From Mariniphaga sediminis (GTDB lineage Bacteria > Bacteroidota > Bacteroidia > Bacteroidales > Prolixibacteraceae): a stretch of DNA of 64,000 nt. The stretch spans positions 124,001-188,000 of the forward strand of contig NZ_QWET01000006.1 of assembly GCF_003573545.1 (NCBI RefSeq), read 5' to 3'. Below the pieces are notes generated by a model, which saw only the letters and a program-made list of their open reading frames with translations, ran no database searches and was not told the DNA's origin. This document shows positions 1 to 64,000 of this stretch, in pieces (positions within the stretch are counted from its first letter, which is position 1; every line of letters begins with the position of its first letter). The translations under genes and the position numbers were made by a program.

Positions 1-1
1 C

Positions 2-301
2 ATGCTTATTTTGTCAGTAACCAGTGAATGGTGGCATCTTATAATACCGCTCATTACATTTGGACTGGCCCACGGGATGCTCATTCCCGGCATACAAACC
101 CTTCTAGTGGGGTTTGCACCATTAAGCGAACGGGCAGGTTTTATGTCAATTAACAGCATGGTATTGCGATTGGGCCAAACATTCGGGCCCCTATTCATCG
201 GGCTTTTTTATACCTTGGGCGGCACAGAAATCGCATTTGCAGGAGGAGCCATTGTTTCCCTGGTAATGTTGGTGGTTTCCCGGTTTATGGTAAAAATCTA
301 A
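2..301 (+). CDS. MFS transporter, C-terminal fragment (cut by window edge)
   Basis: The visible 99 residues are the C-terminal end of a polytopic membrane protein. At least three hydrophobic helices are seen (IIPLITFGLAHGMLIPGIQT, a FGPLFIGLFYTL stretch and a final GGAIVSLVMLVVSRF stretch). The pattern of small residues and the internal GFAPLSERAGFMSINSMVLRLGQ segment is typical of the last three helices of major facilitator transporters. The true start lies outside the window; the codon used at position 2 is only the first in-frame methionine-like codon. It converges on the VWA gene. Substrate cannot be told. Confidence 0.75.
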   Translation: MLILSVTSEWWHLIIPLITFGLAHGMLIPGIQTLLVGFAPLSERAGFMSINSMVLRLGQTFGPLFIGLFYTLGGTEIAFAGGAIVSLVMLVVSRFMVKI

Positions 302-316
302 GTACCCTATTCCCAG

Positions 317-349
317 TACCCCGGACGGGATTCGAACCCACCCGGGGGT
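317..349 (-). other. tRNA-like acceptor/T-arm minihelix relic
   Basis: Read on the minus strand, the sequence has a tRNA T-arm (stem GTGGG, loop TTCGAAT, stem CCCGT) followed by CCGGGGT and A, which fit an acceptor 3' strand and discriminator base. Immediately 5' of the T-stem lies ACCCCCGG, which can pair with the acceptor strand. D arm, anticodon arm and variable loop are absent, so it is not a functional tRNA. It gives an uninterrupted helix of about 11 pairs capped by a T-loop. It may be a deletion product of a tRNA gene, an attachment-site scar, or simply a terminator-like hairpin between convergent genes. Confidence 0.45.
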
Positions 350-369
350 GAAATCATTCCGAAAATTCC

Positions 370-2196
370 TTATTCTTCTGCCAGAAGGTGCAAATCATCC
401 ACAGTTTTCACCAGTTGAATAAACCCGGCACGGTAACCTTCCTCATCGGCTCCTTTTGCATTCCGGGCCAAATCCAGGACAGAAGCAATGGTGGTGTTTC
501 CCATAAATGATGAATTGCGCAGTAACATTCCAAAGGAAGCCACCGCCGCAGAAAACCGGAAATCATCAGACGTTTTTTTCTTCAAATTATTTACAACATG
601 CTTTTCCAGTAACCTGCTTTTATGCCCGTCCGGCTTTTTGTACCGAAGTTTTATAGTCAGCAGTTCATCAGAGGGAGAGCCGACAAGCGGTTGCGAACGC
701 TGATACCTCAGTAAATCAACAGATGGTGCGGTTTCATCCGACCCTGCCGGAATAATTTCATACAACGCCGTTACCGTGTGCCCTGCTCCCATTTCTCCTG
801 CATCTTTGGTATCGTCATTAAAATCTTCGTCATTCAGCAACCGGTTTTCATATCCCACCAAACGGTATGCTTTTACCTGCTGCGGATTAAACTCCAACTG
901 AAATTTAACATCTTTGGCAATGGTAAAAAGCGTTCCGCCAAACTCACTGATAAATACTTTACGGGCTTCCTGAATGTTGTCAATATAAGCATAATTGCCG
1001 TTGCCTTTGTTGGCAATGGTTTCCATTTTATCGTCTTTTATATTGCCCATTCCAAAACCCAGCACCGTAATAGACACGCCGTTTTCACGTTCTTTTTCCA
1101 CCAGCCGCTCCATTTCGGAAGTACTTGAAACGCCCACATTAAAATCACCGTCGGTAGCCAGAATAATCCGGTTATTGCCTTCTTCCATAAAATTTTCGCC
1201 GGCCAATTTATACGCCAGCCTCAACCCTTCGCCGCCCGCAGTAGAGCCGCCTGCATTCAGGCGATCCAGTGCGTCCAGAATCGTTTTCTTTTCACTGCCC
1301 GGAGTGGCCTCCAGCACTTTTCCGGCTGCTCCGGCATAAACAACAATGGAAACCCTGTCCTCCGGACGAAGCTCATTTACCAGCATTTTGAAAGCCCGTT
1401 TCAGCAGAGGCAATTTATTGGGAGAACTCATGGAACCTGAAACATCGATAAGAAATACCAGATTCGAGGGCGGTAGTTCCGTATTGTCAAAACTTTTTCC
1501 TTTCAATCCGACGTGCATCAAATAATGATTTGGGTTCCACGGGCACCCGGCCAGTTCAGTTGTAACGCTAAACGGGTGCTCCCCGGTCGGCTCCGGATAA
1601 TCATACCCGAAATAGTTGATCATCTCCTCCACCCGTACCGCATCCCCCGGTGGCAGCAGGCCCTGGTTGATAAACCGCCTGACGTTGGAATAAGAAGCAT
1701 TGTCCACATCGATGGAAAAAGTGGACAACGGATTTGCTTTTGCATTTCTGAACCCGTTTTCCCGGATGGTGGCATAATTTTCAGTGTTCCAGTCGGGTGC
1801 AGGCATATACCTTATATCTTCCGAAGCAGAAAAAGATGATACACTGCTTGTTAACTGCATTTTTGCGCGGGAACCATGTCCTACAACCATTATTTCCTCC
1901 ATGGCAACATTTGCCACCTTCAGCATAACATTTATTATATCTTCCTTCCCGATTGATATCTTCTCGGACTCCATGCCCACAAACGAAAAAACAAGCATTT
2001 TATCGGAAGGCAAAACTTCCAGCCGGTAAAAACCATGAATATCTGTTAAAGTGCCCCGGTTACTGTTTTCAATAATTACAGAAACGCCCGGCAACGGCTG
2101 ACCGGCTTCATCTGAAACAAAACCGCTGATTTCCCTTGCAGAAAGTATTCCAAAGGCTGTCAGCCCAATTATCAAAATCGACATAATCTTTTTCAT
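370..2196 (-). CDS. VWA domain protein (YfbK-like) with CarboxypepD_reg N-terminus
   Basis: The 608-residue exported protein has a signal peptide (residues 1-20) and a CarboxypepD_reg-like beta-sandwich (about 21-95, with GQPLPGVSVIIE and FSFVGMESEKI). A linker with VVGHGSRAKMQLTSSVS follows, a motif resembling the start of the SusC plug. Then come the YfbK-type N-terminal region (about 130-235), a von Willebrand A domain with an intact MIDAS DVSGS at 251-255, and a DUF3520-type tail. Proteins of this family are thought to act in surface or periplasmic protein interactions; no ligand is known. It diverges from the sigma/anti-sigma pair, whose second gene carries the same CarboxypepD_reg plus GHG...LTSSVS module, suggesting a linked role. 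Confidence 0.85.
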   Translation of the reverse strand: MKKIMSILIIGLTAFGILSAREISGFVSDEAGQPLPGVSVIIENSNRGTLTDIHGFYRLEVLPSDKMLVFSFVGMESEKISIGKEDIINVMLKVANVAMEEIMVVGHGSRAKMQLTSSVSSFSASEDIRYMPAPDWNTENYATIRENGFRNAKANPLSTFSIDVDNASYSNVRRFINQGLLPPGDAVRVEEMINYFGYDYPEPTGEHPFSVTTELAGCPWNPNHYLMHVGLKGKSFDNTELPPSNLVFLIDVSGSMSSPNKLPLLKRAFKMLVNELRPEDRVSIVVYAGAAGKVLEATPGSEKKTILDALDRLNAGGSTAGGEGLRLAYKLAGENFMEEGNNRIILATDGDFNVGVSSTSEMERLVEKERENGVSITVLGFGMGNIKDDKMETIANKGNGNYAYIDNIQEARKVFISEFGGTLFTIAKDVKFQLEFNPQQVKAYRLVGYENRLLNDEDFNDDTKDAGEMGAGHTVTALYEIIPAGSDETAPSVDLLRYQRSQPLVGSPSDELLTIKLRYKKPDGHKSRLLEKHVVNNLKKKTSDDFRFSAAVASFGMLLRNSSFMGNTTIASVLDLARNAKGADEEGYRAGFIQLVKTVDDLHLLAEE

Positions 2197-2272
2197 AATA
2201 AATCTTTTTTAAATTGTTTTCATTGTCAGGATGCAGGGAAAAACCGGATTCCATAAAATTTTAAAAGAATTT

Positions 2273-2344
2273 TTTTGGGGGGGGGATCAGCGAATTCCTA
2301 TTCGCTGACTACGACAACGGGCAAATCGGAATTCGCTGATCCCC
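2273..2344. repeat. REP-like 17-bp inverted repeat preceded by a T/G tract
   Basis: The arm GGGGATCAGCGAATTCC (2282-2298) is matched perfectly by its reverse complement at 2328-2344, with a 29-nt loop. Inside the left half a second, shorter hairpin is possible (CAGCGAA at 2289-2295 with TTCGCTG at 2301-2307), so two mutually exclusive folds exist. The left arm is preceded by a run of T followed by nine G. It lies between divergent promoters of the VWA gene and the sigma factor gene. It is probably a REP/MITE-like element or a divergent terminator-like structure. Confidence 0.7.
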
Positions 2345-2397
2345 GGGAAACAGAATTTCTTAAAAAAGCCATACATTTAGGCTGAATTTTAAAAACC

Positions 2398-2985
2398 ATG
2401 CAACTCATTCCGTTTTATCGAAAGAAAAAGGAGAAACCCGACAGTGAACTGCTGGGCCTCTACCTGGAAACCCGGGAGCCGGAAGTACTGGGAGAGTTGT
2501 ATGCGCGCTACATGCACCTGGTATATGGTGTGTGCCTGAAATACTTTAAAGAGCCCGAAAAGTCAAAAGATGCAGTTATTCAGATTTATGAAAAAATCCA
2601 TCTGGAAATTCACAGGCACGAGGTAAAAAACTTTAAAAGCTGGCTTTACGTGGTTACAAAGAATCATTGTCTGATGGATTTACGTAAAAAAAAGCCGGGT
2701 GAAACAGTGCGGGTTTCAACAGAAGAAGAATGGGGTTTATTTATGGAAAATGAGGCAGAATTGCATCCTGTTGACAGAACTCCGGATGAAATGCCCGAAC
2801 AGGCGTTGGAAAAATGTATAGAAAGATTGAAAGCGGAGCAACGTAAATGTATCGATCTTTTCTACTTAAAAAACAAGAGCTACCGGGAAATTTCCGGTGT
2901 GCTGGAAATGGAAGAGAAGAAGGTTAAAAGCCACATTCAAAATGCCAAGCGAAACCTGAAAATTTGTATGGAAGAGAAAAAATGA
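2398..2985 (+). CDS. RNA polymerase sigma factor, ECF type
   Basis: A 195-residue sigma-70 family regulator. Region 2 is seen in LYARYMHLVYGVCLKYFKE and the following FKSWLYVVTKNHCLMDLRK (typical sigma-2 helix ending in D-x-x-R-K). Region 4 near the C-terminus has EQRKCIDLFYLKNKSYREIS and a helix-turn-helix rich in basic residues. Length and the lack of regions 1 and 3 fit the extracytoplasmic function group. The stop overlaps the next gene's start by ATGA (2982-2985), as expected for a sigma/anti-sigma pair under translational coupling. Its targets are not visible, though the divergent VWA gene is a candidate. Confidence 0.9.
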   Translation: MQLIPFYRKKKEKPDSELLGLYLETREPEVLGELYARYMHLVYGVCLKYFKEPEKSKDAVIQIYEKIHLEIHRHEVKNFKSWLYVVTKNHCLMDLRKKKPGETVRVSTEEEWGLFMENEAELHPVDRTPDEMPEQALEKCIERLKAEQRKCIDLFYLKNKSYREISGVLEMEEKKVKSHIQNAKRNLKICMEEKK

Positions 2986-4262
2986 AAACGAAAAAAGAAC
3001 ATATCAGCGCGGAAGATTTCAGAAGGTATATGGAAGACCGGATGAGCGATGCCGAGCGTAACCGGTTTGAAAGGGAACTGCAAAAAAATCCGTTCGAGGC
3101 AGAAGCGCTGGAAGGATTCAGCCACATTCCTGTTACAGATATGCAAAAAGATTTACAGGAACTAAAACATAAAATCACTTCTAAAAAACGCAGAAATAAG
3201 TATAGTTACTGGGCGGCGGCGGCTTCATTGCTGCTCATTCTCAGTGCAGGAGTTATTTGGTATACCCTGAATGAAAAACCGGTTATTCCGGAAGTAGCCC
3301 AAACCACTACACAGCAGAAGCCGGATGAGCAGGAGACAAACGATAAAACAGCACAACCAGCCGACGCTGAAGACACAGAAATGTTACAGAAAGAGACCAA
3401 TGCAACGGAACAGTATGACCTCAATGCAGTTGAAATGCCGGCACAAAAACAGCTGAAATCTGATTCCGGCACAAAAAAGATGGCTGCTGCAGAAGCACCT
3501 TCTTCATCCGTAAAAGGTATAACCGAAGGACAAACTCAGATGGAAAACCACGAAGAAGCAGCAGAAAGTATTTCACGTTCAGAAAATAGTTTCACCCAAC
3601 AACCCGCCTATTCACTCCTGTCTTCGGAGCCATCCATTCCCCGCCACATGCAAATCATGCGTGGAAAAATTGTTTCGGCAGACGACAGCACCCCATTGCC
3701 CGGAGCTACAATATGGCAAAAAGGGACGCAAAATGCCATTGTTTCCAATGCAGAGGGAAAGTTTGAACTGAATACAGTTGGCGATAGCAGTAACCCTGTA
3801 GTAGCCAGTTTTGTGGGCATGGAAACGGCAGAAGTTCAAACGGCAACAGACAGCTTCCAGGTTATTGCCCTGCAGCCGGAACAGATTGCTCTCGATGAAA
3901 TTGTTATAACCGGCCACGGCACGCAGGCGAAAAGAGAGTTAACGAGCAGTGTCAGCACGGTAAAAATATACGAAGATACCAAGGCCCGGCCGGAAGCCGG
4001 AATGGACTCGCTGAATAGCTACCTGGAAAAGCAAGCCGTGTTACCCGCAGATTATCCGAAAGAAAGGGAGGTTGTTAAACTGTTGTTAACAATAAATGAG
4101 TACGGGGAAATCACAAAGATGCTGAACCGGAACAAATCCGACTCACTGCTTTTCAACCAGGCAAAAGAGATCATCAGAAACGGCCCGGATTGGCTACCGG
4201 AAGTGAAAGACGGAGAACGGATCGTTTCAGAAAAGAAAATGAAAATCATATTTAGAAAATGA
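2982..4262 (+). CDS. Anti-sigma-like membrane protein with CarboxypepD_reg domain
   Basis: I place the start at ATG 2982 (MKTKKEHISAEDFRRYMEDR), overlapping the sigma factor stop by ATGA; an upstream TTG at 2964 is less likely. The cytoplasmic N-terminus (about 70 residues, charged) resembles anti-sigma domains. It is followed by a single membrane helix (YWAAAASLLLILSAGVIWY), a long Ser/Thr/Glu-rich periplasmic linker, a CarboxypepD_reg-like domain (MRGKIVSADDSTPLPGATIW ...) and a plug-like motif ITGHGTQAKRELTSSVSTV. A C-terminal TonB-like fold is possible (KLLLTINEYGEITKM). This looks like an inner-membrane regulator that binds the sigma factor and senses an envelope partner. Partner identity is inference. 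Confidence 0.75.
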   Translation: MKTKKEHISAEDFRRYMEDRMSDAERNRFERELQKNPFEAEALEGFSHIPVTDMQKDLQELKHKITSKKRRNKYSYWAAAASLLLILSAGVIWYTLNEKPVIPEVAQTTTQQKPDEQETNDKTAQPADAEDTEMLQKETNATEQYDLNAVEMPAQKQLKSDSGTKKMAAAEAPSSSVKGITEGQTQMENHEEAAESISRSENSFTQQPAYSLLSSEPSIPRHMQIMRGKIVSADDSTPLPGATIWQKGTQNAIVSNAEGKFELNTVGDSSNPVVASFVGMETAEVQTATDSFQVIALQPEQIALDEIVITGHGTQAKRELTSSVSTVKIYEDTKARPEAGMDSLNSYLEKQAVLPADYPKEREVVKLLLTINEYGEITKMLNRNKSDSLLFNQAKEIIRNGPDWLPEVKDGERIVSEKKMKIIFRK

Positions 4263-5005
4263 GAAAAAATATCATCGTAACCGGCGGTGCCCAGGGAATC
4301 GGGAAGATTGTTTCACTGCATTTACAGAAAAAAGGATTTCATGTTTCGGTTTTTGAAAACGACCGGCAAGCCATTAAAGAGTTTCAGCAAGAAGTGCCGG
4401 CAGATACTATTTCTTTTTATCCCTGCGATGTTTCTGATGAGCAGGAGGTGAAGGCGGCAATCCGGCAGTCGGCAGAAAGGGTTGGCCGAATAGACGGGCT
4501 GGTTAACAACGCGGCCGTTGCCGCCAACAAACCACTGGCCGAACTTACTTTGGAAGAGTGGAACAGGGTAATTGGCGTCAACCTGACCGGCGGTTTCCTG
4601 TGTGCCAAATATGCAGCGCCTTTTCTCCAAAAATCAAACGGCAGCATCATTAACCTGTGCTCCACACGCGCTTTTCAATCGGAACCAAACACCGAAGCCT
4701 ACTCCGCCAGCAAAGGCGGTGTTTTTGCACTCACACACGCCCTGGCCATGAGCCTGGGGCCGGAAGTACGTGTTAACTGCATCAGTCCCGGATGGATTGA
4801 TGTTTCGGCTGTAAAGAAAAAAGCAAAAGCCCGGCAAATTGAAATCTCAGAAGCCGACCACCTGCAACATCCCGCCGGGAGGGTTGGCAAAGCAGAAGAC
4901 ATTGCCCATATGGTATTGTTCCTGTTAAACCCGGGAAACAGTTTTATTACCGGGCAAAATTTTACTATTGACGGAGGCATGACACGCAAAATGATTTATG
5001 TATAG
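4259..5005 (+). CDS. SDR family oxidoreductase
   Basis: A 248-residue classical short-chain dehydrogenase. The NAD(P) motif is VTGGAQGIGK near the N-terminus, followed by the NNAA motif (VNNAAVAANK), the catalytic Ser in INLCSTRAF and YSASK (YxxxK). The C-terminal FITGQNFTIDGGM is typical of 3-oxoacyl-ACP reductase/glucose dehydrogenase-like SDRs. The start overlaps the previous stop by ATGA (4259-4262), so it is translationally coupled to the sigma/anti-sigma genes, an unusual partner for them. Substrate unknown. Confidence 0.88.
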   Translation: MRKNIIVTGGAQGIGKIVSLHLQKKGFHVSVFENDRQAIKEFQQEVPADTISFYPCDVSDEQEVKAAIRQSAERVGRIDGLVNNAAVAANKPLAELTLEEWNRVIGVNLTGGFLCAKYAAPFLQKSNGSIINLCSTRAFQSEPNTEAYSASKGGVFALTHALAMSLGPEVRVNCISPGWIDVSAVKKKAKARQIEISEADHLQHPAGRVGKAEDIAHMVLFLLNPGNSFITGQNFTIDGGMTRKMIYV

Positions 5006-5047
5006 AAACACATAATGGGTTTGAACATTTATTTATAAATTTAACCC

Positions 5048-5079
5048 AAACCTGACAGTTTTTTTTTAAACCTGTCAGG
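5048..5079. repeat. REP-type inverted repeat (CCTGACAG / CTGTCAGG)
   Basis: CCTGACAG (5051-5058) is followed after a T-rich spacer by CTGTCAGG (5072-5079), a perfect 8-bp inverted repeat. The same AACCTGTCAGG core recurs at 5328-5340 on the other side of the transposase relic. Short palindromes of this kind flanking a Y1 REP-associated transposase are the usual REP/RAYT arrangement. Confidence 0.7.
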
Positions 5080-5092
5080 AAAACCCAACAAA

Positions 5093-5351
5093 ATGCAAAA
5101 GTTTGAACCATTAACACACGAACATTTCTACCATGATCTACAACCGGGGAATTAACAGTTGCAACATTTTTGCTGAAAACGAAAACTACGAATACTTTTT
5201 GCACCTGTACGATAAAAACATTTCCCCCGTAGCAGAAACGTATGCATGGGCGCTGATGAAAAATCACTTCCATTTTTTGGTGAAGATAAAACCGAAGGAA
5301 GAGGTACCGGCTGCAGCTGGTCATTCAAACCTGTCAGGTTTTATGAATTAA
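5093..5351 (+). pseudogene. REP-associated tyrosine transposase (RAYT) relic
   Basis: An opening ATG at 5093 encodes MQKFEPLTHEHFYH, the normal start of Bacteroidota RAYT proteins. The frame then shifts by one base near 5135 into IYNRGINSCNIFAENENY, which continues to MKNHFHFLVKIK with the HUH-nuclease HxH motif. The protein stops at FMN within a second REP copy. The catalytic Tyr region and the rest of the about 180-residue protein are missing. So the element carries one frameshift and a 3' truncation and cannot be active. It ends only a few bases before the thiamine operon promoter. Confidence 0.8.
5326..5341. repeat. REP core, second copy
   Basis: The near-perfect palindrome AACCTGTCAGGTT (5328-5340) matches the core of the inverted repeat at 5048-5079. 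It closes the RAYT relic on its right side and lies where the -33 region of the downstream promoter would be. Confidence 0.6.
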
Positions 5352-5356
5352 AATTC

Positions 5357-5364
5357 TACCTTTG
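5357..5364 (+). promoter_or_regulatory. Bacteroidota -7 box for the TPP riboswitch operon
   Basis: TACCTTTG fits the Bacteroidota -7 consensus TAnnTTTG exactly and would place the transcription start near 5371, just before the riboswitch aptamer. No good -33 TTTG is seen at the usual distance; that position is occupied by the REP copy. Confidence 0.55.
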
Positions 5365-5373
5365 CCTTTCTGA

Positions 5374-5453
5374 TAGCACGGGGTGCCCACTCAAAAGTAA
5401 GGCTGAGATTACACCCGTTACCTGATTTGGATAATGCCAACGTAGGGATGCGG
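5374..5453 (+). ncRNA. TPP riboswitch (thi-box)
   Basis: The aptamer carries the conserved thiamine pyrophosphate riboswitch elements in order: GCACGGGGTGCCC, GGCTGAGATTACACCC, ACCTGATTTGGATAATGCC and CGTAGGGATGC. Short GCA/TGC ends can form P1. It is oriented with, and directly upstream of, the methyltransferase gene that opens a four-gene operon containing a ThiE-like enzyme. It should turn expression off when TPP is abundant. Confidence 0.93.
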
Positions 5454-5472
5454 TATACAATATTCCATTTTG

Positions 5473-5509
5473 CTCCATTCCTTTGGTTTATCCAGGCGAA
5501 TGGAGTTTT
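5473..5509 (+). terminator. Riboswitch expression-platform terminator
   Basis: CTCCATTC (5473-5480) pairs perfectly with GAATGGAG (5498-5505) and is followed by TTTTA. It lies between the aptamer and the first start codon, the right place for ligand-controlled termination. Confidence 0.6.
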
Positions 5510-5529
5510 AGTTTATAAACAACGTAAAA

Positions 5530-6249
5530 ATGGAAATTAGAAAAAAGTCTTTTGAATTAATTCCTCAAAACCAGCAAAACTGGCAAAACAGGCCGGAATG
5601 GTTTTTCAACCGCGAACACACCGATACGTATGAACAGTGGTACGAAGGACGCTACAAACGGGCCGAAGTGTGGCAAAAAAAGGTGATGGAACAACTGGTA
5701 TCCAAAGACACCCGGGTAAAAACCCTGCTTGAGTTTGGCTGCGGAACCACCCGCTTTACAAGGTGGTGGAAAGAAATCGGTATTGAAGCCACAGGCGGTG
5801 ATATTTCCCCGCTAATGTTATCGCAGGCCATTCATTTATTTGACGGAGACCTGGTTATGGCGGATTCGCATTACATGCCCTTCAAGGATCACACCTTCGA
5901 TTCACTGGCATTTATTACCACCTTCGAGTATTACAAAGATCCGGTAAAAGTCATCAGGGAAGCAGCCCGTGTAGCGCGGTACGGTATTGCAATGGGAATG
6001 ATGAACCGCCATTCAACCAAGGTAGTCAGAAGGCGGGTACAACAACTGTTCGGGAAAAACCCGTTTTATATTACCGCTACATTTTACACTCCTCAAATGC
6101 TGATAAAAATAATTCACCAGGCGTTGGAAGGAAGGGAATATTCGGTGGAGTGGTCGTGTACCGGACTGCCAAAGTGGTTTCCAGTGCAGCAATGGAGTTT
6201 GCCATACGGCGATTTTTTCGGGCTATATGTACGATTTAACGATGTTTGA
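5530..6249 (+). CDS. Class I SAM-dependent methyltransferase (TPP-regulated)
   Basis: A 239-residue methyltransferase of the UbiE/Methyltransf_11 type. Motif I is LLEFGCGTTRFTRWW, motif II is in EATGGDISPLMLSQA, motif III surrounds MADSHYMPF, and motif IV is FDSLAFITTFEY. The C-terminal half carries several aromatic residues and a GLPKWFPVQQWSLPYGDFFG segment. It is the first gene after the TPP riboswitch. The operon ends with a Trm112-like protein, a family known to stabilise or activate class I methyltransferases in archaea, eukaryotes and bacteria, so the two probably form one enzyme. The substrate is unknown; the riboswitch hints at thiamine metabolism. Confidence 0.85.
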   Translation: MEIRKKSFELIPQNQQNWQNRPEWFFNREHTDTYEQWYEGRYKRAEVWQKKVMEQLVSKDTRVKTLLEFGCGTTRFTRWWKEIGIEATGGDISPLMLSQAIHLFDGDLVMADSHYMPFKDHTFDSLAFITTFEYYKDPVKVIREAARVARYGIAMGMMNRHSTKVVRRRVQQLFGKNPFYITATFYTPQMLIKIIHQALEGREYSVEWSCTGLPKWFPVQQWSLPYGDFFGLYVRFNDV

Positions 6250-6250
6250 A

Positions 6251-7306
6251 ATGGATAAAATGCTGGGAAAAACAGACCGGAACCTGATAGAGCAGTTGAT
6301 ATGTGCCAAAAGCGGGCACAAAAGAAAAGAAGTAACAGTGGGGCCCCAATTTGGCGTGGATGTTTCCATTGTGAATTTACCGGGCAAAATGGCACTGGCT
6401 GCCACCAGCGACCCGCTGTCGCTTATTCCTTCGCTGGGGTTGGAAGAGTCGGCCTGGCTGTCGGTTCAACTTCTGGCAAACGACATGGCTACAACAGGTT
6501 TTGCCCCGCAGTATGCCCAGTTTGTGCTGAACCTTCCTGCCGGGTTTTCCAAAAATGACTTTAAAATTTACTGGGATTATATTCATACTTTTTGTGCCGA
6601 TATTGGCGTTGCTGTGACCGGAGGCCATACCGGTTTTATTGAAGGACAAAATTCCACCATTGCGGGGGGCGGAACTTTTTTCGCCATTGCCCCCGAAAAC
6701 CAGTTGCTTGTTTCCCGCAACGCACGCCCCGGAGACACCATTCTGGTTACCAAAGAGTGCGCTCTTTCCTCGGCTTCCATTCTTGCCCTGAGTTTTCCCC
6801 AAACAATCAAAAATAAGCTGGGAGTGGAAAATCACCAGAAAGCATGTGACCTTTTTTATAAAACAACATCGTTACTAGATGGACTGGTGGCAGTGGGACA
6901 CATTCCGCGGTACGATGATGTAACTGCCATGCATGATGTAACAGAAGGCGGGGTGCTGGGCGCTATTTACGAACTGGTCAGTGCTTCGGGTAACGGTGCA
7001 GTGGTGTACAACCATAAAATCCCTGTAGAGCAGGTTCAGCAAAAAATTTGTGGGTTGTTCGGCATAGATCCCCGCTATAGTATCGGTGCCGGCTCTATGA
7101 TTATTACCTGCAAAAAGGGCTCGGCGGCAAAAGTGATTGAACGTTTGACCGCAATAAACATCCCCTGCTGCGAGGTAGGCGAAATAAAAGAAAAGGAATC
7201 CGGCATTAAACTGGTAGAAAACAAAAAGAAAAAAGATCTGGAGTACAAAGAAGAAGACCCGTATTGGGCAGCATTTTTTAAAGCATTAAAAGAAGGATGG
7301 AAATAA
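6251..7306 (+). CDS. AIR synthase-related protein, HypE/ThiL-like
   Basis: About 352 residues of the PurM/HypE/SelD/ThiL ATP-binding fold. Seen are GVDVSIV (position of the GDDAAV motif), AATSDP, LLANDMATTGFAPQYAQ (like the ND-x-A-x-x-G segment), VTGGHTG and AMHDVTEGGVLGA, a HypE-like signature. I prefer ATG 6251, one base after the methyltransferase stop; ATG 6242 and ATG 6227 are also in frame and would overlap it. In a TPP-controlled operon with a ThiE-like gene, a thiamine-phosphate kinase (ThiL-like) role is attractive, but the overall sequence looks closer to HypE-type archaeal proteins. Function unproven. Confidence 0.8.
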   Translation: MDKMLGKTDRNLIEQLICAKSGHKRKEVTVGPQFGVDVSIVNLPGKMALAATSDPLSLIPSLGLEESAWLSVQLLANDMATTGFAPQYAQFVLNLPAGFSKNDFKIYWDYIHTFCADIGVAVTGGHTGFIEGQNSTIAGGGTFFAIAPENQLLVSRNARPGDTILVTKECALSSASILALSFPQTIKNKLGVENHQKACDLFYKTTSLLDGLVAVGHIPRYDDVTAMHDVTEGGVLGAIYELVSASGNGAVVYNHKIPVEQVQQKICGLFGIDPRYSIGAGSMIITCKKGSAAKVIERLTAINIPCCEVGEIKEKESGIKLVENKKKKDLEYKEEDPYWAAFFKALKEGWK

Positions 7307-7947
7307 TAAAAAACAGAAGAACCATAAAAGCGGGTGTTTACCTGGTTATTGATCCGGCAATGGACGAGGCCGTTCTGGTAAAAAAGCTGGAAGATGCCCT
7401 GCAGGAAGAAATAGCCGCGTTGCAAATCTGGGATCATTTTTTACCACACCAGAACAAGGCAAAACTGATGGAACAAATCAGCGCTCTGGGACACAAAAAG
7501 AATGTGCCGGTACTGATTAACAACAGATGGGAATACCTGAAAAGTACTCCGCTGGACGGCGTTCATTTCGACCAAATCCCGGAACATTATAACAAAATAA
7601 AACAATCTGTGAACCGGCCATTTATTGCAGGCCTGACCTGTAACAACGACCTGTCGGCTGTTCGCTGGGCAACCGAAAATAACATCGACTACATCTCCTT
7701 TTGTTCCATTTTTCCGTCAGCAACCGACACAAGCTGCGAACTGGTAAACTTTGACACCATCAGGGAAACAAGAAGAATAACATCCATGCCTGTCTTTCTG
7801 GCCGGAGGGATAAAGCCTGAAAATATAAATAAACTTAACGAACTGGATTTTGAAGGCGTGGCGGTAATATCCGGTGTGATGGGAGCTGATAGTCCTTCCC
7901 AGGCAATAAAAACATATTCGAAACAATTAAAAACGAAAACGACATGA
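7297..7947 (+). CDS. Thiamine phosphate synthase family protein (ThiE-like)
   Basis: A 216-residue TIM-barrel protein of the ThiE/TenI family. Family landmarks are the QIWDHF and VPVLINNR strands, DGVHFDQ, IAGLTCNN (the usual G-x-S position), DYISFCSIFPSATD, PVFLAGGIKPENI and GVAVISGVMGA (phosphate-binding loop). ThiE joins HMP-PP and thiazole-phosphate to thiamine phosphate. Several usual positions are altered (for example SFCSIFPSATD where canonical enzymes have FGPVFPT-x-TK), so it may be a divergent ThiE or a TenI-like relative. It overlaps the preceding gene by 10 bp and the next by ATGA. Confidence 0.85.
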   Translation: MEIIKNRRTIKAGVYLVIDPAMDEAVLVKKLEDALQEEIAALQIWDHFLPHQNKAKLMEQISALGHKKNVPVLINNRWEYLKSTPLDGVHFDQIPEHYNKIKQSVNRPFIAGLTCNNDLSAVRWATENNIDYISFCSIFPSATDTSCELVNFDTIRETRRITSMPVFLAGGIKPENINKLNELDFEGVAVISGVMGADSPSQAIKTYSKQLKTKTT

Positions 7948-8222
7948 GACAAATAACAGCAAACAAACTATGTTGTCCTTTTGACAAAGCAGATTTAAAC
8001 CTGACCGTAATCACGAAAGATACAGAAGAGAATATTATCGAAGGATTTTTTACCTGTAACGAATGCAAACGCCTTTACCCAATAGTAAAAGGAATTCCTG
8101 TAATGAACCCCGATGAATACCGGGAATTCAGACTGGAACAACCCTTACTGGAGCGATGGCAGTCGCACCTGAAAGGCAAAACAGTGGAGAACTTCCGGGT
8201 ACTTACACAAGAGAATAGCTAA
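7944..8222 (+). CDS. Trm112-like zinc-ribbon protein
   Basis: A 92-residue protein with a Trm112-type zinc ribbon: CCPFDKADL near the N-terminus and FFTCNECKRLYPIVKGIPVM, the standard second half of the domain. A short tail of charged and Trp-containing residues follows. Trm112 proteins are small partners that bind and stabilise class I methyltransferases. The last position in a tightly coupled operon opened by such a methyltransferase makes a complex likely (inference). The start overlaps the ThiE-like stop by ATGA. Confidence 0.85.
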   Translation: MRQITANKLCCPFDKADLNLTVITKDTEENIIEGFFTCNECKRLYPIVKGIPVMNPDEYREFRLEQPLLERWQSHLKGKTVENFRVLTQENS

Positions 8223-8320
8223 GACTCATCACATTCCGTTCGAACATAAATTGCAGAAACCTAAAACGGAACCTGTTGTACATTGCTGGGGAGAAAGCCT
8301 CCGGAGGATTGCAGCCAACT

Positions 8321-9124
8321 TTACGGCTCAATAACAATCGACTTCGTATCGTGAGACCAGGCCGAAAAATACCCCAATGCCCCGTTGGAGAAATTGGACA
8401 CCGGGTTTGCGGGTGCCGGAGATCCCGGGTTGATATTGGCCATCTCCCGGAAGGTGGTAAAGTACTCCCAGGCATTTTCGTCGATGGCAAGCATCTCCAC
8501 TCTGGCAGTGTCTCCGGCCTTAAACGTCTGTCCCTGCAGGCGAACCTGGATACCTTTTCCTTCCAGCCCGCTGTCGTCGAAAACAACGATATCAGAGGTT
8601 TCGTTCAGTAACTTTTCGTTTTTAAAGATTCTTACCCGGAAATAATTCTTTTGATCCGGCGGGTCTGAAAAATAGAGCAGAATGTGGTAACCGCCATCAA
8701 AAAAACGGTTTTTGCCGTAATATTTGTATCCCAGTGAATCAATCTGCACTCTTTCATAAAGAGTTGAAACTGCTGTGTATTGAGTCTCTCCCACCGTTGC
8801 TGTCAACCGGTATGTTTCTCCCGGGAACACCTGCAATCTTTTCCGTTTGTATACTCCCTGCCCCTTCTCTTCAATATTTATACGCAACCCGGTCGCGGTC
8901 TCCAGAAACACTTCCGCATTCTCCACCTTTTCAGACGGCTGGGTACCAAAATAACTTCCCGTCTTCGAAATGTTAACTTCCAATTCTCCTTCGAGGTACG
9001 ACAAATTCCCCTCAATAACCACCGCCGGATCTGCTTCGTTCAGGTCCACATCAATTACCTTCTCACAACTGTAAAGAAGCAGAAAAGGAACCATTAGGAA
9101 CAATATGTATTTTATTCTAATCAT
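8321..9124 (-). CDS. DUF4249 family lipoprotein
   Basis: I choose ATG 9124 (MIRIKYILFLMVPFLLLYSC) because it gives a lipoprotein signal peptide with Cys at residue 20; the longer frame adds a charged non-signal N-terminus. The mature part (DVDLNEADPAVVIEGNLSY and beyond) matches the Bacteroidota DUF4249 family, surface or periplasmic lipoproteins encoded beside TonB-dependent receptors. It follows the receptor gene by 63 bp on the same strand and is probably its SusD-like partner in function. Ligand unknown. Confidence 0.85.
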   Translation of the reverse strand: MIRIKYILFLMVPFLLLYSCEKVIDVDLNEADPAVVIEGNLSYLEGELEVNISKTGSYFGTQPSEKVENAEVFLETATGLRINIEEKGQGVYKRKRLQVFPGETYRLTATVGETQYTAVSTLYERVQIDSLGYKYYGKNRFFDGGYHILLYFSDPPDQKNYFRVRIFKNEKLLNETSDIVVFDDSGLEGKGIQVRLQGQTFKAGDTARVEMLAIDENAWEYFTTFREMANINPGSPAPANPVSNFSNGALGYFSAWSHDTKSIVIEP

Positions 9125-9187
9125 GCTTTCAAAAAAATCATCTCTTTCATCCCTGACCAATTTTACTACTGCAAACGGCAACTTCTG

Positions 9188-11512
9188 CTAAAACTTAAAC
9201 CGGTAGCTTACAGACGGGATGGCCTTAAACAGAGAAACCTGTACTGCTTCCGTTTCACCCGGATTATCCTCCTTAGTCCTGAAATCAATAAAATAGGCAT
9301 TTTCACGGGCGTACGCGTTGTACACTGAGAAACACCAGCTTGATTCAAATTTATCTGTTTTTTTACGTAACCACACCAATCCCAAATCAAGCCTGTGGTA
9401 ATCGGGCATCCGGTAACCGTTCCGCTCGGTATAGTAGCCAATGGTTTTCCCGTCAATTTCATATTTCCCGCTGGGAAAAGTTACTGCATTTCCGGTATAA
9501 AATACCCATGTGGCCGAAAGTTTCAGTTTTGGCGTGATGTCATACATTGTAACCAACGACACATCATGTGTTCTGTCGTGGCGCGCAGGAAACGGTTTTC
9601 CGTTGCTGATTTCATCAAACTGCCGCATGGTTTTTGACCAGGTGTAACTGAGCCACCCGTGCAACCTGCCCACATTCCGTCTTACCATCAGTTCGGCGCC
9701 ATATGCCCATCCCCTTCCAAACACCAGTTCCGATTCCACGGTGGAGTTAAAAATCAGGTCGGCGCCGTTTTTATAATCAATCTGGTTTTTAAAATCTTTA
9801 TAATAAACTTCCAGCGACGATTCGAACGTGTTATTACTGAAATTCCGGAAATACCCCAGTGAAACCTGATCGGAAATCTGCGGCTTTACGTTGTTGCTGC
9901 TTGGCAGCCACAAATCGGTAGGTGTAGTGGTGGTAGTATTGGTAAGCAGGTGTAAGAACTGGTGCATCCGGTTGTAGGAGGCTTTCAACGAACTTTGATC
10001 GTTGATGAGAAAATTGGCAGAAATGCGTGGTTCCAATCCTCCCTGTGTTTTGAAAAACTCACGGTTTTCCACTTCAATGGTTTCAACCAGTTCCCCGTTC
10101 TCATCAAAGGTGTAAAACTCGCCCGGCCCGATATTGGAAAACAGCGCCAGCCTGACACCGTAATACAATCGTAATTTATGAGACAGCTTTTGTGAATTAG
10201 AAATATATGCAGCCCATTCCAGCGCATTACGCCGCGAGATATTTTCAGGAGGAATAAAAACCGCCCCCTCGTTTACGGTAGCCTCTCCGGGCAAAATAGT
10301 ATGACTCACCACATTTGCTCCAAACTTCAGGGTATTGGAAGCGTTGGCATAAAACGAAAAATCCTGTTTCAGGTTTAAATCCTTTATTTCAGATCGAATG
10401 GCCACATCAAAATCCCGCCTAACCGAAATATTATAAGAATAGTTACTAAAAATGAGAGAAGTATTTGAGAATAACCGTTCGCTGAAAATGTGGTTCCAAC
10501 GCAATGTGCCGGTCAAGCTTCCCCAGTCAAAACCAAATTCATTTTTGTATCCAAAATCGTCGCGCCCCAGGTAACCCGAAAGGTATATACGATTGCGTTT
10601 ATTCAGTTTGTAATTGGTCTTCAGGTTCAAATCATAAAAATAAAGATAGGTATCCCGGATATCGTCATCTTTTGAAAAGTTCAGGAACAGGTCTGCATAA
10701 GTACGCCGGCCACTAAGCATAAATGAACTTTTATCCTTTGCCAGCGGCCCTTCTACCGTCAGGTTCGAGGAAATCAGCCCCAGGTTTCCGGAAACACCGT
10801 ATTCTTTCAGGTTTCCTTCTTTCATCTGGATATCGAGTACCGATGAAGCCCTGCCGCCAAATTCCGCAGGAACTGACCCTTTCAGAAGATTGGCATTTTT
10901 CAATGCATCGGAATTGAAGACCGAAAAAAATCCCAACAAGTGGGATGTACTGTACACCGGCGCTTCGTCAAGTAAAATGAGATTTTGGTCAATTCCCCCA
11001 CCCCGCACATGAAATCCGGAATTACCTTCGCCGGCCGGCTTTACTCCCGGCGTCAGCTGTATGGTTTTCAGCACATCGGGTTCTCCAAAAATCACCGGAA
11101 TACTTTCGATCTGCTCGGGTATCATCTGTATATTCCCCATATTTACAGAGGTTATATTCCTGTCGGCACGCTGGCTCTTTACTTCCACATGGCTCAACTC
11201 AAAACTAGCTCCTTCCAATTCGATATCCAGCTTCCGGTGTGCATCAAGTTTTATCGGGATTACCTTCGTTTTGTATCCTACAAACTGAAAAAGAATGGTG
11301 TACTCCCCTTCCGGCAGCGACAATGAATAAAAGCCATAATTGTTGGAAACGGCGCCGGTACCTCGCAAACTTTCGACCAGCACGGTGGCTCCAATCAGAC
11401 TCTCACCAGTTTGCTCATCGCTAACGTTACCGCTTAGTACATACTTTGGTTGAGCAACCAACGGGGACAGAAAATTAGTAAACCAAAAAAATATAATGAT
11501 TTTTCTCAGCAT
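9188..11512 (-). CDS. TonB-dependent receptor with CarboxypepD_reg domain
   Basis: A 774-residue outer-membrane receptor: signal peptide (about 1-20), CarboxypepD_reg-like domain (YVLSGNVSDEQTGESLIGAT to about residue 105), plug domain with GFHVRGGGIDQNLILLDEAP and GRASSVLDIQM, then a beta barrel ending in aromatic-rich SVSYRFKF. It is shorter than SusC-type receptors and lacks the SusC plug signature, matching the class paired with DUF4249 lipoproteins. It probably imports a non-glycan ligand or a small complex, but this is not visible from sequence. Confidence 0.9.
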   Translation of the reverse strand: MLRKIIIFFWFTNFLSPLVAQPKYVLSGNVSDEQTGESLIGATVLVESLRGTGAVSNNYGFYSLSLPEGEYTILFQFVGYKTKVIPIKLDAHRKLDIELEGASFELSHVEVKSQRADRNITSVNMGNIQMIPEQIESIPVIFGEPDVLKTIQLTPGVKPAGEGNSGFHVRGGGIDQNLILLDEAPVYSTSHLLGFFSVFNSDALKNANLLKGSVPAEFGGRASSVLDIQMKEGNLKEYGVSGNLGLISSNLTVEGPLAKDKSSFMLSGRRTYADLFLNFSKDDDIRDTYLYFYDLNLKTNYKLNKRNRIYLSGYLGRDDFGYKNEFGFDWGSLTGTLRWNHIFSERLFSNTSLIFSNYSYNISVRRDFDVAIRSEIKDLNLKQDFSFYANASNTLKFGANVVSHTILPGEATVNEGAVFIPPENISRRNALEWAAYISNSQKLSHKLRLYYGVRLALFSNIGPGEFYTFDENGELVETIEVENREFFKTQGGLEPRISANFLINDQSSLKASYNRMHQFLHLLTNTTTTTPTDLWLPSSNNVKPQISDQVSLGYFRNFSNNTFESSLEVYYKDFKNQIDYKNGADLIFNSTVESELVFGRGWAYGAELMVRRNVGRLHGWLSYTWSKTMRQFDEISNGKPFPARHDRTHDVSLVTMYDITPKLKLSATWVFYTGNAVTFPSGKYEIDGKTIGYYTERNGYRMPDYHRLDLGLVWLRKKTDKFESSWCFSVYNAYARENAYFIDFRTKEDNPGETEAVQVSLFKAIPSVSYRFKF

Positions 11513-11546
11513 GTCTATCTATTCGGGGCCAAAAATAACAATAAAC

Positions 11547-11576
11547 TTGATCGTTAATAAATAATTATTAATTTTG
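11547..11576 (+). promoter_or_regulatory. Promoter of the EF-G2 gene
   Basis: TTG (11547-11549), a 19-bp spacer, then TAATTTTG (11569-11576) match the Bacteroidota -33/-7 consensus. The 5' leader to the ATG would be about 55 nt. Confidence 0.6.
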
Positions 11577-11637
11577 GTGACCTTTTTTCCAGGAAATTGT
11601 TAAGAGGGCCAAAAATGAATCAAAAAACAAAAATAAC

Positions 11638-13794
11638 ATGAAAGTTTACAAAACTGAACAAATCAGGAACATTGCACTAACAGGTAATGCCGGCAGTGGA
11701 AAAACCACCCTTGCAGAAGCCATGCTGTTTGAGGGTGGAGTGATTAACCGCAGGGGGGAAGTAACCTCAAAAAATACGGTTTCGGACTATACCCCTATTG
11801 AACAGGAATATGGCAACTCCGTACTATCTACGTTATTATATACTGAATGCAAAGGAGTAAAGATAAATATACTTGATACTCCCGGTATGGACGATTTGTG
11901 CGGAGGCGTGGTATCATCGTTAAATGTAACCGATTTATGCCTGGTAGCAGTGAATGCCACAAACGGTGTGGAGTCAGGAACTGTGGCAGCTGTGCGCCAT
12001 ACTGAAACGGCAGAACTTCCGTTCATGTTTGTTTTTAACCAACTTGATCATGACAATTCCAATTTTGACGCTGCCCTGGAACAGTGCAAGGCAAGTTTTG
12101 GAAACAAAGTAACCGTGGTTCAATACCCGGTAGATGCCGGCCCTGACTTTTCTGCCATCGTTGATGTGCTGAAAATGAAAATGTACAAATACGGGCCCAA
12201 TGGAGGAAAACCTGAAATACTGGATATTCCGGATTCGGAAAAAGACAAAGCAGAAGAACTGCACAATGAACTGGTAGAAATGGCAGCCGAAAATGAAGAA
12301 GCACTGATGGAGCTCTATTTCGACAAAGGTTCACTTTCAGAAGAAGAAATGCGTAAAGGGATGAAACTGGGTATGCTGCAGCGCGATCTGCTCCCGGTGT
12401 TCTGTACCTGCGCCAAAAAAGATATGGGTGTGGAAAGGCTGATGGAATTTATCGCAAACAACGCACCTAATCCAAAAGAACGTCCCATGAGGCCTGTGGT
12501 TGATGGGAAAGAGCTGAAAATGGATGAATCAGACAGCCCAAGTCTGTTTGTATTCAAAACAGCTGTAGAATCTCATGTGGGAGAAATTACCTATTTCAAA
12601 GTAATGTCGGGCAAAATAAAAGAAGGGCTCGACCTTATCAATACCAAATCAGGAAACAAAGAAAGGCTTTCGCAGGTATTTGCCTCGGCAGGTAAAAACC
12701 GCGAAAAAGTGGAAGAACTGGTTGCCGGAGATCTCGGATGTACGGTTAAACTAAAAGAAACCAAATTTAACCAAACACTTGCCACTAAAGAAGCCGACAC
12801 AAAATATGAACCCATCAAATTCCCGGCATCGAAACATACCGTTGCCATGAAGGCCGAAAATGAGTCGGACGATGAAAAAATGGGCGAAATACTAAACCGG
12901 ATCAAGTTTGAGGATCCCACATTTGTTATTGAATATTCCAAGGAGCTTAAGCAATTGCTGGTACACGGACAAGGTGAATATCACATGAATGTGTTAAAAT
13001 GGTATTTTGACAACGTTCACAAAATCGATGTAAATTACATTCAGCCTAAAATTCCGTACCGGGAAACAATCACCAAACCAGCCCAGTCTGACTACCGTCA
13101 TAAAAAGCAATCGGGTGGCGCCGGACAGTTTGGCGAGGTGCACATGATTATCGAACCTTATTCGGAAGGCTCAGAACCGAAAACAGCCTTTAAAATTGCC
13201 GATAAAGAATATAAAATGTCCGTCCGCGATGTACAGGAACACAAACTTCCCTGGGGTGGTAAACTCATTTTTACCAACTGCATCGTCGGTGGTTCCATTG
13301 ACGCACGTTTCCTGCCTGCCATATTGAAAGGAATCATGGAAAAAATGGAAGAAGGACCGCTGACCGGTTCTTACGCCCGTGACATTCGCGTGTATGTATA
13401 CGACGGAAAAATGCACCCGGTAGATTCCAATGAAATTTCGTTTAAACTTGCCGGGCGGAATGCTTTCAGCAAAGCATTTAAAATTGCCGGACCAAAAATT
13501 CTGGAGCCGATTTGTAACCTCGAAGTTTGGGTTCCTTCTGACCGGATGGGAGACACAATGAGCGACCTGCAAGGACGACGCGCTATGATTATGGGCATGG
13601 GCTCGGAAAGAGGCATGGAAAAAATCAGCGCCAAAGTTCCACAGAAAGAGATGTACAGATATGCAACCTCGCTGAGCTCCATTACCGGAGGCCGGGGCGT
13701 TTTCAACATTGCATTTGACGGATATGAAAAAGTACCTGCAGAAGTTCAGGATGAGCTGTTAAAAGCTTATGAAGCTGAGCAGGACGAAGAATAA
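11638..13794 (+). CDS. Elongation factor G paralogue (EF-G2-like)
   Basis: A 718-residue protein with all EF-G domains: G domain, beta-barrel domain II (FVFKTAVESHVGEITYFKVM), and III-V (ending in SSITGGRGVFNIAFDGYEKV). The G motifs are degenerate. G1 is GNAGSGKTT (16-24) instead of AHIDAGKTT. G3 is DTPGMDD (80-86), so the catalytic His of DTPGHVDF is replaced by Met84. G4 is NQLD (134-137) rather than NKMD. This fits the Bacteroides EF-G2 paralogue described as supporting translation without GTP hydrolysis under carbon starvation; equivalence here is inferred. A canonical fusA is not in the window. Confidence 0.88.
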   Translation: MKVYKTEQIRNIALTGNAGSGKTTLAEAMLFEGGVINRRGEVTSKNTVSDYTPIEQEYGNSVLSTLLYTECKGVKINILDTPGMDDLCGGVVSSLNVTDLCLVAVNATNGVESGTVAAVRHTETAELPFMFVFNQLDHDNSNFDAALEQCKASFGNKVTVVQYPVDAGPDFSAIVDVLKMKMYKYGPNGGKPEILDIPDSEKDKAEELHNELVEMAAENEEALMELYFDKGSLSEEEMRKGMKLGMLQRDLLPVFCTCAKKDMGVERLMEFIANNAPNPKERPMRPVVDGKELKMDESDSPSLFVFKTAVESHVGEITYFKVMSGKIKEGLDLINTKSGNKERLSQVFASAGKNREKVEELVAGDLGCTVKLKETKFNQTLATKEADTKYEPIKFPASKHTVAMKAENESDDEKMGEILNRIKFEDPTFVIEYSKELKQLLVHGQGEYHMNVLKWYFDNVHKIDVNYIQPKIPYRETITKPAQSDYRHKKQSGGAGQFGEVHMIIEPYSEGSEPKTAFKIADKEYKMSVRDVQEHKLPWGGKLIFTNCIVGGSIDARFLPAILKGIMEKMEEGPLTGSYARDIRVYVYDGKMHPVDSNEISFKLAGRNAFSKAFKIAGPKILEPICNLEVWVPSDRMGDTMSDLQGRRAMIMGMGSERGMEKISAKVPQKEMYRYATSLSSITGGRGVFNIAFDGYEKVPAEVQDELLKAYEAEQDEE

Positions 13795-13830
13795 ACCAAG
13801 ACCATTTTCTAATCCATTTTACTATAACCA

Positions 13831-13863
13831 AAAGCCCTGGTTCGAAAGGATCAGGGTTTTTTT
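13831..13863 (+). terminator. Rho-independent terminator of the EF-G2 gene
   Basis: CCCTG (13835-13839) and CAGGG (13852-13856) form a stem with a 12-nt loop followed by seven T. It lies between convergent genes. Confidence 0.75.
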
Positions 13864-13866
13864 ATG

Positions 13867-14157
13867 TCATTTAAAAACAATCTTTTCTATCATCTCGTCT
13901 CCTGCCAGTTCGTTGAGACGGGACCGGATTTCTTCCCGCATCATAATCAGTTCATTTTTTACCACTGAGGAACTGATTTCTACGTATAAAATTCCTTTGG
14001 ACAAGTATATGTTACGGGTGTAACTGGCGATGGTTTTTCCCAGCAATGTTTCCCACGACTGAACCACATCCACTTCCTTCAACTTCTTTTCCATGTGCAT
14101 TTCACGGATATACTCGCGCAGCACATCGCCCAATGATTGTGTATTACTTTTTCTCAT
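13867..14157 (-). CDS. DUF721 (DciA-like) protein
   Basis: A 96-residue protein with the DUF721 pattern: VDVVQSWETLLGKTIASYTRN followed by ILYVEISSSVVKNELIMMREEI. DUF721 includes DciA, the bacterial replicative helicase loader or helper, a plausible role given the neighbouring replication/repair gene recF. The start codon overlaps the recF stop by ATGA (14154-14157), a recF-DUF721 arrangement common in Bacteroidota. Confidence 0.85.
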   Translation of the reverse strand: MRKSNTQSLGDVLREYIREMHMEKKLKEVDVVQSWETLLGKTIASYTRNIYLSKGILYVEISSSVVKNELIMMREEIRSRLNELAGDEMIEKIVFK

Positions 14158-15260
14158 ACCAGCGTTTCTACAATTCCTGAGTTCACCTTAAAAATCCGAA
14201 AATCAGCATTCATTTTTTTTATGATTGCATCGAGATGTTCCCGGTTTGTATCCGTAATAAAAATTTGCCCAAAATCGTCACCCGAAACAACCTTTACAAT
14301 TTGCTCCACCCTGTGCCGGTCAAGCTTATCGAAAATATCGTCGAGCAACAAAATGGGGGTCATTCCTGCTATTTCCCGGATAAATTCGTATTGAGCCAGC
14401 TTCAGCGCTACCAGGAAGGTCTTTTTCTGTCCCTGCGACCCCAGTTTTTTTATCGGGTATTCCCCAATTTTGAAAACCAATTCATCTTTATGAATCCCAA
14501 CGGTGGTATATTGCGCTGCCCTGTCAGCCGGCAACGCTTCTTTCAACAGATTTTCCAGGCTGTTTTCATACAAATCCGATTGGTGAATTAGTCCTACCTG
14601 CTCATTTCCCTGTGAAATAAAGGAATAATATTCCTGAAAAACAGGCACCAGTTTTTCTACAAAAACCTGGCGTTCGGAATGGATACGGGTTCCGTAGTCT
14701 GCAAGCTGGCTGTCCCAGATGGAAAGCAACTCGGCATCAAAATACCTTTCGACCGAAAAATGTTTCAGCAGGTTGTTGCGTTGCTGTAAGGCCCGGTTGT
14801 ATTTCAGCAAATCGTCCAGGTAATTTTGATTGTATTGTGAAATCACGCCATCCATAAACTTACGGCGTTCGTCGCTACCGCCAAGAATCAGGTTTGTGTC
14901 CGACGGGGTTATCATAACCAATGGCAGCAAGCCAATATGTTCCATCAGCTTTTTATACACTTTTGAATTGCGTTTAAACTGCTTTTTCTGGCCTTTTTGT
15001 AATCCGCAGGAAATAACTTCAGAAGAATCGAGCCGTCGGTAATTTCCATTGAGTATAAAAAAATTTTCATCGTGATTAATATTCAGTTGGTCAACCGAAT
15101 TGAAAAAGCTCTTGCAAAAAGAAAGATAATAAACGGCATCGAGTAAATTGGTTTTCCCCGCGCCATTATTTCCTATCAAACAATTGAGCCGCGGAGAGAA
15201 GGATACCTGAATATCTTTCAGGTTTTTAAAATTCACAATGGAAATTTCTTCAACATACAT
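14154..15260 (-). CDS. recF: DNA replication/repair protein RecF
   Basis: About 368 residues of an SMC-like ATPase that loads RecA at gaps. The N-terminus MYVEEISIVNFKN is standard; I use ATG 15260 rather than the ATG two codons upstream. Walker A is GNNGAGKTN, the signature is LGSQGQKKTFLVALKLAQ, and Walker B is PILLLDDIFDKLD. Size fits the family. It forms an operon with the DUF721 gene. Confidence 0.95.
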   Translation of the reverse strand: MYVEEISIVNFKNLKDIQVSFSPRLNCLIGNNGAGKTNLLDAVYYLSFCKSFFNSVDQLNINHDENFFILNGNYRRLDSSEVISCGLQKGQKKQFKRNSKVYKKLMEHIGLLPLVMITPSDTNLILGGSDERRKFMDGVISQYNQNYLDDLLKYNRALQQRNNLLKHFSVERYFDAELLSIWDSQLADYGTRIHSERQVFVEKLVPVFQEYYSFISQGNEQVGLIHQSDLYENSLENLLKEALPADRAAQYTTVGIHKDELVFKIGEYPIKKLGSQGQKKTFLVALKLAQYEFIREIAGMTPILLLDDIFDKLDRHRVEQIVKVVSGDDFGQIFITDTNREHLDAIIKKMNADFRIFKVNSGIVETLV

Positions 15261-15405
15261 ACACAAACCTCCTGTTCAAAATACAAAACTAACCAAAAAA
15301 CGCCGGGCAGCGAATAACTGCCGGTAAATTTGAAAATATACATTCTCCTAAGGATTAAAGTTCAAAATTATAGTTCTATTTTCGATTCAGTTTATAAAAA
15401 AAAGC

Positions 15406-15413
15406 TATTTTTG
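15406..15413 (+). promoter_or_regulatory. -7 box of the TPR-protein gene
   Basis: TATTTTTG matches TAnnTTTG. The -33 region is weak (TTTC/TTCG about 21-22 bp upstream). It would start transcription just before the ATG at 15439. Confidence 0.4.
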
Positions 15414-15438
15414 CGGCACAATTTTGAAAACGAACGAC

Positions 15439-16125
15439 ATGGCAAAGAAGAATGCTCAACAAGCCGATAATCTGCAGGAACTGGAGAGCGCACTAACAAA
15501 AACGGAACATTTTATTGAAAATAACCAAAAAACAATCACTTATATAGTGGGTGCCATTGTTTTAATTACAGTTGCTTATCTGGGGTTTAGCAAATTTTAT
15601 ATGCAACCCCGTAATAAAGAAGCGCAATCGCAAATGTTTATGGCTGAGAACTATTTTGAACGAGACTCTTTCAATCTTGCCATTAATGGCGACGGTAACT
15701 ACCTTGGGTTTCTGGATATAATCGATGATTACGGGATGACGAAGTCTGCCAACCTGGCAAAATATTACACCGGAATCTCGTATCTGTACCTCGGACAATA
15801 TGAAGATGCACTGGATTACCTGGGCGACTTCAAAACAAAAGACATTTTACTGAAGCCTATTGCTGAAGGAGCCAAAGGAGATGCAAAGCTCGAACTGGGC
15901 GACACGGACGGCGCTTTAAATCATTATAAAAAAGCTTACTCGATAAGCGATAATGAATTAACAAGTCCGGTTTATATGATGAAGGCAGCCAAACTGCTGG
16001 AATCGATGGATGAGTTGGAAGATGCCCTTGCCCTTTACAAAGAAATTAAAAGCAAATATCCGGATACAACGGAAGGACAAAATGCTGACCGTTATATTGC
16101 AAGGGTTGAAATAAAACTGGGATAA
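15439..16125 (+). CDS. TPR repeat membrane protein (YfgM-like)
   Basis: The start is taken as ATG 15439 (MAKKNAQQADNLQEL), five codons into the longest frame, because the family normally begins with a short basic segment. A cytoplasmic N-terminus is followed by one membrane helix (TITYIVGAIVLITVAYLGF). The periplasmic part has tetratricopeptide repeats (NLAKYYTGISYLYLGQYEDA; AKLELGDTDGALNHYKKAY; LEDALALYKEIKSKYPDT). YfgM-type proteins assist the secretion apparatus; the exact role here is inferred. Followed by a terminator, then ribH. Confidence 0.8.
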   Translation: MAKKNAQQADNLQELESALTKTEHFIENNQKTITYIVGAIVLITVAYLGFSKFYMQPRNKEAQSQMFMAENYFERDSFNLAINGDGNYLGFLDIIDDYGMTKSANLAKYYTGISYLYLGQYEDALDYLGDFKTKDILLKPIAEGAKGDAKLELGDTDGALNHYKKAYSISDNELTSPVYMMKAAKLLESMDELEDALALYKEIKSKYPDTTEGQNADRYIARVEIKLG

Positions 16126-16145
16126 ATAACTTTTTTAAAATATCT

Positions 16146-16168
16146 GCCCCTCCCTGCGAGGGGCTTTT
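16146..16168 (+). terminator. Hairpin terminator between TPR gene and ribH
   Basis: GCCCCT (16146-16151) pairs with AGGGGC (16159-16164), followed by TTTT. It may be partial read-through since ribH lies on the same strand 17 bp further on. Confidence 0.7.
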
Positions 16169-16180
16169 CTTTAATAAAAA

Positions 16181-16669
16181 ATGGCAACAAAAGACCTCTC
16201 ACAATACGATATTGAATCTGTACCTTCTGCCGAAAATATGCGTTTTGGAATTGTGGTAGCCGAATGGAACTTTGAAATAACCTCGGCGCTTGCCAACGGA
16301 GCGGTAAACACGCTAAAAAAACACGGGGCAACCGATGAAAACATACGGGTTAAATATGTGCCCGGAACTTTTGAGTTACCTTTGGGGGCGCAGTATTTTG
16401 CCGAGATGGAAAATGTAGATGCCATTATTTTACTTGGTTGCGTAATTCAGGGTGAAACCCGCCACTTCGACTATATTTGCGACGGAGTAACCCAGGGAAC
16501 CATTGATTTAAACCTGAAATACAACAAGCCTTTTATTTTTGGTGTTCTGACAACCAACGACGAGCAGCAGGCCAAAGATCGTGCGGGAGGAAAGCATGGG
16601 AACAAAGGTGATGAAGCTGCCGTAACAGCCATTAAAATGGTTCATCTGAAACAAAACTTTTCAGACTAA
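16181..16669 (+). CDS. ribH: 6,7-dimethyl-8-ribityllumazine synthase
   Basis: A 162-residue lumazine synthase, the penultimate enzyme of riboflavin synthesis. Landmarks are [10 protein letters not shown] (substrate loop), [34 protein letters not shown] (with the catalytic His of the TRHFDY segment) and [17 protein letters not shown]. Length and all motifs are canonical. It is monocistronic here, with no other rib genes nearby. Confidence 0.97.
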
Positions 16670-16674
16670 AAACA

Positions 16675-16704
16675 AGAGGGCTCATTTTTAACAACAAGCC
16701 CTCT
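16675..16704 (-). terminator. Terminator for the DUF4890-like gene
   Basis: AGAGGGCT (16675-16682) and AGCCCTCT (16697-16704) form a perfect 8-bp stem. On the minus strand it is followed by a T-rich run (TGTTTTTAG). It may also stop ribH transcription. Confidence 0.65.
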
Positions 16705-16734
16705 CTAAAACACCAAAATAATTAATATTGAAAA

Positions 16735-17118
16735 CTACCTTCTTCCCCCGGGACGCCGGTCTCTCCAACGCGCCCTTCTTTCTTCCTGAAATTTTTCATA
16801 TTTTTTCCACTGGTCTTCGGAAAGAATTTCCTTCATCTTTTCATCCTGCCCTTCCCTGATTTCGCGCATTTTTTCACGCATTCCGTCAGGAGCCCCGCCT
16901 TGCATTTCTTCACGCAAGGCCCGCATCTTTTTCCCTGTTTCGAGATTTAATTCATACACCTGTTTTTCCTGTTTTTCATCAAGGCCAACAGCCTCTTTAA
17001 TTTGCGCTGTCTGGCGCTTTGCCATTTCCTCGGGGTTCATGCTCCGCTGTCCGGGCTGGGCCAAACCAACCATGGCAATCAGCATCAAAGACATCAACAT
17101 TGTTCCAATTTTTTTCAT
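16735..17118 (-). CDS. DUF4890/Spy-like exported protein
   Basis: A 127-residue small protein with a signal peptide (MKKIGTMLMSLMLIAMVGLA) and a highly charged helical mature part rich in Glu, Lys, Arg and Met. LSEDQWKKYEKFQEERR recalls the LTxxQ motif of the Spy/CpxP periplasmic chaperone family and DUF4890. The C-terminus is Arg/Gly-rich (RWRDRRPGGRR). A periplasmic stress chaperone role is plausible, not shown. Confidence 0.75.
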   Translation of the reverse strand: MKKIGTMLMSLMLIAMVGLAQPGQRSMNPEEMAKRQTAQIKEAVGLDEKQEKQVYELNLETGKKMRALREEMQGGAPDGMREKMREIREGQDEKMKEILSEDQWKKYEKFQEERRARWRDRRPGGRR

Positions 17119-17271
17119 CGCAGCTTTTTTAAAATTAATACGCCTTTGACGCGCACCAATAAAAAAAGTTTAACAGTACTTGAAAAAAAGTTCAACACAA
17201 AAAGTAAAAAAAAATGATTCAGGTTGTCAGAAAAGACACCCCTGTCTGTCAATCAGATACAAACCTTCCGG

Positions 17272-17946
17272 CTAATCGTAAAAAAGATCTGTTGTATTTT
17301 TGGAGAAAAACGAAATCATCATTTCGACAATATCTGCCGCTACTTCCTTTTTCGACTTTAGCTCAAATGCTTTCCGTCTGTTGTTTTTTCCAAGGAGGGT
17401 AATTTTGTTGGTATCACCACCAAACCCGGCGCCTTTATCGTTGAGCGAGTTCAGTACGATAAAATCGAGGTTTTTCTTTTCCAGCTTCTTTTGGGCATTG
17501 GCAAGTTCATCTGTGGTTTCGAGGGCAAATCCCACCAGCAATTGACGTGCCTTCTTCATTTGCCCCAAAGCGGCTGCAATATCTTTGGTTGGTTGCAGTT
17601 CAATGGTCAGATTTTTTTTGCCGCGTTTTGTTTTTTGGGAATCAGGATTGGCCGGGGTAAAATCGGCTACCGCAGCAGCCATAACTGCTCCGTCGCAATG
17701 GGGAAAATGTGTCACGCAGGCCTGATACATTTCTGCGGCCGATTCAACCGGAAGAACTTCAATTCCTTCTTTGCGGGTAGAGACAGCCACAGGCCCCGAG
17801 ACAAGAACAACCTTTGCTCCCTGCCTGGCCAATTCTTCAGCAATGGCATACCCCATTTTCCCGGAAGAATAATTCCCGAGGAAACGTACCGGGTCTAATT
17901 TCTCAAAGGTAGGACCGGCGGTAACAAGAATTTTTTTATTCAGCAG
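17272..17946 (-). CDS. coaBC: CoaB part of CoaBC (phosphopantothenate-cysteine ligase), frameshifted
   Basis: The frame is open from codon CTG at 17946 and encodes LLNKKILVTAGPT, EKLDPVRFLGNYSSGKMGYA and the rest of the ligase domain. VMAAAVADFTPAN, KTKRGKKNLTIELQPTKDI and FALETTD are visible. In the usual protein this is fused to the decarboxylase half encoded just upstream. Here the two frames are separated by one base at a run of ten A on the coding strand (17947-17956). The only in-frame ATG (17856) would lose the nucleotide-binding start of the domain, so separate initiation is unlikely to give a working enzyme. The cause may be a real frameshift, slippage or a homopolymer sequencing error. 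Confidence 0.85.
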   Translation of the reverse strand: MLNKKILVTAGPTFEKLDPVRFLGNYSSGKMGYAIAEELARQGAKVVLVSGPVAVSTRKEGIEVLPVESAAEMYQACVTHFPHCDGAVMAAAVADFTPANPDSQKTKRGKKNLTIELQPTKDIAAALGQMKKARQLLVGFALETTDELANAQKKLEKKNLDFIVLNSLNDKGAGFGGDTNKITLLGKNNRRKAFELKSKKEVAADIVEMMISFFSKNTTDLFYD

Positions 17947-18500
17947 TTTTTTTTTTGGCTGAAGAATTCAACCAATTTTTCGAGAATATTTTCAGGCTCT
18001 TCCATTCTCCCTTTTCCTTCCAGACCACTGGCAAGCTCCCCTACAGCAGGATCAAGTAAAATATTCCCGTATTCTTTTAAAACAGAAATATTTTTTTGGG
18101 TAGAAGGATGTGTGAACATGTCTAAATCCATCGCGGGGGCGATAAAAACCGGACATTTTGCCGAAAGGTAAGTGGTAATCAGAATATTATCAGCAATGCC
18201 GTTAGCCATTTTCCCAAGAGAAGAGGCAGTGGCCGGGGTAACCAGCATGGCATCTGCCCAAAGCCCTAAATCAACATGACTGTGCCAGGAGCCATCAGAA
18301 GAACCAAAAAATTCACTGATAACCGGCCTCCCCGACAAAGCAGAAAGGGTTACCGGTGTGATAAATTCCTTCCCGGCCGGTGTAATAACCACCTGCACCT
18401 CGGCGCCTTCTTTTACCAGCAACCGTAAAAGAAAAGCTGCCTTATAGGCAGCAATGCTTCCGGTAATTCCCAATATTATTTTTTTCCCCTGAAGCCTCAT
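17940..18500 (-). CDS. coaBC: CoaC part of CoaBC (phosphopantothenoylcysteine decarboxylase), frameshifted
   Basis: A 186-residue flavoprotein decarboxylase domain of coenzyme A synthesis. It has ILGITGSIAAYKA, the catalytic His region in DGSWHSHVDLGLWAD, VTPATASSLGKMANGIADN (FMN site) and the PAMDLDMF motif, with the lid segment LASGLEGKGRMEEP. The frame ends at EFFSQKKNC where the fusion should continue into the ligase domain. It lies 14 bp after rpoZ in the bamD-rpoZ-coaBC order common in Bacteroidota. Confidence 0.9.
   Translation of the reverse strand: MRLQGKKIILGITGSIAAYKAAFLLRLLVKEGAEVQVVITPAGKEFITPVTLSALSGRPVISEFFGSSDGSWHSHVDLGLWADAMLVTPATASSLGKMANGIADNILITTYLSAKCPVFIAPAMDLDMFTHPSTQKNISVLKEYGNILLDPAVGELASGLEGKGRMEEPENILEKLVEFFSQKKNC
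17947..17956 (-). other. A10 slippery run joining the two coaBC frames
   Basis: Ten consecutive A on the coding strand. Adding one A (or a -1 shift) restores a continuous SQKKK-LLNKKILVTAG reading. It is a classic site for transcriptional slippage and also for homopolymer errors. Confidence 0.8.
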
Positions 18501-18514
18501 GGGTTCTGAAAATG

Positions 18515-18847
18515 CTAATTCTGTTTACTCTCGCGTGCCGGATTCCGGTGGTAAATCTGTCCTTCTTCCAATTCCTGGAAAGAAATGAGCGTTGGTTTCG
18601 GGAGACGTTCGTAAAATTTGGAAATCTCAATTTGTTCCCGGTTTTCAAAAATTTCTTCCAGATTATCGGTATAAGATGCAAACTCCTGCAACTTCTGGTT
18701 CAACTCTTCTTTCAATTCGGAAGAAATCTGGTTTGCCCTTTTAGCCAGAATCATCACGGTTTCATAAATGTTACCGGTTTCATCCGACAAAACTTCAAGA
18801 TCACGTGGGACCGTAGTCGGGGCTGCTTTTGTTTTTTTATAATCCAT
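18515..18847 (-). CDS. rpoZ: RNA polymerase omega/Rpb6 family subunit
   Basis: A 110-residue Bacteroidota-type omega protein: DETGNIYETVMILAKRANQISSELKEEL corresponds to the conserved helix of Rpb6/omega that clamps beta-prime. The C-terminal extension (EISKFYERLPKPTLISFQEL) is typical of the phylum. The position between bamD and coaBC supports the call. Confidence 0.88.
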   Translation of the reverse strand: MDYKKTKAAPTTVPRDLEVLSDETGNIYETVMILAKRANQISSELKEELNQKLQEFASYTDNLEEIFENREQIEISKFYERLPKPTLISFQELEEGQIYHRNPARESKQN

Positions 18848-18850
18848 TTT

Positions 18851-19672
18851 CTAGTAAATATTTGTTTCTTGTTGTTGTTCGTTGTAATTCAATAAATCAG
18901 CGACCGTTTCGTAAAACCTGTCCACTTCCTTCCGGTGCTTACTTTCAGGGAACTCATCCACAAAAGAAAAATACTCGTCCAATGCGCTTGAGAGCCGTTC
19001 TGTTTTTTTCTCCTGTACACTGTTGACAGCCAAAAGGTACTTCGATTTGAGTAACATATACATCAACTCTTCGCGGTACTTGCTGTCGGGGTAATCCCTC
19101 AGGCCATTTTCAAGAGCCACAACGGCTGCCTTATAATTATCAAAATCATAATAAAGCCTGGCGTTTAAATAAGACTTGTACACCAATTTATCCCGAAGTT
19201 CGTCAATAAGGCGGTTGGCTTCATCCACCCTGTCGCTGTATGGATAAAGGTTAATATACAGTTGAAGTGACTCTATCGCTTCTTTTGTAACCGACTGGTC
19301 GAGACGGGGTTTTGGCGACAGCAGGTAATTACAATACCCCACCATAAACTGAGCTTCTTCCGCATACTCACTTCCGGGAAACTCTTTCAGCAATGATCTA
19401 AAATAATGGGTCGCCATCATATAATCCTTTTGCCCCATCGTACTTTTAGCGTAAAAGTAATATATCTGGTCCGCCTTACTGGTTCCCCGATATATATTCA
19501 CCAACTCCTGAAAAAGAGTTCCGGCTCTAACAAACTCACCCTCTTCATAATACTCGACCGCCTTTTTGTACTTAAACTCATAGTCGGTACTTTTCAGGAT
19601 TTTATTGTAATCACCGCAAGCTGAAACCATCAGCACTACGATAAAACTTATAGTAAAAATTCTCGTTTTCAT
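18851..19672 (-). CDS. bamD: Outer membrane assembly lipoprotein BamD
   Basis: Start taken at MKTRIFTISFIVVLMVSAC (19672); an ATG two codons upstream (19678) is equally possible. The signal peptide ends in a lipobox (VSAC). The mature part is made of TPR-like helices (KKAVEYYEEGEFVRAGTLFQELV; KDYMMATHYFRSLLKEFPGS; FMVGYCNY), typical of BamD/YfiO, which is part of the beta-barrel assembly machinery in the periplasm. It ends 3 bp before the omega subunit start. Confidence 0.92.
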   Translation of the reverse strand: MKTRIFTISFIVVLMVSACGDYNKILKSTDYEFKYKKAVEYYEEGEFVRAGTLFQELVNIYRGTSKADQIYYFYAKSTMGQKDYMMATHYFRSLLKEFPGSEYAEEAQFMVGYCNYLLSPKPRLDQSVTKEAIESLQLYINLYPYSDRVDEANRLIDELRDKLVYKSYLNARLYYDFDNYKAAVVALENGLRDYPDSKYREELMYMLLKSKYLLAVNSVQEKKTERLSSALDEYFSFVDEFPESKHRKEVDRFYETVADLLNYNEQQQETNIY

Positions 19673-19736
19673 AAACATGGCGCAAAAATAACCTTTTTTT
19701 AGATACATGTAAATCCAATTAGATGAATTTAACACA

Positions 19737-19767
19737 TTTGTCAAAGTTTTAAAAAAGTTTACATTTG
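19737..19767 (+). promoter_or_regulatory. Canonical Bacteroidota promoter of the alpha-oxoamine synthase gene
   Basis: TTTG (19737-19740), exactly 19 bp, then TACATTTG (19760-19767), a full match to the -33/-7 consensus. It lies 30 bp upstream of the start codon at 19797. Confidence 0.75.
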
Positions 19768-19796
19768 CACTCATAAAATCTTTAAACTTTCGAGTC

Positions 19797-21050
19797 GTGG
19801 ATATATTTCAAAAATTCAGGGCCAACCAGGGGGATATTGGTCAGCACATGAGTAAAATACATGGCTACTTTGCATTCCCAAAACTGGAAGGTGAGATCAA
19901 CGCGCGCATGAAGTTCAGGGGCAAAGAAGTGCTAACCTGGAGTTTAAACAACTATCTGGGACTGGGCAACCATCCCGAAGTAAGAAAGGTGGATGCCGAG
20001 GCTGCCGCCCAATATGGATTGGCTTATCCGATGGGGGCCCGGATGATGTCGGGGCAAACTTCGAAACATGAGGAGTTGGAAAGGGAACTGGCATCTTTTG
20101 TTGGTAAACCGGATGCATTCCTTCTCAATTATGGTTACCAGGGTATGGTATCCATTATTGATGCAGTTTGCGGACGGAATGATGTAATCGTGTATGATTC
20201 TGAAGCACATGCCTGCATTCTCGACGGGGTGCGCCTGCACATGGGCAAACGGTTTGTGTATCCTCACAACAATATGGAAAACCTGCGGAAACAATTGGAG
20301 CGGGCGACCAAACTGGCTCAAAAACAGGGAGGCGGAATTCTTGTTATTACGGAAGGAGTATTCGGAATGTCGGGAGACCTCGGAAAACTGGATGAAATTG
20401 TAAAATTAAAAGAAGAATTCCAGTTCAGGTTACTGGTTGACGATGCCCACGGTTTTGGAGTTATGGGAAAAACAGGCGCCGGTGCACCCGAGTTTTTTGG
20501 TGTTTCGGATCAGGTTGACCTGCACTTCGGAACATTTGCAAAAGCCATGGCCGGCATTGGAGGTTTTGTTGCCGGCGAAACCGATGTGTGTTATTACCTT
20601 CGCTACAACATGCGCTCACAAACATTTGCCAAATCATTGCCGATGCCCATGGTAATTGGCGCCCTGAAAAGGCTCGAAATGCTTCGTTCTATGCCTGAAT
20701 TACGGGAAAAACTATGGACAGTTGTCAATGCACTGCAGTCTGGATTAAAAGAAGCCGGGTTCAACCTGGGCAAAACCAATTCACCGGTAACCCCGGTTTA
20801 TATGCAGGGCGGACCGGCAGAAGCCACGAATATGGTATATGACCTGAGGGAGAATTATGGAGTATTCTGCTCTATTGTAGTTTACCCGGTTATTCCAAAA
20901 GGGGAACTCATTCTGCGACTTATTCCCACTTCGATGCATTCGGTTGAGGATGTCAATTATACTGTAAACGCCTTTAAAGAAGTAAGAAAAAAACTGGAGG
21001 GTGGCAAATATTCCAAAACAGAATTTGCAAAAGTAGAAGTAGATATGTAA
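19797..21050 (+). CDS. Alpha-oxoamine synthase family PLP enzyme (SPT/CFAT-like)
   Basis: A 417-residue fold-type I PLP enzyme of the AONS/KBL/serine palmitoyltransferase family. Seen are SLNNYLGLGNHPEV, DDAHGFGVMG (PLP-binding Asp 215/216 and the His of the family) and FGTFAKAMAGIGGF with the Schiff-base Lys249. The start MDIFQKFRANQG and the IHGYFAFPKLEGEI segment mark a widespread Bacteroidota subgroup. Candidate activities are serine or cysteate acyl transfer leading to sphingolipids or sulfonolipids, or a 2-amino-3-ketobutyrate ligase. No biotin genes are near, which argues against BioF. Exact substrate undecided. Confidence 0.85.
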   Translation: MDIFQKFRANQGDIGQHMSKIHGYFAFPKLEGEINARMKFRGKEVLTWSLNNYLGLGNHPEVRKVDAEAAAQYGLAYPMGARMMSGQTSKHEELERELASFVGKPDAFLLNYGYQGMVSIIDAVCGRNDVIVYDSEAHACILDGVRLHMGKRFVYPHNNMENLRKQLERATKLAQKQGGGILVITEGVFGMSGDLGKLDEIVKLKEEFQFRLLVDDAHGFGVMGKTGAGAPEFFGVSDQVDLHFGTFAKAMAGIGGFVAGETDVCYYLRYNMRSQTFAKSLPMPMVIGALKRLEMLRSMPELREKLWTVVNALQSGLKEAGFNLGKTNSPVTPVYMQGGPAEATNMVYDLRENYGVFCSIVVYPVIPKGELILRLIPTSMHSVEDVNYTVNAFKEVRKKLEGGKYSKTEFAKVEVDM

Positions 21051-21070
21051 ACAATATATTTCCTGAACAA

Positions 21071-21096
21071 AAAAGCAGGGTAGCTACCCTGCTTTT
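21071..21096. terminator. Bidirectional terminator
   Basis: A 26-bp perfect palindrome: AAAAGCAGGGTAG at 21071-21083 mirrored through 21096, flanked by A and T runs. It separates convergent genes. Confidence 0.85.
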
Positions 21097-21111
21097 TTGT
21101 TACCGTAAAAG

Positions 21112-23130
21112 TTAACCCACGAGTTGATTTATGGCCAAATCCACCACTTCTTCGGGCAATTGACAACTCCCATCCCGGCAAACATAAATCAGTGTTTTAT
21201 TCTTGACATACCGTCCCTCCAACAACGGCACTTTACTTTTTCCGTGAGAAAATGCCCAAAGCACATTGGGGTGAAAATCAGTTTGCATTTCCAAAAATCT
21301 TTTTTCCGCATCCTCACCGCATATGGCAATCTCAAAATAAGACGTTGTAAGTTTTAACATCAGCTTTCCCCAATTGGCAAAAGCCTGGGGATATTTAGAA
21401 AATTGTGGCGTAATATGTTGAAGCATTTTTTGTACTACCGAAAGATATTCGGATTTGCCCAACATAAGATACAATTTGTGAAGGTTATTGGCCATAACTG
21501 AGTTGGCCGCCGGGATGACATTGTCCTCCAGTTGAAAAAAATTGGTTGTAACTGATTCTTTCTCTTTTGATGAGAACCAAAACAGACCTGATTCCTTGTC
21601 ATAAAATCTATTAAAGGAATCCTCAACCAATTGTTCTGCAGTATGTAACCAATCCTGTTGCCCCGAAATTTCAAACAGAGAGATAAACGCCCGGATAACC
21701 AGCGCATAATCTTCCAGGAATCCGTCAACCGATTTTCGTCCCTGTTTCCAGGAATGAAACAGTGCGCCATCCGGATCCATCATATTCTCTACCAAAAAAC
21801 GGGCATTTTTCCACGCAAGAGTTTTAAACTTCTCATCGCCAAAAGCTTTGTATGCATCGGCTAACCCCTGAATGACCAACGCATTCCAGGAGGCAAGCGT
21901 TTTGTCGTCAAGTCCCGGTCGAACCCTTTTACTGCGGGCCTTGAGCAAAAGCTTTTTCCAGTATCCTACTTTTTCTTTTAATTCCGCAAGGGTTAACCCA
22001 TGTTCCCGGGCAAAGTCTGAATCGGAATTATCGCGTAACAAAATATAATTTCCCTGTTCCCAAAATCCTTTTGAGTTGATGTTAAAATAGCGTGCAAACA
22101 AATCAAAATCTTCGTTCAAAAGATCTTTTAATTCAGATAATTTCCAAACGTAAAATTTCCCTTCTTCTCCTTCACTGTCAGCATCAAGCGATGAATAAAA
22201 CGCTCCTGTTTCATCCATCAAATCCTGTTCGATAAAACGGACCGTTTCATAAACCACTGATTTATACTCTTCCTCTTTAAACAACTGGTAACCTCTGGAG
22301 TAAACGCTGAGCAGCTGACCATTATCGTACAACATCTTTTCAAAATGAGGCACCTTCCACTTGTCGTCTACCGAATAGCGGGCAAAGCCCCCACCTGCCT
22401 GATCATAAATCCCGCCACGGGCCATTTTTACAAGGGTAAGATTTATAAAGTCAAGCACCTTCTTATCTTTTGTTATGAATCCGTAGTACAACAAAAAATC
22501 GAGATTCACAGGCATGGGAAATTTAGGGTACCCTTCCCTTCCCCCGTTTTCAGAATCAAAATGTTCTTTCCAGCTATCCACTCCCATGTTTATCAATTTA
22601 CTATCAACAGGTATTTCATTTTCTACTACTCCCGGAAACGAAACCTGTCCAATCCCCTCCTGAAGGTTTTGGGCGTATTCCAGGGTCTTCTCCCGGTTTT
22701 CATTCCAAAATCGGTACACTGCCAGAATATTGTTTATCCACGTCTCTTTCGGGAAATAGGTCCCGCCCCAAACAGGCCGGCCATCAGGCAAAGCAATTAC
22801 ATTGAGCGGCCAGCCTCCCTGCCGGCCCATCAGATGAACAGCGGTCATGTAATATTGATCCACATCCGGACGTTCTTCCCTGTCCACCTTGATACAAACA
22901 AAATGTTCATTCATCACCCTGGCAACCTGCTCGTCTTCAAAACTCTCGTGTTCCATAACGTGACACCAGTGACAGGCAGAGTAACCGATACTTACCAGAA
23001 GTAATTTATTCTCCTCCTGCGCTTTTTTTATCAGACTTTCATCCCACGGATACCAGTTTACCGGATTGTGGGCATGTTGCAAAAGATAAGGCGAAGTGGA
23101 ATACGCTAAAGCATTGGTATGTTGTTCCAT
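21112..23130 (-). CDS. DUF255 thioredoxin-domain protein (YyaL/SPATA20-like)
   Basis: Start at ATG 23130 ([19 protein letters not shown]), the usual family start. The N-terminal thioredoxin-like domain has NPVNWYPW and [18 protein letters not shown] (CxxC in CHWC), then [13 protein letters not shown]. The rest (about 200-670) is an alpha/alpha six-barrel related to cellobiose 2-epimerase/GlcNAc epimerase folds. Bacterial members are widespread with no firm function. Length is normal (about 673). Confidence 0.92.
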
Positions 23131-23235
23131 TTTGGTGAATGTATTTTGAAAACTCGTTCTACTCTTCAAAACAATAAAAATAGCCTAAAGTTTTACCTGC
23201 CTGGGTAAAGTACTCAACTCCTTTGTCAGGGAATG

Positions 23236-23266
23236 ATTGTCATATTCACTGAAAATTGTAACTTTC
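23236..23266 (+). promoter_or_regulatory. Promoter of the FKBP lipoprotein gene
   Basis: TTG (23237-23239), 19 bp, then TAACTTTC (23259-23266), one mismatch from TAnnTTTG. It lies 22 bp upstream of the ATG at 23288. Confidence 0.5.
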
Positions 23267-23287
23267 GGGCCTAAAAAGTATCGAACA

Positions 23288-23809
23288 ATGCAAAAACTTT
23301 TGATAAATATTCCACTCCTCATTTTGGGAGTTTTACTTTTGGGAGGCGCTGTTTCCTGTTCAGAAGAAGAAAAAACACCTCGTACCAGAGAGATCGAAAT
23401 GGCTGAACTGGATTCGCTTATCAGAATGCTGGAAAACGATGGGGAGGATATTGACACCACTGATTTATCTGTTTTCTACATCATAAGAAAAGAGGGGGAA
23501 GGGCCTTTTCCAAAGGCCGGAGATTCATGTTCAGTATCATACATTGGTTTTTTACCCAATGGAGCCAAATTTGAAGATTCCAGAGATATATATCCGGGAA
23601 AAATCTGGAATTTTAACTACATGCTAAAAAAAGAAGTCCATGAAGTTATCGGGCTGATAGATGGTATCGGACATGTAAACGAAGGAGGGGAAATTGAAAT
23701 ATATGTTCCGTCTGACTTAGCTTACGGCTCCAGGGGAACGGCCAACGTTCCGCCTTATACCACTTTGGTTTACAGAGCCACCTTAAACGAACTAAAGCCC
23801 AAACTCTAA
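23288..23809 (+). CDS. FKBP-type peptidyl-prolyl isomerase lipoprotein
   Basis: Start at ATG 23288 gives a lipoprotein signal (MQKLLINIPLLILGVLLLGG, then AVSC). The mature protein has an acidic linker and an FKBP domain: GDSCSVSYIGFLPNGAKFED, EVIGLIDGIGHVNEGGEIEI and YVPSDLAYGSRGTANVPPYTTLVYRATL. It should assist folding of exported proteins. About 173 residues, single-domain. Confidence 0.92.
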   Translation: MQKLLINIPLLILGVLLLGGAVSCSEEEKTPRTREIEMAELDSLIRMLENDGEDIDTTDLSVFYIIRKEGEGPFPKAGDSCSVSYIGFLPNGAKFEDSRDIYPGKIWNFNYMLKKEVHEVIGLIDGIGHVNEGGEIEIYVPSDLAYGSRGTANVPPYTTLVYRATLNELKPKL

Positions 23810-23891
23810 AAGTAAATCATTTACAGAACCTGATTTGAATCCTGCAAATTTACCGGCTGTTCGGGTCTTTTCTCTTTGGCTGCGGCAGATT

Positions 23892-24644
23892 TCACACATC
23901 AACCGAACCAAAAACCCGTTTAAGTAAACCAGTGACCCTGGCTGCCGGGTTTTCCCGAATCTTCTGTTCTTCCGCTTCAATTTTCAGAAACAAACCATCG
24001 AGGGCTTTTCCTGTCAGGTACTCGTCAAGGCTGACATCAACCGGTTTTAATCCGGCCACCTGTCCCAACACAGAACCGGCCAGTTCGTTCCACTTTCCAA
24101 CGAGTGTATTCCAACTTTGTGATGTTGACACATTTCCTACCAGCTTTTTATCAAGCGAAGCCTGAATCTTTGGTCTGTAGAGATCGAATAAATTGTTATA
24201 GGCAGTGCGGTGCAGGTACTGCGTAGCCTCATTGTTTTCGCCCTTTAAAATACCCACTGCATCGCTAATGGTCATACTTCTAATGCTGTTTACAAAAATA
24301 GGCTTGGCTTCCGATGCAGCATTTTCAGCAGCACGGTTAATCCGAAGTAAAACATCTTCGAGCAACTTTTCGCCTCCGGGCACCTTCCCAATATTTTTAG
24401 TGATAATCTCAGCTTCCGGCGGCAACAAAATTTTCACCATTTCATCTTTATAATATCCATCGGTGATACCCAGAATATCAACGGATTTACCGGTTCCTAC
24501 TATGAGCGCCTCTTTTAGCCCACCCGCAATCTCCGATTGAGTCAGGGGCCTTTCTTCATCGAGGGTTTGCTGTGCTATCTGCACGAGTTCGGCACACGAT
24601 GAAAAAATGAATAAAATAAATAAGACTGGTACCAATTTCTTCAT
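23892..24644 (-). CDS. DUF4197 family lipoprotein
   Basis: A 250-residue protein with a lipoprotein signal (MKKLVPVLFILFIFSSC) and the DUF4197 pattern: LTQSEIAGGLKEALIVGTGK, GYYKDEMVKILLPPEAE, NRAAENAASEAKPIFVNSI and GILKGENNEATQYLHRTAY. Family members are exported helical proteins without known function. Convergent with the FKBP gene. Confidence 0.9.
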   Translation of the reverse strand: MKKLVPVLFILFIFSSCAELVQIAQQTLDEERPLTQSEIAGGLKEALIVGTGKSVDILGITDGYYKDEMVKILLPPEAEIITKNIGKVPGGEKLLEDVLLRINRAAENAASEAKPIFVNSIRSMTISDAVGILKGENNEATQYLHRTAYNNLFDLYRPKIQASLDKKLVGNVSTSQSWNTLVGKWNELAGSVLGQVAGLKPVDVSLDEYLTGKALDGLFLKIEAEEQKIRENPAARVTGLLKRVFGSVDV

Positions 24645-24767
24645 TTCAATCTGTTTTTTTGAACGATAAAAATAATGAGATTAAACCGAAAACCTGCTTT
24701 TCGTGTAAAAAAGAATCTGGCTGGAGTTAGCGAAGAAATTATCTGACATGAGATGCATTCCCCCGAA

Positions 24768-26603
24768 TCAGCGAAATATTTTTTTTATCATATCCTGCCT
24801 ACCCTGCGATTTTAAATCCCGGATGATGGCCTTTCGGTATTCACGCTTATACCAGAAAAAAAACTTTCGCTGTTCGCGTTTTTCATTTTGGCTGCGGGCA
24901 GTATAAACTTTCTCCATCGTGTAAGGATGATAACCGGAATAGTAAATAACCGTTGCCAGCGTCATGGGTGTAGGAGTAAAATCCTGAACCTGCTCCAGCC
25001 TGAAATCCAGATTTTTCGTTTGAATAGCCAGGTTGGCCATATCTTCAGACTTGCTCCCCGGATGACTTGAAATAAAATACGGAACAAGTTGCTGATCCAG
25101 ATTTTTCTCCCTGTTTATTTTTTTAAATTCTTCATTCAGTTCTTCAAAAAGCTTAAACGAAGGTTTCCGCATAAACTTCAGCACTTCGTCGGAGGTATGT
25201 TCCGGAGCCACCTTTAGCCGGCCTGAAACATGGTGTTCAATCACCTCACGTAAATATTCCCGGTTCGTTTTATCAGTTTCTTCATTTCCGGTTTTCTCCA
25301 AAATCAGATCATAACGGATTCCACTTCCGACAAATGCTTTTTTTATATTCGGGTTTTGTCTGACCTTTTCATATAAATCGAGCATGGGTTTATGGCTCGT
25401 GTCCAGATTTTTACAAACGGTCGGAAATATACATGAAGGACGTTTGCATTTTCGGCAAATATCTTCATAGATTCCCTTCATTTTATACATGTTGGCGGAA
25501 GGACCGCCGAGGTCGGAAATATACCCTTTAAAATCGGGCATTTGGGTTACTTTTTCCACCTCTTTCAATATGGATTTTTCAGAACGGCTGGCAATAAATT
25601 TTCCCTGGTGGGCGGAAATGGTACAAAATGTACACCCACCAAAACAACCGCGATGAATATTCACAGAATGGCGGATCATTTCATAAGCAGGGATACTCCC
25701 TTTGCCTTTGTACCGCGGGTGGGGTAACCGGGTGTAAGGAAGATCATACACACGGTCTATCTCCTGTTCCGAAAAGACAGGCCATGGCGGATTCGTTACT
25801 ACTTTCCTGTTTCCAACCCGCTGCACAAGCTTTTTAGCCTCCATCTTATTCGATTCCTCTTCAATGTGCATAAAATTCCGGGCAAATTTTTTCTTATCTG
25901 CCAGGCAATCTTCATGAGAGGCAAGTTCCAGTTCGTCCCACTCTTTTTTGGTTGCATACCGGGCATCCTCCTCCACGCAAAAAACAGTTTGCGGAATTGT
26001 GGTCAGATTTTCTACCGGCACACCCCGCTGCACAAGCCGGGCAAATTCTACGATGGCCTTTTCACCCATCCCGTAAAAAAGCAGGTCAGCACCAGACTCC
26101 ACCAGGATAGAGGGCATAAGTTTGTCCGACCAATAATCGTAATGAGTCAAACGGCGTAGGGAAGCTTCTATGCCACCAATGATCAGCGACACTTCAGGGA
26201 AAAGTTTTTTCAGAATATTGGAATAAACAATGGAAGCATAATCGGGTCGCTGTCCCGTTCTGCCACCAGGAGTGTAGGCATCATTGGATCGACGCCGCTT
26301 ATTGGCGGTATAGTGGTTCACCATCGAATCCATATTTCCTCCGGTTACGGCAAAAAATAAACGGGGGCTCCCCAGTTTTTTAAAGTCACGCAAATCGTCC
26401 TGCCAGTTTGGTTGCGGCACAATGGCGACCTTTAGTCCCTCTGCTTCTAAAATCCTTCCAATAATGGCCGCTCCAAAAGAAGGATGATCAATGTATGCAT
26501 CGCCCGTAAAAAGAATAACATCGGGCTGGTCCCACCCCTGCATTTTAATCTCTTTCTGCGTAGTGGGCAACCATTGGTTGTAATTTTCTAAGCTCTTTAC
26601 CAT
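24768..26603 (-). CDS. YgiQ family radical SAM protein
   Basis: A 611-residue protein of the YgiQ family. An N-terminal B12-binding-like domain precedes the radical SAM domain, whose cluster Cys are in RGCFGGCTFCTIS (320, 324, 327; CxxxCxxC). VGSGIRYDL, KVAPEHTSDEVLKFM and YFISSHPGS are typical. The C-terminal VQDFTPTPMTLATVIYYSG segment is also diagnostic. The reaction is unknown. Confidence 0.94.
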   Translation of the reverse strand: MVKSLENYNQWLPTTQKEIKMQGWDQPDVILFTGDAYIDHPSFGAAIIGRILEAEGLKVAIVPQPNWQDDLRDFKKLGSPRLFFAVTGGNMDSMVNHYTANKRRRSNDAYTPGGRTGQRPDYASIVYSNILKKLFPEVSLIIGGIEASLRRLTHYDYWSDKLMPSILVESGADLLFYGMGEKAIVEFARLVQRGVPVENLTTIPQTVFCVEEDARYATKKEWDELELASHEDCLADKKKFARNFMHIEEESNKMEAKKLVQRVGNRKVVTNPPWPVFSEQEIDRVYDLPYTRLPHPRYKGKGSIPAYEMIRHSVNIHRGCFGGCTFCTISAHQGKFIASRSEKSILKEVEKVTQMPDFKGYISDLGGPSANMYKMKGIYEDICRKCKRPSCIFPTVCKNLDTSHKPMLDLYEKVRQNPNIKKAFVGSGIRYDLILEKTGNEETDKTNREYLREVIEHHVSGRLKVAPEHTSDEVLKFMRKPSFKLFEELNEEFKKINREKNLDQQLVPYFISSHPGSKSEDMANLAIQTKNLDFRLEQVQDFTPTPMTLATVIYYSGYHPYTMEKVYTARSQNEKREQRKFFFWYKREYRKAIIRDLKSQGRQDMIKKIFR

Positions 26604-26711
26604 AATTTCCCGCCAAGAATAGTAAATTATTTCCGGTTTTGATAAAAAAACATACTATTTTTGCTTTTCGGATTTTTACAGGTTTTCCGTGGAAAGCTCA
26701 AAAAAAGATCA

Positions 26712-28511
26712 ATGGAAATACTTAAACTAAAGGACATTTTCAAGGCTCCTCCTGCCTTTTCTCTCCTTGGAGGTGATTATTTCGCCAAATTTCTGATGTA
26801 CATTCTCCGGTTCAACAAACTAAACAAAATCTATGAACAAATTGCATCGAAAGAGGGCATTGATTTCATCAATGAAATCATTCGTATTCTTGAGTTCAAA
26901 ATTGAATTCGATGAAAATGAATTAAAAAGAATCCCCCGGGAAGGCCCTCTGATTGTGGTTGCCAATCACCCTTTTGGCGGATTTGACGGGTTGCTTCTCA
27001 TTAAGTATTTGTCGCAGGTGCGTCCTGATGTAAAGGTAATCGGCAACTTTTTGCTTCAAAAGGTTGATCCGGTTTCCGGTTACTTTATCAGCGACAACCC
27101 ATTTGGTGATTCTGATGCGGCCATGCCGGGAAGCCATAACAAAGGAACCACAGAAGCCATCGATCACCTGAAAAAGGGCGGAGTACTTTGCCTCTTTCCA
27201 GCCGGAGATCTGAGCACCTACGGAACCTTCGACAGTATTAAGGATCAGGTCTGGCAGTTCTCCATGGTTAAATTTGTGAAGAAAGCCAGGGTTCCGGTCC
27301 TTCCGGCCCATTTCCAGGGAACAAACAGCCGGCTATTCCATCTGTTTGCCAAAATCCACCCTTCGCTGCGGCACGTCAGGCTGCCTTCCGAACTGCTGAG
27401 CAAAAGGCATAAAACCGTCAAACTGCGCATGGGCACTCCCATAAAAGTGGAAGACCAGGACAAATTTGGTGATGTTTACCAATTTGGACGGTTCCTGAGG
27501 GCGAAAACCTACAGCATGGAATCAAGTATTGAAGTTAAACGCTTTTTCAATTACAACCTGAAACCACAACACAAACCCGAAACGATTATCGACCCGGTAC
27601 CCAAAGAAAAAATCCTGGAGGAAATCCAGCAAATTAAAACAGATTATACTCTATTCAATCTAAAAAACTATACCGCATTTTGTACTCCTTCTGAAGAAAT
27701 TCCGAATATTCTGACCGAAATTGGCCGGCTGCGTGAAATTACTTTCCGCGACGTGGGCGAAGGAACCAACAGGAATATTGACATTGATGAGTTTGACTTG
27801 TATTACCACCAGATGTTTATTTGGGACGAGGAAGAGGAGCGCATTGTAGGCGCTTACCGTATCGGGAAAGGAAAAGATATTCTGGAACAGTATGGAAAGC
27901 GCGGTTTTTACCTGCAGTCACTCTTTCGTATCAGCGACGATTTTAAACCCATTCTAAAAGAAAGTCTTGAATTGGGGCGCTCATTTGTAATAAAAGAATA
28001 CCAGCGAAAACCCATGCCGTTGTTTCTGCTGTGGAAGGGAATTCTATATTTCCTCCTGAAAAATCCCGAGTACCGCTACCTTATTGGACCGGTAAGTATC
28101 AGTAACAACTATTCCAAAATCTCAAAAGACCTCATCATCCGGTTCATCATGCAAAATCACCTGAACTGGAAGATGGCACAGTTTGTAAAACCACGCAACA
28201 GCTACAAATTTAAGAGCGACAAACCCGACATCAACATCCTTATGGAAAATATGGAACGCGATATCAATCGGCTCGACAAGGCTATTGGTGATTTGGACGA
28301 ACTCAACTCCGGGCTTCCCGTGCTACTGAAAAAGTACATAAAACTGAACGCAAAAATTATCGCGTTCAATGTGGATCCCAAATTCAACAACTGCCTCGAT
28401 GGTCTGATTGTGCTCGACGTAAACGACGTTCCGAAAAACACCATCGAATCGCTTTCGAAGGAAGCCAACGACGGGTCCATCCTGGAACGGTTCTATACAC
28501 ACAGGGAGTAA
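26712..28511 (+). CDS. Fused PlsC-type and GNAT acyltransferase (OlsF/GlsF-like aminolipid synthase)
   Basis: Start at ATG 26712. The N-terminal half (about 1-285) is a lysophospholipid acyltransferase with ANHPFGGFDG (H86...D92) and LFPAGDLSTYG. The C-terminal half (about 300-600) is an OlsB/GlsB-like N-acyltransferase (GNAT fold: LREITFRDVGEGTNRNID, FDLYYHQMFIWDEEEERIVG, GAYRIGKG). This domain order matches bifunctional enzymes that make ornithine or glycine lipids in one polypeptide, whereas Bacteroides encodes them as two genes. The amino acid headgroup cannot be told. A putative -7 TATTTTTG lies near 26655. Confidence 0.88.
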   Translation: MEILKLKDIFKAPPAFSLLGGDYFAKFLMYILRFNKLNKIYEQIASKEGIDFINEIIRILEFKIEFDENELKRIPREGPLIVVANHPFGGFDGLLLIKYLSQVRPDVKVIGNFLLQKVDPVSGYFISDNPFGDSDAAMPGSHNKGTTEAIDHLKKGGVLCLFPAGDLSTYGTFDSIKDQVWQFSMVKFVKKARVPVLPAHFQGTNSRLFHLFAKIHPSLRHVRLPSELLSKRHKTVKLRMGTPIKVEDQDKFGDVYQFGRFLRAKTYSMESSIEVKRFFNYNLKPQHKPETIIDPVPKEKILEEIQQIKTDYTLFNLKNYTAFCTPSEEIPNILTEIGRLREITFRDVGEGTNRNIDIDEFDLYYHQMFIWDEEEERIVGAYRIGKGKDILEQYGKRGFYLQSLFRISDDFKPILKESLELGRSFVIKEYQRKPMPLFLLWKGILYFLLKNPEYRYLIGPVSISNNYSKISKDLIIRFIMQNHLNWKMAQFVKPRNSYKFKSDKPDINILMENMERDINRLDKAIGDLDELNSGLPVLLKKYIKLNAKIIAFNVDPKFNNCLDGLIVLDVNDVPKNTIESLSKEANDGSILERFYTHRE

Positions 28512-28514
28512 GGG

Positions 28515-29084
28515 TTATTTCCAGATTTCAAACATTTTTCCGGTTGCTCCAAAAGCCGGGTCATTTTCAGGGAGAGAAACAAGGGCAATATTTTGTTTCG
28601 CTTTTTCAAACTCAGGTTCTTTTCCGTACATCATGTCCCAATTCTGCCCGGCGGGGTACGCACCAACCACGGAAAAGCCACCCCCTGAATTAATTAATCT
28701 GTGCGCTGTGCCCGCCGGTAAAACTACCAGGTCTCCCTTTTCAATTGTCACCGGCTCGTTCCCCGGACCTCCAAGCTGAACTTCTGCCCAACCCGCGTAA
28801 ACCCCCAATGCCTCATGAGCCGTGGAATGGTAATGTTGAAAATTATAAATACCATTCCTCCAGGAACCACCCCAATTATTCTCCCTAAAAACCTTTTCAA
28901 TTTCCGAAGCGGGATCAGGACCAGAATAATGAAATACATTCCGGTAGAGTAAAACCGGTAATTCCGGATTATTTGGAAAAAAACCGTTTTCATCCAATTG
29001 CAAAACGATTACTTCATTTTTTTGCGCGTACATACTACTCATAATGAATAACAAAACCACATGTAAAAGCCATCTATGCTTCAT
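28515..29084 (-). CDS. Exported cupin-domain protein
   Basis: A 189-residue protein with a signal peptide (MKHRWLLHVVLLFIMSSMYA). It contains a cupin core with metal-ligand pattern HYHSTAHEALGVYAGWAE and the second motif DLVVLPAGTAHRLIN. Export to the periplasm is unusual for cupins. It is convergent with the acyltransferase gene (3-bp gap). Function unknown. Confidence 0.85.
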   Translation of the reverse strand: MKHRWLLHVVLLFIMSSMYAQKNEVIVLQLDENGFFPNNPELPVLLYRNVFHYSGPDPASEIEKVFRENNWGGSWRNGIYNFQHYHSTAHEALGVYAGWAEVQLGGPGNEPVTIEKGDLVVLPAGTAHRLINSGGGFSVVGAYPAGQNWDMMYGKEPEFEKAKQNIALVSLPENDPAFGATGKMFEIWK

Positions 29085-29204
29085 TCTCTAAAGTTTACCC
29101 CATCAAATTTTATAACAATTTATCCTTTCTTTTTGTTATTTTGGCGTTCTTTTTTAAAACGATAATTTGGAGTGCAGCCAGGGGAACAATATAAACTTCT
29201 TCTT

Positions 29205-29567
29205 GAAAGTGATTGGAATAAACAATATCCAATACGCAATAATGAATACTCAACTAAATTTGGATATTGGACATTGAGTATTTTACATTGGATATTTCCT
29301 AAAAGAATAAGAAATAATCAATATCCAATATTCAATAATAAATACTCAATTGTAACACGAAGTACAAAACAATTTGGATATGAGATATTGAATATTTTAC
29401 ATTGGGTATTTCCTAAAGAGATAAAAAATAGCCAATATCCAATAAACAATAATCAATACTCAATTAAATTTGAATATTGGACATTAAGTATTCTAAATTG
29501 GACATTACCCCAAAAGGTAAGAAATAGCCAATGTACCATAATGAATCCCCAAATTGTAAAAATCTAA
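29205..29567 (+). repeat. Upstream repeat array (96- and 114-bp units)
   Basis: About three and a half degenerate units carry CAATATCCAATA, AATACTCAA (29245, 29341, 29455) and the inverted partner GGATATTGGACATTGAGTA. Unit spacing is 96 then 114 bp; the short unit lacks an 18-bp block. Both spacings are multiples of three and one frame stays open (GTG 29172 to stop 29567), encoding NQYPI-NNQYSI...FGYWTLSILHW-like repeats. It abuts the four-helix-bundle gene (16 bp). The frame may be only a by-product of the DNA repeat. Confidence 0.85.
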
Positions 29568-29583
29568 TCTTAAAACTAAAACA

Positions 29584-29946
29584 ATGAAAAGAAAATACGA
29601 TTTAGAAGAAAGATTAATTGATTTCGTGCTCAAAATTGATGAAATCATTGAGCAACTACCAAACACAAAACTTGCAAATCACATTGCAGGACAATTGATT
29701 AGAAGCAGTACCTCTCCTGCCTTAAATTACGGGGAAGCACAATCAGCTGAATCACAAAAAGATTTTATACATAAAATGCAAGTTATTTTGAAAGAACTCA
29801 GGGAAACAAGAGTATGTCTAAAAATTATTATAAAAAAACCTTTACTGGAAGACTACATCCTGTTGCCCGTTCTTTCAGAAAATGAAGAGCTAAATGCTAT
29901 TTTTGCCCAAAGTATTAAAACGGCAAAATCTAATATGACAAAATGA
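29584..29946 (+). CDS. Four-helix-bundle protein (S23/IVS family)
   Basis: A 120-residue protein of the four-helix-bundle family (TIGR02436 type): YDLEERLIDFVLKIDEIIEQ, LANHIAGQLIRSSTSPALNYGEAQSAES, FIHKMQVILKELRETRVCLKII and the acidic last helix. Relatives are encoded in 23S rRNA intervening sequences and as Avd accessory proteins of diversity-generating retroelements. Here it stands alone, embedded between two arrays of related repeats, and its stop overlaps the following repeat ORF by ATGA. Function unknown. Confidence 0.85.
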   Translation: MKRKYDLEERLIDFVLKIDEIIEQLPNTKLANHIAGQLIRSSTSPALNYGEAQSAESQKDFIHKMQVILKELRETRVCLKIIIKKPLLEDYILLPVLSENEELNAIFAQSIKTAKSNMTK

Positions 29947-30560
29947 GAAACAGCCAATATTCAATAAGTAATATTGTGAACCCAATTAGTAGAAATACAA
30001 TTGGAAATTGGATATTGAATAGTCTGAATTGGGTATTTCCTGAAAGGATAAGAAATAACCAATATACAATACACAACAATCAATACTCAATAATAACACG
30101 AGGCACAAATCGATTTGGATATTGGACATTGAGTATTTTGCATTGGATATTTCCTGAAAGAATAAGAAATAAACAATATCCAATACACAATAATCAATAC
30201 TCAATTATAACAAGACGTACAAAACAATTTGGATATTGGACATTGAGTATTTTACATTGGATATTTCCCAAGAGTATAAGAAATAGCCAATATACAATAC
30301 ACAACAATCAATACTCAATTATAACACGAAGCACAAACCGATTTGGATATTGGACATTGAGCATTTTACATTGGATATTTCCTGAAAGAATAAGAAATAA
30401 GCAATATCCAATACACAACAATCAATACTCAATTATAACACCAAGTACAAAACAATTTGGATATTGGATATTGAGTATTTCACATTGGGTATTTCCCAAG
30501 AGTATAAGAAATAGCCAATATTCAATAAGCAACTATTATAATTCAACAATACTAACATGA
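29943..30560 (+). CDS. Open frame through the downstream repeat array (38-residue repeats)
   Basis: The frame encodes 205 residues with four near-identical 38-residue units of the form RIRN-x-QY-x-IHNNQYSI followed by FGYWTLSILHWIFP. It starts with ATGA overlapping the four-helix-bundle stop (29943-29946) and ends with ATGA overlapping the DUF368 start (30557-30560), so it fits a translationally coupled chain. Against it: the sequence is a DNA-level repeat with internal dyad symmetry, rich in A/T, and similar to no protein I know. Units alternate in two types (KQ/K and NR/E variants). Treat as possibly coding. Confidence 0.35.
   Translation: MRNSQYSISNIVNPISRNTIGNWILNSLNWVFPERIRNNQYTIHNNQYSIITRGTNRFGYWTLSILHWIFPERIRNKQYPIHNNQYSIITRRTKQFGYWTLSILHWIFPKSIRNSQYTIHNNQYSIITRSTNRFGYWTLSILHWIFPERIRNKQYPIHNNQYSIITPSTKQFGYWILSISHWVFPKSIRNSQYSISNYYNSTILT
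29946..30545 (+). repeat. Downstream repeat array (four 114-bp units in 228-bp dimers)
   Basis: AATACTCAA recurs at 30082, 30196, 30310 and 30424, exactly 114 bp apart. Each is followed about 36 bp later by the inverted ATTGAGTATT (30128, 30242, variant at 30356, 30470), so every unit can form a long imperfect hairpin. Units 1/3 and 2/4 resemble each other most, pointing to duplication of a 228-bp dimer. The partial flanks read CAATATTCAATAAG at both ends. Confidence 0.9.
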
Positions 30561-31489
30561 ATAGAAACACAAAAAACTATCTTTTACTGGTACTAAAAGG
30601 CATGGGAATGGGAGCAGCCGATGTGGTTCCCGGAGTGTCAGGAGGAACAATTGCTTTCATCACCGGCATTTATGAAGAGTTAATCAATTCTATCAAGTCG
30701 GTGAATTTGAATGCTCTGAAGCTTTTTTTCTCCGGAAGATTTGCCAGTTTCTGGAAGGCAGTTAACGGGAAATTTCTTGTAAGCGTTTTACTGGGAATCG
30801 GTATCAGCATCTTTTCACTGGCCAAAGGGCTGGAGTACCTGCTTCACCACTACCCTATTCTGGTTTGGGCATTCTTTTTCGGTCTGATTGTGGCTTCTGC
30901 CATTTATGTAGCTCGCTCTATAAAAAAATGGAACACAGGAACTGTTATTGCCGGAATTGCCGGAATTGTAACAGCCTATTTTATAACTGTCATTTCGCCT
31001 GCTGAAGCAAACACCACTCTATGGTTCATTTTTGTTTCCGGCTCCATTGCCATTTGTGCCATGATTTTGCCCGGTATTTCAGGAAGTTTTATCCTGGTAC
31101 TTCTGGGGATGTACAAATTTATCCTTTCCTCAGTAGGCGATTTGAATATTCCCGTCATACTGGTTTTTATGGCGGGCGCTGCCATTGGAATTATTGCATT
31201 TTCCAACCTGCTGTCATGGCTTTTAAGAAAATTTCATGACCTTACCATTGCTGTGCTGGCCGGGTTTATGGTTGGATCGCTCAATAAGGTCTGGCCCTGG
31301 AAACAGGTGACTGAAACATTTGTTGACCGCCATGGCGAAGTACGGCCGCTGGCCGAAAAAAATATCCTTCCCGGAACCTATGAACAACTTACAGGTAGCG
31401 AATCATGGCTTTTAGGAACTATTCTTTTGGCCGTGGCAGGATTTGCCATTATTTTTGTGGTCGAAGGATTAACAAAACAGAAAAAATGA
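30557..31489 (+). CDS. DUF368 membrane protein (polyprenyl-phosphate transporter type)
   Basis: A 310-residue polytopic protein with the diagnostic GMGMGAADVVPGVSGGTIAF and MILPGISGSFILVLLGMY repeats and about eight hydrophobic helices. DUF368 proteins (PopT) recycle undecaprenyl phosphate across the inner membrane. The start overlaps the repeat ORF by ATGA and the stop overlaps aroE by ATGA. It has no room for its own promoter outside the repeat array. Confidence 0.9.
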   Translation: MNRNTKNYLLLVLKGMGMGAADVVPGVSGGTIAFITGIYEELINSIKSVNLNALKLFFSGRFASFWKAVNGKFLVSVLLGIGISIFSLAKGLEYLLHHYPILVWAFFFGLIVASAIYVARSIKKWNTGTVIAGIAGIVTAYFITVISPAEANTTLWFIFVSGSIAICAMILPGISGSFILVLLGMYKFILSSVGDLNIPVILVFMAGAAIGIIAFSNLLSWLLRKFHDLTIAVLAGFMVGSLNKVWPWKQVTETFVDRHGEVRPLAEKNILPGTYEQLTGSESWLLGTILLAVAGFAIIFVVEGLTKQKK

Positions 31490-32229
31490 AGAAGTACGGA
31501 CTGATTGGTTACCCGCTGACCCACTCTTTTTCAAAACGTTTTTTTACCGAAAAGTTTGAAAAAGATAATGTGGCAGCTTCCTATGAAAATTTTGAAATAG
31601 TTGAAATTTCCCGATTCCCTGAAGTCATTGCTAATAATCCGGCATTGATTGGCCTGAATGTAACGATTCCATACAAGGAACAGGTAATACCTTTTTTGGA
31701 TGAACTGGACGGAGCAGCTCAGGAAGTGGGGGCGGTAAATACTGTAAAAATTACCCGGGAAGGTGAAAAAACTTACCTGAAAGGATTTAATACCGACACC
31801 TGGGGGTTTGAAACTTCCCTGGCTTCGCTGCTGAAAGATTACCATAAAAAAGCGTTGATTCTGGGAACCGGAGGTGCTTCAAAGGCCATAAAATATGTAC
31901 TGAAAAAACGGGGAATTGAATTTATTTCGGCATCAATTGAAGAACTACAGGAAAATGAAATCCGCTACGAAGAAATTGATGAAAAAATGATGGCCGAAAG
32001 ACTGCTTATTATTAACGCGACCCCACTGGGCACCTACCCTAAAGTGGAAACTTTTCCTCCCATTCCTTATGAATATATTACCGGAAAACATTTGATGTTC
32101 GATCTGGTATACAATCCGGAGTTAACAAAGTTTATGGAAAAAGGGAAAGCGCAGGGAGCCGCTGTAAAAAATGGTTACGAGATGTTATTGCAGCAGGCTT
32201 TAAAGTCGTATGAAATTTGGAATGTATGA
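31486..32229 (+). CDS. aroE: Shikimate dehydrogenase
   Basis: Start at ATG 31486 (MKKYGLIGYPLTHSFSKRFF), overlapping DUF368 by ATGA. About 247 residues. The substrate domain has YPLTHSFSK and GLNVTIPYKE (catalytic Lys) and GAVNT; the NADP domain has LILGTGGASKAIKY; INATPLGTYP and NGYEMLLQQA complete the family pattern. It reduces 3-dehydroshikimate in aromatic amino acid synthesis. Slightly short, as in other Bacteroidota. Confidence 0.94.
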   Translation: MKKYGLIGYPLTHSFSKRFFTEKFEKDNVAASYENFEIVEISRFPEVIANNPALIGLNVTIPYKEQVIPFLDELDGAAQEVGAVNTVKITREGEKTYLKGFNTDTWGFETSLASLLKDYHKKALILGTGGASKAIKYVLKKRGIEFISASIEELQENEIRYEEIDEKMMAERLLIINATPLGTYPKVETFPPIPYEYITGKHLMFDLVYNPELTKFMEKGKAQGAAVKNGYEMLLQQALKSYEIWNV

Positions 32230-32699
32230 ATAAAAAAAGAATTCTATTTGTTTGTTTGGGAAATATATGCCGCTCACCCAGTGCAGAAGCAGTTTTTACG
32301 GGAATGGTAAATAAGGAAGGTCTCAGTGACCAGTATGAAATCGACTCGGCCGGGACCGGGGGATGGCACGTAGGAGAACCTGCTGACCGCCGGATGCAGA
32401 AACATGCTGTAAAAAGAGGGTACGACCTTACCAGCATCTCACGAAAGTTCAATCCGGAAATGGATTTTGATCGGTTTGACTTGATCATCGGGATGGATGA
32501 TGAGAATGCGCTCTCGCTAAAAAATATGGCCCGTAGCGAAGATGATTTAAAGAAGATCAAAAAAATGACAGACTTCAGCAAAGAATGGAGTTATACTGAA
32601 GTGCCCGACCCATACTACGGAGGAGAAGATGGTTTTGAACTGGTGCTCGATTTATTGGAGGATGCCTGCAAAGGGCTGCTTGAAAAGACAAAAAAATAA
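32226..32699 (+). CDS. Low-molecular-weight protein-tyrosine phosphatase
   Basis: Start at ATG 32226, overlapping aroE by ATGA. A 157-residue phosphatase with the P-loop VCLGNICRSP (C-x5-R-S) and the general-acid Asp in DPYYGG. It may act on tyrosine-phosphorylated proteins of capsule/export systems, or as arsenate reductase-like enzyme; the DPYY motif favours phosphatase. Confidence 0.94.
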   Translation: MNKKRILFVCLGNICRSPSAEAVFTGMVNKEGLSDQYEIDSAGTGGWHVGEPADRRMQKHAVKRGYDLTSISRKFNPEMDFDRFDLIIGMDDENALSLKNMARSEDDLKKIKKMTDFSKEWSYTEVPDPYYGGEDGFELVLDLLEDACKGLLEKTKK

Positions 32700-32707
32700 A
32701 CTTATCG

Positions 32708-33415
32708 CTACGGAATAATTTCTACTGTAACAGAAACAGTTCCGGGTAATTCTTCCAGCGAGTCTACCAACTTGTGTACATCCAAATGACGGGTCACGCC
32801 AACAAGAAAGGTAACCTTATCGGTTGCCTCGTTAATGTTTCGATCGAAACCGGTTGAGGTAATCTTCACGTCAAATTTTTTGAATACTGTTTTCGTTAAC
32901 TCAAGGTTAGAATATTTCTTTTTGACAGTCAGTTCAATTTTACGGAGAGTTCGTTCTTTAAAAACCCGCTTTTCAAAAAGATCCATGGCTGTTAGTGCAA
33001 ACAATACCACGGCAACACCAATCAGGCTAATGGAGTACATCCCGGCTCCCACTGCGAGTCCGATAGCCGCCATAGCCCATATGGAAGCTGCCGTAGTCAG
33101 CCCCTTAACATTAGCGCCAAACTTCAGGATTGCTCCTGCCCCCAGAAAACCAATACCCGAAACTACCTGGGCTGCAATACGCCCGGGATCGCCATTCTGA
33201 AACTGCGGAAACGTTTGCGGAATGTAAATAGAAATGAGCATCACCATAGTAGCGCCAATACTTATAAGAATGTGGGTACGTAATCCCGCCGGCTGATTAT
33301 GCTTTTCACGTTCCACCCCAATGAGTGTCCCCAAAAGGAAACTGATGAGAAAACGTACCAGCGATGTTTCCCATGTTACTTCAGAAGATTCCAGTATATG
33401 AGCCAAGTATTCCAT
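32708..33415 (-). CDS. MgtC/SapB family membrane protein
   Basis: A 235-residue protein with four to five helices and the family motif ISFLLGTLIGVEREKHNQPAGLRTHILI and GIGFLGAGAILK. The C-terminal about 85 residues form a soluble ACT-like domain (KIELTVKKKYSNLEL...). MgtC proteins are linked to growth at low Mg and modulation of ATP synthase. Converges with the phosphatase gene. Confidence 0.92.
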   Translation of the reverse strand: MEYLAHILESSEVTWETSLVRFLISFLLGTLIGVEREKHNQPAGLRTHILISIGATMVMLISIYIPQTFPQFQNGDPGRIAAQVVSGIGFLGAGAILKFGANVKGLTTAASIWAMAAIGLAVGAGMYSISLIGVAVVLFALTAMDLFEKRVFKERTLRKIELTVKKKYSNLELTKTVFKKFDVKITSTGFDRNINEATDKVTFLVGVTRHLDVHKLVDSLEELPGTVSVTVEIIP

Positions 33416-33494
33416 TTTTCTTTTTTAACAAACCGAAACTACAAATATTTCAATTATTTATGAAAATTCATGATTTATATTTTCCCCTAAATCT

Positions 33495-33502
33495 TATTTT
33501 TG
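33495..33502 (+). promoter_or_regulatory. -7 box upstream of a short leader ORF
   Basis: TATTTTTG fits TAnnTTTG. It sits 20 bp before the 25-codon frame at 33522. No clear -33 box. Confidence 0.4.
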
Positions 33503-33521
33503 CACAAAAATTATGACAGAT

Positions 33522-33599
33522 ATGAATTTTCACCAGAATACCATTTTAAAATTTAAACGTTCAGAACAGGACGAGAAGGGATTCTATTGGCTTAGGTGA
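33522..33599 (+). CDS. Putative 25-residue peptide or leader ORF
   Basis: ATG at 33522 opens a frame encoding MNFHQNTILKFKRSEQDEKG followed by FYWLR and TGA. It is basic and ends 23 bp before a strong intrinsic terminator, with a -7 box upstream, making a compact transcript of about 140 nt. It could be a small protein, an attenuator leader or a chance frame inside a small RNA. I do not recognise it. Confidence 0.3.
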   Translation: MNFHQNTILKFKRSEQDEKGFYWLR

Positions 33600-33622
33600 A
33601 ATTTTAAGATATAAAATCGTGC

Positions 33623-33650
33623 AACCCGGGCTGAAAAGTCCGGGTTTTTT
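33623..33650 (+). terminator. Intrinsic terminator
   Basis: AACCCGG (33623-33629) pairs with CCGGGTT (33640-33646), followed by a T run. It ends the short transcript from 33502; the remaining gap to 33767 shows nothing clear. Confidence 0.75.
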
Positions 33651-33766
33651 GTTACCCGGCCCGGCGTTCTAAAAACAAAACACTGGTAAGGCGCATTGCC
33701 AGAATATGAATTAAAGTAAAACCTGTCGGAAACCATGCGTCAGGATTCCGGCAAAAAAAGAAGAAC

Positions 33767-34003
33767 ATGGAAAATTTAAAAGAAATTGTTCGCGGGACAA
33801 CCGCAAGACTGTCGCACGCTTGCGAAGGTAAATTGTTTTACCAAATCCAAACAAAGAAACATTTGTATCAGCTGGAAATTAACAGCATGGACAAAGATTG
33901 GACAGCTACCTATCTTTTCCCTGAATTTAAAAGTATTACGCTGATGCGTTGGATTAGGAAAGGCAAAGAATCGGAGGACGGAAGTTTTATACAATTAAAC
34001 TAG
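33767..34003 (+). CDS. Small hypothetical protein (78 residues)
   Basis: It encodes MENLKEIVRGTTARLSHACE and continues as a short protein with alternating hydrophobic strands (KLFYQIQTKKHLYQLEI; WTATYLFPEFKSITLMRWIRK). It has no signal peptide and a purine-rich stretch (AAAAAAAGAAGAA) before the ATG. It is followed by a strong terminator, so it looks like a real independent gene. Family not recognised; I believe it recurs in other Bacteroidota but cannot verify. Confidence 0.6.
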   Translation: MENLKEIVRGTTARLSHACEGKLFYQIQTKKHLYQLEINSMDKDWTATYLFPEFKSITLMRWIRKGKESEDGSFIQLN

Positions 34004-34052
34004 AAAATGATGGAATCCGAAAAGCTAATTCCTTTCGTTTATTTTGAATAAC

Positions 34053-34081
34053 GACCGCCTGTAAATATCCTACAGGCGGTC
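34053..34081. terminator. Bidirectional terminator
   Basis: GACCGCCTGTA (34053-34063) and TACAGGCGGTC (34071-34081) form an 11-bp perfect stem with a 7-nt loop between convergent genes. Confidence 0.85.
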
Positions 34082-34090
34082 ATTCAAAAA

Positions 34091-34834
34091 CTAAAAGTAC
34101 CCTCCTTTTTTAACGATTTCATCAATGGAATGACCTCCCTTAACCCATTCATAAATCATCTTTTCATTTTCTTTAATTTCTTCCGCCCGAATAAGAACAT
34201 CGTAAGCAATATCTCTTGGCACAACAAGCACACCGTCAATATCTCCAAGTACCACGTCACCCGGTCTCACAGTTACATCCCCTATCTTAACCGGAATCTG
34301 GTAATGTGTAATCTGACAACGGGCTAAACTCCCGTTGGAAATCCGGTATTCATAAAAAACCGGGAAATCGGCTTCCAAAATTTGATGTGTATCACGTATT
34401 CCACCATCAATACAAGCGGCCTTCACTTTTTTACTTTTTGCCGTTGCCGTCATTACCCCACCCCACAAAGTAGCCTTGTCATCACGACTTGTATCCCAGA
34501 TAACAAAAGCATCTTCATGCATTTCATCCAGCATTTGGGAGCGATATTCCATTTCACCCTTAATTTGCACATTCGGAGAACTTTTTACGGTAAAAGCAAT
34601 TCCTGCAAAAGTCTGGTATTCCCTCAGAGGTTTGATTCGTCCCGGCAGTGCCTGATCCAAAAAACAAAACTCGCGTAGTACATCATTTACCGCACCGGTA
34701 TAAAGTTGCTCAAATCTGTGAAGCAATTCTTTATCCGGGATTGGAAACTTTTTATTTGAAATGGCTTCCCTGGTCTCAATCAGTTTTTCCAAATTCATCA
34801 TCCCTATTTCCTTTTTATACTTATCGATACTCAT
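34091..34834 (-). CDS. RraA-like aldolase
   Basis: A 247-residue protein of the RraA/HMG-CHA aldolase family. WGGVMTATAKSKKVKAACID then GGIRDTHQI carries the G-x20-R-D signature, and GDIDGVLVVPRD matches the metal/product loop. Members cleave 4-hydroxy-2-oxoacids to pyruvate or oxaloacetate plus another carbonyl. As the last gene of the sugar-acid operon it could perform the final retro-aldol step (inference). Confidence 0.88.
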   Translation of the reverse strand: MSIDKYKKEIGMMNLEKLIETREAISNKKFPIPDKELLHRFEQLYTGAVNDVLREFCFLDQALPGRIKPLREYQTFAGIAFTVKSSPNVQIKGEMEYRSQMLDEMHEDAFVIWDTSRDDKATLWGGVMTATAKSKKVKAACIDGGIRDTHQILEADFPVFYEYRISNGSLARCQITHYQIPVKIGDVTVRPGDVVLGDIDGVLVVPRDIAYDVLIRAEEIKENEKMIYEWVKGGHSIDEIVKKGGYF

Positions 34835-34877
34835 AATATTTATATTGAAGTTTCCTCAATTATATGTCTTCCTTCGC

Positions 34878-35651
34878 TCAAAAATTTAATCCCATTCCTC
34901 CATCTACAAAAATGTCCTGACCGGTAATGTATCTTCCGGCGTCGGAACAAAGCAACAAAGTAGTTGCCGCACAATCCACCGGATCGCCAATAAAGCCAAG
35001 TGGTATTTTTCCCTCCACTATAGCTTTATACTTTTCATTCTGTAACACTTCTTCATTTCGAATGGTGGGGAATACACCCGGAGCCAGGTTATTAATGGTC
35101 ACTCCGTATTTTCCAATCTGTGCTGCCAGGTTTTTGACCATGCTCAATTGCGCCATTTTTGAAGCAGCATACACAATCATCTCCGGATGGGGACGGGACT
35201 GCTGCACACTGCCGAGTGTAACAATACGCCCCCATTTATTTTTTTTCATATTTGGAAATAGTTCCTGAATTAAAAACAGTGCGGCACGGAAATTAATATT
35301 AATCTGGGCTTCAAATTCTTCCGATGTTACCTCATCCCATGCTTTGCGATACTGAACAGAGGCATTTAACACCAAAATATCGGGAGAAAGTCCATTCTTA
35401 TCAAGAAACCGGGATATTATCTTTGCGGAATCGACCTGAGACAAATCACATTCCACCAGCCAACACTTTGCCCCTTTGTCAATAATTTCTTTTTTTGTTT
35501 GTTCCGCGAGGTCTTTATTCGAACGGTAGTTGATGACCAAATTGGCACCATATTCTGCCAAAGCAAGAGAGATAGCTTTTCCAATGCCCTGGCTACCCCC
35601 GGTTACCAAAGCGGTTTTTCCTTTCAGGTTAAATAATTTTTTTATTTCCAT
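34878..35651 (-). CDS. SDR family oxidoreductase (sugar-acid operon)
   Basis: A 257-residue classical SDR: TGGSQGIGKAISLALAEYG, VLNASVQYRK (NNAG position altered to LNAS), VTLGSVQQSRPHPEM, YAASK catalytic motif and ITGQDIFVDGGMG. It lies between the aldolase and lactonase genes, so a sugar or sugar-acid dehydrogenase role is likely. Ends 1 bp from the lactonase gene. Confidence 0.9.
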   Translation of the reverse strand: MEIKKLFNLKGKTALVTGGSQGIGKAISLALAEYGANLVINYRSNKDLAEQTKKEIIDKGAKCWLVECDLSQVDSAKIISRFLDKNGLSPDILVLNASVQYRKAWDEVTSEEFEAQININFRAALFLIQELFPNMKKNKWGRIVTLGSVQQSRPHPEMIVYAASKMAQLSMVKNLAAQIGKYGVTINNLAPGVFPTIRNEEVLQNEKYKAIVEGKIPLGFIGDPVDCAATTLLLCSDAGRYITGQDIFVDGGMGLNF

Positions 35652-35652
35652 A

Positions 35653-36477
35653 TCATCTGTAATAAATTGGTAATCCCCTGTTAAAGGCAGGATAAGAAAT
35701 AACTTGTCCGTTTTCAGCTTCCGTTACAACAAGTCCCAGTTTGCCTGACGGGTCGAAAGCACAACTGGTAGGCCTGCTCCCCGGACAATCCAGATGCCCC
35801 GACAATTCTCCTTTTTTGTTGTAAATATTTATTTTGCTTTCATTAAAAACAGCCACATAAAGATTTTCCTCCTCATCTAAAGCCATTCCATCCGGTCCCC
35901 ACGGTCCGTTTCCTGCCTTTGCAAAAAAATGTTCGTTTTTCAGTTCCCGATTCCCGGCATCCCATTCGGCAATCCAGAGTTGCTGTCTGTAAGTTTCGGC
36001 AAAAATCAGTGTTTTTCCATCTGCCATAAAAGCAAGTCCGTTGGTAAAGTATTTACCTGTTGAAATTATTTTTGCTTTCTTTTTATTTTGGGGCAAAACA
36101 CATAGAGTCGCCACTGGTTCCTCACGTCCGTCGGCATGATCTGAAAATAACAAATTGCCATCCCTGTCAAAAATCAGGTCATTGGGTCGTTTTAACCTTT
36201 TCCCGTCTGTTGTCTGGTTACAAATAGTTTCAAATTTTTGATTTCGGGGATTAAAAGTCCTGATTTCCCCGCGCCCGCTATCACAAAACCATATATTTCC
36301 TTCCCTGTCAATCATGGCTCCGTTGGGTGTTCCGGCTACATCGTACCTCATAAGCTCTTTTCCATCCCAACAGGAGAGGGTTCCTCTTTGAATTTCGACA
36401 AACCAAAGATTACCGTCGGGATCGAAAACCGGTCCCTCCGGAAATTTAAGTTCTGATATGATACATTTATAATCCAT
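35653..36477 (-). CDS. SMP-30/gluconolactonase family protein
   Basis: A six-bladed beta-propeller of about 274 residues. Blade motifs are ISELKFPEGPVFDPDGNLWF, GTPNGAMIDREGNIWFCDSG, RPNDLIFDRDGNLLFSDHA, NGLAFMADGKTLIFAET and WGPDGMALDEEENLYVAVF, with the metal ligands Glu/Asn/Asp in these turns. It would hydrolyse a sugar lactone from the dehydrogenase step. ATG 36477 is preferred over TTG 36483. Confidence 0.9.
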   Translation of the reverse strand: MDYKCIISELKFPEGPVFDPDGNLWFVEIQRGTLSCWDGKELMRYDVAGTPNGAMIDREGNIWFCDSGRGEIRTFNPRNQKFETICNQTTDGKRLKRPNDLIFDRDGNLLFSDHADGREEPVATLCVLPQNKKKAKIISTGKYFTNGLAFMADGKTLIFAETYRQQLWIAEWDAGNRELKNEHFFAKAGNGPWGPDGMALDEEENLYVAVFNESKINIYNKKGELSGHLDCPGSRPTSCAFDPSGKLGLVVTEAENGQVISYPAFNRGLPIYYR

Positions 36478-36483
36478 AATCAA

Positions 36484-37674
36484 TCAGATGCTACCCACAA
36501 CCGGGAACCAGTCCGGACGGTATTCATCCTGGTGAAACCGGGCATAATAATCCCCCTTCTCTTCAAAATAGCGCTGGTATTTTTCCATTTTCTCTTCATC
36601 CAGTTCAACGCCAAGACCCGGCCCTTCTGGCACTTTAATACAGCCATCTTCGTATTTCATTAGTCCGCCTTTGATAATATCGTCCGTCAGGTAATGATAA
36701 TGGGCATCTCCGGCAAATGTCATGGTCGGAATAGTTGATGCGGTATGAAGCATAGCCGCCAGTTCAATTCCAAACTCTGCCCCGCTGTGCATGGCAACCC
36801 CCAGGTTGAAGGTTCGACAAATAGCCACTAAATCTTTCACCCCTTTGGGGCCTTCCCAGTAATGAAGATCGGTCAGCACAATATCCACGGCCCCCATGCG
36901 GATGGCAGGCCCCAAATCGTCAAATCTATTCGGATACATATTTGTTGCAACAGGAATCCGGATTTGTTTTCGGACGGCGGCATTGCCTTCCAACCCCCAT
37001 GCAGGGTCTTCAAAGTATTCCGGATTCAAATCTTCCATGATTCTTCCCATTTTAACTGCTGTGGTTACTGACCAGACACCATTTGGGTCGATTCGAAGTC
37101 CAAAGTTTTCACCCAGGTTTTTCCGGCATAGCTCAAGTACTCTGACTTCTTCCCTCGGCTCCATCACCCCCGCTTTCAGCTTCATGGAGTTCACCCCTAA
37201 TTCATCATGAAGTTGCGCACAAAAATCAGCCATATCTTCTGCCTTTTTATCATGTCCTCCGCCAGGACGATCGTACCGCCAGAAAAGATAGGCAATGAAT
37301 GGGATTGTGTTTCGTATCTGACCGCCAAGAAGATCGCTTAACGGACGGTTCAAAACTTTTCCCTGAATATCAAGGCAGGCTATTTCAATGGCCGCATAGA
37401 GACGGGCATTCGAAAGGTAATAAATGCTGCGAAGTACCTTTTGCTTGATTATTTCGAGATGAAAAGGGTCCAGCCCGATAATACGCGGTTTCAGCTTTTC
37501 AAAAGCAGCCCGCTGGTCACCTCCTCCAACTTCGCCAAGCCCTACAACTCCCTCGTCCGTAATAATCTCAATAACAGTACGAAGGAAATATCCGGGATGG
37601 ACTCCTGTATTATGTCTTAGCTTTGCATTTAGTGGGATAGCAACTGTACGCGATTTTAGATCAATTATTTTCAT
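36484..37674 (-). CDS. Enolase-superfamily dehydratase, glucarate dehydratase-like
   Basis: A 396-residue enolase-superfamily enzyme. The capping domain ends around residue 130. The barrel shows MKLKAG (KxK-type base), RIDPNGVWS (first metal Asp), EYFEDPAWG (second ligand), VATNMYPNRFDD and MHSGAEFGIELA (His/Asp dyad side). These fit the glucarate dehydratase subgroup that acts on acid sugars. Overlaps the IclR gene by 14 bp. Exact sugar unknown (glucarate, galactarate, xylonate or similar). Confidence 0.88.
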   Translation of the reverse strand: MKIIDLKSRTVAIPLNAKLRHNTGVHPGYFLRTVIEIITDEGVVGLGEVGGGDQRAAFEKLKPRIIGLDPFHLEIIKQKVLRSIYYLSNARLYAAIEIACLDIQGKVLNRPLSDLLGGQIRNTIPFIAYLFWRYDRPGGGHDKKAEDMADFCAQLHDELGVNSMKLKAGVMEPREEVRVLELCRKNLGENFGLRIDPNGVWSVTTAVKMGRIMEDLNPEYFEDPAWGLEGNAAVRKQIRIPVATNMYPNRFDDLGPAIRMGAVDIVLTDLHYWEGPKGVKDLVAICRTFNLGVAMHSGAEFGIELAAMLHTASTIPTMTFAGDAHYHYLTDDIIKGGLMKYEDGCIKVPEGPGLGVELDEEKMEKYQRYFEEKGDYYARFHQDEYRPDWFPVVGSI

Positions 37675-38428
37675 CTCCGTAGATTTCTTTTCGATTGTTT
37701 AATTTTTCATTTATAATATCCCCCGTTTTTCTCAGGCTACTTAATATCTTCTTTTGCATTGGCGAGGTATAACGTGTTTCCGGCAAATAGAGCCCCAGGC
37801 TTGCTATAACTTTCTTCCCTTTATATATAGGGACAGCAACTCCCACAATATGTGCTTTTGAAACCTGTTCCGCCATTTGCTTTTTTTTGATTTTGTGTAG
37901 TTCAATTGCCAGGTCATCTTCATCCTCAATATCGGGCCAAATGTCGGAGGAAGGCAAACCATATTTTTGAATGAGCGTCTTTTGTTCCTTTTTATCCAAA
38001 CAGGCAAGTATCATCCTCCCGGTTGATGTCCTATAGATTTCCTTTTCTTTTATATTAACAACCTGTAATTCATGGGTGCATTTAACTTCATGGAGAATAA
38101 GTCTCATATTCTCTTTTAATATGGATAAAATACAACTTTCATTCAACTCTTCGGAAAGCAGGTTCATCGGTTCCATTGCCGCAACAAGCAATTCATTCTT
38201 ATAATGGTAATTCCCTGTCAAAAGATAAGCCATGGAACCGAGACGGTATCCTGTCATTCTTCCCTCCTGCTCCAAATATCCCCTATTTACAAGGGTTTTT
38301 ATAATATTTGCACAGGTAGCTTTATTCAGATTCAACTGTCCTGCAATTTCGTTCAGGGTATAGGGTCTGGAACGATCTGTTGAAATTAGCTCCAAAATAT
38401 CCAGAGATCTGTTTACTACTTGAATCAT
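37661..38428 (-). CDS. IclR family transcriptional regulator
   Basis: A 255-residue regulator. The N-terminal winged helix is RSLDILELISTDRSRPYTLN and EIAGQLNLNKATCANIIKTL; the C-terminal effector-binding domain has GYRLGSMAYLL, RMILACLDKKE and VGVAVPIYKGKKVIASLGL. It lies between the transporter and dehydratase genes and most likely controls both arms of the locus in response to a sugar acid. See the TTACA/TGTAA palindromes near 39688 and 39906. Confidence 0.92.
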   Translation of the reverse strand: MIQVVNRSLDILELISTDRSRPYTLNEIAGQLNLNKATCANIIKTLVNRGYLEQEGRMTGYRLGSMAYLLTGNYHYKNELLVAAMEPMNLLSEELNESCILSILKENMRLILHEVKCTHELQVVNIKEKEIYRTSTGRMILACLDKKEQKTLIQKYGLPSSDIWPDIEDEDDLAIELHKIKKKQMAEQVSKAHIVGVAVPIYKGKKVIASLGLYLPETRYTSPMQKKILSSLRKTGDIINEKLNNRKEIYGDENN

Positions 38429-38429
38429 A

Positions 38430-39677
38430 TCAATTTTTTATTAAATCATTTTTATAAAAAAATCTTACTGCAATAAAAATACAAAGAGCCGAGAGGATAT
38501 AAACTACCGACAAAGCTGAAAGTCCCCAGGCTAATCCCAAAGCAGGTTTAATAATACCTAAAATATAGGGTGCTGCGGCTCCTGTGACAAAAGCAAACAT
38601 CAACATTAAGCCTGTGGCAGTTGACCTGTATTTAGGCGCTATCACATCATATAATGCAGCAAATATATTTGAATCATAAATTCCTCTGAAAATCCCAAAC
38701 AAAGCGAGGCTCACATAAACGACAAAAGGCGTGCTACTAACCCCCATCAGGAAAATAAACGGAGCCCCCAGCAACAAACCAAACGCCTGTACTATCCCCC
38801 TCATTCCGGTCACTTTCGATGCATAACGATCTGCAATCCGCGCACCAATTAACACCCCGAAAAATGCAGCAAGGTAATGATAAAAAGTAGAGTCGAAACC
38901 GGAACGGGCCAAAGAGAATCCAAAATCTTCGTGCAAATAGGTCGGCATCCAGGTCATAAACCCTACATTGACAAAAACCATCCCGGCAAATGCCAGTGAA
39001 AGCAGCAAAGCAGTTGGATTTTTAATAAAAATCCGAAATCCTTCTGTGAGCCGGATTGGTTCTGTTTTATCCTCTTTTATATTGTTTTTGAGAGGTTTGG
39101 AATCCTTTAACCTGAAAAATAGAATAATTGCCAATATTATTCCCAAACCACCAAACAGGTAAAATGCAAGCCTCCATCCATACTGATCAGCAATCCAGCC
39201 TGCACCATAACCACTTATCACAATACCGGCATACAAGGCAGTCTGATGAATGGACATCGCCGTGGAGCGTGTTTTATCATGATATTCTCCAATAAGTGCG
39301 TTGGCAGGAGGTGCGTAAAATGCTTCACACCCGCCGGTAAAAACACCCCTTAAAATAATGAGGTGGATTAACAGGGTGGACATTCCTGTAAACAAGGTAG
39401 CAGAAGTCCACATAAAAAGGCTGATAATTATTAAATACTTTTTATTGACCCTGTCGCCGATAAATCCGCCGACAGGTACTAAAATTCCATATGCCAGTGT
39501 TACAATGGCGGAAATCAGCCCCATATCCGAATCGGTAAGGTTCAGATCATCGCGTATAGCAGGTAGCACAACATTAAAAATTTGTCGGTCGGCCTGATGA
39601 AAAAAGAATGCAAACCAAAGCAAAAGGATTAATTCCCATTTATACGGAAAGGCTTTTGTCGAAATTGAATGCTTCAT
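38430..39677 (-). CDS. MFS transporter, sugar acid type
   Basis: Start taken at MKHSISTKAFPYKWELILLL (39677); ATG 39686 is also possible. About 415 residues with 12 hydrophobic helices. The GFIGDRVNKKYLIIISLF motif and RADRQIF-like ADRQIFNVVLPAIRDDL start fit the anion:cation symporter group (hexuronate/galactonate). As first gene of the minus-strand operon it should import the acid that the lactonase/dehydratase/aldolase genes degrade. Confidence 0.88.
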   Translation of the reverse strand: MKHSISTKAFPYKWELILLLWFAFFFHQADRQIFNVVLPAIRDDLNLTDSDMGLISAIVTLAYGILVPVGGFIGDRVNKKYLIIISLFMWTSATLFTGMSTLLIHLIILRGVFTGGCEAFYAPPANALIGEYHDKTRSTAMSIHQTALYAGIVISGYGAGWIADQYGWRLAFYLFGGLGIILAIILFFRLKDSKPLKNNIKEDKTEPIRLTEGFRIFIKNPTALLLSLAFAGMVFVNVGFMTWMPTYLHEDFGFSLARSGFDSTFYHYLAAFFGVLIGARIADRYASKVTGMRGIVQAFGLLLGAPFIFLMGVSSTPFVVYVSLALFGIFRGIYDSNIFAALYDVIAPKYRSTATGLMLMFAFVTGAAAPYILGIIKPALGLAWGLSALSVVYILSALCIFIAVRFFYKNDLIKN

Positions 39678-39687
39678 GGAAATCATT

Positions 39688-39922
39688 TTACATTGTAATT
39701 GTTTTGCAAATCTATATTCAGCATTGTAAAAAAACAACACTTTTTTGAAAAAAATTCAGAATAATCAATTATTTTCCAAAATAGATGAATTTAATATAAA
39801 ACTCCCAGAACAGCACAAGTAACTCACCAACAACAAAATAAACCCAAAAAGGGCAATTATCACAAACTATGTATTTTATATTATAAAATTACTATAAAAA
39901 AAGTTTTACATTACTATTGTAA
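39688..39922. promoter_or_regulatory. Divergent control region with two TTACA/TGTAA palindromes
   Basis: TTACATTGTAA (39688-39698) lies directly before the transporter gene and TTACA-N7-TGTAA (39906-39922) lies before susC, where TTG-N19 then TTATTTTG could be its promoter. The same half-sites on both sides suggest a shared operator, possibly of the IclR regulator. The rest of this 299-bp gap is A/T-rich without other clear signals. Confidence 0.45.
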
Positions 39923-39976
39923 TTTTCATCATAATGTCTTTATTTTGTAATGACAAATCAATAAAAACAATTACTT

Positions 39977-42973
39977 ATGAAAAAATGGCTAAGAAAAATC
40001 TCAGTATTCCAGCTATTCGTTTTTCTGTCATGCTGGATTGTTTCAGCTCAAGAGCTTATTACTATTCAAGGCAAGGTATTTTCGAAAGAAGATAGCCCTC
40101 TTCCGGGAGTTACTGTGGTGGTCAAAGGTACCGCACACGGTACAGTTACCAATGAAGATGGCAACTATACCTTGACCAATGTCCCGGGTAATGCAACCCT
40201 GGTCTTTTCCTTTGTAGGAATGTACACACAGGAAGTGGCCGTTGGAAATAAAACAAATATCGATATCCGCATGGAAGAGGAGACAATAGGCTTGGAAGAG
40301 GTTGTCGCTGTTGGTTACGGAACCATGAAAAAAAGTGATTTGACCGGCTCGGTCGTTTCCGTTCAGAGCGAAGATATTAGCGCATTCCCTACTACTAATG
40401 TTGTACAAGCTTTGGAAGGAAGGGCTGCAGGTGTTCAGGTTACACAAAACACCGGAGAACCCGGTGGAAGTATCAGCGTAAGAATTAGAGGAACAAACTC
40501 CATTAAGGGAAGTAACGAACCATTATATGTTGTTGACGGATTTCCAATATCCGGAAGTAATCCAACGATATTAAATAACCTCGATGTTGAATCCATTGAG
40601 ATTTTAAAGGATGCTTCGGCAACAGCAATTTATGGATCCCGGGGTGCAAACGGCGTTGTTTTGATTACCACCAAAAGTGGAAAAGCAGGACGCACCTCTG
40701 TTAGCGTAGAGACAAATTTTGCCTTTCAATCCATTCGTAAAAAACTGGATATGATGAATGCCAAAGAGTATGCACAATTTTATAATCTTGTTGCTGCGAA
40801 TGATGGCTGGGGCCAGGCTTTCAGTCAAGAAGAAGTTAATTCCTTTGATGAGGGATTTGACTGGCAGGATTTTGTTTTTAAGGATAATGCACTACTGCAA
40901 AATCACAGTGCTACAGTGAGCGGAGGAAACGACAAAACACAGTTTTCTGTATCTGGCTCTTTATACAATGAAGAAGGAATTATAGAAAACAGCGGTTACG
41001 ATCGTTATTCTTTTCGCAGCAACATTGGTCATAATATTAATGAGAAAATTCGTATTTCCGGTAATATTACTCTGGCCAAAATTAAAAGAGAAAACCAAAG
41101 TAGCAGTGGTGGCGGTCGAGGAACTTCTCTGATATCAGGTGCATTGTATCCATTTCCAACCGTCACTCCCTGGAATGAAGACGGCTCCTGGAGAAACCTG
41201 AAAACATTGTACCACTGGTCACCGGAAATTGTTAATCCGGCTTTAATGATTTATGAAACAAATTCCATTGTAAGGTCCAACAAAGTACTGGCAAATGCGG
41301 CTTTTGAATACAGCCCAATTCCGGACTTAACTCTTAAAATTATGGGAGGGATTGAAAACAGTGATGACAGAAGTGATTATTACCGCACAAATGATTACAT
41401 CGGGACAAGTGCCTATGCCAGTGTAAGTACAACTCAGTTTACAAGCTTACTGAATGAAAATACAATATCCTATACAAAAACGATAGGAAAACACCGCATT
41501 TCTGCACTTACCGGTTTTACCTACCAGGATTTTCGTTCCACATCTTTGTACGGGAGTGGAACAGATTTCTTAAGCGACGTGCAAGAGTCATATGATCTCA
41601 GTTCTGCCAGCGTACCCGGAATTCCGGATTCAGGATACTCCCTTTCGGTTATTCTTTCCGGACTGGGACGTTTTAATTACAACTACGATGATAAATACCT
41701 TGCCACGATAAACTTCAGGGCCGACGGATCCTCCAAATACAGTGAGGGTAACAAATGGGGATTTTTCCCATCCGGTTCATTGGCATGGCGTGTTTCCAAC
41801 GAAGGTTTTATGAGCGATGTTGATTTTATTTCAGATTTAAAAATACGCGCCGGATATGGAGAAACAGGCAGCCAGGCAATTGGGGCCTATGCCACACTGA
41901 ATAATTTATACTCCGGAAAAACTGTTTTTGGCGGTGAGTACCATACCTATTTTGCACCTGGAACAAATCTTCCGGGCGATCTAAAATGGGAAACAACGGA
42001 ACAGACAAACTTTGGGGTTGACTTTGGAATTCTGGATAATCGTTTAAGGATTGCGGCAGACTACTACATAAAAAGAACCCGGGATTTGCTCAACAGCGTT
42101 CCACTGCCACCATCAGGCGGATTCACTTCAACAATAGATAACGTAGGAGTTATAAGCAACCGGGGGTTGGAGTTCGAAATAAATGCCGATATATTATCCG
42201 GACCTGTTGAATGGACGGTTGATGCCAATATCTCATTCAACAGAAGTAAAGTAGAAAAACTGTATAAAGGACAGGATATTTTAGGATCATACATTAATGT
42301 AACACTTATAGATGATCATTTTAACATTCTTCGGGAAGGAGAACCTTTTTCCGTTTTCTACGGATACCTGGAAGATGGATATAACGAAACGGGAAGGCTC
42401 GGCAACTATAAAGACCTGACTGGCGAAGGCGATGTTAACGTTAGAGATAAAACCATCATTGGAGATCCCAATCCTGATTTTATTTATGGTTTAAACTCTT
42501 TGCTTTCCTACAAAAATTTTGATTTAACTGTTTTTATTCAGGGGAGCCAGGGAAATGACATATTTAACTTAGCAGGTCTTAATAATACGCTGGACGTTGG
42601 ATTTGGAGGGAACATGCCGAAGGATGTTCTGCATAATCACTGGTCGCCGGATAATCCGGATGCCAAATACCCGATTCCCAGCCGTACTAACCAAATAAGA
42701 GTTTCAGACCGATTTATTGAAGATGGTTCTTATTTACGATTCAGGAATATACAACTTGGATACAATATCCCATTCTCCAAGTTAGGTATTACAGGTATAA
42801 AAAATGTGCAGGTTTATGTTGGAGGGAAAAATCTAATCACATTAACAAAGTATTCGAGGTGGGATCCGGAAGTGAACTCACTTGGTGGGTCCAGCTCTAT
42901 CAACCAGGGAATAGATTACCATACCTATCCGGTTAATAAATCTGTTAATTTTGGAATACGTGCTGATTTTTAA
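39977..42973 (+). CDS. SusC/RagA family TonB-linked outer membrane receptor
   Basis: A 998-residue glycan importer: signal peptide, CarboxypepD_reg domain (ITIQGKVFSKEDSPLPGVTV to about 115), the SusC plug signature EEVVAVGYGTMKKSDLTGSV, YVVDGFPISG and IEILKDASATAIYGSRGANG, and a long barrel ending SVNFGIRADF. It forms the lid-and-barrel complex with the next gene's product and imports oligosaccharides at TonB expense. Confidence 0.97.
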   Translation: MKKWLRKISVFQLFVFLSCWIVSAQELITIQGKVFSKEDSPLPGVTVVVKGTAHGTVTNEDGNYTLTNVPGNATLVFSFVGMYTQEVAVGNKTNIDIRMEEETIGLEEVVAVGYGTMKKSDLTGSVVSVQSEDISAFPTTNVVQALEGRAAGVQVTQNTGEPGGSISVRIRGTNSIKGSNEPLYVVDGFPISGSNPTILNNLDVESIEILKDASATAIYGSRGANGVVLITTKSGKAGRTSVSVETNFAFQSIRKKLDMMNAKEYAQFYNLVAANDGWGQAFSQEEVNSFDEGFDWQDFVFKDNALLQNHSATVSGGNDKTQFSVSGSLYNEEGIIENSGYDRYSFRSNIGHNINEKIRISGNITLAKIKRENQSSSGGGRGTSLISGALYPFPTVTPWNEDGSWRNLKTLYHWSPEIVNPALMIYETNSIVRSNKVLANAAFEYSPIPDLTLKIMGGIENSDDRSDYYRTNDYIGTSAYASVSTTQFTSLLNENTISYTKTIGKHRISALTGFTYQDFRSTSLYGSGTDFLSDVQESYDLSSASVPGIPDSGYSLSVILSGLGRFNYNYDDKYLATINFRADGSSKYSEGNKWGFFPSGSLAWRVSNEGFMSDVDFISDLKIRAGYGETGSQAIGAYATLNNLYSGKTVFGGEYHTYFAPGTNLPGDLKWETTEQTNFGVDFGILDNRLRIAADYYIKRTRDLLNSVPLPPSGGFTSTIDNVGVISNRGLEFEINADILSGPVEWTVDANISFNRSKVEKLYKGQDILGSYINVTLIDDHFNILREGEPFSVFYGYLEDGYNETGRLGNYKDLTGEGDVNVRDKTIIGDPNPDFIYGLNSLLSYKNFDLTVFIQGSQGNDIFNLAGLNNTLDVGFGGNMPKDVLHNHWSPDNPDAKYPIPSRTNQIRVSDRFIEDGSYLRFRNIQLGYNIPFSKLGITGIKNVQVYVGGKNLITLTKYSRWDPEVNSLGGSSSINQGIDYHTYPVNKSVNFGIRADF

Positions 42974-42993
42974 AACTTCTAAACGATTAAATT

Positions 42994-44436
42994 ATGAAAA
43001 AAATAATATTATTAATAGGAATTATCGTCGCATTTACATCTTGTGAAGATGTATTGAAAGAAGAACCAAAAGCAATAGTATCTGAACTTTTCTATAATTC
43101 GGCAGGAGATCTTGAAACGGCCGTCAATGCCATTTTTTCTCCTCTGAGGTCTTACAATTGTTTCGGAGCATTGTATCCATGGCAAACAGAAATTTACAGT
43201 GATTTTCAACTTGGCCGCGGAAGCTATGCTGTTCTGAATGAATATCAGGGACTCGACAATACGAATGTTACCCGAATTGGCTCAATGTGGACTCAGTTTT
43301 ACCTTGCTATCAGAAACGCAAACCTGGTCATTGCAAACGCACCCAATGCGACAGTGGCAGATGCAGCGGTTATTGCGAAGTATACAGCTGAAGCCAGGTT
43401 TATGCGAGCGTTTACATACTCAGTAATGATACCATATTTCGGGAAATTGCCTTTACGTACAGAAGAAAACATAAAGGACACCGAAGTTCCTTTAAGCAGT
43501 AAAGAGCAAGTATATGATCTAATCATCGATGATTTGGAATATGCAGAGCAAAATCTTCCGGATGCTCCCAGTGTTGCCGGGCGCCCAACCAAATGGTCAG
43601 CAAAGTCTGTTTTAGCCCATGTTTATTTTATAATGGAAAATTACGGAGAAGCAAAAACCAAAGCAGAAGAGGTAATACAATCAAACAAATTTGCATTGGT
43701 TAATGTAGAAACAGTGGACGATTGGCAAAAATTATTTGGGCCTACGCTTATCAGTACATCGGAAGAAATATTCTATATAAAGAATAATAAGGAATCAGGT
43801 TGGAGTTTTATATCATTTATGCATCATCCTTCGGATCCGTATTATAATGGTAGCGGATTGTTTGCCTGCTATATGGATACGGTAAAATTATCTTCCCGCT
43901 GGGACAATTGGGATCCTAAAGACCTTCGGAAAGGACTTTATTATTCTTGGGAATTTGGACTAGGACCAAATACGATGTTAAACAACAAGTTCATGGACAC
44001 GGATCACATTGGTTCAGGTGCAAATGATTATCCTTTTTATCGGTATGCTGATGTTCTTTTAATGTATGCAGAAGCTGCAAGCAGGGTTAACAACGGACCA
44101 ACAGCCGATGCCGTAGAAAAATTAAATATGGTTCATCGCAGAGCCTACGGGAAAAATCCCGACCAACCTTCAGAGGTCGATTTTGAACTGGCTGATTTCT
44201 CCAGCCTTCAAAATTTCATAGATGTAATCGTAATGGAAAGAGGGTATGAGACCTATTATGAAGGAGGAAAACGTTGGTTAGACCTGTTACGCTTAGGGAA
44301 AGACTACGCCAAAAATATAATTTTGGAAGTACACGGTAAAACTGTTGCAGACAAGCATTTCTTATGGCCTATACCTTCTACGGAGATAGATCTGAATGAT
44401 GCAATTGATGACAGTGATCAAAATCCGGGATACTAA
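42994..44436 (+). CDS. SusD/RagB family outer membrane lipoprotein
   Basis: A 480-residue lipoprotein (MKKIILLIGIIVAFTSC) with the SusD helical TPR core: LETAVNAIFSPLRSYNCFGA, AEARFMRAFTYSVMIPYFGKLP, RPTKWSAKSVLAHVYFIMENYGEA and YRYADVLLMYAEA; C-terminal FLWPIPSTEIDLN and NPGY are standard. It is the surface glycan-binding partner of SusC, 20 bp downstream. Confidence 0.96.
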   Translation: MKKIILLIGIIVAFTSCEDVLKEEPKAIVSELFYNSAGDLETAVNAIFSPLRSYNCFGALYPWQTEIYSDFQLGRGSYAVLNEYQGLDNTNVTRIGSMWTQFYLAIRNANLVIANAPNATVADAAVIAKYTAEARFMRAFTYSVMIPYFGKLPLRTEENIKDTEVPLSSKEQVYDLIIDDLEYAEQNLPDAPSVAGRPTKWSAKSVLAHVYFIMENYGEAKTKAEEVIQSNKFALVNVETVDDWQKLFGPTLISTSEEIFYIKNNKESGWSFISFMHHPSDPYYNGSGLFACYMDTVKLSSRWDNWDPKDLRKGLYYSWEFGLGPNTMLNNKFMDTDHIGSGANDYPFYRYADVLLMYAEAASRVNNGPTADAVEKLNMVHRRAYGKNPDQPSEVDFELADFSSLQNFIDVIVMERGYETYYEGGKRWLDLLRLGKDYAKNIILEVHGKTVADKHFLWPIPSTEIDLNDAIDDSDQNPGY

Positions 44437-44470
44437 AAAATTACTGTTCCTTTCAACTGAATTATAATTC

Positions 44471-44504
44471 ATTATTCCCGGCCCTTTACCGGGCCGGGAA
44501 TAAT
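44471..44504 (+). terminator. Strong hairpin after susD
   Basis: ATTATTCCCGGCCC (44471-44484) and GGGCCGGGAATAAT (44491-44504) form a perfect 14-bp stem with a 6-nt loop. No T-tract follows, so it may stabilise the susCD mRNA 3' end rather than end the operon. Confidence 0.7.
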
Positions 44505-44554
44505 TTAACTGTCCAAACATTTTATAAAAATATAAATATCAACAGAATACAACA

Positions 44555-46996
44555 ATGAAAATAGTTTTTCTAAGTGCGCTTTTCTTTAGTCTTACGATGC
44601 ATATTGCATCCGGCAATCCCTACACAGAAAATCAATCTTCTTCCCTTAAAATTTGTATTCCTCCTACAGGTGAAAAAGCCTATGAAATAGCAGGACAAAC
44701 CTTTGCCGATATGTGGGAGAAGGTTACAGGCGAAAAGCCGGCGGTTTATTATATGAAACCCGACCAACGCGAACTTCCCGAAGGTGAAGTTATCCTCATT
44801 GGGTCAGATGCAGTCAACCCGGTGGTTCATGAACTAATTCGTGAAGGAACACTCGAAGGCCTGAATATTCAATATGGCGGAGATAATTACCGGATACTTT
44901 CCCTGTCTAAAAACAGAAACAACTACCTCATCCTGGCAGGCGGCAGTGGCCGTTCTACCATTTATGCTGTTTACGATTTCTTTCGCAAACAGGCAGGGGC
45001 TGAATACTTTTGGGACGGGGACATTATTCCGGCCCGGCAACAAATACAATTATCGGGAATTGATGTACTGGAAAAACCACATTTTGAATACCGGGGGATT
45101 CGCTACTTTGCACACCGCGGGCTGCATCGTTTTCAGGCTGAACACTGGGACCTGGAAGACTGGAAAAAGGAAATTGACTGGTTGATGAAAAAACGATTCA
45201 ACCTTTTTATGATGCGCACAGGAATTGACGACCTCTTTCAGCGGGCATTCCCCGAAGATGTTCCCTACCCTCCCGTTGATGCACAGGATCCTGATGCAGA
45301 GCAACGAAGTTACAACGACCGCACTTCATTCTGGCCTTTAAAATACCGCGGGGAGCTCCGCAAACAGGTGTTGCAATACGCAAGAGACAGAGGCTTGCTT
45401 CACCCTGAAGATATTGGAACTATCACTCACTGGTATTCTCACACGCCAAGTTCATTTTATAAAAACAATCCGGATTTTCCGGTTATTACAAATCAGCGTT
45501 CCGGCTATTCGCTTCCAACCCATGCCATTTGGGATATTGAAGCTCAGGAAACATGGGACGCATACTGGAAATTAACGGAAACACATATCAGGGAATTTGG
45601 AGCCAACTCCCCACGCATGTTTCATACAATTGGAATGGCAGAACGGGTTTTTGGAAAAAGCGACAGAGAGAATCTGCAGAGTAAATTGTATGTGTACAGA
45701 AAAACACAGCAAAAACTCAGGGAACATTACCCGGACCAGCCATTACTAATTGGTAGTTGGGATTTTATAGGATGGAAATGGACCGACGAAGGCGTACAAC
45801 AGTTAATGAGTGAATTTGATCCGACCCGCACCATCTTGCTCGATTACACTTCTGACAAAGATGATAAAGTAACGTATCGCGACTGGGATGTACATAATAA
45901 ATTCCCCTGGTTTTTCGGAATATTTCATTCACTTGCAAAAAACAGCGACATCCATGAAGACTATAGCATTCTTACCCCAAGACTTAAAGAAGCTGCAGCC
46001 GACCCAAAGTGTATCGGGTTTATTACCTGGCCGGAAATCTCGCACAGTGATACCTACCTTTTAGAATATTTTGCCGACAATAGCTGGCAACCGGATAAAA
46101 CAGAAATTGAACCAGCAACGAAACATTTTTGCGAAAAACGGTATCGTGAGGAAACAGAAAAAGAAATGGAACAAATCTGGGATGAATTTTTAAATGTTTC
46201 CCAGACACTCCATTGGGGGCTGCCTGGCAGTACCATTTTATTTTGGGAGCCTCAATTCCGGATTTTATCCAGCGATGGTTTTATTAACCATACTCCAGAA
46301 AACATAGAAAATCTGAATGAAGATTTAAAACGGGTAATGACCGGGTTAACAAATGCACCTGAAGTTCTGAAAAAATTGTCTCTTCTGACAGCAGAGAATT
46401 ATGATAATACATTGTGGAGACGCGATGTACTGGATATGGCAAGAACTATTGCCAGCAGGGCAATATTTGCCTCGCTGGCTCAAGGGACCATGCAGGTAAC
46501 AGCATCGGAAAATATGAAAAGCAGCGAAAAAGAGATCAAGAGGATTTCTAAACTCAACCAGCAATTAATGGCATCTCTTAGTAATATATTGGCCATGTCC
46601 GATGATTTTTCGATGTACGCAAGTTTACAACGACTGGAAAAAGCGGAGCAACTCAACGGAATCCCTCCAATATTGAACCCGCATTCGGAGCAGGCATTAA
46701 AAGGAAATGCGGAAAACAATTACTGTCGTAGTCACCACTATGAACTGGTAGAATATGTTTACCGACCGGAACTGGAATTTTACTGGGATTGGTTTCTTAA
46801 GCGTATCAAATCAGATACTGCGTCAGAGTGGGAACGCCCGGCAGAATTTAAAGAACAAGAAAAATTGATCGAAGACAAATTTTACGCAACTCCGCTATCG
46901 GAAATGGCACCGGCAGAGTCCCGTACAGCAGAAAACCTTACAAAAATTTTAAATCATCTAGAAGAACTGGTCAATGAACTTCTTGAAGAGATATAA
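44555..46996 (+). CDS. Exported GH89/GH67-like glycoside hydrolase, copy 1
   Basis: An 813-residue exported enzyme. The N-terminal domain (about 30-185) resembles the N-domain of alpha-N-acetylglucosaminidase/alpha-glucuronidase families (YEIAGQTFADMWEKVTGEKP; LAGGSGRSTIYAVYDFFRK). The barrel starts at FEYRGIRYFAHRGLHRFQAE with WKKEIDWLMKKRFNLFM, which recalls the EIDWMAL-x-GIN segment of GH89. A helical C-domain follows. Family assignment is tentative and catalytic residues are not identified. The next gene is a close paralogue, overlapping by 23 bp. Confidence 0.75.
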   Translation: MKIVFLSALFFSLTMHIASGNPYTENQSSSLKICIPPTGEKAYEIAGQTFADMWEKVTGEKPAVYYMKPDQRELPEGEVILIGSDAVNPVVHELIREGTLEGLNIQYGGDNYRILSLSKNRNNYLILAGGSGRSTIYAVYDFFRKQAGAEYFWDGDIIPARQQIQLSGIDVLEKPHFEYRGIRYFAHRGLHRFQAEHWDLEDWKKEIDWLMKKRFNLFMMRTGIDDLFQRAFPEDVPYPPVDAQDPDAEQRSYNDRTSFWPLKYRGELRKQVLQYARDRGLLHPEDIGTITHWYSHTPSSFYKNNPDFPVITNQRSGYSLPTHAIWDIEAQETWDAYWKLTETHIREFGANSPRMFHTIGMAERVFGKSDRENLQSKLYVYRKTQQKLREHYPDQPLLIGSWDFIGWKWTDEGVQQLMSEFDPTRTILLDYTSDKDDKVTYRDWDVHNKFPWFFGIFHSLAKNSDIHEDYSILTPRLKEAAADPKCIGFITWPEISHSDTYLLEYFADNSWQPDKTEIEPATKHFCEKRYREETEKEMEQIWDEFLNVSQTLHWGLPGSTILFWEPQFRILSSDGFINHTPENIENLNEDLKRVMTGLTNAPEVLKKLSLLTAENYDNTLWRRDVLDMARTIASRAIFASLAQGTMQVTASENMKSSEKEIKRISKLNQQLMASLSNILAMSDDFSMYASLQRLEKAEQLNGIPPILNPHSEQALKGNAENNYCRSHHYELVEYVYRPELEFYWDWFLKRIKSDTASEWERPAEFKEQEKLIEDKFYATPLSEMAPAESRTAENLTKILNHLEELVNELLEEI

Positions 46997-49427
46997 ATTA
47001 ACAATAAGGTTATTCCCTTTATTGGTATTATTCATAGGTATCGTTTCCCCCGATACCTATGGTACTACGAACTCATCAGGAATAACGATTCTTGTTCCCA
47101 CTACAGGTGAAAAAGCCTATGAAATAGCAGGACAAACCTTTGCCGATATGTGGGAGAAGGTTACAGGCGAGAAGCCGGCGGTTTATTATATGAAACCCGA
47201 CCAACGCGAACTTCCCGAAGGAGAAGTTATCCTCATTGGGTCAGATGCAGTCAACCCGGTGGTTCATGAACTAATTCGCGAAGGAACACTCGAAAGCCTG
47301 AATATCCAATATGGCGGAGATAATTACCGGATACTTTCTCTTTCTAAAAACGGAAACAACTATCTCATCCTGGCAGGCGGTAGTGGCCGTTCTACCATTT
47401 ATGCCGTTTACGATTTCTTTCGCAAACAGGCAGGGGCTGAATACTTTTGGGACGGGGACATTATTCCAGCCCGGCAACAAATACAATTATCGGGAATAGA
47501 TGTACTGGAAAAACCACATTTTGAATACCGGGGGCTTCGCTACTTTGCACACCGCGGGCTGCATCGTTTTCAGGCTGAACACTGGGACCTGGAAGACTGG
47601 AAAAAGGAAATTGACTGGTTGATGAAAAAACGATTCAACCTGTTTATGTTGCGCACAGGAACTGACGACCTTTTTCAGCGGGCATTCCCCGAAGATGTTC
47701 CCTACCCTCCCGTTGATGTACAGGATCCTGATTCAAAACAAAGAAGCTACAACGACCGCACTTCATTCTGGCCTTTAAGATACCGCGGAGAACTTCGCAG
47801 ACAGGTCCTGCAATACGCAAGAGAACGGGGGCTGATTCATCCGGAAGATGTGGGAACAATTACTCACTGGTACTCTCCAACACCATCCTCTTTCTTTAAA
47901 AACAAGCCGGATTTTCCGCTAATGGAAACCGGAAAAACAAATTATATGTTCCCGATGCATGCCGTTTTTGATATTGAATCGCCAATGGCATGGGATACTT
48001 ACTGGAAATTAAGCCAAACACACATCAGCGAATTTGGAGGAGGTTCACCACGAATGTTTCACACAATCGGGTTGGCGGAAAGAAAAATAGGGAATGAACG
48101 GGAGAACCTTCAGAATAAACTTTTTGTGTACAGAAAAACACAGCAAACCGTGAGGGAACATTATCCCGATGCCCCTCTACTTATTGCAAGCTGGGACTTT
48201 TTAGACAGGTGGAAGGATAAAGATGTGCAAATGTTACTGGAGGAATTTGATCCTCAACGAACAATTGTTCTGGATTATGTAGCAGATAATATAAGTAAAG
48301 TATCATACAGCGACTGGGGCTTAAAAAATAATTTTCCCTGGATATTTGGAATTATACACTCTTTTGCCAACAACAGCGACATTCATGGAAATTATGAGGA
48401 CATTATCGCTCCCCGGTTAAAAGAGGCCCAAAAAGATAGTATGTGTGTCGGATTAGTTGTATGGTCTGAAATTTCCCACAGCGACACCTATCTGCTTGAA
48501 TATCTTGCAGACAATAGCTGGCAGCCTGACAGACCGGAAACGGAAGAGGCAACCAAACGGTACTGCACTTCACGTTACCCGTCTGAAATACAACAAGAGA
48601 TGATCGGATTATGGAAATCTTTTCTTGCCCTGTCGCAGAGTAATAACTGGGGAAAAACAGGAGGAACAGTACGGGAACCGCAGTTTCGTTTGTTAAGCAG
48701 CACAGAATTGATTAACCTGACGCCTGACCGCCTCAAAAAACTGGAGGCTGATTTGCAACATTTACATGCCGGACTGAAACAGTCTGTTTCGGTTCTTAAT
48801 GGGTTAACAACCATTGCAGATGAAAATTACGAAAACCCTTTCTGGTTGCGGGATGCAATTGATATGTCCAGGACAATAGCAAGTAATGCACTATATGCTT
48901 CTTTGGCAAAAGGAGCAATTCAAATGGAAGCGTGGAGGGTGCAGGAGGCTGGTTCGAAAGACATCCGCAGACTTTCAGAATTAAGCAGGAAATTATTGTC
49001 GTCATTAAATAATATTTTAGCAATGTCCGACGATTTTTCAATGTATGCAAGCCTGCAGCAACTCAGAGAAGCAAATCAACTGGAGGGAATCTCACCCATG
49101 CTGAATCCTCATACAGAGCAGGCATTAAAAGGAAATGCAGAAAACAACTATTGCCGCAGCCATCATTATGAGCTGGCTGAGTATGTGTATCTTGCGGAAC
49201 TGGATGCATACTGGAACTGGGTATTCAAACGGATCAAATCAGGAGAACGATCAGAATGGAAGTATCCGGAGGTATTTGCAGAGCAGAAAAAAATTATCGA
49301 AGACCAATTCTATGCAACACCACTGTTGAAGATGGCGCCAACCAGGTCCCACCACAATGCAAAAAGTTTTGCAGACACATTGAATTATTTGGAAGGATTG
49401 ATAACAGGATTACTAAAAGAGATATAA
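46974..49427 (+). CDS. Exported GH89/GH67-like glycoside hydrolase, copy 2
   Basis: An 817-residue paralogue of the preceding gene, with a different signal peptide (MNFLKRYKLTIRLFPLLVLF). From the CTACAGGTGAAAAAGCC block (47101) to about 47727 it is almost identical in DNA to copy 1. Beyond that the proteins diverge clearly although the order of motifs is kept (SHSDTYLLEYLADNSWQPD; EQALKGNAENNYCRSHHYEL). The pattern suggests gene conversion of the N-terminal third with different catalytic specificity. Starts inside the end of copy 1. Confidence 0.75.
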   Translation: MNFLKRYKLTIRLFPLLVLFIGIVSPDTYGTTNSSGITILVPTTGEKAYEIAGQTFADMWEKVTGEKPAVYYMKPDQRELPEGEVILIGSDAVNPVVHELIREGTLESLNIQYGGDNYRILSLSKNGNNYLILAGGSGRSTIYAVYDFFRKQAGAEYFWDGDIIPARQQIQLSGIDVLEKPHFEYRGLRYFAHRGLHRFQAEHWDLEDWKKEIDWLMKKRFNLFMLRTGTDDLFQRAFPEDVPYPPVDVQDPDSKQRSYNDRTSFWPLRYRGELRRQVLQYARERGLIHPEDVGTITHWYSPTPSSFFKNKPDFPLMETGKTNYMFPMHAVFDIESPMAWDTYWKLSQTHISEFGGGSPRMFHTIGLAERKIGNERENLQNKLFVYRKTQQTVREHYPDAPLLIASWDFLDRWKDKDVQMLLEEFDPQRTIVLDYVADNISKVSYSDWGLKNNFPWIFGIIHSFANNSDIHGNYEDIIAPRLKEAQKDSMCVGLVVWSEISHSDTYLLEYLADNSWQPDRPETEEATKRYCTSRYPSEIQQEMIGLWKSFLALSQSNNWGKTGGTVREPQFRLLSSTELINLTPDRLKKLEADLQHLHAGLKQSVSVLNGLTTIADENYENPFWLRDAIDMSRTIASNALYASLAKGAIQMEAWRVQEAGSKDIRRLSELSRKLLSSLNNILAMSDDFSMYASLQQLREANQLEGISPMLNPHTEQALKGNAENNYCRSHHYELAEYVYLAELDAYWNWVFKRIKSGERSEWKYPEVFAEQKKIIEDQFYATPLLKMAPTRSHHNAKSFADTLNYLEGLITGLLKEI

Positions 49428-49428
49428 T

Positions 49429-51678
49429 ATGCTAAAAATCATTAAATATATCTTTTTTGCTGTGTGTATAATCGGGCTACAACTTGTGACCTCTGATTGT
49501 ACACAATCAAATAAAAAAATAAAAACTAATTCTCCCCCCAGTCATTTAAGTATGATATCCTCGGAGCCTATGTTTTGGTCCAGAATTGGGTTTACTCAAA
49601 ATCCCACCAGGCTTGATTCATCGGGTAATCCTCTTTTTTACGATAATGACTTTAGTACCGCGATAAGAGAAAATAGTGCATTTGAAAAAGCAGGTGTTAA
49701 AATTTTTACCAGTATTATTCATAATGGGTGGACAGGTGTGAATAAATATAATTATACTGCTGTTGACAGTACCCTCAACATACTACTTAAAGGGCATCCT
49801 GATCGCTATTATTTACCAAGAATCAAGTTAGATGTACCAACTGAATGGGCACTGGAAAACCCAGAAGACTTATTTGTGAATTTTTACGGACCTCGCGATA
49901 AGAATGATATATTAACGTTGGCTGAAAAATTGGAAAAATATTGGGATACGGCAGGCTGGTCTGGAGGGGTTCCGGTTAATGAAGGATTAGTAGGATTACA
50001 AAGTTTTTCCTCTGCAAAATGGAAGGAAGATGCAGGGAAGGCTTTAAAACGATTAATAAAACATTTAGACGCTAGTCCCTATGCTGATCAAATTATTGGT
50101 TATCATATTGCATTTGGGGCTTGTGGCGAAACAGTTCGTTGGGGAACGTGGTCAATGAGTGATGTAGCTAAAGGTGATTTTGGAATCAATCACCGCAAAG
50201 CATTTTATAACTGGTGTTTAAAAAAATATGGAACACTGGAATCGTTACAAGAAGCCTGGTCTGATTCAATTCTTGATGAAAATAATTTTGAAGTACCATT
50301 CCTTTTTGATTCACTGAAAAACAAAAACTGTTTAAGAGATTTTTTTCTGGCGAGAGAGGAAGATCAGAGGAAAATCGATTATAATGTTTTTTTGTCACAA
50401 ACAACTGCAGATGCAATAGAATATTTTGGGAAAATTGTCAAAGAAGAAACAGGAGGAAAACCGGTAGGTTCCTTTTATGGATATTTATTTGTGCAAAATG
50501 CTGCATATTCAGGACAGCTAGCTATTGATCAACTGTTAAATTCCTCCTGGGTTGATTTTCTAACCCTTCCTAAAGCATATTATAGGAGTGCTCCTGGGTG
50601 GGCCGGAGGGGAGCAGGGCCCCAGTCTTTCTTTCTCAATGAAAAAAATATTTATTGACGAGCTTGATAATCGTACGCATTTGAGTAACCCCGGGGATATA
50701 TCCAGGGCAAATAATATGGAGGAAACCAGGTCAGTTTTATGGCGTGAAGTGGCGAAGAATCTTTCTTACCGTAATCAAAACTGGTGGTGGATGGATTTAG
50801 GGTCAGGATGGTTTGACGATAGTTTAATTATGGATGAGATATCAAAGCTTGTGAAATTAAGCAAATCTGTCCGTGATAGAAAATGGAATAACATTAGTGA
50901 AATATTATATGTTATAGATGATCATAGTTTTTACCGAATGAACAGTAGCTATGGTTTTGTCAACGGCTCCAGGGGTGGTATCATAAATGAAATGGAATCT
51001 GAACTAAAATTAGTTGGGGCACCTGTTGATATATATCGACTTTGCGATTTAAATGATATTACACTATCACAATATAAACTTATTGTTTTTGCCAATGCTT
51101 TTCATTTTGAAAAAGGGCAATGGGAACGAATACGCAACAGAATTCCTAAAACAGCAACCATAATATGGAATTATGCCGCCGGAATACGAAACCCTGACTT
51201 TTCTGTAACAAATGTAAAAGAAGTAACTGGATTTTCAATTGAACCATATTCGGGTACAAAAGTTGATATTTCCAATGGATATAATATTTTAAATGATTTT
51301 CCATTAATTCAAATTGTTTCTGATTCTGAGCAGAGTGTACTTGATAAATATCCTGATGGGAGCATAATGACTTCTTTGAAAATTAACAACGAAGGGGGCA
51401 AAACAATATTATGTGCTTATCCTAATCTAAAAGCAAGCAAGCTACGCGAGATGGCAGTTGATGCCGGATGCTATATGTATGCTCCATTAAATTGCACTGT
51501 TTATGCTGACAATCGCTTTATCGGTATATTTCCTAAAGAGGCGATTCATTATAATCTATCTCTCAAAGAGAAGGTTAACGTAACCGATGCAATTATCGGG
51601 AAATCATGGAATAACATTGATGAAATTCCTGTAAAAATGGAAGCTAAGGGTGCAAAATTTTTAGTTATTGAAGAATGA
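49429..51678 (+). CDS. GH42/beta-galactosidase-like exported enzyme
   Basis: A 749-residue protein with a signal peptide (MLKIIKYIFFAVCIIGLQLV). The TIM-barrel part includes IIGYHIAFGACGETVRWGTW (acid/base Glu position) and KKIFIDELDNRTHLSNPGD (likely nucleophile region), as in GH42 and relatives. The region from about 500 (DRKWNNISEILYVIDDHSFY...) looks like a beta-galactosidase trimerisation/GATase-like domain. The DNA is visibly more A/T-rich than neighbouring genes. Substrate unknown. Confidence 0.7.
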   Translation: MLKIIKYIFFAVCIIGLQLVTSDCTQSNKKIKTNSPPSHLSMISSEPMFWSRIGFTQNPTRLDSSGNPLFYDNDFSTAIRENSAFEKAGVKIFTSIIHNGWTGVNKYNYTAVDSTLNILLKGHPDRYYLPRIKLDVPTEWALENPEDLFVNFYGPRDKNDILTLAEKLEKYWDTAGWSGGVPVNEGLVGLQSFSSAKWKEDAGKALKRLIKHLDASPYADQIIGYHIAFGACGETVRWGTWSMSDVAKGDFGINHRKAFYNWCLKKYGTLESLQEAWSDSILDENNFEVPFLFDSLKNKNCLRDFFLAREEDQRKIDYNVFLSQTTADAIEYFGKIVKEETGGKPVGSFYGYLFVQNAAYSGQLAIDQLLNSSWVDFLTLPKAYYRSAPGWAGGEQGPSLSFSMKKIFIDELDNRTHLSNPGDISRANNMEETRSVLWREVAKNLSYRNQNWWWMDLGSGWFDDSLIMDEISKLVKLSKSVRDRKWNNISEILYVIDDHSFYRMNSSYGFVNGSRGGIINEMESELKLVGAPVDIYRLCDLNDITLSQYKLIVFANAFHFEKGQWERIRNRIPKTATIIWNYAAGIRNPDFSVTNVKEVTGFSIEPYSGTKVDISNGYNILNDFPLIQIVSDSEQSVLDKYPDGSIMTSLKINNEGGKTILCAYPNLKASKLREMAVDAGCYMYAPLNCTVYADNRFIGIFPKEAIHYNLSLKEKVNVTDAIIGKSWNNIDEIPVKMEAKGAKFLVIEE

Positions 51679-51705
51679 ACAGTATAAATAATTAAAGCAT
51701 TAATC

Positions 51706-52770
51706 ATGACCGACAGACGTAATTTTATTAAACAGGTATCAGCAGCCGGGGCGGCAAGTTTCCTCCCTCCGGTGGTAACATCGTTTCCATTTGCGATGAA
51801 CAATTTGAACCAGTCCCCGGCAAAAGCTGAAAAAGTTTGGGGATGCCTGCTCCATCTGAGTTTCAACATGTGGGAAGAATACATTTCACCTCACCGGCCG
51901 TTCAGAGGATTCCGTCCGGATCTTGAGTTAAGCGAACCATTATGGAATGACGCTGTGCAAAAGATGGCAGATGAGGGGGTAAATATGATTGTAATCGATC
52001 TGGGCGATGCAGTCAGATATGACAGTCATCCTGAGATAGCAGTAAATAATGCCTGGTCCACCAGCCGGCTAAAAACCGAACTCGCTAAAATGCGAAAACT
52101 GGGACTGGAACCAATACCCAAAATGAATTTTTCAGCCGGGCACGATACATGGATGGGCGAATATTCCAAAATGGTATCTACCGAAAAATATTACCAGGTT
52201 TGTTCTGACTTAATCTCAGAAGTATGCACCCTGTTTGATAAACCTCGTTTTTTCCATTTGGGAATGGATGAGGAATCCTATTCTCATCAGACCTATCAAA
52301 ATCACATTGTTATACGGCAAAAAGATGTATGGTGGAAAGATTTTTATTTTCTGGTTGATGAAGTGGAGAAACAGGGAGGAAGAGCCTGGATTTGGCCCGA
52401 TTACATGCTGTGGAATAATCCGGATGAGTTTTTCAAAAAAATGCCCAAGTCGGTAGTTCAAAGCAACTGGTATTACGGAGAAAATTTAAATCTGAATCAA
52501 CTTAATGAACGAACTAAAGTATATGTACAGGCCTATCTTGACCTTGACGCTCACGGATACGACCAGATTCCTACCGGAAGTTATCATGCAGAAAATGAAA
52601 AGAATATCATGAACACGGTAAAATTTGGAGAGCAAAAACTGGGAGCAAAACATCTGCTCGGATTTTTACAGACATTCTGGAAACCAACCATAGAGGAATA
52701 CCGTGAGCGCATTTTGAAAGGAATTGAATTAGTCGGTGAGGCAAAAAAAGAATTTGAAAAGGGAAACTGA
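51706..52770 (+). CDS. Tat-exported TIM-barrel protein (GH20-like)
   Basis: A 354-residue protein with a twin-arginine signal (MTDRRNFIKQVSAAGAASFL) suggesting folding with a cofactor or metal before export. The mature part is a TIM barrel with LHLSFNMWEEYISPHRPF, MADEGVNMIVIDLGDA, RFFHLGMDEESYSHQTY (recalls the HxGxDE motif of GH20) and RAWIWPDYMLW. It may be a glycosidase of unassigned family. It follows the GH42-like gene in the same operon. Confidence 0.65.
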   Translation: MTDRRNFIKQVSAAGAASFLPPVVTSFPFAMNNLNQSPAKAEKVWGCLLHLSFNMWEEYISPHRPFRGFRPDLELSEPLWNDAVQKMADEGVNMIVIDLGDAVRYDSHPEIAVNNAWSTSRLKTELAKMRKLGLEPIPKMNFSAGHDTWMGEYSKMVSTEKYYQVCSDLISEVCTLFDKPRFFHLGMDEESYSHQTYQNHIVIRQKDVWWKDFYFLVDEVEKQGGRAWIWPDYMLWNNPDEFFKKMPKSVVQSNWYYGENLNLNQLNERTKVYVQAYLDLDAHGYDQIPTGSYHAENEKNIMNTVKFGEQKLGAKHLLGFLQTFWKPTIEEYRERILKGIELVGEAKKEFEKGN

Positions 52771-52825
52771 CTTCCTTCTTCAAACTTCAAGAAAATAAAT
52801 AAAACCTTGAAAAAGAAACTAAATA

Positions 52826-53872
52826 ATGAGTGTAAAAGAGACAGGGGTAAGTTACTACGGACTAAATTACCCGGAACATGCAGAGAAAGATTTTAAAGAG
52901 ATGATAAGCCACAACTGCAATGCGGTTATCCTGGCACTTTCCGAGTTTGATATTGACTTTTGGTTCCCAAACATTGTTAAAATTACCAAAGTCGCAAAGG
53001 ACTTAGGGTTAAAAGTATACCTGGATACCTGGGGCATCGGCAAATGGTTTGGCGGGGAGCCCCCCAGTGTTTTCCTGACCAATAACCCGGGGAACAGGCA
53101 GGTTTCGGCCTTTACCAACGAACCTCTTCCGGCTGCCTGTTTTAATACAAAAGCATTCAGGGACTATTTTTATGGTCTCTGTGAGAAACTGGCAACCGAA
53201 GTAGAGGCCGACGGCTTTTTCTGGGACGAACCCCATTACGCCCTTCCCAAAAGTTATGCTTCCATTACTGGAGGTGCCGGCGATGACTGGTCGTGCCGCT
53301 GCCCTGTATGCCAGGAACAGTTCAGGGCACTGTATGGCTACGAAATGCCCCGGGTAATGACCAAAGAAGTTATTGCCTTCAGGGAAAACAATGCGCTTGA
53401 AATTTTGGCACACGCTTCTGAAAAGATAAAAAGGATTCGCCCGGAAAGTCGCATTGTCTGCTGCGTACATGCCACAATTAATACCTACTATGTAAAAGAA
53501 AACAGGGGCTACGACGACTGGGACAAAGTAGGCAAAACAGATGCCTTTGATGTGTTCAGCACCACCATCCTGAATTATAACCTGCCTCGCAGTTATTTTA
53601 AGTCCATTACGCAACGTACCGTTGACATTGCAAAAAAATACGGCAAAGGTTCGCAGCGGTGGTTAATGGGCTATTACAACGAACCGGAAAACCTGGAAGA
53701 GATAAAGGATATCACCCGCCTTTACAGCGACATGGGCGTTGAGAGCCTGTTTGCCTGGACATACCGGGGAGGCCACGGTACCGTACTTGCCGCCCCGCGT
53801 GCCCTGGAATTATGGGATATGCTCGGGGAAGCCTATGGCGAGGTGTTAGATGACAAATACAAAATCAAATAA
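52826..53872 (+). CDS. Putative TIM-barrel glycosidase-like protein with Cys cluster
   Basis: A 348-residue cytoplasmic protein without a signal peptide. Visible are AVILALSEFDIDFWFPNIVK, KVYLDTWGIGKWFGGEPP, VEADGFFWDEPHYALPK (a FDEPH-like acidic motif seen in barrel glycosidases), a CRCPVC cluster that may bind zinc, and GVESLFAWTYRGGHGTVLAAP. Family not recognised; intracellular processing of an imported oligosaccharide is inferred from context. Confidence 0.6.
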   Translation: MSVKETGVSYYGLNYPEHAEKDFKEMISHNCNAVILALSEFDIDFWFPNIVKITKVAKDLGLKVYLDTWGIGKWFGGEPPSVFLTNNPGNRQVSAFTNEPLPAACFNTKAFRDYFYGLCEKLATEVEADGFFWDEPHYALPKSYASITGGAGDDWSCRCPVCQEQFRALYGYEMPRVMTKEVIAFRENNALEILAHASEKIKRIRPESRIVCCVHATINTYYVKENRGYDDWDKVGKTDAFDVFSTTILNYNLPRSYFKSITQRTVDIAKKYGKGSQRWLMGYYNEPENLEEIKDITRLYSDMGVESLFAWTYRGGHGTVLAAPRALELWDMLGEAYGEVLDDKYKIK

Positions 53873-53887
53873 CTTAAGGATAATATT

Positions 53888-54643
53888 ATGGAAGCTTCAG
53901 ACTTGGGATTTTTGGAAAAAGCAGTGGAGCTGCTGAAAAAGGTAAAAGAAAACCAATCAGAAAATATGGACAAAGCCACCGACCTGATGGTTGGGGCTAT
54001 TGAGCGCGATGAGCTGATTCACGTATACGGGGGCGGCGGGCACACCACACTGGTAATGGGCGAAATGTTTTTCCGCGCCGGTGGCCTGGCCAATATCAAT
54101 CCCATCATGGAAACAGGCCTTTCTGTGTTCAACCAGGCACTAAAATACCTGGAACTGGAACGTACCGTAAATTACGGAAGCGCCATCGTAAAGTACTACC
54201 CCATTCAAAAAGGAGAAGTATTTATTATTTTCCACAATATCGGGATTAACCCGGCCACCATTGATGCAGCGCTTGAAGCCAAAGAAAAAGGGGCAACGAT
54301 TATTGCTGTTAGTTCTTCGTACTGGCAGAATGAAATGCCGGAAGATCATTTTATCCGGCACCCCAACAAAATGAATTTATTCGATATCGCCGACGTTTGC
54401 ATTGACGACTATAACCCTACCGGTGATGCGCTGCTGAAAATTGACGGACTGGATACACCGTTTGCCCCGGTATCCAACATCGTTGATTTTTACATTGCAC
54501 ACTGGCTGGAAATCGGGACCATAAAAAAATGTGTGGAAAAAGGGATTACACCGCCGGTTTGGTCCAGCGCCAACACCCCGGGCGGAGATAAAATCAATGC
54601 CAAATACGTACAGAAATACATGCCCCGCGTAAAGTGCTTGTAG
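53888..54643 (+). CDS. SIS domain sugar-phosphate-binding protein
   Basis: A 251-residue SIS domain protein: LIHVYGGGGHTTLVMGEMFF (phosphosugar loop region), IQKGEVFIIFHNIGINPATIDA and GATIIAVSSSYW (second half of the Rossmann-like fold). Family members isomerise or sense phosphosugars. It sits 15 bp after the preceding gene and precedes two MocA-type genes. Reaction unknown. Confidence 0.85.
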   Translation: MEASDLGFLEKAVELLKKVKENQSENMDKATDLMVGAIERDELIHVYGGGGHTTLVMGEMFFRAGGLANINPIMETGLSVFNQALKYLELERTVNYGSAIVKYYPIQKGEVFIIFHNIGINPATIDAALEAKEKGATIIAVSSSYWQNEMPEDHFIRHPNKMNLFDIADVCIDDYNPTGDALLKIDGLDTPFAPVSNIVDFYIAHWLEIGTIKKCVEKGITPPVWSSANTPGGDKINAKYVQKYMPRVKCL

Positions 54644-54658
54644 TAAACAGATAAAATA

Positions 54659-55387
54659 ATGACAGATAGTAATATAGAAAGCGCATTAAAACAATTAATG
54701 CAAAAATATGAAGTAAAAGGCCATCCCCGGTTGAACCTGTTGCCGGGGTGGCATTTTTTAGGGAAAAAGCTGAACGAGCATGATGTTCCCTTGCTAACAT
54801 GGCGGTCGAACCGCCGGTTTACGGAGTTGCAGAAACTTGTTTCGGAACAGGTGGTTGAAGATGTCAGCATGCTGCGTTTTAGCAGTTTCGGAAGTAACGA
54901 AGAGTGGAGCCTGGAGGCATTAATGTACCGGGAGTTTGATCTTTGCGAATTTATTAGCGGCAGTAACATTGTTTCGCTTCATGCTGTTTTTAGCGATAAT
55001 TCGACCGGGAATATCATCGTAAAACTTGCAAGTGGGGTTATTGGAAGTATGGAAGTTGGGGTACAGGCCCCTGTGGGCAGGCGTCTGCTTGAGAGGCACG
55101 AAATTATAGCCCGGCGTGGTGTGGCGAGCGATATGGTGGTTGATACGCAGGTTCCCCAAAGTTCGGTTTATACCTTTACCCGTGAAGGTGAATCCGTTTA
55201 CAAGGATGTTGACAACGAACTGTTCGGACTGGATGAATTTCAGGCTGAGTGGGTCCGGGCCGCATTTGAAGTACAGAAAGAACCGGGACAGTCGGAAGAC
55301 CTGAAAACCCGGCATGCCCGGTTGTCGCGGTTGGTAGATACTGCTCTCATGTCAAATTCCGGTAAACAGAAAATGGAGGTCATATAA
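54659..55387 (+). CDS. Stand-alone Gfo/Idh/MocA C-terminal-like protein
   Basis: 242 residues. From about 125 on (SDNSTGNIIVKLASGVIGSM ... EIIARRGVASDMVVDTQVPQ ... FGLDEFQAEWVRAAFEVQKE ... LSRLVDTALMSNSGKQKMEV) it matches the substrate-binding/dimerisation half of Gfo/Idh/MocA oxidoreductases. The N-terminal NAD Rossmann domain with GxGxxG is missing. It may pair with the full enzyme encoded 2 bp downstream as a regulatory or scaffold subunit, or be a decayed gene kept in frame. Function unknown. Confidence 0.65.
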   Translation: MTDSNIESALKQLMQKYEVKGHPRLNLLPGWHFLGKKLNEHDVPLLTWRSNRRFTELQKLVSEQVVEDVSMLRFSSFGSNEEWSLEALMYREFDLCEFISGSNIVSLHAVFSDNSTGNIIVKLASGVIGSMEVGVQAPVGRRLLERHEIIARRGVASDMVVDTQVPQSSVYTFTREGESVYKDVDNELFGLDEFQAEWVRAAFEVQKEPGQSEDLKTRHARLSRLVDTALMSNSGKQKMEVI

Positions 55388-55388
55388 A

Positions 55389-56474
55389 ATGGATAAGATG
55401 AAACCAGTTAAAATCGCAATATTATCACTCACCCACGGACATACCCGAAAATATTTCCAAACCCTGAAGGAAAACCCCGGCCTCGAATGGATTGCCGTTT
55501 CTGCCGAATCAGAAAAAGTAAGGGATAACTTTCTAAAAAATAATTACCAGGTTCCCTGCTACATGAGCGACGAGGAGATGTTTGAAAAACACCCTGATAT
55601 AGAGGCTGTAGTGATGGCCTCGGCAAACAGCAGGCACATTGAACAATTCAGGATGTGTGCAGACCGGGGAATACATATTCTATCAATGAAAATACCTTCT
55701 TTCAATATGAAGGAGTACGATGAAATGGTCGAACTTGTGGAAGCCTCAGGAATTGTGTGCCAGGTAGAACTCGAGCTGCATTATAACCCGGTGGTAAACA
55801 GGATACAAAATCTTTTTTCACAAAACAAACTGGGAAAAATATCCGGGTTCAATGCCACCAATATCACGCTTTCCCCGGTATGGGCTTTTCCCTGGCAGGG
55901 AGTGCCTGAACAGAGTTACGGAAAACGGCTTCCCTTGTCTCCTGGAGATAACCGTTTCAGGGGCGGGGCACTTTGCGACCATCCCCATGTTTTCGATATG
56001 ATTCGCTGGCTTACCAACAGTGATTTTGAATACATTTTTGCCGAAGCAGGGCCCAATATCCGGAAAGAACTGGAAGTAGAAGACATTCTCCTGGTAAACG
56101 GAAAAATGAAAAACGGGGTGAGCTTTTTGTTTGACCCGTCCTGGTCACGGATGGAAGAACGGCTGGAAGTCCCCGCTCCGGGCTGGGAGGTGTTTCCCAA
56201 ACGTATGGAGGTCAATCTTACTATCAGCGGAGAAAACGGGGTGATGCTCGCCGACTGTTTCGGCCCAAACGTTTATCATAACGGCGCACCTCACAACAGG
56301 TATACCGTCCATTATACTTATTTTGACGAATGGATTGGATTAATGGATGAATTTATCCATTGTATCAGAAATCAAAGTTTTCCAAAAATAAATTTAAAAT
56401 GGCATAAAACAACCATTGAAGCGATGAATGCATGTTATGAAAGTATATATACCGGTCAACCTGTATATTTGTAA
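55389..56474 (+). CDS. Gfo/Idh/MocA family oxidoreductase
   Basis: A 361-residue oxidoreductase. The N-terminal NAD-binding domain starts VKIAILSLTHGHTRKYFQTL (unusual, the standard G-x-G-x-x-G is replaced by L-T-H-G-H-T) with AVVMASANSRHIEQFRMCAD and GIHILSMKIPS at the E-K-P position (here M-K-I-P). The C-terminal domain includes GGALCDHPHVFDMIRWLT. Motif changes may reflect altered cofactor binding. It likely oxidises a sugar or inositol-like intermediate. Confidence 0.85.
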   Translation: MDKMKPVKIAILSLTHGHTRKYFQTLKENPGLEWIAVSAESEKVRDNFLKNNYQVPCYMSDEEMFEKHPDIEAVVMASANSRHIEQFRMCADRGIHILSMKIPSFNMKEYDEMVELVEASGIVCQVELELHYNPVVNRIQNLFSQNKLGKISGFNATNITLSPVWAFPWQGVPEQSYGKRLPLSPGDNRFRGGALCDHPHVFDMIRWLTNSDFEYIFAEAGPNIRKELEVEDILLVNGKMKNGVSFLFDPSWSRMEERLEVPAPGWEVFPKRMEVNLTISGENGVMLADCFGPNVYHNGAPHNRYTVHYTYFDEWIGLMDEFIHCIRNQSFPKINLKWHKTTIEAMNACYESIYTGQPVYL

Positions 56475-56486
56475 AAATCCGGTATT

Positions 56487-58313
56487 ATGATAATAAAAAA
56501 CATTGACTGGATCATTATTATTATTTTTCTGTTCTGCTTAACCGTAATCGGGCTAATTGCCAGCAGAAAAGGGGGAAAAGACTCGTCCAGCTACTTTCTT
56601 TCAGGCCGAAACATGCCCTGGTGGATTCTAGGCGTTTCCATGGTGGCAACTACTTTCTCTATTAGTACTCCCAATCTTATCACCGACATGGTTCGTTCCG
56701 GCGGAGTGGCTCAAAACTGGCTATGGTGGTGTTTCCTGTTGTCAGGTATGCTTACTGTTTTTGTGTATGCCAAACTGTGGAACCGTTCGAAGATCATGAC
56801 CGATCTTGAATTTTACGAAATCCGGTATAGTGGAAAAACAGCGGCCTTTTTAAGGGGGTTCAGGGCAGTTTATCTGGGTTTCTTTTTCAATATTTTAGTT
56901 CTGGCTACAGCTTCGCTTGCATTTTTAAAATTTGCAGCAATAATGCTGAATGTTAATGCAGTAATCGTGTTGGTTGTGATATCGGCAATTATCCTTTTGT
57001 ACAGTACAATCGGAGGATTAAAATCTATTCTGTGGACCGACTTCTTCCTTTTTATTTTTGCAATGCTTGGCGCATTTCTGCCTCCTTTTTATATTATAAA
57101 CTCGCCGGAGATTGGAGGGATGTCAAATTTCTTCACACACGAAGCCATTCAGGGAAAAATGAATTTATTGCCCGATTTCTCTGATCCGGCGATGATGATT
57201 ACCATTTTTATCATCCCACTAACAATCCAGTGGTGGGCATCCTGGTATGCAGGCTCCGAACCGGGAGGAGGAGGCTATATTAGCCAAAGAATCCTTTCTG
57301 CAAAATCGGAAAAACATGCGGTTGGGGCTACCCTGTTTTTTAACCTGCTGCATTATGCTATCAGGCCCTGGCCCTGGATATTTGTCGGTTTGGCTTCGCT
57401 GATTCTGTTTCCCGATATCCAATCCATGATTGATCATTTCCATGATGTTCCGGCAAAGTATATTCAAAACGATATTGCCTATCCGGCCTTGTTACGTGAA
57501 TACCTTCCTTCCGGAATTTTAGGTCTGGTACTGGCATCATTAGTGGCTGCTTACATGTCAACCGTTTCTACTCAGATTAACTGGGGAGCGTCTTATCTGG
57601 TAAATGATTTTTATGCACGGTTTATAGATACGAACGCATCTGAAAGAAAAAAGGTACTGGTTGGCAGAATATGGACAATCTCTTTAATCGTCCTGTCCAT
57701 TATTCTCGCTTTATATCTTGAAAATGCGCTGCAGGTTTTCCAATACATGCTAATGATTGGAGCAGGCACCGGGTTAATTTATTTGCTCAGATGGTTTTGG
57801 TGGAGAATCAATGCCTGGTCGGAGATATCGGCGATGATTGGGGCTGCTGTATTTTCAGTAGTTGTGATAATAATTGAGCAATCGTATCTGATAAAAATAG
57901 ATGAAAATACCATCCGTTTATTTGATATTGAAATGAATCTTGCATTCTGGGATGCCATTAAGTTTGTTGCCATTGTAATCTTAAATACCATTGTCTGGCT
58001 GGTGGTAACATTTTGTACAAAACCTTCCGACAATGAAACCCTCATCCGGTTTTATAAAAAGGTAAAGCCAGGAGGACCCGGATGGGATAAGGTTGTTTCT
58101 CAAATACCTGAGGAAGAAAGTGGACACAAAACAAACCGGGATTTACCATTAGGATTACTATGTATGAGCCTGGGTAGCATCGCCATTTTCAGTCTTCTGT
58201 TCTCAATAGGGCACTTTTTATACGGAAACTTCATGTACGCGATAGCCCTGTTTATTCTTTTTGCTCTTTCTTCTGGTTACCTGTTTAAAGCATGGGGGAA
58301 ACTTTTTGATTAA
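56487..58313 (+). CDS. Sodium:solute symporter (SSS family)
   Basis: A 608-residue transporter with about 13-15 helices. The start IDWIIIIIFLFCLTVIGLIA, GGKDSSSYFLSGRNMPWWIL (family signature) and VVISAIILLYSTIGGLKSIL are typical of SSS sugar transporters. The C-terminus has extra helices after a charged loop (KPSDNETLIRFYKKVKPGGP), as in Bacteroidota sugar symporters. It would import the products of the exported hydrolases. Confidence 0.93.
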   Translation: MIIKNIDWIIIIIFLFCLTVIGLIASRKGGKDSSSYFLSGRNMPWWILGVSMVATTFSISTPNLITDMVRSGGVAQNWLWWCFLLSGMLTVFVYAKLWNRSKIMTDLEFYEIRYSGKTAAFLRGFRAVYLGFFFNILVLATASLAFLKFAAIMLNVNAVIVLVVISAIILLYSTIGGLKSILWTDFFLFIFAMLGAFLPPFYIINSPEIGGMSNFFTHEAIQGKMNLLPDFSDPAMMITIFIIPLTIQWWASWYAGSEPGGGGYISQRILSAKSEKHAVGATLFFNLLHYAIRPWPWIFVGLASLILFPDIQSMIDHFHDVPAKYIQNDIAYPALLREYLPSGILGLVLASLVAAYMSTVSTQINWGASYLVNDFYARFIDTNASERKKVLVGRIWTISLIVLSIILALYLENALQVFQYMLMIGAGTGLIYLLRWFWWRINAWSEISAMIGAAVFSVVVIIIEQSYLIKIDENTIRLFDIEMNLAFWDAIKFVAIVILNTIVWLVVTFCTKPSDNETLIRFYKKVKPGGPGWDKVVSQIPEEESGHKTNRDLPLGLLCMSLGSIAIFSLLFSIGHFLYGNFMYAIALFILFALSSGYLFKAWGKLFD

Positions 58314-58376
58314 AATATGATGAAAATCAATTGAATATAATTTATGCTAAAGAAATAACAACTAATAACTACTGAC

Positions 58377-59804
58377 ATGAACAGAATTATATTTCCTCTT
58401 TTTTTGTTTTTCGTATGCTTGCAGATTTCTTCCTGCCGGCAACAGCCTGGTTCGGAAGAGATGAAAGCCAGAACGGCTCCTGACTGGATTACAAATGGTA
58501 TTATCTACCAGGTACAGCCACGTGCCTTCACTCCCGAAGGTACCCTAAAGGCTGCCACTGAAAAACTTTCACATGTAGCTGATTTAGGTGCCACAATCGT
58601 TTATTTGTGCCCGGTGTTTGAAGCAGATGATGATACGGACACATTAACCTGGAGCCCCCGGCAGAAAGCATCAAAAATGAACAACCCGCGAAATCCTTAC
58701 CGCATGATGGATTATTATCATGTTGATGCTGAGTATGGGACAGATGAAGACCTGAAAGAATTTGTCAGGGAATCGCACAGGCTTGGTTTACGGGTAATGC
58801 TTGATATGGTTTATTATCATTGCGGAGCAAATGCTGTGTTTTTAAAAGAAAACCCTGATTTCATTAAACGCGATGAAAAGGGTAATTCTGTAACCGGGGA
58901 GTGGAATTGGCCGGAATTGAACTATAAAAACCAGAACTTGAGAGAGTACCTTTATAAGAACATGGAGTACTGGGTTAAGGATTTCGATGTAGACGGATTT
59001 CGTTGTGATGTTGCCTGCCGGGTCCCTTTGGATTTCTGGGAGACGGCACGTGAAAGACTGGAGAAACTCAGGCCGGATATTGGAATACTTGCCGAATGTG
59101 ATGAGACCTCCAGACCAGAAGACCAGCTGAAAGCTTTTGATGTAAATTACAGTTTTCAATATTACAGAACGTTAGATGCTGTTTATAAGGGGGAATTACC
59201 GGCGAAAGCTTTACGAAGCAAATGGAATGAAATTACGGAAATAGTTCCTTCCGGGGCTCGTTTTATACATTATTTTGATAACCATGACATTTCAAACGAC
59301 GATTACCACAACCGGAGAGAAACACGCTGGGGATTTGCCGGCTGCCAGGCTGCTCTGGCGCATATTTTTACACTCGACGGCATTCCTTTTATTTACAACG
59401 GACAGGAAATTGCCGATACTGCCCGGCATAGTATTTTTGGACGTGCTCCCATTTATTGGGCAAATGCTGAAACTCAAACAGGACAGGAGCGCTTCCACTT
59501 TACACAGAAGTTATGTGAAATATATAAAACTGAAAAAGCTTTCACATACGGCAAAATGGTATGGCTTGACAATGATCAACCCCAATCAGTGGTGTCTTAT
59601 CTTCGGATTTCAGGTGGTCAACAGATTCTGGTAGTTATTAACTTGTCCGATCAACCCCGGCATGTCCAGGTGCTGGGACTTCAAAATTCAGAAGAACAGC
59701 CATTCAGCGTTTTACTCTCCAGTGATGCAACCGGCACCCCTCAGGGTAAATTCGATATTCGGAGCTATGGGATTTGGATTGCAAAAAGGGAATTGAATGA
59801 ATGA
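58377..59804 (+). CDS. GH13 alpha-amylase family lipoprotein
   Basis: A 475-residue lipoprotein (MNRIIFPLFLFFVCLQISSC) with a full GH13 barrel: VQPRAFTPEG, DMVYYH, GFRCDVACRVP with nucleophile Asp211, ILAECDE with Glu240 and HYFDNHD with Asp304. It ends in a beta-sandwich domain C. Presence of an alpha-acting amylase-family enzyme with GH10 enzymes implies a mixed or branched substrate. It lies in the same direction as the SSS symporter, 63 bp downstream. Confidence 0.93.
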   Translation: MNRIIFPLFLFFVCLQISSCRQQPGSEEMKARTAPDWITNGIIYQVQPRAFTPEGTLKAATEKLSHVADLGATIVYLCPVFEADDDTDTLTWSPRQKASKMNNPRNPYRMMDYYHVDAEYGTDEDLKEFVRESHRLGLRVMLDMVYYHCGANAVFLKENPDFIKRDEKGNSVTGEWNWPELNYKNQNLREYLYKNMEYWVKDFDVDGFRCDVACRVPLDFWETARERLEKLRPDIGILAECDETSRPEDQLKAFDVNYSFQYYRTLDAVYKGELPAKALRSKWNEITEIVPSGARFIHYFDNHDISNDDYHNRRETRWGFAGCQAALAHIFTLDGIPFIYNGQEIADTARHSIFGRAPIYWANAETQTGQERFHFTQKLCEIYKTEKAFTYGKMVWLDNDQPQSVVSYLRISGGQQILVVINLSDQPRHVQVLGLQNSEEQPFSVLLSSDATGTPQGKFDIRSYGIWIAKRELNE

Positions 59805-59843
59805 CCAGGCCTAAAATTTTGACTATTTTAAAAAAGTTGTATC

Positions 59844-61193
59844 ATGAAAAAGAAGCATTTACTATTATTTATCATCCTCCTCCTTTTCAATAATTTACCG
59901 GCACAGCAGAAGAGCTTCAATAATATAATGTCCAAAGGTTATTTAGAATTTTGGAATAGCCAGGTTCAGCGTAAAATTGATGAGGATATTGAATTAAACC
60001 GAAAAGCAAAAGCAATCCTAAAACTGAAAGGGCTCCCGATTGGTACAGAAGTAAAAGTAGAGCAAATAAGCCATCATTTCCTGTTTGGCGGTAACATATT
60101 CCTTTACGGAGACTGCGGAACGCCTGAAAAAAATAAACGATACGAGGATACTTTTGGTAATTTGTTCAATGCAGCTACGGTTCCGTTTTACTGGAAAACA
60201 CTCGAACCGGAACAAGGCAAACCGAGATACAAAGCCGGTAGTTCCTATGAATATCGCCGTCCGCCAACCGATCCGGTTGTTGATTTCTGCGAGTCAAAAG
60301 GAATCAATATGAACGGTCATGCTATTATTTACGGTATGCGTCGTTGGGGCCATCCGGAATGGATGCCGGAAGACCGTAAAACAATGGAAAAACATTTTGA
60401 AGAGCATATCCGTGAACTGGCAGAACGGTATAAAGGAAAAATTCAACGATGGGATGTGGTCAATGAGCCGACAGATCAGGCAAACAGGGGAATAATGCCG
60501 GATGATTATGCGTACAAAAGCTTCTTGTGGGCGATGAAATATTTTCCGGATTCAGTAAAAATGAATATCAACGATTCAGATATGCACTGGGACATGACCC
60601 TTTATCGCAGGTATTTGGAAATCGTGCGCAATTTACTTGACCGGGGAATAAGAATAGATGATATTGGGATGCAAATGCACATTTTCAATCCGAAGGAAAC
60701 AAGCAGGATTGCTGAAGGTGCAGATATTTTAACCCCGGAGAAAATTTATGAGAGACTGGATTATATGTCAGGTGCCGGCAGACCGCTTCATGTAAGCGAG
60801 GTTACAATTAGTGCACCGGACCATACAGAGGAAGGAAAAGCCATTCAGGCAGAAATAGCAAAAAACCTGTACCGGCTGTGGTTCAGCCATCCTAATGTAA
60901 TGGGAATTACGTGGTGGAATGTAGTTGACGGAGGTGCAGCACCCGGAGAACCATCTATTTCGGGAATATACGATACTGCATTAAACCGGAAACCAGTGTA
61001 CGATGTACTTGACAAACTTATTAACCAGGAATGGAAAACAAGTATCGCGCTGAAAACTAATGATGATGGCATTTTGACATTCCGTGGATTTAAAGGAAAA
61101 TACCTTGTCCATTGGAAAGATCAACATGGAAATTCGCAAAAGGATGAATTTTATTTAAAGGAAGACGGAGACGGACTTTCTCTGAATGAATAA
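59844..61193 (+). CDS. GH10 endo-beta-1,4-xylanase-like enzyme, first copy
   Basis: A 449-residue exported protein (signal about 1-21). The GH10 barrel has the acid/base in QRWDVVNEPTDQ (Glu208) and the nucleophile in RPLHVSEVTI (Glu319), with GITWWNVVDGGAAPGEP near the end. The N-terminal extension KLKGLPIGTEVKVEQISHHF is the usual accessory segment of this Bacteroidota GH10 group. A small C-terminal beta domain (TFRGFKGKYLVHWKD) follows. Function inferred as xylanase; the nucleophile motif SEVTI differs from the common TELDI. Confidence 0.93.
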   Translation: MKKKHLLLFIILLLFNNLPAQQKSFNNIMSKGYLEFWNSQVQRKIDEDIELNRKAKAILKLKGLPIGTEVKVEQISHHFLFGGNIFLYGDCGTPEKNKRYEDTFGNLFNAATVPFYWKTLEPEQGKPRYKAGSSYEYRRPPTDPVVDFCESKGINMNGHAIIYGMRRWGHPEWMPEDRKTMEKHFEEHIRELAERYKGKIQRWDVVNEPTDQANRGIMPDDYAYKSFLWAMKYFPDSVKMNINDSDMHWDMTLYRRYLEIVRNLLDRGIRIDDIGMQMHIFNPKETSRIAEGADILTPEKIYERLDYMSGAGRPLHVSEVTISAPDHTEEGKAIQAEIAKNLYRLWFSHPNVMGITWWNVVDGGAAPGEPSISGIYDTALNRKPVYDVLDKLINQEWKTSIALKTNDDGILTFRGFKGKYLVHWKDQHGNSQKDEFYLKEDGDGLSLNE

Positions 61194-61248
61194 TTTCTGA
61201 ATTGTATATTTGTAATTGAATAACAGTGAGAATATTGAATTTTGAAAT

Positions 61249-62799
61249 ATGAAACGGTTACTACTTTCTTCATTTATTGCGCTCTTTTTTAGTTATTCAG
61301 GAGCCCAGGAGACAATTGAGACCAGCAGCTACAGGATAGGTACCAGTAGCGAGACAGACAACATTATGAGCAAAGCTTACTGGGATCTGTGGAACCCGGA
61401 GGTTCAGGCTAAAATTGATCATAACATAGAACAGTTCAGAAAAGCAGATGCTGTGCTGGACTTTGAAAACCTGCCTCCCGGAGCTGAAGTAAAAGTGGAA
61501 CAAATTTCACATGATTTTATTTTTGGAGCCCATATCTTTAATTTTAACCAGTTAGGAACTGTTGAACGTAACCAAAAGTATAAGGAGCTTTTTGGTACGC
61601 TTTTCAACTCGGCAACTATCGCTTTTTACTGGAAGCCATTTGAAATGCAACCCAATCGTCCCCGCTTCAAGGGAGAATACTGGGATACGGAAGAATACTG
61701 GAACCAAATAAAGGACCCCAACAAAGAGCCGCACTGGCGCAGACCAGCTACTGACCCGGTTGTTGAATTTTGCGAGAAGAAAGGCATTAGACTACATGGC
61801 CATACCATTACCTGGGGCACAAGAAAATGGCAACACCCTGAATGGCTGTTCGGGGAATTTTGCCCCGAAGAAGAGAAGGAAAAAATCAACAGTTTAAGCA
61901 GAGAAGAATTATATAAACTCACTCCTTCGCAAATAGAAGAATTAATCCCAACCTACTCACAAGAAATGAATCGCCTGATGAATAAACGCATTGTAGAGTT
62001 GGCAAACTATTACGGAGACAGGCTTCACAGCTGGGATGTAGTCAATGAAAGTGCCACCGATTTTGGGTTGGGACGAATGATTCCCGGAGATAAAATTTGC
62101 AAAAGCCATTATGGTTTGATGCCGGGAGATTATACGTTTGAGTCATTTAAAACGGCCAATCGTGTTTTCCCCTCCAATGTGCGGATGAATATCAATGATT
62201 ATAAAAATGATGCGGACTATACAAACCAGGTGATTGATTTACGTGACCGGGGTTGCAAAATCGATATAATGGGATCGCAGATGCACCTGTTTAACCCGCA
62301 GCAATGCCTGGATATTGCCAATGGGAAAGCCATTGAAACTCCGGAAATCGTTTGGAACAAAATGGAAACATTAAGTAAAGCCGGGCTACCAATCCACCTG
62401 AGTGAGATTACCATTACTTCGCCCGGGGACGACAAACAGGGTCGTGAAATCCAGGCAGTAATAGCACGAAACCTTTACCGTCTGTGGTTCAGCATTGAAA
62501 AAATGATGGGAATTACCTGGTGGAACGTGGTGGACGGATGCGGGGCACCGGGAGAACCCACCATATCCGGTTTATTCACCCGTAATATGGAACCGAAACC
62601 ATCCTTTTATGCCTTGAACCAATTAATCAATGAAGAGTGGAAAACCAAACGTGTAATTAAGGTAAGAGAGGATGGAACAGCCACCTTCAGAGGATTTAAA
62701 GGTTGGTACATTGTTTGCTGGAAAGACAAATCAGGAAAAATTTATAATACAAAATTTTATTTAAAAAAAGATGGAGATGGTTTTCAGACATTTCAATAG
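61249..62799 (+). CDS. GH10 endo-beta-1,4-xylanase-like enzyme, second copy
   Basis: A 516-residue paralogue of the preceding enzyme (signal about 1-19). The acid/base is in HSWDVVNESATD (Glu267) and the nucleophile in PIHLSEITI (Glu386). A roughly 45-residue charged insert (FCPEEEKEKINSLSREELYK ...) after HPEWLFG distinguishes it. The same C-terminal FRGFKGWY domain is present. Tandem GH10 genes suggest different chain-length or substitution preferences. Confidence 0.93.
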   Translation: MKRLLLSSFIALFFSYSGAQETIETSSYRIGTSSETDNIMSKAYWDLWNPEVQAKIDHNIEQFRKADAVLDFENLPPGAEVKVEQISHDFIFGAHIFNFNQLGTVERNQKYKELFGTLFNSATIAFYWKPFEMQPNRPRFKGEYWDTEEYWNQIKDPNKEPHWRRPATDPVVEFCEKKGIRLHGHTITWGTRKWQHPEWLFGEFCPEEEKEKINSLSREELYKLTPSQIEELIPTYSQEMNRLMNKRIVELANYYGDRLHSWDVVNESATDFGLGRMIPGDKICKSHYGLMPGDYTFESFKTANRVFPSNVRMNINDYKNDADYTNQVIDLRDRGCKIDIMGSQMHLFNPQQCLDIANGKAIETPEIVWNKMETLSKAGLPIHLSEITITSPGDDKQGREIQAVIARNLYRLWFSIEKMMGITWWNVVDGCGAPGEPTISGLFTRNMEPKPSFYALNQLINEEWKTKRVIKVREDGTATFRGFKGWYIVCWKDKSGKIYNTKFYLKKDGDGFQTFQ

Positions 62800-63047
62800 C
62801 TGTAAAATCTTTTTCAAGGCTTGCTAACCGTTGCTTTTAGTGGATTGTTGTTCATTACTCTTGGTCAGAATAGTACACCCAAAATTTTTAACAACCGGAT
62901 TTCCGTTTGAAGCGGGCCTGGGAAAATTGAGTTCTGCAAAAAAATGTTAAGAGTGACAAAAAAGGTACATGGGTGAAAATTTGATATTAAATAACTTATT
63001 TTGACTTATGAATTTGATACATTGATAATCGCATAATTAATTGAGTA
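62800..63047. other. Intergenic region without recognised signals
   Basis: 248 bp between the GH10 gene and deoC. No gene, clear terminator or repeat is seen. TTATTTTGAC near 63000 is a weak -7 candidate for deoC. Confidence 0.5.
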
Positions 63048-63764
63048 ATGAACGAAAAAGTAAAAGAACTCGCTAAAATGATTGACCATTCAATTCTTCA
63101 TCCCACACTCACCGATGAAGATTTGAAGAGGGAATGCGAAACGGCAAAAAAATACGATGTGGCTTCGGTTTGTGTAAAACCTCATGCTGTAAAACAGGCG
63201 GCTGAGTTGCTGAAAGGAACGGATGTTCTGGTAGGATGTGTGATTGGTTTCCCGGCGGGAAATTCGAAAATCGAAGTAAAGGTTTTTGAGGCGGAGACGG
63301 CATGTCGCGACGGGGCTGTTGAAATCGACATGGTCATCAATATCGGAAAAGCGCTGCAGGGCGACTGGGGTTACATCGAAAAAGAAATCGATGCTGTGAC
63401 GAAGGCTTGCCATAAAAACGGCGCAATTGTGAAAGTAATTTTTGAAACAGACTACGTAACCCGGGAAGCGGATATCGTCAGGTTGTGTGAGATTTGTACG
63501 AAAGCGGGAGGCGATTACGTCAAAACTTCCACAGGGTTTGGTTTTGTTAAAGGCGATGACGGAAAATATACCTATACCGGCGCCACCATTCCAAACCTCG
63601 AATTGATGAAAAAAAGCATCGGGCCAAAAGTCAAAGTCAAAGCAGCCGGCGGCGTCAGAACACTCGACAGGTTACTTGCCGTTCAAAAGGCCGGATGCAC
63701 GCGGTGCGGAGCAACAGCGACAGAAGCTATCATTGAAGAAGCAATTGAAAAGTTTAGAGAATGA
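63048..63764 (+). CDS. deoC: Deoxyribose-phosphate aldolase
   Basis: A 238-residue class I aldolase: AKMIDHSILHPTLTDEDL, VCVKPHAVKQA, VIGFPAGNSKIEVKVFEAE, EIDMVINIG (Asp94), DYVKTSTGF with Schiff-base Lys159 and VKAAGGVRT with Lys198. It cleaves deoxyribose 5-phosphate to acetaldehyde and glyceraldehyde 3-phosphate. Canonical length. Confidence 0.95.
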   Translation: MNEKVKELAKMIDHSILHPTLTDEDLKRECETAKKYDVASVCVKPHAVKQAAELLKGTDVLVGCVIGFPAGNSKIEVKVFEAETACRDGAVEIDMVINIGKALQGDWGYIEKEIDAVTKACHKNGAIVKVIFETDYVTREADIVRLCEICTKAGGDYVKTSTGFGFVKGDDGKYTYTGATIPNLELMKKSIGPKVKVKAAGGVRTLDRLLAVQKAGCTRCGATATEAIIEEAIEKFRE

Positions 63765-63805
63765 CAAGTGGCTTTGAGTCAAAAAATTCATTTAATTTTA
63801 ATATC

Positions 63806-64000
63806 ATGTTGAAGACTTTTTTATTAAAAACCATGTTAATTGTTGTTTTTGGTGGATTTGCAATTATCACTGAAGCGCAAAATAATGAACTTGTAACAGA
63901 CGCCGACAGTAAATATTTCCGGTTAGTTCCGGGATCGGAAAATTCGACATTCAACCGGGTGGAACTATTTTCCGATATTGATACAACCTGGGAAAAGTGG
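63806..64000 (+). CDS. Exported protein, N-terminal part (cut by window edge)
   Basis: ATG 63806 opens a frame to the window end. It encodes MLKTFLLKTMLIVVFGGFAI and ITEAQ, a signal peptide, then a mature start with NELVTDADSKYFRLVPGSEN and FNRVELFSDIDTTWEKW. 65 codons are visible. Not recognised from this fragment. Confidence 0.6.
   Translation, partial: MLKTFLLKTMLIVVFGGFAIITEAQNNELVTDADSKYFRLVPGSENSTFNRVELFSDIDTTWEKW

Follow-up and report, generated by a model that had tools for sequence, protein, structure and literature searches.

Closest described systems

Methyltransferases in thiamine operons have precedents. In Paenibacillus, a putative TPP riboswitch precedes the bacimethrin/thiaminase I operon, in which a methyltransferase accompanies thiamine genes and which also encodes thymidylate synthase, deoxyribosyltransferase and thiaminase I (PMC5627462), all three missing from the four genes described below. 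A second precedent is provided by TPP-controlled salvage operons (ThiM-ThiE with TenA, ThiL, ThiD), which we found at 11 loci (L122, L127, L128, L158-L165), ten in genomes of the same family without the four-gene cassette and one in a genome carrying it. All 11 have a TPP aptamer and a ThiE-family protein, 8 an AIR-synthase-fold protein in the form of a ThiL copy, and 5 another methyltransferase as first gene. In contrast to the cassette, the enzymes of these operons are canonical, ThiM included (in L127, thiE scores 212 bits and thiM 296 bits); their methyltransferase is weakly similar to that of the cassette (28% over 64 aa, E 0.013), and nothing in the 11 loci matches the Trm112 or methyltransferase of the cassette at E 0.01.

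Trm112 is an activator of translation methyltransferases (Trm9, Trm11, Bud23, Mtq2), whose substrates are tRNA, rRNA or protein. The archaeal complex of Trm112 with Hvo_0019 from Haloferax (6f5z) shares with our locus a Trm112 sequence match and a methyltransferase fold match to Hvo_0019, whereas the cassette pair is bacterial, TPP-controlled and accompanied by two proteins related to thiamine enzymes.

The preliminary description of the locus knew of no step in a described thiamine pathway for which a methyltransferase with Trm112 is required. For the methyltransferase as such this has to be relaxed, given the bacimethrin operon (PMC5627462) and 5/11 salvage operons, but the set of four matches no described pathway found. 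Literature searches, including TPP riboswitch with Trm112 and AIR synthase with TPP riboswitch, returned no description of the cassette. Because it matches no described thiamine pathway found, it may be a so far unknown way of obtaining vitamin B1.

Arrangement of the cassette and its riboswitch

In the window (the whole stretch of 64,000 nt of DNA analysed), four closely packed genes encode, in this order, a methyltransferase, AIRS' (an AIR-synthase-fold protein), ThiE' (a ThiE/TenI-family barrel) and a Trm112 protein. They lie behind a TPP riboswitch aptamer (RF00059; 5369..5465, + strand), scored by cmscan at 63 bits (E 5.3e-10), above the gathering score of 54.3, which is the sole Rfam match above gathering score within the window and one of two TPP aptamers in the genome. 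The sequence that separates the aptamer from the first ATG folds into a terminator-like hairpin, CTCCATTC...GAATGGAG, with a T-rich run behind it (5473..5514, + strand), which is probably the expression platform; scored by eye, hairpin and T run were present in 19/24 loci (26 examined, 2 of them without an aptamer core found). With this aptamer and Pfam domains in all four products, the initial claim of a TPP riboswitch heading an operon of exactly these four protein types is supported, and since the NCBIfam scores are below the equivalog cut-offs, the labels 'ThiE-like', 'ThiL/HypE-like' and 'Trm112' are correct in the sense of resemblance.

Loci were sampled with AIRS' and with the methyltransferase as queries. 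All four genes occur in the same order in 35/35 loci found with AIRS' and in 12/12 further loci found with the methyltransferase (E 1e-30), and a TPP aptamer lies ahead of each of them: in the former set, 32 were detected by a loose sequence pattern (8 of these confirmed by Rfam too) and 3 by Rfam, in the latter, 11 exceed the Rfam threshold and one, at 47.8 bits, falls below it. The pattern missed 3/35 cassettes and all 11 salvage operons, in each of which Rfam detects the aptamer. That the genes occur apart or without riboswitches in most genomes, which the preliminary description had named as refuting its view, was thus not observed in the loci sampled, and the recurrence of order and riboswitch in both sets argues against a chance arrangement.

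ThiE' and AIRS' differ from their canonical relatives

ThiE' (7297..7947, + strand; Pfam TMP-TENI, 1.4e-33) reaches 102 bits with the ThiE profile TIGR00693, below the cut-off of 145. It shares with ThiE/TenI the barrel family, Q43, H90, GGI and S192. When aligned to canonical ThiE rows (L127, L128), however, it shows QIW, INN/INE, HFDxIP and no TK in place of QLREK, IND, QxD and TKTD, the HMP-PP/Mg residues of ThiE; the R and the K, the two Mg aspartates and the lysine further on have thus been lost by replacement. Invariant in 36 sequences are W45, D92, N117 and two cysteines, C136 and C147. TenI thiazole tautomerase has a catalytic histidine; in an alignment without a TenI row and with a gap there, the corresponding place is N, G, T or S in ThiE' (N116; N in 22/36).

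The start of AIRS' (6251..7306, + strand; ORF open from 6227; Pfam AIRS_C/AIRS, 8.5e-19/1.5e-7) was placed at 6251, where the homologue L004 begins, at residue 9 of the open frame. Its AF2 model has a pLDDT of 88, and the top Foldseek match is HypE (3wjp, TM 0.76/0.81), followed by AaThiL. HypE carries a C-terminal cysteine, yet AIRS', for which HypE proteins are the best Foldseek matches, ends in GWK, without cysteine, and scores 78 bits with the HypE profile TIGR02124 (cut-off 252), so that a role as HypE for a hydrogenase is rejected. With ThiL it shares the fold and several aligned acidic positions, but it has GVD for GDD and GGHT for GGDT, and the ThiL residues D32, E54, H57 and D127 (numbered as in the top row of alignment A7) are not retained. 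It scores 72 bits with the ThiL profile TIGR01379, below the cut-off of 184, and cassette copies among the matches listed score 71-85 bits. AIRS' thus stands between HypE and ThiL and is neither canonical ThiL nor canonical HypE; a real ThiL is encoded besides it in the host genome. The initial view that both have a straightforward place in thiamine synthesis or phosphorylation is not supported, considering the residues lost in ThiE' and the canonical ThiL found elsewhere in 32/33 genomes carrying the cassette.

The genomic surroundings of more distant AIRS' relatives give a mixed functional picture. A relative adjoins a thiamine ABC binding protein in 3/3 Haloarcula plasmids, others lie beside cobalamin genes in Haloferax (2 examined, of 4 records listed) and a few kb from hydrogenase maturation genes in Acaryochloris, one examined in Halobacterium stands apart from both of these and offers no clear clue, and neither does the context of the Acetoanaerobium homologue.

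Thiamine genes of the carriers and proposed function

Among the 33 carriers, ThiC was found in 2, convincing ThiG in 1, canonical ThiE in 2, TPK (thiamine pyrophosphokinase) in 3 and ThiD over cut-off in 1, with another at 139 bits. The 47 operon-less relatives chosen for comparison contain thiE in 16, thiD in 14, TPK in 5 and thiL in 47 genomes, and thiC occurs in 17/96 operon-less family relatives. Carriers and relatives do not differ in thiC or TPK (Fisher p 0.15 and 1.0), whereas for thiE and thiD p is about 0.003, kinship ignored. ThiL, which makes TPP from TMP, is near universal (79/80 genomes). On these counts we reject the idea that the cassette strictly stands in for ThiC, TPK or ThiL, relatives without it lacking ThiC and TPK about as often; since they often are equally poor in thiamine genes, it cannot be equated with any one missing enzyme. 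In many of these genomes ThiL is present without a known TMP source.

Water contains little thiamine, and a large number of bacteria rely on salvage. We tentatively propose, with a probability of roughly 45%, that the cassette is a self-contained, mobile vitamin B1 acquisition module with Trm112-assisted small-molecule methylation, predicted to feed TMP to the host ThiL. That a thiamine compound is salvaged or modified, as suggested at the outset, remains the best reading. At low TPP the riboswitch would permit transcription of the four genes, and with TPP bound the terminator would halt it. The methyltransferase-Trm112 holoenzyme may then methylate a small molecule, AIRS', judging from its fold, may provide ATP-dependent phosphorylation or activation, and ThiE' could bind thiazole phosphate or TMP via the retained GGI/S192 side and perform a cysteine-assisted reaction without HMP-PP. 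A thiamine relative, perhaps imported by TPP-controlled TonB receptors, would in this manner be turned into TMP (or thiamine), and ThiL would convert the TMP into TPP. Carriers yielded 36 further TPP sites, of which 19 lie ahead of a TonB-receptor-like gene and 8 ahead of a PnuC-type transporter gene (with Pfam applied to examples). The salvage operons of the family and the thiamine neighbour of AIRS' relatives in Haloarcula also favour the proposal. Counting against it, 8/36 of these sites have no thiamine-looking gene downstream, two carriers (G109, G122) also possess ThiC and ThiE, and AIRS' relatives in Haloferax, Acaryochloris and Halobacterium lie in other surroundings. The presence of a portable TPP-controlled cassette in hosts that, ThiL aside, mostly retain few known thiamine enzymes points to a vitamer or route so far overlooked.

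The same gene counts bear on a different, unlikely explanation, according to which AIRS' is a missing kinase for imported thiamine (thiamine to TMP), ThiL finishes the synthesis, ThiE' is binding or regulatory and the methyltransferase pair accessory. Canonical ThiE and TPK are both absent from 28/33 carriers, 27 of which have ThiL over cut-off, so their TMP must come from somewhere, and the HypE/ThiL-like fold and the Haloarcula neighbourhood of AIRS' agree with a kinase. Yet 29/47 operon-less relatives likewise have ThiL but neither canonical ThiE nor TPK, so that another TMP source exists; furthermore, a single kinase would not require three constant partners, and the four ThiL residues named above are not retained.

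The methyltransferase and Trm112

The first gene (5530..6249, + strand) encodes a class I SAM methyltransferase, as seen from its Pfam domain (Methyltransf_11, 6.4e-16) and the SAM motif EFGCGT; with 113/239 positions invariant in an alignment of 36 sequences, it is the best-conserved part of the cassette. The last gene (7944..8222, + strand) encodes the Trm112 protein (Pfam Trm112p, 1.3e-7, 31.9 bits against a gathering score of 22), which stays below the NCBIfam Trm112_arch cut-off (61 vs 77 bits), has a partly conserved C-terminal extension in the alignment and matches the Trm112-type proteins 6zxw_H and 6f5z_C, the latter from the Haloferax complex, in the PDB. Their constant pairing (35/35 and 12/12 loci) and their families suggest a holoenzyme acting on a small molecule, which would link Trm112, familiar from translation methyltransferases, to cofactor metabolism. 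Bacimethrin apart, we know of no thiamine reaction needing this methylation.

Strong conservation of the methyltransferase would also fit a macromolecular substrate, which speaks against thiamine acquisition. That the pair modifies tRNA, rRNA or protein at low TPP, the other two genes separately adjusting TPP, seems distinctly improbable. Trm112's established partners and its PDB matches would agree with it, as would the human 18S rRNA guanine-N7 methyltransferase among the phmmer and Foldseek matches of the cassette enzyme; at E 1e-30, however, this enzyme was met only together with AIRS- and ThiE-like genes under TPP control (12/12 loci), and its top Foldseek matches are small-molecule-type or unassigned methyltransferases, the Hvo_0019-Trm112 complex 6f5z following at rank 17. 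Since the AF2 model of the methyltransferase alone is poor (pLDDT 65), these fold matches carry little weight.

To our knowledge, neither Trm112 nor AIRS' has a role in the bacimethrin pathway. We give little credence to bacimethrin-like antivitamin production or defence, in which the methyltransferase would make or disarm a methylated thiamine or pyrimidine analogue: the Paenibacillus operon supplies a methyltransferase precedent under putative TPP riboswitch control (PMC5627462) and a competition trait would fit patchy distribution and transfer, but thymidylate synthase, deoxyribosyltransferase and thiaminase are missing among the four cassette genes (flanks viewed by eye at 12 loci).

Coming back to vitamin B1 acquisition, one specific chemistry can be imagined, although the odds are strongly against it: a route to thiamine phosphate without HMP-PP, using a methylated pyrimidine vitamer as leaving group. 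The methyltransferase-Trm112 pair would methylate a vitamer of the pyrimidine side; one example is aminomethylpyrimidine, which arises from thiamine breakdown and is present in seawater (PMC10470507), and whose side-chain amine would be the target. AIRS' would phosphorylate or activate the thiazole side with ATP, and C136 or C147 of ThiE' would move the pyrimidine onto thiazole phosphate, giving TMP for ThiL. If true, SAM would stand in for the two phosphorylations by ThiD.

Distribution

The distribution of the cassette, with Gramella, Arenibacter and Cyclobacterium among its carriers, is patchy, and its tree conflicts with taxonomy, the copies of the window, of L038 and of Sunxiuqinia falling in three places although their hosts belong to one family. 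This disagreement suggests that the cassette probably moves as one block among Bacteroidota.

Composition and constancy of the cassette

The TPP aptamer at 5369-5465, the sole RNA above the Rfam threshold in the window, lies on the forward strand and is followed there by four tightly packed genes, which encode a methyltransferase (5530-6249), an AIR-synthase-fold protein, AIRS' (6251-7306, reading frame open from 6227), a ThiE/TenI-family barrel protein, ThiE' (7297-7947), and a Trm112 protein (7944-8222). The stretch from the aptamer to the first codon contains a hairpin and, behind it, T residues, together resembling a terminator; such hairpins were seen in 19 of 24 loci, judged by eye and without shuffling control (26 loci were examined). 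The unit looks bounded, because downstream the next long ORF runs on the opposite strand and a transposase fragment is found upstream. This 72-aa remnant (5133-5351), directly upstream of the riboswitch, is IS200/REP-associated transposase-like (Pfam E 0.003, under the cut-off).

Scanning genome contigs with the AIRS' alignment, whose two patterns derive from AIRS' so that wider relatives can escape, yielded 35 cassette loci, all in Bacteroidota, the only phylum that the scan covered well. The same four-gene order was found in each, with a TPP aptamer directly upstream (32 by pattern, three by Rfam); Rfam confirmed the aptamer in all eight loci checked among the 32, and likewise in all three whole-genome cassette copies. 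Three of the 35 (L038, L068, L069) apparently are contigs already in the family scan. An independent methyltransferase search (E 1e-30, 395 genomes of the phylum) gave 13 positives including the window's own, and the other 12 all carry the four genes in the same order, 11 with an aptamer above threshold and one at 47.8 bits. These counts rest on AIRS' and the methyltransferase as queries, and the two sets may share species. Within the window's family (Prolixibacteraceae), the cassette is present in four of 100 genomes; in 30 others the matches are weak, none above 44 bits.

In a concatenated-protein tree of 36 cassettes, the window groups beside Sphingobacterium (86/89, not strong), and L038, a contig from another genome of the window's family (G068), adjoins an Algoriphagus-Arenibacter group (99/98); Sunxiuqinia, of the same family, falls outside the well-supported clade (100/100) containing both. 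Two Arenibacter genomes have two cassette copies each. These whole-cassette duplicates are L039/L040 and L041/L044; in one pair the copies share a scaffold, separated by about 32 kb. Such positions and copies are what transfer of the cassette as a block would give.

The encoded proteins

The methyltransferase is the most conserved of the four, with 113 of 239 alignment positions invariant (AIRS' 80/359, ThiE' 25/216, Trm112 20/92). The Trm112 sequence matches two Trm112-type proteins of known structure, including one that belongs to the Haloferax methyltransferase complex 6f5z. AIRS' is predicted with a confident fold (pLDDT 88); the model ranks HypE as structurally nearest and ThiL next, and the protein scores far under the curated cut-offs of both. 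Compared with ThiL, several acidic positions are retained, but the GDD and GGDT motifs are not. A distant AIRS' relative (about 30%) occurs on all three Haloarcula plasmids examined (L072, L154, L155), each time next to, and divergent from, genes for a thiamine ABC binding protein and for a thiamine-binding protein.

ThiE' belongs to the ThiE/TenI family, with W45, D92, N117, C136 and C147 invariant in 36/36 and C115 in 34. We take the roles of ThiE residues to be those of the Bacillus enzyme. The canonical QLREK is QIW in the aligned rows, IND is INN or INE in most of them, and neither the second Mg aspartate nor the late lysine is kept; because of these changes, ThiE' is unlikely to use HMP-PP.

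Thiamine genes in carriers and relatives

Carriers of the cassette were sampled from the whole phylum (33 genomes) and compared with 47 cassette-less genomes of the window's family picked for completeness, so that p-values between these unlike sets are a guide only. Among carriers, thiC was found in two, canonical thiE in two, TPK in three, thiD in one above cut-off plus one at 139 bits, and thiL in 32, the exception being a genome 71% complete. Both thiC and thiE are present in G109 and G122, and G101 and G102 encode an extra ThiE-family protein (115 and 126 bits, under the cut-off of 145). ThiG matches occur in 21 carriers, 19 reaching Pfam's low cut-off of 23 bits; only one is full-length (358 bits), and the partial ones (at most 35.1 bits) we take to be other barrels. 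The 47 relatives have TPK in five, thiE in 16, thiD in 14 and thiL in all; thiC was found in 17 of the family's 96 cassette-less genomes. Neither canonical ThiE nor TPK is encoded in 28/33 carriers and 29/47 relatives. It follows from these gene counts that the known thiamine route is closed to most carriers, with its last step retained, and that relatives without the cassette often share this lifestyle.

Across both samples, ThiL is above cut-off in 79 of 80 genomes, 57 of the 80 being without canonical ThiE or thiamine pyrophosphokinase above cut-off; TMP import or a novel thiamine kinase are candidate TMP sources there.

Possible role of the cassette

The cassette is TPP-controlled, portable and constant, and its hosts retain ThiL; together this points to delivery of TMP or thiamine from an imported compound. 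We give such a salvage or new-route reading slightly less than even odds (about 0.45). For a simple kinase role, four genes are too many. Since both carriers and relatives often have ThiL but neither canonical ThiE nor TPK, the TMP source is a general puzzle in these bacteria, which weakens the argument for the cassette as that source. The literature searched contained no description of the four-gene cassette. Methylation in a TPP-controlled operon has a described precedent in bacimethrin (PMC5627462), but the other special genes of that operon are absent from the cassette's four. As categorically new chemistry remains hypothetical, we rate the cassette among TPP-controlled thiamine acquisition operons.

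Other TPP-controlled units

In the window's genome, the other TPP site lies ahead of a TonB receptor gene. Among the first 20 other carrier sites, 16 precede TonB-receptor-like genes and three a PnuC-type transporter with an acyl-CoA-dehydrogenase-like protein encoded behind it, one being unreadable; 16 further sites comprise three TonB-like, five with the PnuC pair and eight without a thiamine-looking gene, seven of these below the Rfam threshold. The one above it, L170 (G127:C95:199791-199899), scores 54.7 bits, just over the threshold. Four TonB receptors were checked with Pfam (the window genome's own, L089 and L092 from carriers, L110 from a relative), the rest by eye. Units pairing the PnuC-type transporter with an acyl-CoA-dehydrogenase/flavin-monooxygenase-like protein occur in eight carriers (L091 172-1762, L094, L100, L166, L171, L177, L178, L181); the second protein of L091 is HsaA/SfnB-like in NCBIfam, far under cut-off, with no Pfam match at 1e-4.

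We further examined 11 TPP-riboswitch ThiM-ThiE salvage operons, ten from cassette-less genomes of the window's family, including one of its genus (G052), and one from carrier G122. All have the aptamer and eight a ThiL copy; at E 0.01, no match to either the methyltransferase or the Trm112 protein of the cassette turned up in any of them. In five of the 11, the first gene encodes a second methyltransferase, only weakly similar to that of the cassette (L122 176-886 and L127 175-885, both in reverse-strand numbering; L161 1319-2017, L162 1083-1790, L165 1126-1830), which would connect a further methylation, one with no known role, to thiamine salvage.
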